From Erysipelotrichaceae bacterium (GTDB taxonomy: Bacteria > Bacillota_I > Bacilli_A > Erysipelotrichales > Erysipelotrichaceae), in the NCBI GenBank assembly GCA_015058955.1, contig SVBJ01000020.1:1-36882 (forward strand): a stretch of 36,882 nucleotides of DNA, in the 5' to 3' direction. The translations under genes and the position numbers were made by a program. The notes below the pieces were generated by a model, which was not told the DNA's origin, made no database searches, and saw nothing but the letters and a program-made list of their open reading frames with translations. Of this stretch, positions 1-36,882 are shown piece after piece (within the stretch, counting starts at the first letter, position 1; each line of letters starts with the position of its first letter).

Positions 1-25
1 TAAAATCATAAAGCGCTGAAGAAGT

Positions 26-102
26 CGGGATGTTGCACAGCTTGGTAGTGCACCTGGTTTGGGACCAGGGGGTCGCAGGTTCGAATCCTGTCATCCCGAC
101 CA
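26..102 (+). tRNA. tRNA-Pro (UGG)
   Basis: Full cloverleaf. The acceptor stem CGGGATG pairs with CATCCCG, followed by discriminator A and an encoded CCA. The anticodon loop contains TGG and the T arm GGTTCGAATCC. It is the first complete member of a six-tRNA cluster whose upstream part, possibly more tRNAs or an rRNA operon, lies outside the window. Confidence 0.95.
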
Positions 103-120
103 TTATTTGGCAAATGTAGT

Positions 121-197
121 GGCGGGATAGCTTAGTTGGTTAGAGCACTCGGTTCATACCCGGGAGGTCGTGGGTTCGACTCTCACTCCCGCTACCA
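121..197 (+). tRNA. tRNA-Met (CAU), elongator
   Basis: The acceptor stem GGCGGGA pairs with TCCCGCT (one G-U pair), then A and CCA. The anticodon is CAT in the loop TTCATAC. The body resembles Bacillus elongator tRNA-Met rather than initiator or Ile2, so among the three CAU tRNAs of this cluster it is assigned to elongator Met. Confidence 0.9.
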
Positions 198-201
198 ATT
201 C

Positions 202-278
202 GGACCCTTAGCTCAGTTGGTCAGAGCGGTCGGCTCATAACCGATTGGTCATAGGTTCGAGTCCTATAGGGTCCACCA
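202..278 (+). tRNA. tRNA-Ile2 (CAU, presumably lysidine-modified)
   Basis: Cloverleaf with acceptor GGACCCT/AGGGTCC, discriminator A, encoded CCA and anticodon loop CTCATAA. The acceptor and D-arm sequence follow the pattern of bacterial tRNA-Ile2, whose C34 is converted to lysidine by TilS so that it reads AUA. An automatic annotation could call it Met; the Ile2 identity is inferred from sequence similarity. Confidence 0.85.
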
Positions 279-287
279 TTAATTACT

Positions 288-378
288 GGAGGAATACCCA
301 AGCGGCTGAAGGGTCCGGTCTTGAAAACCGGTAGGTCGGGAAACCGGCGCCTGGGTTCGAATCCCAGTTCCTCCGCCA
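288..378 (+). tRNA. tRNA-Ser (UGA)
   Basis: Class II tRNA of 91 nt with a long variable arm, acceptor GGAGGAA/TTCCTCC, discriminator G and encoded CCA. The anticodon loop CTTGAAA holds TGA. Confidence 0.95.
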
Positions 379-390
379 TTTAATTAATAT

Positions 391-467
<77 letters not shown>

Positions 468-468
468 T

Positions 469-544
<76 letters not shown>

Positions 545-553
545 CTGTTAATG

Positions 554-584
554 AAAAGAACAGATGAATGTCTGTTCTTTTTTT
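554..584. terminator. Rho-independent terminator of the tRNA cluster
   Basis: An 11-bp stem, AAAAGAACAGA (554-564) with TCTGTTCTTTT (571-581), a 6-nt loop and a T run. The A run on the other arm could also make it serve the convergent glycosidase gene that ends at 588. Confidence 0.9.
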
Positions 585-587
585 GTC

Positions 588-3008
588 TTATTTCTCATGA
601 AGTCTTTCAGTAACTTTCAATAACCAGGTGGCATTTATCATCAATTGTTCTCTGGTTACTGTTCCATCCTTAAGTCCGGCAATGATCTGTTCATAGTCGT
701 TCTTGCTGCCCGGCATAAACAGTGATCCTCCGGCGGCCGCTTCCTTCGCGGCGTTTGGTGCCGGATACTTAGGATCCTTTGTCAGCATGCCTACGCCAAT
801 TACCCAGTCTGTCATTACCAGTCCCTTAAATCCAGCTTCATCACGCAGATATTCAGTAGTCAGTGCATGTGATTCTGAGGTGTGGGTGCCGTTAAACAGG
901 TTGTAGGATGTCATGACGGCAGCCGGATCAGCTTCCTTAATGCAGATGCCAAATCCTTTCAGATATATTTCGCGCAGTGCTCTTTCTGATACCTGGGAAT
1001 TATTGGCATAACGGTTTGTCTCCTGATTATTGCAGGCAAAGTGCTTCAGAGTAACACCACAGCCTTTATGAGCCTGGACCCCGATCGTAATGGCTGAAGC
1101 AAACTTTCCGGATAACAGCGGATCTTCTGAAAGGTATTCAAAATTACGTCCGCACAGAACGTTGCGGTGAATGTTCAGAGCCGGTGCCAGCCACAGATCA
1201 ACCTTGAAGATCTCCATTTCCCTGCCGACAATATCCCCGCACAGTCTGGCAAAATCGGTATTCCAGGATTGGGCAATTGCGGTTTCGATCGGCAGTGCCG
1301 TAGTAAACTGTTCAAACAGTCTGCTGCCCTTCTTTACCTTTGGCTTACGGGTCATAAACCATTTAACGATCTTAGGCATGACATCAAGAATTCCTTCCGG
1401 AATTGCTGAACCGACAGCGTGCCTGCCCTTAGCATCTTCAATGTATTCCTTAGCCAGTCTTAATCCTGCCGGGCCGTCAGCCATGATCAGATTGTCAATT
1501 CCTTTATGTTTCAGCAGACTTGTCGATTCACCTGCCGCACCCGGAACACTCTGGGAAGCATTGCCGATTATTGACAGCAAGCCGCCCTTAGGATCAAAGG
1601 CGCCGACATTAAGATAGGCAAGCTCTTCGTTGCTTAATTCCCTGAGACAGTCATATATCTCACCCTGATGGTCATAACTGACAGTCTGGGTTTCATATTC
1701 GCTTAAATCGATCTTTTCAACCGGTAATCCGCTGACATCATAGTCAGCTTTTATTTCACCTTTATAATCATCAAAGTCAGGATTGCCGAAAAGATTTCTT
1801 GCTTTTCTGACAACGAAGTCCTGATCAAGCCGGTATACACCAACAGGTGTCACTTCTTCACTGTTTTTGCCTAACAGCAGTACATATCTGCCCTTTTCCA
1901 GCAGATAGGATTCCTTCTCTGTATCATAGCTGGCAAAGTCAGTGATGTTGAAACTGATGACCAGTTCATCCCGCTGTCCCGGTTTCAGACATCTGGTTTT
2001 CTTAAAGGCCACCAGTGACTTTACTTCCTTGTCAAGTTTTCCCTGCGGAGCGGAAAGATAGATCTGAACTACTTCCTTTCCAGAGGTATTACCGGTATTT
2101 CTGACCATCAGATCCAGGATGAAGATGCCCTTTATGACCTTGATCTTCTTAATGTTTGTTTCAAAGTCGGTATAACTTAACCCGTAGCCAAACGGGAACA
2201 GTGGCTTTCTGCCGCAGGCATCAAAGTAACGGTATCCTACATAAATGCCTTCCTTATATCTGGTATCATCCTTATTGCCGAATTCCGTGAAATCACAGTA
2301 ATCCTTATATGCTGCCCAGGAAGTTGTCAGTCTTCCAGAAGGATTCTGCTTTCCCAGAAGAATGTCAGCCAGAGCATGGCCTGTTTCAACGCCAAGCTGA
2401 GATAATACCAGGATATTGTTAACGGATAAGACAGGTGTCAGATCAACAGGTCCCCCAGAATTTATTACCAGCACGAACTTTCCGTAGTGTTCATCAAGCG
2501 CCAGGATGTCTCTTATTTCACTGTCTGTCAGCTGATAATCACCCTTACTGTCAGTACGGTCGTTGCCTTCACCGGATATGCGGGAAAGTACATATATTGC
2601 TGCCTGAGCCGAAAGATCAAGTTCAATGTCATATTCCGGCTCCTTCATTACCGTACCCATGGATGCTATGATTACGTTTGTTTTCTCTGCCTTGGCCCTG
2701 GCCTTGATTTCCTGACGGAAAGCTTCCTTGGCCTTGGCGATAAACGGAGCAAATCTGCTGGACCATTGCGGGTTGGTAATGGTGAACCCGGCACTTATGA
2801 GTCCTTCTTCGATGTTAATGAAATAACGGGAATTGACTTCACCGGAGCCTGTACCACCCTTGACGGTATTTCTTACCCCGTTGCCAAAGCAGGCAATGTC
2901 ACATGGCTTATCCAGCGGGAAAGCATCATTATGTTTTAACAGTACGCAGCATTCGGCCAGATATGGTCTTAACTGCTTCAGATGTGCTTCTTCATATAAC
3001 TGAGTCAT
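588..3008 (-). CDS. Glycoside hydrolase family 3, circularly permuted domain order (beta-glucosidase type)
   Basis: Predicted 806-residue GH3 enzyme releasing sugars from beta-linked (oligo)saccharides or glycosides. The domain order is reversed compared with classical GH3: the GH3 C-terminal alpha/beta sandwich (about 1-300, with a GGPVDL stretch) comes first, a fibronectin-III-like segment follows (about 300-420), and the TIM-barrel catalytic domain is last (about 470-806). The nucleophile is the Asp in VMTDW, about residue 734. Other barrel motifs are DGPAGLR, NIHRNVLCGRNFEYLSEDP and KHFACNN. The same permuted order is known in Ruminococcus albus and Butyrivibrio enzymes. There is no signal peptide, so it is probably cytoplasmic. 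The start is the ATG at 3008, behind AAGAGGT; 20 further in-frame codons upstream lack a ribosome site and overlap the promoter. The sugar specificity cannot be read from sequence. Confidence 0.92.
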   Translation of the reverse strand: MTQLYEEAHLKQLRPYLAECCVLLKHNDAFPLDKPCDIACFGNGVRNTVKGGTGSGEVNSRYFINIEEGLISAGFTITNPQWSSRFAPFIAKAKEAFRQEIKARAKAEKTNVIIASMGTVMKEPEYDIELDLSAQAAIYVLSRISGEGNDRTDSKGDYQLTDSEIRDILALDEHYGKFVLVINSGGPVDLTPVLSVNNILVLSQLGVETGHALADILLGKQNPSGRLTTSWAAYKDYCDFTEFGNKDDTRYKEGIYVGYRYFDACGRKPLFPFGYGLSYTDFETNIKKIKVIKGIFILDLMVRNTGNTSGKEVVQIYLSAPQGKLDKEVKSLVAFKKTRCLKPGQRDELVISFNITDFASYDTEKESYLLEKGRYVLLLGKNSEEVTPVGVYRLDQDFVVRKARNLFGNPDFDDYKGEIKADYDVSGLPVEKIDLSEYETQTVSYDHQGEIYDCLRELSNEELAYLNVGAFDPKGGLLSIIGNASQSVPGAAGESTSLLKHKGIDNLIMADGPAGLRLAKEYIEDAKGRHAVGSAIPEGILDVMPKIVKWFMTRKPKVKKGSRLFEQFTTALPIETAIAQSWNTDFARLCGDIVGREMEIFKVDLWLAPALNIHRNVLCGRNFEYLSEDPLLSGKFASAITIGVQAHKGCGVTLKHFACNNQETNRYANNSQVSERALREIYLKGFGICIKEADPAAVMTSYNLFNGTHTSESHALTTEYLRDEAGFKGLVMTDWVIGVGMLTKDPKYPAPNAAKEAAAGGSLFMPGSKNDYEQIIAGLKDGTVTREQLMINATWLLKVTERLHEK

Positions 3009-3074
3009 TAATAATACCTCTTGTTTCTCTTTAATTATAGACTCAAACAGTGAAAAATACGAAAACAATTAAAT

Positions 3075-3089
3075 TGAACATACCGTTCA
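3075..3089. promoter_or_regulatory. Possible operator palindrome between divergent genes
   Basis: TGAAC-ataccGTTCA: perfect 5-bp inverted arms with a 5-bp spacer. It lies about 70 bp upstream of the glycosidase start and about 90 bp upstream of the plus-strand gene at 3178. It could bind a dimeric regulator, but short palindromes also occur by chance. Confidence 0.3.
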
Positions 3090-3177
3090 TTCTCATCTTC
3101 TGTTTAGCATGGCAAGTAAGGCTTGCTTGGCTGACAGAAGCGCTGATTATATGATGAAAATGAAGGAGGATTCCATC

Positions 3178-3660
3178 ATGAGTGAAAACTATGTTATTAT
3201 GTATCATATAGAAAAAGGTAAACAGCAGAATAATATGAATGAAGGCTTAACCAAAAAGAAGCATCCGTATTTGGAACTGATAACAGCGTGCGTAGCCATG
3301 CTGGGTTTTCCTTATCTTACATACATTTTATTTTCAGCTGTGATGAAGGAATATTCCAAGTATTCCCCTGCTCTTATCTCTGCTCAGGCTGAAGCTTTAT
3401 CAGGAATGATCGGTATTGCCTTTGCGGGAATACTGCTGTTATCCGGGTTGTTTAAAGAACCTTACAGGATAATGAAGGAACGCTGGCTGGAATTCTTTGA
3501 AGACATCAATTACGGTCTTAAGGATATCGCTTTCCGGTCATTCAGAAAAAACATCAGGGAAAACGGCATTAACTTTGTGGTCTTTCTGTTACTTACCGCA
3601 TTGCAGTTTTGGATAACATTTGACGGTATCAACAAATTCCTTTCAATCATTAAGAAATGA
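3178..3660 (+). CDS. Small membrane protein of unknown function
   Basis: 160 residues, family not recognised. After a hydrophilic N-terminus (about 1-30) there are three hydrophobic segments: about 33-57, about 73-94 and near the C-terminus (NFVVFLLLTALQFWITF). A charged, amphipathic stretch lies between the second and third. The start is the ATG at 3178, 7 nt after GAAGGAGGA. A longer in-frame ORF from 3109 has no ribosome site. The gene stands alone, divergent from the glycosidase and convergent with the ABC exporter, and ends in a shared terminator. Confidence 0.7.
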   Translation: MSENYVIMYHIEKGKQQNNMNEGLTKKKHPYLELITACVAMLGFPYLTYILFSAVMKEYSKYSPALISAQAEALSGMIGIAFAGILLLSGLFKEPYRIMKERWLEFFEDINYGLKDIAFRSFRKNIRENGINFVVFLLLTALQFWITFDGINKFLSIIKK

Positions 3661-3690
3661 AAATGACATGAATCAATCATGTCATTTTTT
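3661..3690. terminator. Bidirectional terminator between convergent genes
   Basis: AAATGACATGA (3661-3671) pairs perfectly with TCATGTCATTT (3677-3687) around a 5-nt loop. T residues follow on the plus strand. It overlaps the stop codon of the minus-strand ABC gene and follows directly on the plus-strand stop. Confidence 0.85.
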
Positions 3691-5458
3691 AATCTTCATC
3701 CGATACACCGTTCCACAGACGGTAATATATTTTCTTATTAGCCAGCAGTTGATCGTGAGTACCCTCTTCTTCAATGCCGTTGCGGCCCAAAACGATTATT
3801 CGGTCTGAATTCTTTATCGTTGACAGTCTGTGGGCAATCGTCAGAGTCGTACGTCCTACGGACAGCTGTTTCAGACTTCTTTCAATCTGCAGTTCGCTTT
3901 CGGTATCCAGAGCGCTTGTAGCCTCATCCAGCAACAGAATCTTAGGATTCTTGAGGAATACTCGGGCAATCGCAATTCGCTGTTTCTGGCCTCCGGAAAG
4001 CTTGACACCGCGTTCACCGACATAGGAATCATAACCGTCTTTCAGCTGATTAATGAACTCATCAGCCCCTGCCAGTCTGGCAGCTTCCTTTATCTGCTCC
4101 CTGGTTGCCTCAAAATTACCATAGGCTATGTTGTCATAAACCGTACCGGAAAACAGGTATACATCCTGCTGCACAATGCCGATGTTATCTCTTAAGCTCT
4201 TAAGAGTCACCTCGGAAATGTCCTGACCGTCTATCTTAATTGAACCGGCTGAGACATCATAGAATCTTGGAATAAGTGAAGCAAGTGTGGTCTTGCCACC
4301 GCCGCTTTCCCCTACCAGAGCCAGGTTTTCGCCCGGTTTGATCGTTAAGTTGAGGTGTTCGAGAACACGATTGCCGTCATCAGGATATTCAAAGGTAACA
4401 TCATCGAATTTGATTTCTCCTTCCGTAACCTTCAGTTCATAAGCATTTTCCCTATCCTTGATATCGATAGGAGAATCGATCATCTCAAAGAATCTTTCAA
4501 TGCCGGTAATCCCTGACTGGAACTGTTCGGCAAATTCAACTATTCTTCTGATCGTTGCAATCAGGCTCTGTACATACAGGATGTAGGCAACCAGATCAGC
4601 CGGAGTGATCTTTCCGTTAATCAGGAACATGCCGCCGGCCAGTATCGTTACCGAATACATCAGGCCGTCAAACAGTCTGGTCGACATGTTATAGTTGGCC
4701 ATGGCGTAATAGCGGTTTATCTTTATTTCCTTGAACTTCTGGTTACCCTGATCAAACTTGTTCAGTTCGTGATCCTCGGCACCGAATGCCTTGACTACCC
4801 TGTTTCCAAGTAATGAGTCTTCCACCCGGGAGTTAAGCTCACCAATCTGGACACGCTGTGCCTTGGTAGCCACTCTGAAACGGTGATTCAGCTTAATCGA
4901 TACTATTACCATTACCGGCAGACAGGCAAATATTATTACTGTCAGCAATACATTGGCATGGCATAATATCGCAAATGATACTACGATTTTAATAAAGGCA
5001 ATGAACATCTCTTCCGGGAAGTGATGTGAGAATTCCGTTATGTCAAAGAGGTCATTGGAAATGCGGCTCATTATCTGACCGATCTTGTTATTGGCGAAGA
5101 AATTATCGCTCAGTCTTTCCAGATGGTTGAAGGCTGCCCAGCGCATGTCGGTTTCAATGTAGACACCCATGATGTGCCCTCTTGAACTCATGTAATAGTA
5201 GGCAACAGCATCTATCAGTCTTAAGACAATGTAAAGTCCGGCCAGTTTCAGGATCGTATTGACAGTCAGTACAGCCGGATCATTCATGGCTGAATTGGTC
5301 AGAAAGTGCATGATGCGCGGCAGAACGATGTCGCAGATGGTAGTTAATGAAGCGCAGAAAAGGTCAAAGATCAGCATTCCCTTGTATCTGAACAGATAAG
5401 GGCTGAATCTCTTTAACAGTTCCCAGCTGCTGTAGGTCTTGTTTTCGTTTCTGCTCAT
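3689..5458 (-). CDS. ABC exporter, fused membrane and ATPase domains (MsbA/multidrug type)
   Basis: 589-residue half-transporter of the exporter class. An ABC type-1 membrane domain with about six helices (about 20-315) is followed by a nucleotide-binding domain: Walker A GESGGGKT (383-390), Q-loop near 430, signature LSGGQ (487-491), Walker B ILLLDE (507-512) and an H-loop in TIAHRLST. All ATPase motifs are intact. It probably homodimerises and exports a lipid, drug or peptide; the substrate cannot be told. Such exporters are often paired, but no partner is adjacent here. The ATG at 5458 follows a strong AGGAGG site, with a TATAAT box further upstream. Confidence 0.93.
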   Translation of the reverse strand: MSRNENKTYSSWELLKRFSPYLFRYKGMLIFDLFCASLTTICDIVLPRIMHFLTNSAMNDPAVLTVNTILKLAGLYIVLRLIDAVAYYYMSSRGHIMGVYIETDMRWAAFNHLERLSDNFFANNKIGQIMSRISNDLFDITEFSHHFPEEMFIAFIKIVVSFAILCHANVLLTVIIFACLPVMVIVSIKLNHRFRVATKAQRVQIGELNSRVEDSLLGNRVVKAFGAEDHELNKFDQGNQKFKEIKINRYYAMANYNMSTRLFDGLMYSVTILAGGMFLINGKITPADLVAYILYVQSLIATIRRIVEFAEQFQSGITGIERFFEMIDSPIDIKDRENAYELKVTEGEIKFDDVTFEYPDDGNRVLEHLNLTIKPGENLALVGESGGGKTTLASLIPRFYDVSAGSIKIDGQDISEVTLKSLRDNIGIVQQDVYLFSGTVYDNIAYGNFEATREQIKEAARLAGADEFINQLKDGYDSYVGERGVKLSGGQKQRIAIARVFLKNPKILLLDEATSALDTESELQIERSLKQLSVGRTTLTIAHRLSTIKNSDRIIVLGRNGIEEEGTHDQLLANKKIYYRLWNGVSDED

Positions 5459-5591
5459 CGGTAATCCTCCTGACTGTTATGAATTATACAATATCATCTC
5501 TTCTTATTCTATTGATTGGCCTGATGAATTTCAGATATTGAAGAATTTATAAGTTATTTTGTGATACTATTTACTTAAAGGGGTATTTTAC

Positions 5592-5816
5592 ATTGATAAG
5601 AATTTTGGATTACTGGGATGGGCCCTCATCATCTTTGCCGCTATTTTCATTCCTTACTCAATCAGGAAAAGCAAAAAGACCGCTAAGGAAAACGAACATG
5701 AGGCACTGCTGCATGCTGCCAGACTGTTTGATGAAGGAACAAAACTGAGAATCAGATATTCCGATCAGGATTATCTCAATGTCTTTCTGGCCGAAGACCT
5801 GAATCTTGAGCAATAG
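5592..5816 (+). CDS. 74-residue single-pass membrane protein with apparent AUU start
   Basis: Not a recognised family. The frame from ATT at 5592 to TAG at 5814-5816 encodes one N-terminal membrane helix (GLLGWALIIFAAIFIPYSI, about residues 5-23), then a basic patch (RKSKK) and a charged, soluble C-terminal part ending LAEDLNLEQ. There is no in-frame ATG, GTG or TTG: the nearest upstream in-frame codon of note is a stop (TGA). AAAGGGG lies 8 nt before the ATT, ideal Shine-Dalgarno spacing. The protein-like composition and the position 21 nt before the next gene support a real gene. Alternatives are a decayed start codon or translation from an internal start. Confidence 0.6.
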   Translation: MDKNFGLLGWALIIFAAIFIPYSIRKSKKTAKENEHEALLHAARLFDEGTKLRIRYSDQDYLNVFLAEDLNLEQ

Positions 5817-5837
5817 TATTAAGAGGTATTCAGTAAT

Positions 5838-7010
5838 ATGAACATGTATGATTATCTTAAATGGCGCGGAGACCTTACCTTCCGGCAGGATGGTTTCAAC
5901 ATTGTTGACAACCTGCTTTTTGCCTATGCCTGCTATACCGATCTTACTGAAGTGGTAACGGAAGATGAAACCGTAACAATACACGAAGCAGCTGAAAGAC
6001 TGTTCAAGCTTCACACTGAGGAGGAAATGCTGAATTCCGGAAGTCTGATCGCCCATGCTCCGGTAATCTTAAGACGCATGGGAGAATCCAAGCGATTCGG
6101 CAATCTGCTCATCAGCAACTATGTCCGCAGAGTAAATGAACAGGATACGGAACAGTTCAGTGCCATGCACTTCCAGATCGATCCGCGAACAACTTACATA
6201 GCCTTCTGCGGTACCGATGATACGATCATCGGCTGGAAGGAAGACTTCCAGATGTCCTATAAGGTCATCAAGGCTGAAATCAGTTCGGCTGAATACATCA
6301 ACCGTACGGCTAAAAAGAACTTCCACCACTATTATGTCGGCGGTCATTCCAAAGGCGGTACTCTGGCAGTCTATGCAGCCATGAAAGCATCACCGTCAAT
6401 AAAGAAGAAGATCATCAGTGTCTACAGCAATGACGGTCCGGGTATTTCCCCTATTGCCATGGATGAAGCAAGATTTGCGGCCATTCAGCCCAAGCTGATA
6501 AAGGTCATTCCTGAGCTCAGCATTGTCGGAAGTCTGTTTGATAATGATGATAATAAAGTCATCATCCAGTCCAGTGAATCACTGTTCTGGGAACATGATG
6601 CGGTTGGCTGGCAGATCCTGGGCAAGGACTTTGAAAGAGGCACACTGACCGAGGAAAGCAAGCTGATACGTGAAGGAGTCAGAGACTTTCTGGCATCCAT
6701 GGACATGAAACAGCGTGAGGAATGGGTCAATGAGATGTTTCTGGCCTTTGACAAGGCCGGCATCGTCGGTGTGCCTGATTTTTCCAAGAAAGGGCTCCCT
6801 ATCCTGGCTAAGTTCATCAAGGAAATTCTCAGCATCAATGACAATGCCAAGGATGCCTTCGGCAAGCTGGGTCAGGTATTCGGTTCGCTGGCTTCCGAAA
6901 GAGCTGAAGATGTCATCAAATCCAGATTCAAGAGCATATCCGACGGAATAGGCGACATGATCAAGTCAATCGGCAAGAAGAAAGACGATAAGGACAGCGA
7001 AAAAGAGTAA
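5838..7010 (+). CDS. DUF2974 (Mbeg1-like) alpha/beta-hydrolase
   Basis: 390 residues, lipase-like alpha/beta hydrolase of the DUF2974 group common in Firmicutes. The nucleophile elbow is GGHSKGG (Ser171). Asp199 (SNDGPG) and His253 (WEHD) are likely triad partners. The strand before the elbow has TYIAFCGTDDT, typical of class-3-lipase-like folds. The C-terminal 100 residues are helical and Lys-rich. There is no signal peptide, so it is probably cytoplasmic. AAGAGGT precedes the ATG at 5838. It follows the 74-residue membrane ORF by 21 nt, so the two are probably co-transcribed. The substrate is unknown. Confidence 0.85.
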   Translation: MNMYDYLKWRGDLTFRQDGFNIVDNLLFAYACYTDLTEVVTEDETVTIHEAAERLFKLHTEEEMLNSGSLIAHAPVILRRMGESKRFGNLLISNYVRRVNEQDTEQFSAMHFQIDPRTTYIAFCGTDDTIIGWKEDFQMSYKVIKAEISSAEYINRTAKKNFHHYYVGGHSKGGTLAVYAAMKASPSIKKKIISVYSNDGPGISPIAMDEARFAAIQPKLIKVIPELSIVGSLFDNDDNKVIIQSSESLFWEHDAVGWQILGKDFERGTLTEESKLIREGVRDFLASMDMKQREEWVNEMFLAFDKAGIVGVPDFSKKGLPILAKFIKEILSINDNAKDAFGKLGQVFGSLASERAEDVIKSRFKSISDGIGDMIKSIGKKKDDKDSEKE

Positions 7011-7015
7011 AACGC

Positions 7016-7058
7016 GAGAGTTGAGAGTCGCTCTAAAGCAACAATCAGCTCTTTTATA
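7016..7058 (+). terminator. Possible terminator after the DUF2974 gene
   Basis: GAGAGTTGA (7016-7024) can pair with TCAGCTCTT (7045-7053) with two G-U pairs, and a short T-rich tail follows. The loop is long (20 nt), so this is only a candidate. Confidence 0.4.
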
Positions 7059-7139
7059 TTGCTTATTCACTATGATATTTATTTAAGATTTCAGCGATTT
7101 TGTGTAAAATGGAAATAGAAAGAGAAAATGGAGAATAAT

Positions 7140-8117
7140 ATGAAGAAAAAAGTATTTGACGTTGTTTTGCTTAATGCCCTCCCTGCTTCAGGAAAATCGG
7201 AATTAAGAAAATTCATGAATGAAAATGACCCTGAACAGATGGTTAACGACTTCCATATCGGTAAGAACCTGCAGCTTGATGACTTCCCTTATGTCTGGTT
7301 AATGAGACAGGTCGACAAGAAGCTGGCTGCCATGGGTCAGCCTACTCTCTACTATCCTGATGATGAGTCACCTACCTATGACGGCAGAGTCTGGGGTGTA
7401 TTATCTATTCTGTTAAGTGAAGACTATCAGGACCTTGTAAACCGCAATTATGTTCAGCCGGCCAGTGCTGCTGAATATCTGTTTGAAAGATTTGACCGTG
7501 CATCAATCGCTGCCGGCATGAAGCCTCTTATCTCAATGCTTGATGATGAAATCAGATATAAGATCGCTGCCGAACTGGAAGATGAAGCCAGAGCACTGTT
7601 AGATGAAAAGCAGTCTCAGTATTGCGAAGATTTGTCTGACAAGACAATCATCATTGAATTCTCAAGAGGCGGCAATGACGGCGCTGAAATGCCGCTGACC
7701 GATACCTTCGGCTATCAGTATACCTATGCAATGTTCTCACCTGATCTGCTGAAACATACCGCCCTGCTGTATCTCTGGGTCACTCCTGAAGAATCAAGAG
7801 CCAAGAATGATGCCCGCTTTGACCCTAACAACCCTGGTTCAAGCATCAACCACAAGACTCCTGATAAGGTCATGATGTATGACTATGGCTGTGATGACAT
7901 CCTCTACATGAAGGAAGTCAGCGACAGACCGAATACCGTCAAGGTTGAAGCCTGGGGCGAAACCTTCTACATTCCGGTAGGCATTGTCGACAACCGTGAT
8001 GACTTCACCACTCAGTTCAGAGGTCCGAAGGAAACCTGGGACAAGGAATCCGTCAAGAAGGCTGTCAAGCTGATCAGCGATGCCACAGCTACAATGTGGG
8101 AAAACTACAAGAAATAG
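7140..8117 (+). CDS. P-loop NTPase/kinase-like protein, function unknown
   Basis: 325 residues with an N-terminal nucleotide-binding loop, ALPASGKS (about residues 13-20), directly after a hydrophobic beta-strand, as in small-molecule kinases and adenylate-kinase-like folds. A second hydrophobic strand (KTIIIEFSRGG) followed by LLYLWVTPEESRAKNDARF resembles a kinase lid and core. I do not recognise a named family. Start choice: the ATG at 7140 is preceded by GGAG at 6-nt spacing, whereas the in-frame ATG at 7128 (adding MENN) has only a weak site. It is a single gene, followed by a strong terminator. No signal peptide or membrane segment. Confidence 0.75.
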   Translation: MKKKVFDVVLLNALPASGKSELRKFMNENDPEQMVNDFHIGKNLQLDDFPYVWLMRQVDKKLAAMGQPTLYYPDDESPTYDGRVWGVLSILLSEDYQDLVNRNYVQPASAAEYLFERFDRASIAAGMKPLISMLDDEIRYKIAAELEDEARALLDEKQSQYCEDLSDKTIIIEFSRGGNDGAEMPLTDTFGYQYTYAMFSPDLLKHTALLYLWVTPEESRAKNDARFDPNNPGSSINHKTPDKVMMYDYGCDDILYMKEVSDRPNTVKVEAWGETFYIPVGIVDNRDDFTTQFRGPKETWDKESVKKAVKLISDATATMWENYKK

Positions 8118-8134
8118 ACATAAACAATCAGTTT

Positions 8135-8164
8135 AAAGGGCCGTATATAAACGGCCCTTTTCTG
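8135..8164 (+). terminator. Rho-independent terminator
   Basis: AAAGGGCCGT (8135-8144) and ACGGCCCTTT (8151-8160) form a perfect 10-bp stem with a 6-nt loop, followed by T residues. It ends the P-loop gene and may also work for the convergent membrane-protein gene. Confidence 0.92.
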
Positions 8165-8178
8165 TTACAGTTAATTGT

Positions 8179-8880
8179 TTAGTATTTTCCGCTCAGTTTT
8201 TCGGTATTTTCCAGAACCATGTTGTCCGCAGTCACTACCATCTTGTTCTGATAGAACTGATGATACAGCTGATAGGAACCGCAGATTAGTCCAATGGTTA
8301 CCATGGCGATCTGGACCTGACGGATGTAATGCTCATAATCACTCCAGAGATTGACGCATAACAGATGAGCTATAATGACTAATCCCACGGTAATTCCGGT
8401 AACGATCAGAGTATTCTTGTTGATGAATTTTCTGGCATCGATCTTGGGATACATGATCTTGCCGAATGCCACCAGTGATGCCAGCATTACAAAGGCAATT
8501 ATCACCCAGACTGACAGATGCGCCAGTATCGGAGAAACGATCATTTTCCACAGATTGCTGGTAAGCGCAATGATCATGAAGCCTATCGCCCAGAAAGGAA
8601 GAACTATTACTGCACGGATGACAAACGGAAGATTGTTTATGTAATTCTTCAGCCTGTCTCTTAATGTAGGTTCCTTGCGGACATGCTCATCATAGAAATC
8701 CTCGTCTTCATTAATGTTCATGATGACCGGTTTAGGATGAAGCAGATCATCAGGAGACGAGTAAAGACCGCCAACAATTACTGAACTGGCGGTTGATGCA
8801 GCGATGATGGCCTTGGCGGCTTTCTTTTTGACCTCTTCAAGATCTTTCTTTTCACTGTCCATACCTAAAGTATTACTCAT
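8179..8880 (-). CDS. Membrane protein of unknown function
   Basis: 233 residues from the ATG at 8880. A Lys/Glu-rich N-terminal segment is followed by a short hydrophobic stretch (AIIAASTASSVIVGG, about 25-39), a charged region, and about four membrane helices (about 88-108, 122-140, 160-180, 190-205). No family recognised. The open frame extends upstream to 8946, but that extension runs through the tRNA-Cys promoter and has no ribosome site, so the shorter start is preferred. The ribosome site for 8880 is weak, so the start is uncertain. It is divergent from the tRNA pair. Confidence 0.6.
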   Translation of the reverse strand: MSNTLGMDSEKKDLEEVKKKAAKAIIAASTASSVIVGGLYSSPDDLLHPKPVIMNINEDEDFYDEHVRKEPTLRDRLKNYINNLPFVIRAVIVLPFWAIGFMIIALTSNLWKMIVSPILAHLSVWVIIAFVMLASLVAFGKIMYPKIDARKFINKNTLIVTGITVGLVIIAHLLCVNLWSDYEHYIRQVQIAMVTIGLICGSYQLYHQFYQNKMVVTADNMVLENTEKLSGKY

Positions 8881-8927
8881 TTTTTTATTTCTTGCAACTT
8901 TATCCAGATATGATAAAATAATTAAGG

Positions 8928-8956
8928 TTGCAATTGTTATATACATTGTATATAAT
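8928..8956 (+). promoter_or_regulatory. Sigma-A promoter of the tRNA-Cys/Leu pair
   Basis: -35 TTGCAA (8928-8933), 17-bp spacer and a perfect -10 TATAAT (8951-8956). The expected transcription start is about 8 nt before the tRNA-Cys 5' end. Confidence 0.85.
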
Positions 8957-8970
8957 AAATGAGCATCGGT

Positions 8971-9044
8971 GGTTCCTTAGCCAAGCGGTAAGGCAATTGA
9001 CTGCAACTCAGTGATCACCGGTTCGATTCCGGTAGGAACCTCCA
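8971..9044 (+). tRNA. tRNA-Cys (GCA)
   Basis: Acceptor GGTTCCT/AGGAACC, discriminator T (U73, typical for Cys), encoded CCA, and an anticodon loop with GCA. First gene of a two-tRNA operon. Confidence 0.95.
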
Positions 9045-9048
9045 TTAT

Positions 9049-9136
9049 GGGGATGTGGTGAAATAGGTATACACGAGGGACTTAAAATCCCTTGGATGAT
9101 GAGTCCGTGCGGGTTCAAGTCCCGCCATCCCCACCA
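9049..9136 (+). tRNA. tRNA-Leu (UAA)
   Basis: Class II tRNA of 88 nt. Acceptor GGGGATG/CATCCCC, discriminator A (leucine identity), encoded CCA, anticodon loop CTTAAAA with TAA, and a long variable arm. It starts 4 nt after tRNA-Cys. Confidence 0.95.
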
Positions 9137-9148
9137 TTCAGGCAACAG

Positions 9149-9179
9149 AAGAGCTCTTCAAATGAAGAGTTCTTTTTTT
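9149..9179. terminator. Terminator of the tRNA-Cys/Leu operon
   Basis: AAGAGCTCTTCA (9149-9160) pairs with TGAAGAGTTCTT (9163-9174), followed by a T run. The A-rich side may also serve the convergent glycosyltransferase gene, which ends at 9183. Confidence 0.88.
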
Positions 9180-9182
9180 GTT

Positions 9183-10403
9183 TTACTGGCCCCTGTTTAC
9201 AGATAAAGTGTGTCTGATCGGTACCCAGGTAACTCTGGCAAATAAGGCATAGAATGCAATCGGTACATATGTTGCCAGAAACAGCGGGAAGGTAAATGTA
9301 TAAAGTATCTTATGGAACCGGGAAGCCCTGATGTTATTCCATTCCGTTACCGTCGTTAACCCTCCGGCAGCGTACATTACCAGATACGCCTTAGCCAAAC
9401 CGGCGAGTATCGTACGTACATACGGGATGACATTGATTCCCAGATATACCAGCATTGCGAATTCAATGATGCTTATCAGTATTGATATCATGGAAAAGCC
9501 ATAGGCTGACAGTATCGTATTCAGCATGTCATAACATGAAAAGTCCCCATCCATTATTCCCTTGACAAGACTGGAGGTATATTTGCGGATGACCTGTAAA
9601 TATCCCTTTGCCCATCTTAGTCTCTGATAAAATGACTGTCTGAACGAAACCGGCTGTTCATCATATAAGACAGCTTTATCGCAATATGCGATTCGATTAT
9701 GGCGGCAGGCCTGATCAACCGATAGTTCAATGTCTTCAGTCAGGGTATGATAACGCCAGTTACCGGTCAGTTTCTTGTCAAACAGAAATCCTGTTCCGTT
9801 TATCGCACAGCTTAATCCCAGTAAGTAACGGGCATTATTCAGATAACGGTTTTTCTTCAGAAGGAACAGCGAGTATCCGGCTGAGATCCAGTTTGAATCG
9901 TAATTCTTGCTGTTGATGTATCCGGCAATTATGCGGTTACCCTGACAATAGGAAATGTTCATCTGCTCAATGTAGTCTTCCTTAACAATGTTATCTGCAT
10001 CAAAGACCATGTATCCGTCAAAGACATCGCCATAGTCTCTTTCGATGTTCTTCAGCAGTTCTTCCAGGGCATACCCCTTTCCTACCTGCCTGTCATTATT
10101 ACGCACATATACAGTAGCCCCGTTTTCATGGGCAATCTCTGCGGTACGGTCACTGCAGTTATCAGCCATTACGAATACCTGATAATGTTCTTCTGGATAT
10201 GTCTGATCATTGAGACTTTGTAACAGGTCAGCTATTACCGCTTCTTCATTTCTGGCACAGATCAGAACGGCATAGTCATGATATCTTAACTGATACTTTT
10301 CTTCTTTCTTTCTGACAAAAAGCGAAACCAGATAATAGAATATCTGATATGAAAAGAGCACGATGAATATGATCGATATAAAGCTTCTTAAGGAAAACGT
10401 CAT
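9183..10403 (-). CDS. Membrane glycosyltransferase, family 2
   Basis: 406-residue processive-type GT2. One N-terminal membrane helix (about 8-29) precedes a GT-A catalytic domain with ICARNEE (about 48-54), the metal-binding DAD (135-137), the acceptor-site TED (222-224) and QRLRW (260-264); this Q-x-x-R-W signature is typical of synthases such as hyaluronan or poly-N-acetylglucosamine synthase. About four more helices follow. It would add sugar from a nucleotide donor to a growing surface polysaccharide or lipid; the product cannot be assigned. Single gene, with a good AGGAGG before the ATG. A TATGAT box lies about 25 nt upstream of the start. Confidence 0.92.
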   Translation of the reverse strand: MTFSLRSFISIIFIVLFSYQIFYYLVSLFVRKKEEKYQLRYHDYAVLICARNEEAVIADLLQSLNDQTYPEEHYQVFVMADNCSDRTAEIAHENGATVYVRNNDRQVGKGYALEELLKNIERDYGDVFDGYMVFDADNIVKEDYIEQMNISYCQGNRIIAGYINSKNYDSNWISAGYSLFLLKKNRYLNNARYLLGLSCAINGTGFLFDKKLTGNWRYHTLTEDIELSVDQACRHNRIAYCDKAVLYDEQPVSFRQSFYQRLRWAKGYLQVIRKYTSSLVKGIMDGDFSCYDMLNTILSAYGFSMISILISIIEFAMLVYLGINVIPYVRTILAGLAKAYLVMYAAGGLTTVTEWNNIRASRFHKILYTFTFPLFLATYVPIAFYALFARVTWVPIRHTLSVNRGQ

Positions 10404-10489
10404 ATGATGAACCTCCTACTGATTTCATCATACTCAGTTATCTGTTTAAGAAAAAAGATGCGAAAACCTTAAGAATTTCCAAAGCACAC

Positions 10490-10513
10490 AAAAAGGCATT
10501 TTTCATGCCTTTT
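10490..10513 (-). terminator. Terminator of the ECF/SAM-hydrolase operon
   Basis: Minus-strand stem AAAAGGCAT/ATGCCTTTT (10491-10499 with 10505-10513), a 5-nt loop, and T residues at the 3' arm. It overlaps the stop codon of the last operon gene. Confidence 0.85.
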
Positions 10514-11351
10514 ACTTCTTAGTCATTGTAATGTTCCAGCCGGTACCGACGCCTATGCTATAAGCTCTGGCAAATGATCCCTGATTGATTGCCACCGCCA
10601 TGTGATTGGAAGAGTTCATGTAGATCACCGGATCATTAATTGCCACATCAGCAAAGCTCTTGCCATAGTTGATGATGTTGGAATAAACCTTGCTGCCGTT
10701 ATGGAAGATCTCTACCCTGATGTCATCACCGAAACCGAAACCGCAGTCTTTGAAGTCTTCATATGGAATAGAGGTCCACAGGGAACCGAAACGGACATCA
10801 AGAATGTCTATCTGCCCTTCTACGCCGTCAGGAAGCCTGTGACAGCCGTAAAGTTCAAGTCTGATTACTTCTTCGGGTTTCAGCAAACGTCCCACCTGCT
10901 CAAAGGAAATGACTCCCGAAGCAAGTCTGGCACCCGTATATGCATAGACATCACGGCCATGGAAGGTATATGAGTGTTCCGAGTTCTTAAGACGGTTGGT
11001 ACTCTCTTCAATTTCACGGATTTCTTCAATTCCCACGAAGCGGTCAATGTGAGTGATCGTTCCGTTATCAGGAGTAACGATATACTGTCCGGTAACGGTT
11101 CTGGCAACTATCGACTTGCGGTTGCTGCCGACACCAGGATCCACTACGGAAACAAACACGGTTCCTTCCGGCCAGTAGCCGATGGCCTGATTGAGGCGGT
11201 AGGAAGCATCAAAGATGTTATATGGCGGAATGTTATGGGTCAGATGGCGGATGTTAAGGGAAAGATCAACACAATAAGCTACCCCTTCCATTGCCGCAAT
11301 GGCACCGTCGTCAAGACCGAAGTCCGTCTGAAATACCAATAGTTTATTCAT
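10512..11351 (-). CDS. SAM hydroxide adenosyltransferase (DUF62 family), paralog 2
   Basis: 279 residues of the SAM_HAT/chlorinase-fluorinase family. Most bacterial members hydrolyse S-adenosylmethionine to adenosine and methionine using an Asp-Arg-His side-chain set. Visible here: TDFGLDDG near the N-terminus, VVDPGVG with Asp71, Arg78, TPDNG, and FHGRD with His131. The length and the C-terminal beta domain are normal, so it should be active. The start is the ATG at 11351, overlapping the stop of paralog 1 by 8 nt (translational coupling); a longer frame from 11393 lies inside paralog 1. It is the last gene of the ECF operon, suggesting action on the imported ligand or its product. Confidence 0.9.
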   Translation of the reverse strand: MNKLLVFQTDFGLDDGAIAAMEGVAYCVDLSLNIRHLTHNIPPYNIFDASYRLNQAIGYWPEGTVFVSVVDPGVGSNRKSIVARTVTGQYIVTPDNGTITHIDRFVGIEEIREIEESTNRLKNSEHSYTFHGRDVYAYTGARLASGVISFEQVGRLLKPEEVIRLELYGCHRLPDGVEGQIDILDVRFGSLWTSIPYEDFKDCGFGFGDDIRVEIFHNGSKVYSNIINYGKSFADVAINDPVIYMNSSNHMAVAINQGSFARAYSIGVGTGWNITMTKK

Positions 11352-12189
11352 GGCTGAACACCACCCTGTACTCTGAACCATAGCCGAGATCATAATCGAC
11401 AGTCAGGTTACCTACAACTTCAGCCAGTCCCATCTTATTGATCTCATTGTTGTAGATCATGACGCTTTTATCCGGTGCCTTTCCAAATGAATCAAAGTAA
11501 GGAATGCATCTGTCAAATACCACTTCATCATTATGGTAGATAACTGTATGAATTAAATCTCCTGACTTAAATCCAAATGCCAGAAAGTCCTTCAAAGTAA
11601 TGTTGGTCCAGAGATTGCCGAAGTTTGGATCGTTTATCTCAAACATTCCTTCAATTCTGTCTTGATATACAGTTGGTTCAGCAATCGGATGTCTCTTTAT
11701 TTCAGCGACATCATATTCCGGCCCGACTTCTTCGTAACTGATGATGCCGCTGGCCAGTCTGGCCCGGCAGTATCCGAACAGATCACGTCCATGAAAAATG
11801 GATACAGCCCCATTGTCTTCACGGTGCAGTCTGTTGATAGTCTCATCTATTTCCCTGACACATTCAATGCCGAAGTATTTGTCAACGTGAGTTAACGAAC
11901 CGTTATCAGGAGTTACGATGTAGTAACCGTTTCTGGTCTTTGCCACACAGGCCTTACGGCTGGTTCCTACTCCCGGATCGACAACGGAAACGAAGATGGT
12001 TCCCTTTGGCCAGAAGTCAATGTACTGATAAAGGCGGTAGGAAGCGCTCCAGGTGTCGTACTGCGGGATTTCATGAGTGGCAGTGATGATCTCTATGTCA
12101 CAGTCAATGCTCTTTACAACGCCATACATGGCCGCTACAGCGCCTTCTTTGTAAGTAAAGTCTGTCTGGAATACTAACATTTTCTTCAT
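11344..12189 (-). CDS. SAM hydroxide adenosyltransferase (DUF62 family), paralog 1
   Basis: 281 residues, same family as the next gene and clearly a tandem duplicate. It keeps VVDPGVG (Asp71), Arg78, TPDNG and FHGRD (His133). The N-terminal ligand-contact region reads TDFTYKEG, where paralog 2 has TDFGLDDG, so substrate preference or activity may differ. Its ATG lies 4 nt after the EcfT stop, with the ribosome site GAGGTAG overlapping that stop. No signal peptide; cytoplasmic. Predicted to cleave SAM or a related adenosyl compound to adenosine and a thioether. Confidence 0.9.
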   Translation of the reverse strand: MKKMLVFQTDFTYKEGAVAAMYGVVKSIDCDIEIITATHEIPQYDTWSASYRLYQYIDFWPKGTIFVSVVDPGVGTSRKACVAKTRNGYYIVTPDNGSLTHVDKYFGIECVREIDETINRLHREDNGAVSIFHGRDLFGYCRARLASGIISYEEVGPEYDVAEIKRHPIAEPTVYQDRIEGMFEINDPNFGNLWTNITLKDFLAFGFKSGDLIHTVIYHNDEVVFDRCIPYFDSFGKAPDKSVMIYNNEINKMGLAEVVGNLTVDYDLGYGSEYRVVFSHE

Positions 12190-12193
12190 AAAA

Positions 12194-13027
12194 CTACCTC
12201 ACGAATGGATTGTATATGTTGCTGCCGCCCTGATTGGTTATGATCAAGCCGACAGTGAACATGATGATGCAGAAGGCAATTACCCCGAAATCGGCAGCTG
12301 TCATTTTCTTTTTGACATACCAGGTACGGGTCTTTTTCTTGCCGAAACTTCTTAACTGCATTGAATTGGAGATCTCATCGATTCTGTTAAGACTGGTAAG
12401 TACCAGCGGCATCAGGATCTTGACGGCATTGCCGATTCTTTCAAACAGTCTGACATCCTTGCCTAAGGCCACACCTCTGGCTTCCTGTGACTGGGATATC
12501 TCATGATAATCAGACTGAATGTCCGGGATATATCTTAAGGCCAGTGATACGGAATAGCTTATCCTGTAAGGAATACCTAAACTGCTTAATGAAGCGGCAA
12601 ATTCACTTGGATTGGTCGTGGAGACAAACAGGATGGCAATCGGGAAACCGATGACATATTTTAAAGCCACGTTGAACTGATAGAACAGTTGTTCCCGGGT
12701 CACATAGTACTTGCCGATAAGATGGAACAGTACCGTACGGGAACCGTACATTTCACAGCCGTATTCCGGGCTGAATATGAATAACAAGATGAAGTTCAAA
12801 GTGATGAATACAACAAGGAATGTACTCATTACCCTTATCTCACTCAATTTAATCTTGCTGAGGACAAAGCCCAGTATTGACAGTCCAAGTAACACCAGCA
12901 ATACTCTGGTATCAAATGATAGACCGCACAGAAAAGAGAAGCTTAAGAAGATGATCAGTTTGGTCGTACCGGAAAGACGGTGAATGAAGCTGTCACGCGG
13001 AATATAGTTAAGTACCTTAGCAGCCAT
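12194..13027 (-). CDS. ecfT: ECF transporter transmembrane component EcfT
   Basis: 277 residues with about five to six membrane helices. It carries the coupling-helix motifs of EcfT/CbiQ: ARGVALGKD (about 184-192; the Ala-Arg-Gly core) and the second LRSFG motif, which dock on the two ATPases. It forms the energy-coupling module with the fused ATPase upstream. The ATG overlaps the end of the ATPase gene by 11 nt, with an AAGGTGA site inside that gene. Followed within 4 nt by the SAM hydrolase genes. Confidence 0.93.
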   Translation of the reverse strand: MAAKVLNYIPRDSFIHRLSGTTKLIIFLSFSFLCGLSFDTRVLLVLLGLSILGFVLSKIKLSEIRVMSTFLVVFITLNFILLFIFSPEYGCEMYGSRTVLFHLIGKYYVTREQLFYQFNVALKYVIGFPIAILFVSTTNPSEFAASLSSLGIPYRISYSVSLALRYIPDIQSDYHEISQSQEARGVALGKDVRLFERIGNAVKILMPLVLTSLNRIDEISNSMQLRSFGKKKTRTWYVKKKMTAADFGVIAFCIIMFTVGLIITNQGGSNIYNPFVR

Positions 13028-14735
13028 AACCGTTCACCTTCTTTTCATAGTTAATGAAGCAATCAACAAATTCGACCGGATCTTCAATGCCGCACATCTG
13101 AGCCACATTGAACAGACTGGTTTCCTTCAGTGAAGCTTCCTGTATGATTTCAGGATCACACAGCACGGCGGCATTTGATTCATCGGCGATCAGATGCCCG
13201 TCAGAGAATACCATTGCCCTGTCGGTATATTCCAGCATCAGATGCATGTCATGAGTGATCATTATTACTGTAATTCCTTCCTCATTGATCTTCTTGAGGA
13301 ATTCCATGATCTCAGTATAATGGCGGAAATCCTGTCCGGCCGTCGGTTCATCAAGAATAACTACCTCAGGACCCATGACGAGAATGGAAGCAATTGTTAC
13401 CCTTTTCTTCTGACCAAAGCTTAAAGCGCTGATCGGCCAGTTACGGAATTCATGTAATCCGCAGATCTTCAGGGTAGAATATACCTTTTCTTTTATTTCT
13501 TCTTCGCTTAATCCGCTGTTTTTCAGTCCCATGGCCACTTCATCAAAGATCATGGCCTGGGATATCATCTGATTTGGATTCTGCATTACATATCCGATAT
13601 TGGCTGCACGCTTGCGGATCGAATAATCGGTAATGTCTTCCCCTTTATAGCAGATCTTTCCGTCAGATGTCTTTTCAAAGCCGCAGACCAGTTTGCACAG
13701 AGTAGACTTGCCGGCACCGTTTCTACCCACGATGGCCAGCATCTCCCCTTTTCTGATCTTCCGGTTAATGCCAAAGAGTACCTGAACTCTCTCATCATAA
13801 CCGAAGTTAAGATGCTCTATTTCAAGTATGTAGTCATTGTTGTTGATCTTTTCCTTCTTATCCTGCCGGAAGAACCAGTTACGGACTTTATCAATTTCGT
13901 TTTCCTTAAGTTTCAGTTTTCTGATTGATTCCAGTCCTTCAACGTAATTTATATCGCATCCCGCATATTCCAGAGCTGTCAGATACAGCGGTTCCCTGAT
14001 TCCATATTTCTTCATCAGTCCGCTCTTAAGCAGCTTATCCGGTGCCATATCAGCGATGATTACGCCTTCATCGACCAGAATGATCCTGTCGATTCTTTCC
14101 CATAAGGCATCCTCAATACGGTGCTCGATGATGATAACCGTCGTATTTGAATCCTGCTGAATGCTGTCAATCAGTTCAATCGCACTCTTGCCGGTAGCCG
14201 GGTCCAGGTTAGCCAGCGGTTCATCAAATAACAGTATCTTTACTTTATCTACTAATACACCGGCCATGGAAACACGCTGTTTCTGCCCGCCGGAAAGATC
14301 ATATGGCGCATGATCCATGAAACGGTCAATGTCAACGGTCTGGGCAGCCAGGAAGGTTTGCTTGATCATTTCCGCCTGTTCAACGCAGTCATTTTCCAGG
14401 GCAAAGGCAATGTCCTCACCCACTGTTAATCCGACAAACTGTCCGTCAGGATCCTGTAAGACCGTCCCCACACGGGTCGATAGCTCAAAGATTGAAGAAT
14501 CTTTTGTTTCAATGCCGTCTACTTTAAGCGAACCGGTTATCCTGCCGTTAAGGGAAAAAGGTATCAGTCCGTTGATACAGTTACCTATGGTGCTCTTTCC
14601 GGAACCGGAGGCCCCGCAGATCAGGATCTTTTCGCCGGGATAGATATCCAGATTGATGTTCTTCAGCGTTGGCTGTTTCTGGGCATCGTACTGAAAAGTA
14701 AAATCCTTGAAGCTGATGATTGGGTTTTCGCTCAT
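13017..14735 (-). CDS. ECF transporter ATPase, two fused ABC domains (EcfA-EcfA')
   Basis: 572-residue protein with two complete nucleotide-binding domains (YkoD-like). Domain 1 has Walker A GASGSGKS (41-48), signature LSGGQ (147-151) and Walker B ILLFDE. Domain 2 has GRNGAGKS (337-344), signature LSFGQ (438-442) and VVILDE. The LSFGQ variant is common in the second half of such fused ECF ATPases and need not mean loss of function. It powers uptake through EcfT and the S component. TGAGGT precedes the ATG at 14735. Confidence 0.93.
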   Translation of the reverse strand: MSENPIISFKDFTFQYDAQKQPTLKNINLDIYPGEKILICGASGSGKSTIGNCINGLIPFSLNGRITGSLKVDGIETKDSSIFELSTRVGTVLQDPDGQFVGLTVGEDIAFALENDCVEQAEMIKQTFLAAQTVDIDRFMDHAPYDLSGGQKQRVSMAGVLVDKVKILLFDEPLANLDPATGKSAIELIDSIQQDSNTTVIIIEHRIEDALWERIDRIILVDEGVIIADMAPDKLLKSGLMKKYGIREPLYLTALEYAGCDINYVEGLESIRKLKLKENEIDKVRNWFFRQDKKEKINNNDYILEIEHLNFGYDERVQVLFGINRKIRKGEMLAIVGRNGAGKSTLCKLVCGFEKTSDGKICYKGEDITDYSIRKRAANIGYVMQNPNQMISQAMIFDEVAMGLKNSGLSEEEIKEKVYSTLKICGLHEFRNWPISALSFGQKKRVTIASILVMGPEVVILDEPTAGQDFRHYTEIMEFLKKINEEGITVIMITHDMHLMLEYTDRAMVFSDGHLIADESNAAVLCDPEIIQEASLKETSLFNVAQMCGIEDPVEFVDCFINYEKKVNGYGC

Positions 14736-14755
14736 GTCAATACCTCACAATAATG

Positions 14756-14803
14756 AAAAAAGGGTTTATCTTCGCCGTCTCAAAACAGCAGAAGATAAGC
14801 CCT
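14756..14803 (-). terminator. Hairpin with T-run between S-component gene and ATPase gene
   Basis: On the minus strand AGGGCTTATCTTC (14803-14791) pairs with GAAGATAAACCCT (14773-14761) with one mismatch, and TTTTT follows. It lies inside the operon, so it probably acts as a partial terminator giving more S-component mRNA than energy-module mRNA. Confidence 0.75.
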
Positions 14804-14816
14804 GTCTGATAAATAA

Positions 14817-15362
14817 TTATTCCTTATCCAGTGAACCTGTCTTGGCAATTGTCTTGGAATAACCGAACAGCAGTAAACCGCCGACGATCATTGCACAGGC
14901 AAAGTCAGCAACAGCAGCAACAGCCAGCTGAGCCAGTACCAGCTTGAAAGGTTCCTTGTAGATGACTACGTCACCAACTGCAGCAACGATTGGCCAGGCA
15001 ACAATGTTTGCGATGCATTCATAGATTGCCAGAGTGATTATTTCCTTCTTGCCGAAGTTACCGCTCTTAATGTTGATCTTGTTAGCGCCTAAGCCGACGA
15101 TTACACCATATACCAGTGTACCGAAAGCCCATGACCACCATACTCCACCCCAGCTCATGTCAGTTAAGACATGGCCGATGAAGCCTGATAATCCGCCAAC
15201 AACCGGACCATATAATACAGCAAACACAGTCTGAATGCCATACTGCAGAGCAATGTTGGTATTAGGAATACCGCTTGGAATAGCTACGAAACGGGCTAAG
15301 ACGAAGAATAATGCAGCACCGATGCCAGTAGCGACTACTTTTTTAACAGAATCGTTTTTCAT
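14817..15362 (-). CDS. ECF transporter S component, UPF0397 family
   Basis: 181-residue, six-helix membrane protein that binds the substrate of the ECF importer. The conserved UPF0397 features include GIPNTNIALQYG (about 31-42) and the segment GFIGHVLTDMSWGGVWWSW. The family is often labelled riboflavin transporter substrate-binding protein, but without direct proof for most members. The company of two SAM hydrolases here suggests a different, adenosyl- or thioether-related ligand (inference). Strong site AAGGGGAG 8 nt before the ATG. First gene of the operon; no riboswitch-like leader could be recognised in the roughly 20-30 nt between the predicted transcription start and the ATG. Confidence 0.9.
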   Translation of the reverse strand: MKNDSVKKVVATGIGAALFFVLARFVAIPSGIPNTNIALQYGIQTVFAVLYGPVVGGLSGFIGHVLTDMSWGGVWWSWAFGTLVYGVIVGLGANKINIKSGNFGKKEIITLAIYECIANIVAWPIVAAVGDVVIYKEPFKLVLAQLAVAAVADFACAMIVGGLLLFGYSKTIAKTGSLDKE

Positions 15363-15389
15363 AAGTTTTCACTCCCCTTTAACGCATAA

Positions 15390-15418
15390 ATATTACCACT
15401 ATCTTGTGATCAATTCAA
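15390..15418 (-). promoter_or_regulatory. Promoter of the ECF/SAM-hydrolase operon
   Basis: On the minus strand: -35 TTGAAT (15418-15413), 17-bp spacer, -10 TAATAT (15395-15390), ending 27 bp before the S-component ATG. Confidence 0.6.
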
Positions 15419-15452
15419 GAAAACTGACAGTTTTAGCCACTGTCAGTTTTTC
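15418..15452. terminator. Terminator after hypA
   Basis: A perfect 12-bp stem, AAAACTGACAGT (15420-15431) with ACTGTCAGTTTT (15439-15450), and a 7-nt loop. T residues follow on both strands. It separates the hyp operon from the ECF operon and lies just upstream of the ECF -35 box. Confidence 0.88.
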
Positions 15453-15456
15453 TTAT

Positions 15457-15804
15457 CTAGTCTTCAGCTTCGATTTCCTTAATGTTGCATTCATTGCCCT
15501 GCAGCAGATAGGTATGCTCCGAATTGCAGAACGGACAGATCCTGCCGTATCTGATCGCGGAGTATTCCTGTTTGCAGTCCTCACAGAAATTGATGCCCTC
15601 AATCATTTCCAGTTTCATCTCGCATTCCTTCAGAAGCGGATATCTGACCTTGAAATAATTCCAGCAGTCGATGAAGTAATCGGTGATTATTCCGCTTACC
15701 TCCCCAACTTCCAGGGTTACCGAACCGATCCTTTTAAGATAATTCTCATCAGCTATTTCATTGAGAGTCTTGGCTACATGAATGACAATGCCAAGTTCAT
15801 GCAT
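15457..15804 (-). CDS. hypA: Nickel metallochaperone HypA/HybF
   Basis: 115 residues, normal length for HypA. The N-terminal Met-His-Glu (MHE) supplies the nickel ligand His2, and a zinc site is formed by C74-x-x-C77 and C90-x-x-C93. HypA delivers Ni(II), with HypB, to [NiFe]-hydrogenase or other nickel enzymes. It is the last gene of a four-gene operon, starting 2 nt after the oxidoreductase stop. No hydrogenase, urease or HypCDEF genes are present in the window, so its client is unknown. Confidence 0.93.
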   Translation of the reverse strand: MHELGIVIHVAKTLNEIADENYLKRIGSVTLEVGEVSGIITDYFIDCWNYFKVRYPLLKECEMKLEMIEGINFCEDCKQEYSAIRYGRICPFCNSEHTYLLQGNECNIKEIEAED

Positions 15805-15806
15805 CT

Positions 15807-18599
15807 TTATTTCTTATTGCCGTTAAGCAGGATCTTGACTGCTCTCTTGGCGGCATACTTGGCTACCGGAAGGATCTTGTCTTCGCATCTGTACATGTCG
15901 CTGGCTGCCGGAACATCTCTGGTAAGATGGATGGCATCAAACTGACATCTGGTCGTACATAAGCCGCATCCGATGCATCTGTTGGTATCAACTATGGTCT
16001 TGCCGCAGCTTAAGCATCTGGAAGCTTCCTTGATTACCTGCTGCTCTGTCAGAGGCAGACGGGTATTTTCAAAAGTGCTTCTCGGATTAACTGCCTTGGA
16101 ACCAGGCATCTGACGCTTTGTATTGTCATATTCCTCGACAACGATGTTGTTCTTGTCCAGTTCAATGAAGTGACGCAGGTCACGGGCAATGGTCAGAGAC
16201 TGTCCCTTATGAACGAATCTGTTCAGGGATACAAAGCCTTCCTTGCCGGCTGCAATGGCATCAATGGCAAATCTAGGACCGGTATAGACATCACCGCCGA
16301 CGAAGATGTCAGGTTCAGCTGTCTGATAGGTTACCGGATCAGCCTTGGCTGTGCCGTTTCTGTTGATTTCAACCTTGGTGCCCTTTAACAGATCACCCCA
16401 GATGATTGACTGGCCGATGCTTAACAGAACGTTGCTGCAGTTGATTGTGATCGTATCATTTTCATCATACTGTGGATTGAAGCGGTGTTCTGAATCATAT
16501 ACTGATGTGCATCTCTTGAAGACGATACCGGTTACCTTGCCGTTTTCAGATAATACTTCTTTAGGACCCCAGCCATTCTTGACGATGATGTCTTCGCTCT
16601 TGGCATCTTCGACTTCATCTTTGGCTGCCGGCATTTCGTTCTCACCTTCAAGGCATAACATTGTTACTGTTCCCTTTGTCAGTCTGGCAGCTGTTCTTGC
16701 TACGTCTACGGCAACGTTACCGCCACCTACGACAACTACATCACCATCAAGCTTTTCAACCTTACCGAGGTTTACCTGACGCAGGAAGTCAACACCGGTA
16801 ACAACGCCTTCGCTGTCTTCGCCCGGAACACCGGTCATACGGCCACCCTGGGCACCGATGGCAACATAGAATCCCTTGTAGCCCTTATCTCTTAACTGCT
16901 GAATGGTAATGTCCTTGCCGATTTCGGTATTGAAGACGAATTCAACACCCATCTGACGTAAAATGTCAATTTCAGCTTCCAGAACGTTCTTTTCCAGACG
17001 GAATGAAGGAATGCCGTTTAACAGCATGCCGCCGGCTCTGGATTCCTTTTCAAATACGGTTACGGTGTAGCCGTGTTCTCTTAAGTAATAGGCACAGCTC
17101 ATGCCGGCAGGACCGGCACCGATAACGGCGATCTTGTAATCATCACCCCACTGCAGGCCTTCATCGTTCTCGCAGACCGGAACGTATCTGTTGGCACTGT
17201 TAAGTTCAAGTGAAGCAATGTATTTCTTGATTTCATCAATGGCGATTGGCTGGTCAATGGTTCCTCTGGTGCAGGCATCTTCACATCTTCTGTTGCAGAT
17301 GTCACCGCATACTGCCGGGAACGGGTTATCCTGCTTGATGAGCTTCAGGGCTTCCAGGTTACGGCCTTCCTTGGCCATGCGGATGTAACCCTGAATTGGT
17401 AAATGTGCCGGGCAGGCTGTCTTGCAAGGAGCAGTACCGGTATCATAGCAGTTGATCTTGGCATCTTCACGGTAGTTCTTGTTCCACTTCTCCGGACCCC
17501 AATGCAGGGCATCAGGAAGTTCGGTCTTAGGATATTCGATTTCACCGTTCTTGGTGCACAGTTTCTGGCCAAGCTTGGCAGCTCCTACCGGACATACTTC
17601 CACGCACTTGCCGCAGGCTACGCACTTGGCAGCATCAACATGGGCTCTGTAGGCAGAAGCAGACATGTTAGGCGTGTTGTATAACTGTGAAGTTCTCAGG
17701 GCATTGCAGACACCAGGAGCGCAGTTGCAGATGGCGACGATCTTCTCTTCACCGTCGATGTTGGTGATCTGATGTACAAAGCCCTTTTCCTCAAACTTCT
17801 TTAGATAAGCCATTACTTCATCATAAGTCAGATAGCGGCCCATCCCTCTGTCAACGCAGTATTCAGCCATGTCTCCAACACCGATGCAGAATTCACCAGG
17901 GAGTTCTCCTGAACCTTCCCCACGCATGGCCTGTTGTTTACGGCAGGTACACTGACCGATTGAATACTTGTCATATTTGTTGAGCCAGTGAGAAATATGT
18001 TCTACCGAAACGCTCTTGTTTTCATGTTCAATGGCCTTTTCTACCGGAATGACATGCATGCCGACACCGGCTCCTCCAGGAGGAATCATAGGTGTGACAT
18101 CTTCCAGTGGCATCTGAGTCATCAGGTTGAAGAATGTTGCCAGTTCAGGGTGTTCATCAGTCAGCTTGTCATTCATCATCATGAATTCAGCTGAACCAGG
18201 AACAAAGATAGGAACATTGTACTGTTTCTTCTTTTCAGCATTTTCCCTGTTCATTTCCAGAACGCCTACCCAGGTCAGATGATCGATCATCTTCTGAGCT
18301 TCTTCCAGAGACATGTTGTTTCTCTGAGCGATCTGTTCCGCAGTATAAGGTACTCTGGTCTTCTTGAATGACAGCAGGAACTTTACTTCTTCCTTGGTCA
18401 GTACGGCATTGAGAGCCCAGAACTCAGGGTCAGTGGTCTTCATGGTATTGGTGTACTTGATCAGATATCTGTCAGTGATCATGGTACCCAGTTTGAGAAC
18501 CAGCTTTTCCTTTTCCTTGTCAATGCTCTTGTAATTCGGATCCGGAACAAAGTCTCTCCGGTTGGTCATACGCATTTCGTCTTTTGTTTTCTTTGGCAT
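15807..18599 (-). CDS. Large Fe-S/FAD NAD(P)-dependent oxidoreductase (GltD/NfnB-like core)
   Basis: 930 residues, multidomain. The N-terminal 300 residues include a helical, possibly winged-helix part, plus Cys clusters CTCRKQ (217-219) and CNCAPGVC (291-298). A ferredoxin motif follows at C326, C329, C332, C336. Then comes the GltD/NfnB/DPYD-like unit: Cys-rich segment C392/C396/C431/C435/C439/C443, FAD-binding GAGPAG (494-499), and NAD(P)-binding GGGNVAVDVA (from 625). A C-terminal ferredoxin motif lies at C862/C865 and C875/C878/C881/C885. It should pass electrons between NAD(P)H and ferredoxin or a partner protein. Between hypB and hypA in one operon (3-nt and 2-nt gaps), it may supply electrons to, or be a subunit of, a nickel enzyme complex (inference). 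No membrane or signal segment. Confidence 0.88.
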   Translation of the reverse strand: MPKKTKDEMRMTNRRDFVPDPNYKSIDKEKEKLVLKLGTMITDRYLIKYTNTMKTTDPEFWALNAVLTKEEVKFLLSFKKTRVPYTAEQIAQRNNMSLEEAQKMIDHLTWVGVLEMNRENAEKKKQYNVPIFVPGSAEFMMMNDKLTDEHPELATFFNLMTQMPLEDVTPMIPPGGAGVGMHVIPVEKAIEHENKSVSVEHISHWLNKYDKYSIGQCTCRKQQAMRGEGSGELPGEFCIGVGDMAEYCVDRGMGRYLTYDEVMAYLKKFEEKGFVHQITNIDGEEKIVAICNCAPGVCNALRTSQLYNTPNMSASAYRAHVDAAKCVACGKCVEVCPVGAAKLGQKLCTKNGEIEYPKTELPDALHWGPEKWNKNYREDAKINCYDTGTAPCKTACPAHLPIQGYIRMAKEGRNLEALKLIKQDNPFPAVCGDICNRRCEDACTRGTIDQPIAIDEIKKYIASLELNSANRYVPVCENDEGLQWGDDYKIAVIGAGPAGMSCAYYLREHGYTVTVFEKESRAGGMLLNGIPSFRLEKNVLEAEIDILRQMGVEFVFNTEIGKDITIQQLRDKGYKGFYVAIGAQGGRMTGVPGEDSEGVVTGVDFLRQVNLGKVEKLDGDVVVVGGGNVAVDVARTAARLTKGTVTMLCLEGENEMPAAKDEVEDAKSEDIIVKNGWGPKEVLSENGKVTGIVFKRCTSVYDSEHRFNPQYDENDTITINCSNVLLSIGQSIIWGDLLKGTKVEINRNGTAKADPVTYQTAEPDIFVGGDVYTGPRFAIDAIAAGKEGFVSLNRFVHKGQSLTIARDLRHFIELDKNNIVVEEYDNTKRQMPGSKAVNPRSTFENTRLPLTEQQVIKEASRCLSCGKTIVDTNRCIGCGLCTTRCQFDAIHLTRDVPAASDMYRCEDKILPVAKYAAKRAVKILLNGNKK

Positions 18600-18602
18600 T
18601 TT

Positions 18603-19265
18603 TTACCTCTTCCTGATTTCCTCGAGCTGCTGCAGCAGCCATGTTTCCCAGTCAGCCATTCCTTCTCCGGTCTTGGCTGATACCGGGAATATCTTTATCC
18701 TAGGGTTCTGATATCTGACCCTTTCAATGCATTTTTCCATGTCGAAGCTGAAATATGACATGGTATCGATCTTTGTTAACAGAAGTGCATCGCTGCTCTG
18801 GAACATCAGCGGATATTTCAGCGGCTTGTCATCACCTTCCGGTATGGAAAGTATCATGACATTGCGGCTGGCTCCTGTGGCATATTCAGCCGGACATATG
18901 AGGTTTCCGATGTTTTCCAGGAAAGCAACGTCAGTTGTTTCCATATTCATCGCCTCCAGTCCGGTTCTGGTCATGCCGGCATCCATGTGACACATTCCAT
19001 CGGTATGAACCTGAACGGAAATGGCTCCGGCTGCTTCGATCCTTTCGGCATCAACGCTGGCATCGATGTCCGCTTCCAGTACCGCAATATTCGTTCTGCC
19101 TTTCAGATCCTTTATTGTTCTTTCCAGCAAAGTCGTTTTTCCCGAACCTGCGGAGCTCATCAGATTGACTAAAAGAATTCCCTTTGATTCCAGTTCTTCT
19201 CTTAAGACAGCGGCATCACGGTCATTGGAGTCCGTTACTGACTTATGAAGTTCAATTACTCTCAT
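18603..19265 (-). CDS. hypB: Nickel-insertion GTPase HypB, second paralog
   Basis: 220 residues, G3E-family GTPase that works with HypA in nickel delivery. P-loop SSAGSGKT (37-44), metal-site Cys92-His93 (GMCHMD) and Cys124 (NLICP). The G4 motif is TKID (164-167) rather than the usual NKxD, unlike the upstream copy. It has no N-terminal CxxCGC or His-rich nickel store. Its start overlaps the upstream hypB stop by 4 nt, and it is followed after 3 nt by the oxidoreductase. Confidence 0.92.
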   Translation of the reverse strand: MRVIELHKSVTDSNDRDAAVLREELESKGILLVNLMSSAGSGKTTLLERTIKDLKGRTNIAVLEADIDASVDAERIEAAGAISVQVHTDGMCHMDAGMTRTGLEAMNMETTDVAFLENIGNLICPAEYATGASRNVMILSIPEGDDKPLKYPLMFQSSDALLLTKIDTMSYFSFDMEKCIERVRYQNPRIKIFPVSAKTGEGMADWETWLLQQLEEIRKR

Positions 19266-19930
19266 AACCGTTTCCTCCAGTCTTCTATCTGCTTATCCAG
19301 CCATTCGACCCATTCAGATACACCTTCACCGGTTATCGTACTCATCGGGAATGCGATGATCTCAGGATTAAGCTTTCTGGCTCTTTCCAGTGCCTTGTTC
19401 TGATCAAAGTCGAATACCGGAAGCGCATCGATCTTGTTTATCAGCATGACATTGCTGACGGTAAACATCAATGGATACTTCAATGGCTTGTCATCACCCT
19501 CTGGAACTGACAGGATCATTACCTTGAGAGCTGCTCCAACGTCAAATTCGGCAGGACAGACAAGGTTTCCGATGTTTTCCATTATCAGCAGATCAATGTC
19601 TTCAATTCCCAGACGTTCAATTCCTCTGGCTGTCATGTCCGCATCCATGTGACATAAGCCGCCGGAATGCAGCTGAATGACTTTGACACCGAGCTTACTG
19701 ATGGTTTCCGCATCTACGCTGGAATCAACATCAGCTTCCATGACGGCAATTCTGTATTTCTCCTTCAGCCTGTTGATGGTATGGATCAGAACACTGGTCT
19801 TACCTGATCCAGGTGATCCCATCAGATTGATGAAGAATGTTCGGTTTGACCGTAAAAAAGCGCGGAGTTTCTCAGCTTCCGCTTCGTTATCGGCCATTAC
19901 CCTTTCCTTTGTTTCGTAAATTTCGTACAT
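19262..19930 (-). CDS. hypB: Nickel-insertion GTPase HypB, first paralog
   Basis: 222 residues. P-loop GSPGSGKT (38-45), metal-site Cys93-His94 (GLCHMD) and Cys125 (NLVCP), and a standard G4 motif NKID (165-168). This is the more canonical of the two tandem HypB copies, first gene of the operon behind a recognisable promoter, with AGAAGGGA before the ATG. It lacks the N-terminal nickel-storage motif. A pair of HypBs could form a heterodimer at the metal site, since HypB binds metal at its dimer interface (known for the family; heterodimerisation is inference). Confidence 0.93.
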   Translation of the reverse strand: MYEIYETKERVMADNEAEAEKLRAFLRSNRTFFINLMGSPGSGKTSVLIHTINRLKEKYRIAVMEADVDSSVDAETISKLGVKVIQLHSGGLCHMDADMTARGIERLGIEDIDLLIMENIGNLVCPAEFDVGAALKVMILSVPEGDDKPLKYPLMFTVSNVMLINKIDALPVFDFDQNKALERARKLNPEIIAFPMSTITGEGVSEWVEWLDKQIEDWRKRL

Positions 19931-19957
19931 GAAGAAGTTCCCTTCTCTTCCATATTA

Positions 19958-19986
19958 ATCATACTTTAAAAACCATTATTTAACAA
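19958..19986 (-). promoter_or_regulatory. Promoter of the hypB-hypB-oxidoreductase-hypA operon
   Basis: Minus strand: -35 TTGTTA (19986-19981), 17-bp spacer, -10 TATGAT (19963-19958). It ends 27 bp before the first hypB start. Confidence 0.7.
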
Positions 19987-20014
19987 TCACTATTGGAACT
20001 TGTGTTATACGGCT

Positions 20015-20041
20015 AAAAAACGGAATGCCTTACACATTCCG
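20015..20041 (-). terminator. Terminator of the SGNH/CWB2 gene
   Basis: Minus strand CGGAATG/CATTCCG stem (20041-20035 with 20027-20021), a 7-nt loop and TTTTTT (20020-20015). It overlaps the stop codon of the gene. Confidence 0.9.
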
Positions 20042-22123
20042 CCTGTTAAAAAACAGTTTCTTTATTACTCCATCAGGTAAAACATCCGTTCCACCCAATA
20101 CGTAACAGTTGCTGATCTGATTCCTTGCCAGATATTCACCAGCAATGTTTTCATGTCCTTCTCTGGTGATGATCAGTGGCGCATTTATCTGATTGGACAG
20201 TACACCGCCGCATAATCCATCCGGATATTTATCAGAATATGCTATGACAGCCTGGATAGCTCTGTCATAAAACTTCTCTGCTATTCTGACTGAAGTTTCC
20301 AGTCTGTTATTACCCCATATTCTATCTACTGTACCGTATTTACCTAATTCCTTTTCCAATGACAGACTTACAGCTTTCTCACCGCCGAGAATATCAAATG
20401 CTGCAGCTATATTATTAGCCGCATAGCTCTTTATAAACGTAATCTGTTTTTCGGTCAGCTGATCACCCTTTACCAAGAGAAGCGGTCTGCTTAAGGCTGA
20501 AGCACATAAGGAATCCGCAAAATCCTCTCCGGTTGCTACCAGCAGTTCTTCGTCAAATGGTCTTTCGGACAGAAATAATATATATTCCAGGATCTTCAGA
20601 TTTGTTTCGTATCGATTATTTCCGGATAGTCTGATGACATAGTATCCATTCAGACCTGTCAGACATTCTTCAGGAACCGCAGAAGTGCCGCCTAAGACGT
20701 AAACTCTGCCTTCCTGATTAAGAATACCTGCTATGTACTTGTTTGTCTTTTGGGCTTTTTCAGGCGTTGTAAGCAGCATTGGGGAATGAGTTATCTGAGC
20801 CAGATAAGCTCCAGACAAGGCATCCGCAAACGAATTGCCGCTTACCAATATGACGTTGTTTACTTTTTTGGCCTTGCTGTTTTTAAGGAATTCGTCTGAT
20901 ATCTTCTGGCTGGTTTCATATCTGTTATCTCCTGCCAGTCTGATAATTCCTTTTATTACCGGATAACCGATTTCAGCGGCATACTGTCCGCCACATTCAG
21001 AACAAGTATAGATGAACTGATTATCACTTTTGATGCCTTCATCAAACTGACATGTTTCAGTTTCGATATGAGACGGATCATTTGCACATGTGCGTGAATG
21101 GGTTTTCCTTTCGATACCGTCGTATGTCCATTCACCGTAACTGTGACCAAATGCTTCTTTAATGTCTTTTTCAATTAAGTTGCATCTGGAACACTCACGG
21201 TAATCATAACCATTTTCAATACAGGATGGCAAAGGTCCGATAACCCAGTCACTCCAGTTATGGTTCAGATAGTCTTCGCACAGGTATGAAATGTCAGTGC
21301 TTTTGATCTTTTCACTGAGCAGCTGGGCAAGAGCTTCATTACCAAGGTAATTAGGATGAATCAGGTCAACCTGTCCAGACCCCTCTCTGCCCGTGAAATA
21401 CTCATCTTCATGACCTTCCAGAGCATCTTTTCCGATATTGCCCGCATAGTAAGCATAATCATAATCATTACACAGATCCTCAAGATCATTACCTAGAGGG
21501 ACTACATTCTTCTGGATTATGTCGTCCCAGTTTCCATGGCGGATGTAGTCTTCAGGTAATTCTCCTTCAGCATACTTTCCCCAGCCCATCTGAGCGATCA
21601 TGATTCTGGCATTTGGATACAGCTGATGGGTTGTTTCAATAAGACTTCTAGCACTGTTGGTTATGGTGGTCTGATTATACCACTTTGAATCATTGGCTCC
21701 CCCGCCAAAGACGATCAGTCCGACTTTATCTGCATTAACATACTGCTGCAGTTCGATGATCATTGACTCGTAATTGATATTGTTTACTTTCCGCCAGAAG
21801 CCGCGTCCGCTTGCACTGTAAATCATGTTGTCTTCATACATGTCAATTTCACAGTTTGATTCTGGAGATATCAGTTTCTGTACCAGTGTGTCACTCAGTT
21901 CAAGTTTCTCAGCCAGTCTGCCGGTCCAGCAGTTAAAGGCGCCGTCATTTCTGGCTTCAGGGCTTACTTCAATACCATTTCTGATTCCGCCATAAGTTGT
22001 CTGTCCGTAACTGTCACCGATAATGATGACTGCCGGTTCATATGAATCAGCCGAAAAAACCTTTACCGGAAACTGTACCAGTAAAACCAGTATGGTCAAA
22101 ATAGAAATCAAGACTTTCTTCAT
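20030..22123 (-). CDS. Secreted SGNH/GDSL hydrolase with three CWB2 cell-wall-binding repeats
   Basis: 697 residues. A Sec signal peptide (hydrophobic about 4-22, cleavage near VFSA) leads into an SGNH esterase/lipase domain: block I GDSYG (Ser38), block III GGAND (Asn144) and block V DLIHP (Asp253, His256). Residues about 287-380 hold Trp/Cys-rich modules (GHSYGEW-type, with CSRC and CSEC pairs). Three CWB2 repeats follow, starting near RLAGDNRYET, RLSGNNRYET and RIWGNNRLET, which in clostridial proteins anchor to wall polymers. It probably deacylates or remodels a surface glycan or lipid. Single gene with its own promoter and terminator; AAAGGA precedes the ATG. Confidence 0.9.
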   Translation of the reverse strand: MKKVLISILTILVLLVQFPVKVFSADSYEPAVIIIGDSYGQTTYGGIRNGIEVSPEARNDGAFNCWTGRLAEKLELSDTLVQKLISPESNCEIDMYEDNMIYSASGRGFWRKVNNINYESMIIELQQYVNADKVGLIVFGGGANDSKWYNQTTITNSARSLIETTHQLYPNARIMIAQMGWGKYAEGELPEDYIRHGNWDDIIQKNVVPLGNDLEDLCNDYDYAYYAGNIGKDALEGHEDEYFTGREGSGQVDLIHPNYLGNEALAQLLSEKIKSTDISYLCEDYLNHNWSDWVIGPLPSCIENGYDYRECSRCNLIEKDIKEAFGHSYGEWTYDGIERKTHSRTCANDPSHIETETCQFDEGIKSDNQFIYTCSECGGQYAAEIGYPVIKGIIRLAGDNRYETSQKISDEFLKNSKAKKVNNVILVSGNSFADALSGAYLAQITHSPMLLTTPEKAQKTNKYIAGILNQEGRVYVLGGTSAVPEECLTGLNGYYVIRLSGNNRYETNLKILEYILFLSERPFDEELLVATGEDFADSLCASALSRPLLLVKGDQLTEKQITFIKSYAANNIAAAFDILGGEKAVSLSLEKELGKYGTVDRIWGNNRLETSVRIAEKFYDRAIQAVIAYSDKYPDGLCGGVLSNQINAPLIITREGHENIAGEYLARNQISNCYVLGGTDVLPDGVIKKLFFNRRNV

Positions 22124-22146
22124 ATTGCTGTATATCCTTTAACTCA

Positions 22147-22175
22147 ATTTTATAATACTGAATAATGGTAAACAA
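22147..22175 (-). promoter_or_regulatory. Promoter of the SGNH/CWB2 gene
   Basis: Minus strand: -35 TTGTTT (22175-22170), 17-bp spacer, -10 TAAAAT (22152-22147), 23 bp from the ATG. Confidence 0.55.
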
Positions 22176-22186
22176 CTGAAGACCAT

Positions 22187-22210
22187 AAGAAAAAGTGCTT
22201 TCGCACTTCT
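22187..22210 (-). terminator. Terminator of the DUF937 gene
   Basis: Minus strand AAGTGC-GAAA-GCACTT (22208-22193), a short stem with a stable GNRA loop, followed by TTTCTT. Confidence 0.75.
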
Positions 22211-22223
22211 TCGTTAATTCTGA

Positions 22224-22982
22224 TTACTTGCTTAAAGCAGTTAACAGGCTCAGCAGATCAGTACCGTCGATCTGTGAATTTGTCTTCTTTTTCTTTGATG
22301 TGGTTGTCTGTGTTGTACCGCCGCCAAGTAATGCGCTTAACAGTCCGTTCATGGCATTGTTGCCGGAGGTTGACTGTTGCTGAGTCTGCTGTGTACCTAA
22401 AAGAGCACCTAAGATGTCGCCCATGCCGTTTGACTGCTGAGTCTGCTGCTGTCCGCCACCCATTAATGTGCCTAACAGTGATGAAGCTGCATTGTTGTTG
22501 GAGCCACCGAATAAGCCCATCAGATCACCGAAATCAAGACCATCTGACAGATCAACGCCTGGCTTCTTATTATTTGCTGAAGTTGTGGCAGCTGATAAGC
22601 CAGACAGTAAAGCCGGAGCGATGTTACTCAGAGTTGAGTTAACCTGATTAGATGTTAAACCTGTTTCGCTTGCCAGTGAGTTAACGACCTTGTTCTTGTC
22701 CTTGCCGAGAATGTGGTCAATGATCTTGGCGCCGTCTTCTTCATCGGCATCCTGGATCTGCTGAGTCATTGAGGTTGTCTGAGTATGCTGTCCCAGAGCG
22801 CTTAATAATGACTGAGCACCGGTCTTCTTGGAAGCATTCTTGGTCATGTACTTGATCAGCAATGGAATGGCAACCAGTAATAACTTAGAGGTCAGTTTTG
22901 AATTGGCACCGGTCTTCTTTGAGACGGTGTTTACTGAACTCTGTGAAGTCAGAGTAGATAACAATAACTGTAATAAATTCAT
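22224..22982 (-). CDS. DUF937 domain protein
   Basis: 252 residues. The N-terminal half (about 1-135) matches the DUF937 pattern: repeated helical segments with LLxxL and G-x-x-x-x-Q-V-x-x-x-L (here GLTSNQVNSTLSNIAPALLSG split over about 105-130). The second half is low-complexity, rich in Gly, Gln, Thr, Asn and Ser, with recurring short helices of the GxLLGxLxG type. No signal peptide; one moderately hydrophobic segment (LLLVAIPLLIKYM). The function of DUF937 proteins is unknown. Promoter with 17-bp spacing, AAGGAGA ribosome site, single gene. Confidence 0.8.
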   Translation of the reverse strand: MNLLQLLLSTLTSQSSVNTVSKKTGANSKLTSKLLLVAIPLLIKYMTKNASKKTGAQSLLSALGQHTQTTSMTQQIQDADEEDGAKIIDHILGKDKNKVVNSLASETGLTSNQVNSTLSNIAPALLSGLSAATTSANNKKPGVDLSDGLDFGDLMGLFGGSNNNAASSLLGTLMGGGQQQTQQSNGMGDILGALLGTQQTQQQSTSGNNAMNGLLSALLGGGTTQTTTSKKKKTNSQIDGTDLLSLLTALSK

Positions 22983-23011
22983 TTCCTGTCTCCTTCTTTA
23001 TTGTTAATTTA

Positions 23012-23040
23012 ATTTTAATACCAAACAGTTCAATCCTCAA
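23012..23040 (-). promoter_or_regulatory. Promoter of the DUF937 gene
   Basis: Minus strand: -35 TTGAGG (23040-23035), 17-bp spacer, -10 TAAAAT (23017-23012), 29 bp before the ATG. Confidence 0.6.
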
Positions 23041-23073
23041 TATATTTATTTGTGTGACCTTTCACATAATAGA

Positions 23074-23108
23074 AACTGCAGCCATCAGATGACTGCAGTT
23101 CCTTTTTT
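23074..23108. terminator. Hairpin after the 84-residue membrane protein gene
   Basis: AACTGCAGCCATC (23074-23086) pairs with GATGACTGCAGTT (23088-23100). It directly follows the stop codon of the minus-strand gene. The T-run is better on the plus strand than on the minus strand, so as a terminator for the importer operon it is only moderately convincing. Confidence 0.55.
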
Positions 23109-23361
23109 ACATCAGGAAAAACATTGATACTATGACAATTACACAGATGTAAGCATATATGGTAATGAACTCCCACTGGCTTTCAGCCTTTGGTATGGTC
23201 TTTCTGTTAACAAACACATACAGCAGCGTAACCACTATCTCTGCACAGCACAGCACTACCAGGGCAAAGTACGGATTGACCGTTTCCCTGAATATCAGCA
23301 CATACCGTCCGAAGATCAGAAGTGCCAGTGTCTGTATTACATATTTGTGTATCTTTGTCAT
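23107..23361 (-). CDS. Small membrane protein, possibly last gene of the importer operon
   Basis: 84 residues, about three membrane helices (about 8-25, 31-50, 64-83), with a conserved-looking loop NRKTIPKAESQWE. Family not recognised. AAGGAAT lies about 10 nt before the ATG. It starts 18 nt after the permease stop with no terminator between, so it is probably co-transcribed with the ABC importer. Confidence 0.65.
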   Translation of the reverse strand: MTKIHKYVIQTLALLIFGRYVLIFRETVNPYFALVVLCCAEIVVTLLYVFVNRKTIPKAESQWEFITIYAYICVIVIVSMFFLM

Positions 23362-23379
23362 AATTCAATAATTCCTTTA

Positions 23380-25077
23380 TTAAGCAGTACCGGAACCTTC
23401 GCCCTTGGTTACTACCATGTACAGTACCAGAGATATTACTGTGAATACCGTCAGGATCGAAGCCATTGCTGAAGCATACCCGTATGATCCCTTGGTAACA
23501 AGTTCGTAGACGGAAATGGTCATGGTTCTGGTTCTGTAGGTAAACAGGTAAATGGCGGTACTTAACTCTGTGATGATTGATACCCAGGAAAGGATCGCAC
23601 CGGATACGACACCATTAAGCATCATTGGCAGCGTTACCGCAAAAAAGGTCTTGGCCTTGGATGAACCTAAGGAAATTGAAGCTTCCTCGATGGTCTGAGG
23701 TATCTGCTGTAAGATGGCAACAGATGATCTTATCGTGTATGGCGAACGTCTTATGATCAGTGCGATGATCATTATAAACGGCCCTCCTGTCAATACCGGC
23801 AAGCCTAATACGCTTCTGTTGAAGGTAACGATCAGGGCAACACCAATAACGGAGCCTGGAATGATGTATGGCATCATGGTCATGATGTCGAGAGTCTGGT
23901 TGAACAGATTCTTTCTTCTTACTACCAGGTATGCGCATACTACTGACAGCAGTACTACCAGTAACAGAGCACTGACGGCGATCTTAATGGTATTCCAGAT
24001 GGTATCGGAATAGGCTTCCAGAACATACCTGTAGCTGTTGAGAGAGTAGCCTTTCTTGAATACCAGACCGGATTCTGAAGTCCTCTGGAAGGAAGAATAC
24101 AGAACATAGATCTGCGGTAAAAATGCCAGGAATGTGATGATGTAGCAGTATGCATGCATCAGGAATGACTGTAACGGCTTGGCTTTTTTCTGTTCTACCG
24201 GATGCAGCGCATTCATCGTGAATTCGAATTTGGTGTTAGCCCACTTCTGTACCAGGAATACGATCGTTGTGATGATGATTGCAATGACGCTTAAGGCAGC
24301 GGCATAAGCCTTGTTCTGGCTCATTTCGCCGGAATACTGGTCATAGATCAAGACCGTGAATACCTGGTACCCCTTCCCGATGAATACCGGTGTACCGAAG
24401 TCAGCGAATGCTCTCATGAATACCATCAGGGCACTGGCCAGAATGGTAGGCATGATTAACGGTACGATAACCTTCATGAAACGCTTGAATCCGGAAGTAC
24501 CCAGGTTGGCACTTGCTTCGATAAGAGAGTTATCAACGTTTTTAAGTGCACCTGATACATACAGGTATACCAGTGACAAAAATCCCAAGGTCATTACCAG
24601 CACGATTCCGTTGAAACCGTAAATGCTAGGCATCTCAATTCCAAAGGTATTTTCCATGAATCTGGTCAGTATGCCGTTATTACCGGCAAATACGACCCAG
24701 GAGAACGCTCCGACAAACGGAGGCGACATAGAACTTAGAATGATCAGAATTCTTATCAGTTTGCTTCCCCTGATCTTGTAGCAGGTGGTAAAGTATGCCA
24801 GCGGAACACCAAGTAATAATGAAAATACGGTTACCCAGAAGGAAACACTGAAACTGTGCTGCAGAGCCAATACATTGGATTTGTTATTGAAGAATTCCAG
24901 GTAGTTGACCATTGACACAACACCGGTTTCCTTATCGGTAAATGACTGCTTGACTAAGGCAAGCATCGGATAAAGCATGAAGAAACCGTAGAAAACCAGA
25001 AGGATGATAGTAACTATCAGCCAGCTGTCGTAGTTTCTTTTCTGCTTCTGAACCGGTTTTTTATTTTCGTTCTTCAT
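23380..25077 (-). CDS. ABC importer permease, two fused membrane halves (FbpB type)
   Basis: 565 residues, about 12 membrane helices as two 6-helix halves. Each half has an EAA coupling loop: EASANLGTSGF in the first and EEASISLGSSKAK in the second. The fusion of both permease halves is typical of Fe(III) importers (FbpB/AfuB/SfuB) and some 2-aminoethylphosphonate systems. The ATG at 25077 is behind AAAGGTGA; the in-frame codon at 25086 is GTG inside the ribosome-site region and is less likely to be the start. Downstream of the ATPase gene by 11 nt. Confidence 0.9.
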   Translation of the reverse strand: MKNENKKPVQKQKRNYDSWLIVTIILLVFYGFFMLYPMLALVKQSFTDKETGVVSMVNYLEFFNNKSNVLALQHSFSVSFWVTVFSLLLGVPLAYFTTCYKIRGSKLIRILIILSSMSPPFVGAFSWVVFAGNNGILTRFMENTFGIEMPSIYGFNGIVLVMTLGFLSLVYLYVSGALKNVDNSLIEASANLGTSGFKRFMKVIVPLIMPTILASALMVFMRAFADFGTPVFIGKGYQVFTVLIYDQYSGEMSQNKAYAAALSVIAIIITTIVFLVQKWANTKFEFTMNALHPVEQKKAKPLQSFLMHAYCYIITFLAFLPQIYVLYSSFQRTSESGLVFKKGYSLNSYRYVLEAYSDTIWNTIKIAVSALLLVVLLSVVCAYLVVRRKNLFNQTLDIMTMMPYIIPGSVIGVALIVTFNRSVLGLPVLTGGPFIMIIALIIRRSPYTIRSSVAILQQIPQTIEEASISLGSSKAKTFFAVTLPMMLNGVVSGAILSWVSIITELSTAIYLFTYRTRTMTISVYELVTKGSYGYASAMASILTVFTVISLVLYMVVTKGEGSGTA

Positions 25078-25088
25078 AGCGTTCACCT

Positions 25089-26237
25089 TTAGTCATTGCC
25101 ATAAAGGTATTTATCGTTTTTGACACCCTTCACAATGTTCTTTGAGCCGTCAGCGGTAAAGACGTTAACCTTTTCCTTCTTGATCTTCAGGCGTACTTCA
25201 GAGCCGTTAGGAATGATTTCATCGATCATTGATTCCTGAATCAGTTCGAAACGGTCATCATCCTTGTCTTCGGTATGGATGCAGTGAACCTGATCGCTCA
25301 GAATGTAATAGTGAGTATTCAGACCCAGGAAGACTGAATCGTCTACCTTGCCCTGGATACCCTCTTCATTATTGATGACAACTTCTTCAGGTCTGATGGC
25401 AACGATGACATCCTGGTCATGCATTTCCTCAGGGAGAATGTTGTCCATGACGAAACTGTATCCGTCAGCGAAGCACAGATTGGCCTTTCCGTCCTTTAAT
25501 ACCAGCTTGGCATTGACCAGATTGGTACGTCCGATGAAGCTGGCAACAAAAAGGTTGGCAGGTCTCTGATAGATGTCCTTCGGCTTGCCGATATGCTGGA
25601 TCTCACCGAGGTTCATGACAGCGATTCTGTCTGATACGCTCATGGCTTCTTCCTGGTCATGGGTAACATAGACGTTGGTAATGCCTACTTCTCTCTGGAT
25701 CTGCTTGATGACAGTTCTCATTTCAACTCTTAACTTGGCGTCAAGGTTACTTAACGGTTCGTCCATCAACAGAACATCCGGCTTGATTACCAGGGCTCTG
25801 GCTAAGGCAACACGCTGCTGCTGACCTCCAGAGAGTCTCTCAGGCATTCTGTCCTTGTATTCGGTAATATGCATCAGATCCATGAACTGCTTGGTATCTC
25901 TTTCCATGTCTTCCTTGGAGATCTTGCGGTTCTTCAGACCGAACTGAACGTTCTTTTCAACGGTCAGATGCGGGAAGATGGCGTAGTTCTGGAATACCAT
26001 GCCGATGTTTCTCTTTGCCGGGTCAAGATTATTGATGCGCTTGTCTCCGAAATAGAAATCTCCGCCTTCAATTGAGTTGAATCCGGCAATCATTCTTAAC
26101 AGTGTGGTCTTGCCGCAGCCTGATGGTCCCAACAGCGTAAAGAATTCCCCGTCTTTTACTTCCAGTGAAAGATCAGGAATTACGACGTTATCGCCATAGG
26201 CCTTGACGGCATGATTGATCTTAATACCAACACTCAT
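25089..26237 (-). CDS. ABC importer ATPase (FbpC/PotA-like)
   Basis: 382 residues. Walker [17 protein letters not shown] signature and LLMDEPLSNLD Walker B form the N-terminal ATPase (about 1-240). A C-terminal TOBE-type regulatory domain (about 280-370) includes VAIRPEEV. It is the ATPase for the fused permease in the next gene. A strong AGGAGG precedes the ATG. In iron importers of this class the C-terminal domain can sense metal; nothing here settles the substrate. Confidence 0.92.
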   Translation of the reverse strand: MSVGIKINHAVKAYGDNVVIPDLSLEVKDGEFFTLLGPSGCGKTTLLRMIAGFNSIEGGDFYFGDKRINNLDPAKRNIGMVFQNYAIFPHLTVEKNVQFGLKNRKISKEDMERDTKQFMDLMHITEYKDRMPERLSGGQQQRVALARALVIKPDVLLMDEPLSNLDAKLRVEMRTVIKQIQREVGITNVYVTHDQEEAMSVSDRIAVMNLGEIQHIGKPKDIYQRPANLFVASFIGRTNLVNAKLVLKDGKANLCFADGYSFVMDNILPEEMHDQDVIVAIRPEEVVINNEEGIQGKVDDSVFLGLNTHYYILSDQVHCIHTEDKDDDRFELIQESMIDEIIPNGSEVRLKIKKEKVNVFTADGSKNIVKGVKNDKYLYGND

Positions 26238-26267
26238 TGGTTTATCCTCCTATTTCAATTTTTTCAA

Positions 26268-26309
26268 AGAAAGAGTGATTCGAGTTAAAAAGCCCAAATC
26301 ACTCTTTGC
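26268..26309 (-). terminator. Intra-operon stem-loop after the binding-protein gene
   Basis: AAAGAGTGATT (26270-26280) pairs perfectly with AATCACTCTTT (26297-26307) around a 16-nt loop. On the minus strand it follows the binding-protein stop by 26 nt and is followed by CTTTG rather than a clean T-run. Likely a stabiliser or partial terminator giving excess binding protein. Confidence 0.6.
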
Positions 26310-26333
26310 CAGTTTTATGCCGATGTTTATTAA

Positions 26334-27509
26334 TTACTTGTTTGCGTTGTACTTATCCAGCAGTTCGCTCCATTTTGCCTTCCATGTAGCAGTGTTGCTG
26401 GCGATGTACAGCTGATCCTGTTCAAATACGTTAGGGATCTCATCAAATGTCTTGATGCCCTTTACGATGTTGACCATTGTCTTGTCAGCAGGACGCAGTG
26501 TAGTGCACTGGTATAAGCCCTGGCCTTCTTTTGAAATTAAGAAGTCAATGAATAACTTGGCCAGATCCATATGTGGAGCACCCTTTACGATGGCTGCAGC
26601 ACATGGTGTCCAGTTATTGCCTTCCTTAGGATAGATCATAGTGATGTTTTCAGCTTCGTCCTTTAACAGCTGTAAAGCAGGGTCTTCGTATGTAACACCG
26701 ATTGCTGCTTCACCGGCTGTAACGTTCTTGTAAACAGCTGAAGATGAGCTTAATACTGAACCATCGATCAGGTTGATGAACTTTTCAACATATTCCCAGC
26801 TCTTGTCCATGTCAAGTCCGGCCCAGCCTTTGTTGAAGCCGTCGCCGTAAACATAGATCATGGCTACCAGTTCCTGCCAAGCACTTGAAGACTTGACTGG
26901 GTCGCCTGATAATACCTGACCCTTTAACTTGTCAGCATGATCAATTAAGCTCTGATAACCGGTAATGTCTTCAACCTTGAGGCCTAACTTTTCAAGCTGC
27001 TTGGTGTTGATGACGAATGCTGTGTTACCGCTTAAGCCATAGCTTGTAAAGAAGCCTGCGCCTTCGCCGGTTTTGTTCTGCAGTTCTGCAGGTAAGTTGT
27101 CAGCATTTGGTGAAATGTAGTTTTCCCAGTATCCCTGGAAGTTGTACCACTTTTCAAAGTTCATGCCGCCCCACATTACGTCACACTGTGGGTTTTCAGC
27201 TTCAGCCTGAATTCTAGAGAGACAGTCACCTGTACCGATTGAGATGATTTCCAGAGTTACGTTAGGATACTTGGTTGTGAAACCAGGTCTGATAGCGTTG
27301 ATCTCACCGTTTGAGTTAGGTGAATAGACAACTAACTTACCGGTAACAGATACATCTGGTTCAATGCCAGCAAGGATTTCCTTCTGGACATCTGCTGCTG
27401 TTTTTTCGCCTGGCTCTGGTGTTGGTTCATCTTCGCCGCCGCCACCTGTACAGCCGAACATGCAGACAACCATGAGGATAGACAATAAAACTGCCAATAA
27501 CTTTTTCAT
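26334..27509 (-). CDS. Lipoprotein solute-binding protein of the importer (FbpA-like)
   Basis: 391 residues. Signal peptide with lipobox MFGC (lipidated Cys20), then a Gly/Glu/Pro-rich linker and a type-II binding-protein fold starting at KLVVYSPNSNGEIN. Segments such as QCDVMWGG, GVTYEDPALQLL and AAAIVKGAPHMDLAKLFIDF match the ferric-iron/2-aminoethylphosphonate/thiamine-binding group. The adjacent tyrosine pair that binds iron in FbpA is not clearly present, so iron is not certain. First gene of the operon, with AGGAGG before the ATG. It captures substrate outside the membrane for the fused permease and ATPase. Confidence 0.87.
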   Translation of the reverse strand: MKKLLAVLLSILMVVCMFGCTGGGGEDEPTPEPGEKTAADVQKEILAGIEPDVSVTGKLVVYSPNSNGEINAIRPGFTTKYPNVTLEIISIGTGDCLSRIQAEAENPQCDVMWGGMNFEKWYNFQGYWENYISPNADNLPAELQNKTGEGAGFFTSYGLSGNTAFVINTKQLEKLGLKVEDITGYQSLIDHADKLKGQVLSGDPVKSSSAWQELVAMIYVYGDGFNKGWAGLDMDKSWEYVEKFINLIDGSVLSSSSAVYKNVTAGEAAIGVTYEDPALQLLKDEAENITMIYPKEGNNWTPCAAAIVKGAPHMDLAKLFIDFLISKEGQGLYQCTTLRPADKTMVNIVKGIKTFDEIPNVFEQDQLYIASNTATWKAKWSELLDKYNANK

Positions 27510-27598
27510 GATTTTCCTCCTATTGTTGCGACCGAAATCGCTTTCCTATGTACATAATAACACTTATGAAAGCACGAAAAAAGACTTCTTTCGTTAAT

Positions 27599-27621
27599 AT
27601 TTCACAATTATTTCACGAAAT
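27599..27621. promoter_or_regulatory. Direct and inverted repeats upstream of the importer operon
   Basis: Two copies of ATTTCAC, 11 bp apart (27599 and 27610). The second overlaps an inverted repeat ATTTC-AC-GAAAT (27610-27621). They lie about 90-110 bp upstream of the binding-protein ATG, a position suited to a regulator. No matching regulator is known to me. Confidence 0.35.
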
Positions 27622-27637
27622 GAAGCCCTTAACTCTT

Positions 27638-28519
27638 TTATTTGGTTCCGCTGATTATACCATACATCTCTTCCCTGCGGTCGCGGAAAAGTCCCCAGGC
27701 AATTCTGTCCTTCATTAACTGATCAAGATCATATTCATGGATCAGCACGGTTTCCTTATCCCTTGGGGCTGATTCTACTATCTCCCCAGTTTCATCGCTC
27801 ATGAAGGAACTGCCATAGAAATCAAGAGAAGACGACTGAAAGCTGTTTTCCTTACATGGGTATACTTCTTCCAGACCAATGCGGTTGGCAGCGCAGACCG
27901 GCACTAAATTAGCTGCAGCGTGTCCCTGCATTACCCTTCTCCAGTGTTCCATTGAATCGACCTGTAAGATCGGCTCACTGCCTATGGCTGTCGGAAACAG
28001 AATCATTTCCGCCCCGTTTAAGGCCAAGGCTCTGGCGGTTTCCGGAAACCACTGATCCCAGCAGATACCGATGCCTATGACTCCGTAAGCCGTATCAAAT
28101 GTCCTGAATCCGGTATTTCCGGGAGTGAAGTAGAACTTCTCCTGATAGTAGTGGTCATCAGGGATATGCGTCTTTCTATATACTCCCAACAGACTTCCAT
28201 CCGCATCTATGCAGGCAATTGAATTGTAAAGAACATTGCCGTCCTTTTCATAGAAGCTTATCGGTAAGACAACGCCAAGTTCCTTAGCCAGTTTTTTTCC
28301 CATTAATACGGAAGGATGTTCATCAACGCTCATGGCATACTGATAGTATTCATATCTTCTTTCCTGACAGAAATACCATCTGTCAAAGAGTTCAGGCAGC
28401 AGAATTATGTTGGCTCCCCTGCCCGCAGCCTCTCTGATCAATGATTCAGCTTTTTCGAGATTTTCCGACTGAACAGGTGAACACTGCATCTGGATCATCG
28501 CTACTTTTACTTTTCTCAT
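27638..28519 (-). CDS. aguB: N-carbamoylputrescine amidase
   Basis: 293 residues, carbon-nitrogen hydrolase of the nitrilase superfamily. Catalytic triad Glu43 (LLPELF), Lys116 (YRKTHIP) and Cys153 (GICWDQW). The strings DDHYYQEKFYF and GICWDQWFPE are hallmarks of AguB, which converts N-carbamoylputrescine to putrescine, CO2 and NH3. Length normal; cytoplasmic. The start is the ATG at 28519 behind AGGAGAG; the longer frame to 28546 has no site. It follows potD in the polyamine transport operon. Agmatine deiminase (aguA), the usual supplier of its substrate, is not in the window. Confidence 0.93.
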   Translation of the reverse strand: MRKVKVAMIQMQCSPVQSENLEKAESLIREAAGRGANIILLPELFDRWYFCQERRYEYYQYAMSVDEHPSVLMGKKLAKELGVVLPISFYEKDGNVLYNSIACIDADGSLLGVYRKTHIPDDHYYQEKFYFTPGNTGFRTFDTAYGVIGIGICWDQWFPETARALALNGAEMILFPTAIGSEPILQVDSMEHWRRVMQGHAAANLVPVCAANRIGLEEVYPCKENSFQSSSLDFYGSSFMSDETGEIVESAPRDKETVLIHEYDLDQLMKDRIAWGLFRDRREEMYGIISGTK

Positions 28520-28531
28520 TTTCTCTCCTTT

Positions 28532-28570
28532 GGACAAATATGGCATCTGATGATGCCATATTACTTGTCC
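28532..28570 (-). promoter_or_regulatory. Stem-loop between potD and aguB
   Basis: ATATGGCATC (28538-28547) pairs with GATGCCATAT (28552-28561) around TGAT, extended by GGACAA/TTGTCC across a 3-nt bulge. There is no T-run, so it is more likely an mRNA processing or stability element raising potD levels over aguB than a terminator. Confidence 0.6.
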
Positions 28571-28573
28571 TGA

Positions 28574-29656
28574 TTAGTTGAACATTACCTGGTTCCAGAG
28601 TTCGGCCAGCTTGGTCTTCAGGACGTTGTCATCATGATATTCCTCGTCCTTTTCATAGCCAACTCTTGGCAGATAGGCATTGATTCCGTCAAATTCGGTC
28701 TTTGCCAGCTTGTCCATGACAGCCTGATAACCTGAAGTATATCCGACAGCGATGGAGTTCTTTTCAGCTACTTCTTCTTCCATGCAGAAGTTGATCCAGG
28801 CATGAGCCAGCTTGACGTTCTTGCTGGAAGCAGGAATGCACATTGCATCTGACCAGATGTTTGTTCCCTGCTTTGGCTCATAGTAGCCCATGTCTTCGTT
28901 TTCGCTCATGATGTAGGCAGCAGCACCGCTGTAGGCAACAGCTAAGGTCTTGTCGCCATTGATCATGATATCGTTTACTTCGTCAGTGACATATGCAGGT
29001 GACATGGTCTTCTTCTGAGTCAGCAGCCACTGATAGGCATTCTGGATCTCTTCATCGTTGTTGGTATTGACTGAATATCCTAAAGCCTTCAAGGCAGGCA
29101 GGAAGTTGTCTCTGTCAGCATTGTACATGCAGATCTGACCGGCATACTTGGTATCCAGCAGGATGTCCCAGCCCTTTTCGTCAAGTTCTTCCATGGTTAC
29201 CTTGGTTGTGTCATAGACGATGCCGATTGAACCCTGGAAATAAGGAATTGAATATTCATGCTTAGGGTCATAGTCAGGAGACTTCAGACCATCTGCAATG
29301 GCACCGATGTTGGTGATTAAGCTCAGATCCAGCTTCTGGATCAGGTTTTCCTTGATGAGGCGTTCTACCATGTAGTCGCTTGGAACGATGATGTCATACT
29401 TGTCACCGCCGACGATGGCTGTATACATTTCCTCATTGGAGTCGAATGTCTTGTAATAAACAGTAACATTGTATTTCTTTTCAAATGCTTCAATGTTGGA
29501 TTCATCAATATATTCTCCCCAGTTGAAGACATACAGTTCGTTTGAACCGAATTCGGCAATTGGATCAAAATCGGTCTTGCCGCCATCACCGCCTGAACAG
29601 CCAAACAGGCTTAATCCCAGGCAGATTGCCAGTACACTAACTAATAACTTTTTCAT
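28574..29656 (-). CDS. potD: Spermidine/putrescine-binding lipoprotein PotD
   Basis: 360 residues. Lipobox LFGC with Cys20, then the PotD/PotF fold: VFNWGEYID at the start of the mature domain, YDIIVPSDYMVERL, PYFQGSIGIVYD and AHAWINFCMEEEVA. It captures polyamines at the cell surface for PotABC. The start overlaps the potC stop by 4 nt (ATGA). Which polyamine it binds cannot be told from sequence alone. Confidence 0.95.
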   Translation of the reverse strand: MKKLLVSVLAICLGLSLFGCSGGDGGKTDFDPIAEFGSNELYVFNWGEYIDESNIEAFEKKYNVTVYYKTFDSNEEMYTAIVGGDKYDIIVPSDYMVERLIKENLIQKLDLSLITNIGAIADGLKSPDYDPKHEYSIPYFQGSIGIVYDTTKVTMEELDEKGWDILLDTKYAGQICMYNADRDNFLPALKALGYSVNTNNDEEIQNAYQWLLTQKKTMSPAYVTDEVNDIMINGDKTLAVAYSGAAAYIMSENEDMGYYEPKQGTNIWSDAMCIPASSKNVKLAHAWINFCMEEEVAEKNSIAVGYTSGYQAVMDKLAKTEFDGINAYLPRVGYEKDEEYHDDNVLKTKLAELWNQVMFN

Positions 29657-30450
29657 TTCTGAACACCTCTTAACTTTCTATCCTTAATCATAGGAACAAC
29701 GTTTACGATAATTAATACTGTTGTAACGATAACAACGATGATGGTTGATAAAGCGTTGATCGTCGGGTTGATGCGCTTTATTGACGAATAAACATAAATG
29801 GCGATGTTGCTGACCTTTGGTCCCGATGTGAAGAATGAGATAACGAAATCGTCGAAACTCATCGTGAAGGCAATCAGGGCACCGGAGATGATGGCTCCCT
29901 TTAACTGCGGGATGATTACCTTGGTCAGGGCCTGAACCGGTGTGGCACCTAAGTCCAGGGCAGCTTCAGCCAGGTTGTCATCAAGCTGTCTTAATCTAGG
30001 CATGACAGTCAGGATGACATACGGTATGCAGAACGATATGTGTGCCAGCAGAATGGTTCCGAATCCCTTGGTGATGCCTAATGAGGTAAACAGCAGCATG
30101 AAGCCGATTGCCGTTACGATATCAGGGTTCATCATCGGAATGTCATTGATCTGCAGCACGATGGCTCTTAATACCTTGTTGGACTTTGACAGACCGATGG
30201 CTGTCAGAGTACCGACTATGGTTGATATGACCGTAGCGATGATGGCTATGATCAGAGTGTAGTAGATCGCTTCACGGATCGAGCGGGACTCGAACATCTT
30301 CTTATACCACTGTAAGGAGAATCCGGTGAATCTAGTCAGAGACTTTGATTCATTGAAGCTGAATATTACCACGTAGATGATCGGAGCATAGAAGAATAAC
30401 ATGGTCAGCCAGAAGTAGACATTGGTTACTAACTTCTTAACGGTTTTCAT
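29653..30450 (-). CDS. potC: Spermidine/putrescine ABC permease PotC
   Basis: 265 residues with six membrane helices and the coupling motif EAALDLGATPVQ. N-terminal FYAPIIYVVIFSFNES is typical of PotC. Pairs with PotB to form the channel. Overlaps potB by 1 nt and potD by 4 nt. Confidence 0.95.
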   Translation of the reverse strand: MKTVKKLVTNVYFWLTMLFFYAPIIYVVIFSFNESKSLTRFTGFSLQWYKKMFESRSIREAIYYTLIIAIIATVISTIVGTLTAIGLSKSNKVLRAIVLQINDIPMMNPDIVTAIGFMLLFTSLGITKGFGTILLAHISFCIPYVILTVMPRLRQLDDNLAEAALDLGATPVQALTKVIIPQLKGAIISGALIAFTMSFDDFVISFFTSGPKVSNIAIYVYSSIKRINPTINALSTIIVVIVTTVLIIVNVVPMIKDRKLRGVQK

Positions 30451-31232
30451 TATTCTTCACCTCCTGTCTTCTTGTCCATCTTCTTTGTAATAAACATGGA
30501 CAGGATGATTACCAGAGCCATGATCAGTGAAATTGCTGATCCATAGTTCCAGTTACCTACGGATATGAAGTAGTTTTCGATCAGGTTACCGATCAGGACA
30601 TATTCCCCGCCTCCTAACAGTTTCGGAATGAAGAAGCTTGATACGGCTGGCAGGAACACTAAGGTAATTCCTGAGATGACACCGCTCATTGATAACGGCA
30701 GGGTAACTCTTAGGAATGTCTGGATCCCATCAGCACCCAGGTCATTGGCTGCGGTTATCAGGTTGCGGTCAAGCTTGCTGAGGGATGTGTGGATCTGCAG
30801 GATCATGAATGGCAGAAAGTTGTAGACCATGCCGATCATGACGTTGATCTGTGAATCAAAACTGAAGTAAGCCAGGATTCCCTTCCAGGAATAGGTTCTG
30901 ATCAGCATGTTGATCCACATTGGCAAGGTAATAAGCAGAATGGCAAAGGCCTGCTTCTTTTCATCCATCTGAGCAATGATGTAAGCTGCCGGATAGCCCA
31001 ACAGTATGCATATTACCGTTGTGAAGAATGCGATCTTCAGTGATCTCCACAGTACCATCGGGAAGATGGCATCGGAGAAGAACTTGGCAAAGTTTTCCAG
31101 CGTGAAGCTTAAGGTGATGATGCTGTTGCCTTCCTTGGTAAAGGCATACAGCAGGATCAGCACCATCGGCAGTACGACGAAGGCAGATATCCAGGCTATG
31201 TACGGCCAGGTTAACTTTGAAAATGTCTTCAT
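30450..31232 (-). CDS. potB: Spermidine/putrescine ABC permease PotB
   Basis: 260 residues, six membrane helices, coupling loop AANDLGADGIQTF. Family-typical N-terminal helix followed by YAFTKEGN. Located 3 nt after potA, with GGGGT upstream of its ATG inside the potA end. Confidence 0.95.
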   Translation of the reverse strand: MKTFSKLTWPYIAWISAFVVLPMVLILLYAFTKEGNSIITLSFTLENFAKFFSDAIFPMVLWRSLKIAFFTTVICILLGYPAAYIIAQMDEKKQAFAILLITLPMWINMLIRTYSWKGILAYFSFDSQINVMIGMVYNFLPFMILQIHTSLSKLDRNLITAANDLGADGIQTFLRVTLPLSMSGVISGITLVFLPAVSSFFIPKLLGGGEYVLIGNLIENYFISVGNWNYGSAISLIMALVIILSMFITKKMDKKTGGEE

Positions 31233-31235
31233 GGC

Positions 31236-32804
31236 CTAGTACCCCGTTTTGCTCATTACGTGAATGTCTTCAGGTGTGAATGTCAGATCGACCTTCCTGC
31301 CTACTTCCACATTCTTGTTAGTATGAACCTTGAATTCATGACCCTGAGTGGCAAAGGTGATCTTGTAGTCTCCTTCGGTGATGTTTTCCTCATCGAAGTC
31401 ATATATTACATCGTAGATCTCGATTTCCTGGCCTGTTTCCAGATCCCAGGCTTCTGCAGCTGCCCAGATGCATAAGTCCGTATCCAGGGCAATTGACTCT
31501 CTTAATTCCTCAGCAGTGATGAAGAAGTCGAAGGCTGCAACACCGACGCCCTTCTTGTCATCCTCGATGAACTTAGGTTCCTGCACATAGGCCTTGATGG
31601 TGATCCAGGTTCCATTGGAAGTAGAGAATGTCACATCGTAGGTTCCCGGTTCCTTTGGAATGTCATATTCGACTCTGTGGATTGACAGGAACTCATCATC
31701 GAAGTCCCAGGCCTGGGCATTGGCACGGGCGATCACTTCGGTATCGTTGAGGTTTTCAACGTCTTCAAGGTCCATGAAGAAGTCATTGGCGGAGATCTTT
31801 TCCTGCTTTTCCTCATTGGTGAAGTCGTGGTTGCCGATGACATGCATTGTGATGGTCTTTGAAGCACCGGATACTGTCTGGACAGTTACTTCATTGTGGA
31901 CACCCTTGAAGAGAACGAACTTTACTTCTCCCGGGATGATTCCCCTGCCCCTGGAAACGATTTCCAGATCTTCCGGACGGATCATGATGTCAACAGGTTC
32001 ATTTCTTCTGAAGCCATGGTCTACGCACTTGTAGTCCTTGTCATCAAATGATACCAAGTAATCATCCTTCATGATTCCCTCAAAGATATTTGATTCACCG
32101 ATGAAGTGAGCAACATATTCGTTAATAGGTTCATTGTAGATCTCACTAGGAGTGCCAATCTGCTGAATTGAGCCGTCTTTCATTACGACGATCTTATCAC
32201 TCATGGTCAGGGCTTCTTCCTGGTCATGGGTAACGAAGATGAAGGTAATGCCTACTTCCTGCTGGATCCTCTTCAGCTCGTACTGCATTTCCTTTCTCAA
32301 GGCCTTATCCAGGGCGCTTAAAGGTTCATCAAGTAACAGTACATAAGGTTCGTTGACCAATGCTCTGGCAATGGCTACACGCTGCTGCTGGCCGCCTGAT
32401 AACAGGTTGACATCACGGCTGCCATAGCCTTCCAGACCGATAAGTGAAAGCATACGGTTGACTTTCTGTTCGATGACGTCCTTTGACACCTTCTTCAGCT
32501 TCAGACCGAAGGCAATGTTGTCATAGACGTTAAGATGCGGGAACAGTGCGTATTTCTGGAAAACAGTGTTGATCTCGCGCTTGTAGGCCGGGACCCCTGA
32601 GATATCCTGACCGTCGAAGATAACTTCGCCTTCGTCAGCATCCAGGAAGCCTCCCAGAATTCTTAATAAGGTCGTCTTACCGCAGCCGGACGGTCCCAGT
32701 AAGGTAACAAATTCATTTTCGTAGATATCAAGATTGACGCCTTTTAAGACAACGTTGCCGTCAAAGGACTTGACGATATTACGGAATTCAATCAGTTTCT
32801 TCAT
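31236..32804 (-). CDS. potA: Spermidine/putrescine ABC ATPase PotA with two inserted beta-rich repeats
   Basis: 522 residues; usual PotA is about 350-380. ATPase domain: Walker A GPSGCGKT (37-44), LSGGQQQR (135-142), LLLDE (156-160) and H-loop THD (192-194). The TOBE region starts near 240 ([10 protein letters not shown] at 274-283). It is then interrupted by two similar repeats, about 336-407 and 417-495, sharing the pattern DFF...A.AWD...I..V.YD...G.Y.(V/I)TF.T before the final TOBE strand ([13 protein letters not shown]). The repeats resemble Ig-like modules of Firmicute surface proteins. The start is the ATG at 32804 behind GGGGGAT; an upstream extension to 32924 runs into the regulator gene. 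First transporter gene after the regulator. Confidence 0.93.
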
Positions 32805-32823
32805 TAACTTATCCCCCTGTAAA

Positions 32824-33363
32824 TCAGAATGCCGGTGGTGTGGAAACCCACAGGACTTTGGCAACGCTGTTGCCTTCGTTGACCAGACAGTGTCTGAAAT
32901 CTCCCTTGATGTAGAATGTTTCACCCTTCTTCAGGGTATTGCTGGTGTTGTTGGTCAGATCCTTCAACACAATCTTTCCCTGCAGGATGTATCCCATTTC
33001 CTCACCGTCATGCGGCAGTACGGTCCGGGACATTCCTTCAGGTTCAATCGTCAGCAGCAGCGGTTCCATGTCATTCTGCTGCCGGTTTGGAACCAGATAG
33101 GTTATCTTCATTAATTCCTTTTCATCTTCGAAGTAATCCTGCTCCGTGAATGTTCTCTGAACACTTCTCTCTTCCTGGAAGAATTCACCCAGGGATACGC
33201 CCAATACTTCAACGATGTTTTCCAGTGTCGGTATTGAAGGTGTCGTCAGATTTCTTTCCAGCTGTGACAGGAAGCTCTTGGTAAGCTCCGTACGGCTGGC
33301 CAGTTCTTCAAGAGTCAGGCCGTTTTTTACTCTAAGCTGCTTTACTCTTTTTCCCAGATCCAT
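32824..33363 (-). CDS. HTH-XRE/cupin regulator, PuuR-like
   Basis: 179 residues. An N-terminal helix-turn-helix (about 5-60; [22 protein letters not shown]) is joined to a C-terminal cupin domain (about 105-178) with [14 protein letters not shown] and a His in [10 protein letters not shown]. Regulators of this build, such as PuuR, often govern polyamine uptake or breakdown. It starts 19 nt upstream of potA on the same strand, so it very likely controls its own operon. Start at the ATG at 33363 behind AAAGGAGG; the longer frame to 33396 overlaps that site. Confidence 0.9.
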
Positions 33364-33389
33364 TGCCGTCCTCCTTTGTTTAGTACAAC

Positions 33390-33414
33390 TTAACAAATTG
33401 TTTAATTTTGTTAA
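33390..33414. promoter_or_regulatory. Putative operator of the polyamine operon
   Basis: TTAACAA (33390-33396) and TTGTTAA (33408-33414) form an inverted repeat, with an inner palindrome AACAA-A-TTGTT (33392-33402). It sits just downstream of the predicted -10 box and before the regulator gene, where a repressor would block transcription. Confidence 0.5.
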
Positions 33415-33422
33415 CCATGTTC

Positions 33423-33450
33423 ATTATATTCCTTTCCCGGGATATTGCAA
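33423..33450 (-). promoter_or_regulatory. Promoter of the regulator-potABCD-aguB operon
   Basis: Minus strand: -35 TTGCAA (33450-33445), 16-bp spacer, perfect -10 TATAAT (33428-33423). About 60 bp upstream of the regulator ATG. Confidence 0.7.
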
Positions 33451-33535
33451 TACCTTTTCTTAACTTTTTGTTCAATATTTCTTTACTTCATGTTACCGTG
33501 TTCTCCTGTGCTGAACAATATTCCCGGATAGCTAA

Positions 33536-33551
33536 AATAATTTTGTGTAAA
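33536..33551 (+). repeat. Left terminal inverted repeat of the IS
   Basis: AATAATTTTGTGTAAA; matches the reverse complement of 34850-34865 at 15 of 16 positions. Confidence 0.85.
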
Positions 33552-33560
33552 AACTAAAAA

Positions 33561-33623
33561 GTGAGGTCGTACCTGTAGTAGAATAATTTCGACCAAAAAA
33601 TCATTCGAATAAGGAGACCTCAT
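33561..33623 (+). promoter_or_regulatory. Possible start-codon-sequestering stem of the transposase mRNA
   Basis: GTGAGGTC (33561-33568) can pair with GACCTCAT (33616-33623), covering the first two bases of the transposase ATG (33622-33624) and abutting AAGGAG. It would form only in transcripts that begin outside or near the IS end, a known strategy to silence read-through. Confidence 0.4.
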
Positions 33624-34815
33624 GAACAATTTTACATCGAATATCACTCAGTGTCTATTAGACAACATCGGACCAAACCTTGAAACAGCCATTAAAGAAT
33701 GTGTCAGAAACATGCTGGAAGAAGCCTTCAATGAAATGATGAAGATCGAACTGACATCATTTCTGGAATATGAGCCTTACGAGCGTAACGACAGCGAGGA
33801 TAGTCGCAATGGCTACAGTGACAAAACATTAAATACATCATTTGGCCAAATCAATCTTAAGATACCTCGTGACAGACTCAGTAAATACAGCACAGCCTTA
33901 GTAAACAAGTATCAGAGACATGATGGCACAACTGAAGATACCATCCTTAAGCTGTTTCATTCCGGGCTGACAAACAGTGAGATCAGTGATATCGTAGAGG
34001 CTCTTTACTCTAAAAAGTATTCAAAGTCCACTGTATCAAATATCACCAAACTTGTTACGGATAATGTTGAAGCCTTTAAAAGAAGGCCATTACATCAACA
34101 TTATGCCATGATATATGTAGATGCTACTTATACTCCGATAAGGAGAAAGACTGTTGATAAGGAAGGATTATCAATAGCTATAGGCATCACTCCTGAAGGA
34201 TATAAAGAAGTTTTAAGCTATGTCATTGCACCGCAGGAATCAGCCACCATCTGGGATGAACTGCTCAATGACATCAAGCAGCGCGGTGTACAGACGGTAA
34301 ACCTTTTCGTTACTGATGGTTTATCTGGTATGGTACAGACGATTGAGAGTATCTTTCCAATGGCTAAGATCCAGCGATGCCTGGTACATGTACAGAGAAA
34401 CCTTTATGCGAAAGCCAGAGTCAGAGACCGCAAGGAAGTCATGGAGGACTTCAAGGCTGTATATAATGCCAAAGACCTGGATGAAGCTAAACAGCAGCTC
34501 AGCACCTTTAAGGAAAAGTGGTCAAAGAACTATAAGAATATCATCAAGTCAATAACAGATTCTGAGGAATACCTTCTGACATTCTACAGTTTTCCCAAGA
34601 GCTGCTGGAAATCGATCTATACTACTAACATCATTAAAGGATTCAATAAACAGATCAAGAGGATGATAAAGCATAAGGAGCAGTTTCCTGATCCTGAATC
34701 TCTGGAGAGATTCATCGTATCAATCTTCAACGATTATAACGAAAAGTTCATGTTCAGAGCTCACAAGGGATTCGTAAACACCATTGAACAATGGACAAAT
34801 GGCTCACAACACTAA
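33622..34815 (+). CDS. IS256-family transposase, full length with catalytic Glu replaced
   Basis: 397 residues, full length for the family. Catalytic Asp167 (YVDATY) and Asp232 (VTDGLSG) are present, followed by C-x2-H in RCLVHVQRN. In IS256 the third residue, Glu, lies in TTNxIE. Here the sequence is TTNIIKGFN, with Lys339 encoded by AAA where GAA is expected; the D-to-E spacing (107) matches IS256 (108). The protein is otherwise uninterrupted. A one-base change would explain it, so this copy may be unable to transpose. The ribosome site AAGGAG lies 5 nt before the ATG. Confidence 0.93.
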   Translation: MNNFTSNITQCLLDNIGPNLETAIKECVRNMLEEAFNEMMKIELTSFLEYEPYERNDSEDSRNGYSDKTLNTSFGQINLKIPRDRLSKYSTALVNKYQRHDGTTEDTILKLFHSGLTNSEISDIVEALYSKKYSKSTVSNITKLVTDNVEAFKRRPLHQHYAMIYVDATYTPIRRKTVDKEGLSIAIGITPEGYKEVLSYVIAPQESATIWDELLNDIKQRGVQTVNLFVTDGLSGMVQTIESIFPMAKIQRCLVHVQRNLYAKARVRDRKEVMEDFKAVYNAKDLDEAKQQLSTFKEKWSKNYKNIIKSITDSEEYLLTFYSFPKSCWKSIYTTNIIKGFNKQIKRMIKHKEQFPDPESLERFIVSIFNDYNEKFMFRAHKGFVNTIEQWTNGSQH

Positions 34816-34849
34816 CTCAATGATGTTCTATATCTAACTATGGGAGTAA

Positions 34850-34865
34850 TTTACACAAAACTATT
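34850..34865 (+). repeat. Right terminal inverted repeat of the IS
   Basis: TTTACACAAAACTATT; complement of the left repeat with one mismatch. Located 34 nt after the transposase stop. Confidence 0.85.
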
Positions 34866-34891
34866 GATGCTAGCTAAATTAACGATTTGTT

Positions 34892-34916
34892 CTGTTTCGT
34901 TTCAAAAGTGAAACAG
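34892..34916. promoter_or_regulatory. Putative operator of the acyl-CoA synthetase gene
   Basis: Nested inverted repeats: CTGTTTC...GAAACAG (34892-34898/34910-34916) and GTTTCA-AAAG-TGAAAC (34899-34914). About 80-105 bp before the ATG. A TATAAT box lies between it and the ribosome site (34966-34971). A TetR- or FapR-like regulator could bind here; the protein is not in the window. Confidence 0.45.
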
Positions 34917-34996
34917 TTAACTATTTATCAATAAATCTAGATAATTAATTTATTTATGTTAGAATATAATTTGTTGCAAAGGAGGAAACAAGTTTT

Positions 34997-36799
34997 ATGT
35001 CCAACAGATGGGATAACTTCTTTAACGAAAAACACGAAATTAACTACCCTGCCATGACCATGTATCAGCTCATCAGGGAAAGCGCCAGAAAATATCCTTA
35101 TAACATCGCCTATGAGTTCATGAACAAGAAGACAACTTATTCTGAATTCATGGATAAGATTGAACTGACAGCCAAGGCCTTAACCAGCATCGGCATCAGA
35201 GCCGGTGATGCAGTAACCATCTGCATGCCTAACTGCCCTCAGGCAATCGATACATTCTACGCTCTTAACAGGATCGGCGCCATTGCCAACATGATCCATC
35301 CGTTATCAGCAGTCAACGAAATCACCTTCTACATGAACATCTCCAATTCCAAGGCCATCCTGACCCTGGATCAGTTCTACTCAAAGGTCGTTGAAGCCAG
35401 AAAAGGTGCTGACCATACCGTTGTCATCATCATGGCCAACATTGCCGATGAACTGCCTAAGTATCTGGAGATCCCGTTCAGAGTAAAGAACATGGGTAAA
35501 TATCAGGGTCTGCCTAATGAAGCCTATTCAATTACCTGGAAAGACTTCCTGCACTACGGCAGCAAGTTCCCTCTGCCTTTACCGAAGATCACCTTCGAAA
35601 TTGACAGAACTGCTGTCATCCTGTATTCAGGCGGTACTACCGGAACCACCAAGGGCATTATGTTAAGCGACCTTAACTTCAACGCCCTGGCCTTACAGAG
35701 TTCCGTAGCCATGGAAGTTCCTTATGAAAAGGGACAGAAGATTCTGGCTGTCATGCCGTTATTCCACGGTTTCGGCTTGGGCATCGGCATCCACACCTGT
35801 CTGGTCAAGGGTATCTGCTGTGACCTGATTCCGCAGTTTACCGTCAAGACCTATGCACAGATGCTGGCCAAGAAGAAGCCAAACTTCATTGCCGGTGTTC
35901 CAACCTTATATGAAGCTTTATTAAGAACCAAGGGTCTGGAGAATGTTAACCTCTCCTTCCTCAAGGGCATGTATTCCGGCGGTGACTCTCTGTCAGTAGA
36001 GTTAAAGGCCAAGGTCGACAAGTTCTTAAAAGACCATCATGCTACCATTCAGGTACGTGAAGGTTACGGTACGACAGAATGCGTTACCGCCAGCTGTCTG
36101 ACCCCTGCCAATGACTACCGCGAAGGAAGCATCGGCCTGCCATATCCTGATACTACCTACGTCATCTGTGAACCTGGTACCGAAAAACAGGTTCCAACCG
36201 GTGAAGACGGCGAAATCTGTCTGGCTGGTCCATCCGTAATGTTAGGCTATCTGAAGAATGAAGAAGAAACCGCTCAGACCTTAAGAGTACATGAAGACGG
36301 CAAGACATATCTGCATACCGGTGACATGGGTTACATGGACGCTGACGGATTTGTCTACTTCAAGCAGAGAATCAAGAGAATGATCATCTCTTCAGGCTAC
36401 AATGTCTACCCTTCACAGGTTGAAAACATCATTGATGCTCATCCGAAGGTACTGATCAGCTGCGTCATCGGTGTCCCTGATGCCTACAAGATGCAAAAGG
36501 TCAAGGCGTTCGTCGTTCTCAAGCCAAACGTAGTTCCTGATGAAAGCATCAAGCAGGAAATCCTCGATTACCTGAAAGATCACGTTTCCAAGTGGGCAAT
36601 GCCTTATGACATTGAATTCCGTGAAGAACTGCCTAAGACTCTGGTCGGCAAGGTTGCCTACAGAGTTCTGGAGGAAGAAGAACTCCAGAAGATCGCCGAA
36701 GCAGAAAAGAAAGCCGCTGAGCTGAACGCCCGGGCTGAAGCACGGAAAAAAGAAGCTCCTAAGAAAGAAGCCAATAAAGCAAAGAAGAATGCCAAGTAG
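34997..36799 (+). CDS. Long-chain acyl-CoA synthetase-like adenylate-forming enzyme
   Basis: 600 residues of the ANL superfamily. P-loop YSGGTTGTTKG (210-220), GYGTTE (356-361), ATP/ribose Asp in HTGDMGYMD (440-448), hinge KRMIISSGYNVYPSQVE (460-476) and C-terminal catalytic Lys552 (LVGKV). It probably activates a fatty or aromatic carboxylic acid with ATP and joins it to CoA (or a carrier). The last 45 residues are Lys/Ala/Glu-rich and predicted helical, beyond the normal end of the fold. Strong AAAGGAGG before the ATG. Single gene, next to the IS. Confidence 0.9.
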   Translation: MSNRWDNFFNEKHEINYPAMTMYQLIRESARKYPYNIAYEFMNKKTTYSEFMDKIELTAKALTSIGIRAGDAVTICMPNCPQAIDTFYALNRIGAIANMIHPLSAVNEITFYMNISNSKAILTLDQFYSKVVEARKGADHTVVIIMANIADELPKYLEIPFRVKNMGKYQGLPNEAYSITWKDFLHYGSKFPLPLPKITFEIDRTAVILYSGGTTGTTKGIMLSDLNFNALALQSSVAMEVPYEKGQKILAVMPLFHGFGLGIGIHTCLVKGICCDLIPQFTVKTYAQMLAKKKPNFIAGVPTLYEALLRTKGLENVNLSFLKGMYSGGDSLSVELKAKVDKFLKDHHATIQVREGYGTTECVTASCLTPANDYREGSIGLPYPDTTYVICEPGTEKQVPTGEDGEICLAGPSVMLGYLKNEEETAQTLRVHEDGKTYLHTGDMGYMDADGFVYFKQRIKRMIISSGYNVYPSQVENIIDAHPKVLISCVIGVPDAYKMQKVKAFVVLKPNVVPDESIKQEILDYLKDHVSKWAMPYDIEFREELPKTLVGKVAYRVLEEEELQKIAEAEKKAAELNARAEARKKEAPKKEANKAKKNAK

Positions 36800-36807
36800 C
36801 ATTCTTC
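36784..36807 (+). terminator. Hairpin at the end of the acyl-CoA synthetase gene
   Basis: GAAGAATGC (36784-36792) pairs perfectly with GCATTCTTC (36799-36807) around 6 nt; it includes the stop codon. The T-run is poor, so it may be a stabiliser. A second weaker hairpin with AAAGTCGAT/ATCGGCTTT follows at 36821-36864. Nothing else is seen to the window end. Confidence 0.5.
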
Positions 36808-36882
36808 TCAGATTGTTGACAAAGTCGATTTTTATGGACGATCTGGTTCATAAAGATCGGCTTTTCATTATGGATTACAGAT

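Follow-up and report, generated by a model that had tools for sequence, protein, structure and literature searches.

An IS256-family insertion sequence with lysine at the position of the catalytic glutamate in an Erysipelotrichaceae genome

In this study, a stretch of 36,882 nucleotides from an Erysipelotrichaceae bacterium (contig SVBJ01000020.1; hereafter, the window) was analysed. We found that it contains a complete IS256-family insertion sequence whose transposase has a lysine, Lys339, where the third catalytic residue, glutamate, is expected. With a probability of about 85%, we consider this copy to be dead and stranded, and to represent an element with recent mobility in a sister species.

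Results

The transposase gene, an ORF at 33622-34815 on the plus strand, encodes 397 amino acids with zero internal stops, and was assigned to the Mutator/IS256 family from its Pfam match and its alignment with the ISCth4 transposase (6xg8). The Pfam domain Transposase_mut (PF00872) covered residues 21-377 (E = 2.5e-113, 379 bits); thus, this domain, a feature of the IS256 family, extends across most of the protein. When the protein was aligned with 6xg8 using phmmer (E = 3.6e-61), D167, D232, and K339 fell on chain residues 178, 244, and 351, which correspond, with a constant offset of 3, to D175, D241, and E348 of ISCth4. These three residues constitute the active site of ISCth4, where the DDE residues come together (PMC7780238). 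The codons of Asp167 (34120-34122, plus strand) and Asp232 (34315-34317, plus strand) are both GAT, and that of Lys339 (34636-34638, plus strand) is AAA. Hence the DDE triad of active members is incomplete, with both aspartates kept and the glutamate replaced. An earlier note on this DNA had claimed the two aspartates, the lysine codon, and a gene otherwise of full length; each of these was borne out by the alignment, by the relatives described below, and by the open frame and intact element ends. A change of GAA to AAA is a single G-to-A transition, and no new acidic residue adjoins position 339 in the transposase.

IS256-family transposases are defined by a C/D-x-x-H motif within a 99-138-residue helical insertion that separates the second Asp from the Glu (PMC3942029). 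In the window's protein, 106 residues lie between D232 and position 339, and an intact C253-x-x-H256 motif (CLVH; 34378-34389, plus strand) is located in the predicted helical insertion domain. Judged from these features and from about 50% full-length identity to active-type members, the transposase appears to be an IS256-family member by descent that has been mutated and is not functional.

Subsequently, position 339 was compared with relatives drawn from 272 family, 315 order, and 395 class genomes and from GTDB genome contigs searched with an alignment. A scan of the GTDB genome contigs with the single protein gave no relatives; the search with the family alignment gave 57 loci. Viral contigs, scanned with the protein, the family alignment, and the motif DNA, contained no relative. 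The site was covered by 93 loci, 74 of them non-identical, with identity down to about 23%. In the comparison with relatives' copies, which the earlier note had proposed, Glu occupied the catalytic column in all 74 non-identical relatives, and Lys was observed in the window's protein only. Therefore, Lys is a trait of no sampled lineage. The nearest full-length homologues found showed 53-54% identity, that is, the protein is about 46-47% divergent from them.

A general decay of the transposase gene was ruled out by a leave-one-out count of 31 sequences, in which the window's protein was set beside 30 non-redundant relatives. The window's protein breaks three of the 41 columns that are invariant in the others (G87S, F89Y, and E339K), as against 0-4 in the relatives. 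Sporadic lesions are not uncommon in other copies, and stops were seen in those of G145, G282, and G287. We also observed a relative in a Succinatimonas MAG (L096, 1546-2634) in which Tyr takes the place of the first catalytic Asp (IFCYATYL, compared with IYVDATYT here); a triad residue has thus been lost independently for a second time.

The element extends beyond the ORF. Its boundaries, 33527 and 34874, were fixed by five different flanks in a congener, G002, in which five contig ends (two left and three right ends) match the element ends with 99-100% identity over 79-140 bp. Accordingly, the element spans 1348 bp (33527-34874, plus strand). The left terminal inverted repeat, GATAGCTAAAATAATTTTGTGTAAA, lies at 33527-33551 on the plus strand, and the right one, GCTAGCATCAATAGTTTTGTGTAAA as read on the minus strand, at 34850-34874. 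The 25-bp repeats are imperfect, with 20 of 25 positions identical, and both contain TGTAAA, a motif reported for terminal repeats of the IS256 family (PMC7780238). The whole thus shows the layout of that family: one ORF, an element of approximately 1.3-1.5 kb, and imperfect terminal repeats with subterminal TGTAAA.

No target duplication of 8-9 bp was found at the element, the flanks ...ATATTCCCG and TAAATTAAC... sharing none. Old copies do not always show target duplications, and the one expected here may have been lost through later change. An 8-bp repeat, TAGCTAAA, is present at both ends; it was rejected as a target duplication because its left copy lies inside the element and is common to the G002 copies. 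At the right end, a -35-like TTGATG (34864-34869, plus strand) was noted as a consensus match. Were the two ends joined across a 6-bp spacer, as in a circle junction, this hexamer would precede the left-end TAAAAT (33533-33538) at a spacing of 17 bp, a layout resembling, at the level of a consensus match, the junction promoter described for the IS256 family.

Four of the five G002 contigs include 139-140 bp of the element, and the fifth includes 79 bp; contigs broken about 140 bp inside are what a repeat produces in a short-read assembly. The three right ends indicate at least three insertions, and the near-identical, multi-copy ends show that the element has multiplied within the genus in recent times. 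For these copies, the interior, including codon 339, was sought by DNA and protein and was not present in the G002 assembly. Among nine genomes of the genus, the element was found in none besides G002. In the genome of the window itself (1.78 Mb in 37 contigs, 95% complete), for which comparison with other copies had likewise been proposed, neither a second copy nor any other relative of the transposase was found by DNA and protein. Furthermore, the assembly crosses the element without a break, in keeping with a single copy.

The element is intergenic, with a transcriptional regulator gene (32824-33396, minus strand) on one side and an acyl-CoA synthetase gene (34997-36799, plus strand) on the other. 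In another congener, G001, both flanks are present and their matched parts lie only about 100 bp apart, which would represent, in outline, an empty site. The nearest congener by the acyl-CoA synthetase (G008, 98% identity) has, upstream of that gene, unrelated sequence and a different small ORF (L046, 3298-3633), for which the window's genome gave no match. At this locus, gene order differs between close species. In the ORF of a PotA-like ABC transporter ATPase (31236-32924, minus strand), a start at an upstream GTG gives an odd N-terminal extension, and the C-terminal part is long; an internal ATG (MKKLIEFRN) is probably the true start.

Discussion

These findings point to the following course of events. 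An intact element of this kind would move by a copy-out/paste-in route, from a figure-eight through a circle to insertion, using a metal-dependent DDE active site. In the window's lineage, the element would have been inserted between the regulator gene and the acyl-CoA synthetase gene, and the Glu-to-Lys change would have come before or after that insertion; if before, the element would have been moved in trans by an intact copy. Replacing a metal-binding Glu with Lys should eliminate catalysis and spare both folding and end binding, so we infer that the Lys339 protein would still fold and bind the ends, without cutting or joining DNA. Being the sole copy in the genome, the element would then be stranded. 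All three catalytic residues of IS256 have been confirmed experimentally (PMC3942029), and the D175A mutant of ISCth4 is inactive, forming neither figure-eights nor insertions (PMC7780238).

The lysine codon could also be a base-call or consensus error, the real codon being GAA and the copy intact. Just one wrong base, G to A, would be needed; however, consensus errors are rare, this one would have to strike one particular base of a 1191-base gene, and the copy is single in the assembly, so that no repeat copies were merged into its consensus. We regard such an error as unlikely. Another explanation is that Lys339 is fixed in the element's own lineage, with catalysis achieved by some other arrangement or movement occurring in trans. 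The divergence of the protein from its nearest full-length relative (about 46-47%) would accommodate this, as would the fact that codon 339 of the near-identical G002 copies was not assembled. Nevertheless, the universality of Glu across such distant relatives, the lack of a new acidic residue beside the site, and the tests of catalytic residues in IS256 and ISCth4 (PMC3942029, PMC7780238) all speak against it, and we consider it very unlikely. More improbable still is that the lineage in which Lys339 is fixed is the recently multiplying one, the G002 copies included, and that it is mobile by another active-site arrangement or in trans; if this were true, an IS256-type transposase without its catalytic Glu would still be mobile.

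The retained open frame and DNA-binding region might suggest, in turn, a domesticated or dominant-negative transposase kept to bind ends or to repress active copies. We saw no sign of an adopted function. In the own genome the transposase has neither a second copy nor a relative, and the other genomes of the genus do not share the insertion; we consider this explanation highly improbable. With no second copy in a 95% complete genome, the interference with active copies that the earlier note had envisaged has no target there and is unsupported, although interference could matter if an intact copy entered the genome. The note's description of the copy as freshly disabled is well supported, provided that the base itself is real. 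The loss of the Glu, the intact frame and ends, and the near-identical multi-copy ends in G002 agree with a stranded copy of a recently mobile element; two other positions invariant in the clade are also changed (G87S and F89Y), so the copy may be of slightly greater age than the word fresh implies, or may simply belong to a divergent lineage.

Taken together, the window adds one more well-delimited IS256-family element, and its biology is ordinary. The case would illustrate a common fate of insertion sequences, in which a stranded single copy loses catalysis while near-identical copies multiply in a sister species.

Among known systems, the ISEfm2 and ISEf1-type elements of Enterococcus are alike, their transposases aligning over nearly the full length with about 50% identity. 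Where the window copy has Lys, the relatives examined from enterococci and other lactic acid bacteria have Glu. The nearest full-length relatives found, at 53-54% identity, are transposases of the Erysipelotrichaceae MAG STE_120 (L060 and L061) and of Holdemanella MAG4 (L062), which, unlike the window copy, have Glu, one STE_120 copy carrying stops elsewhere. ISCth4 (6xg8) is alike in the positions of the DDE and CxxH residues and in the TGTAAA of its terminal repeats. Whereas ISCth4 is active, multi-copy, and flanked by 8-bp target duplications, the window copy carries Lys in place of the Glu, occurs once in its genome, and lacks a target duplication.
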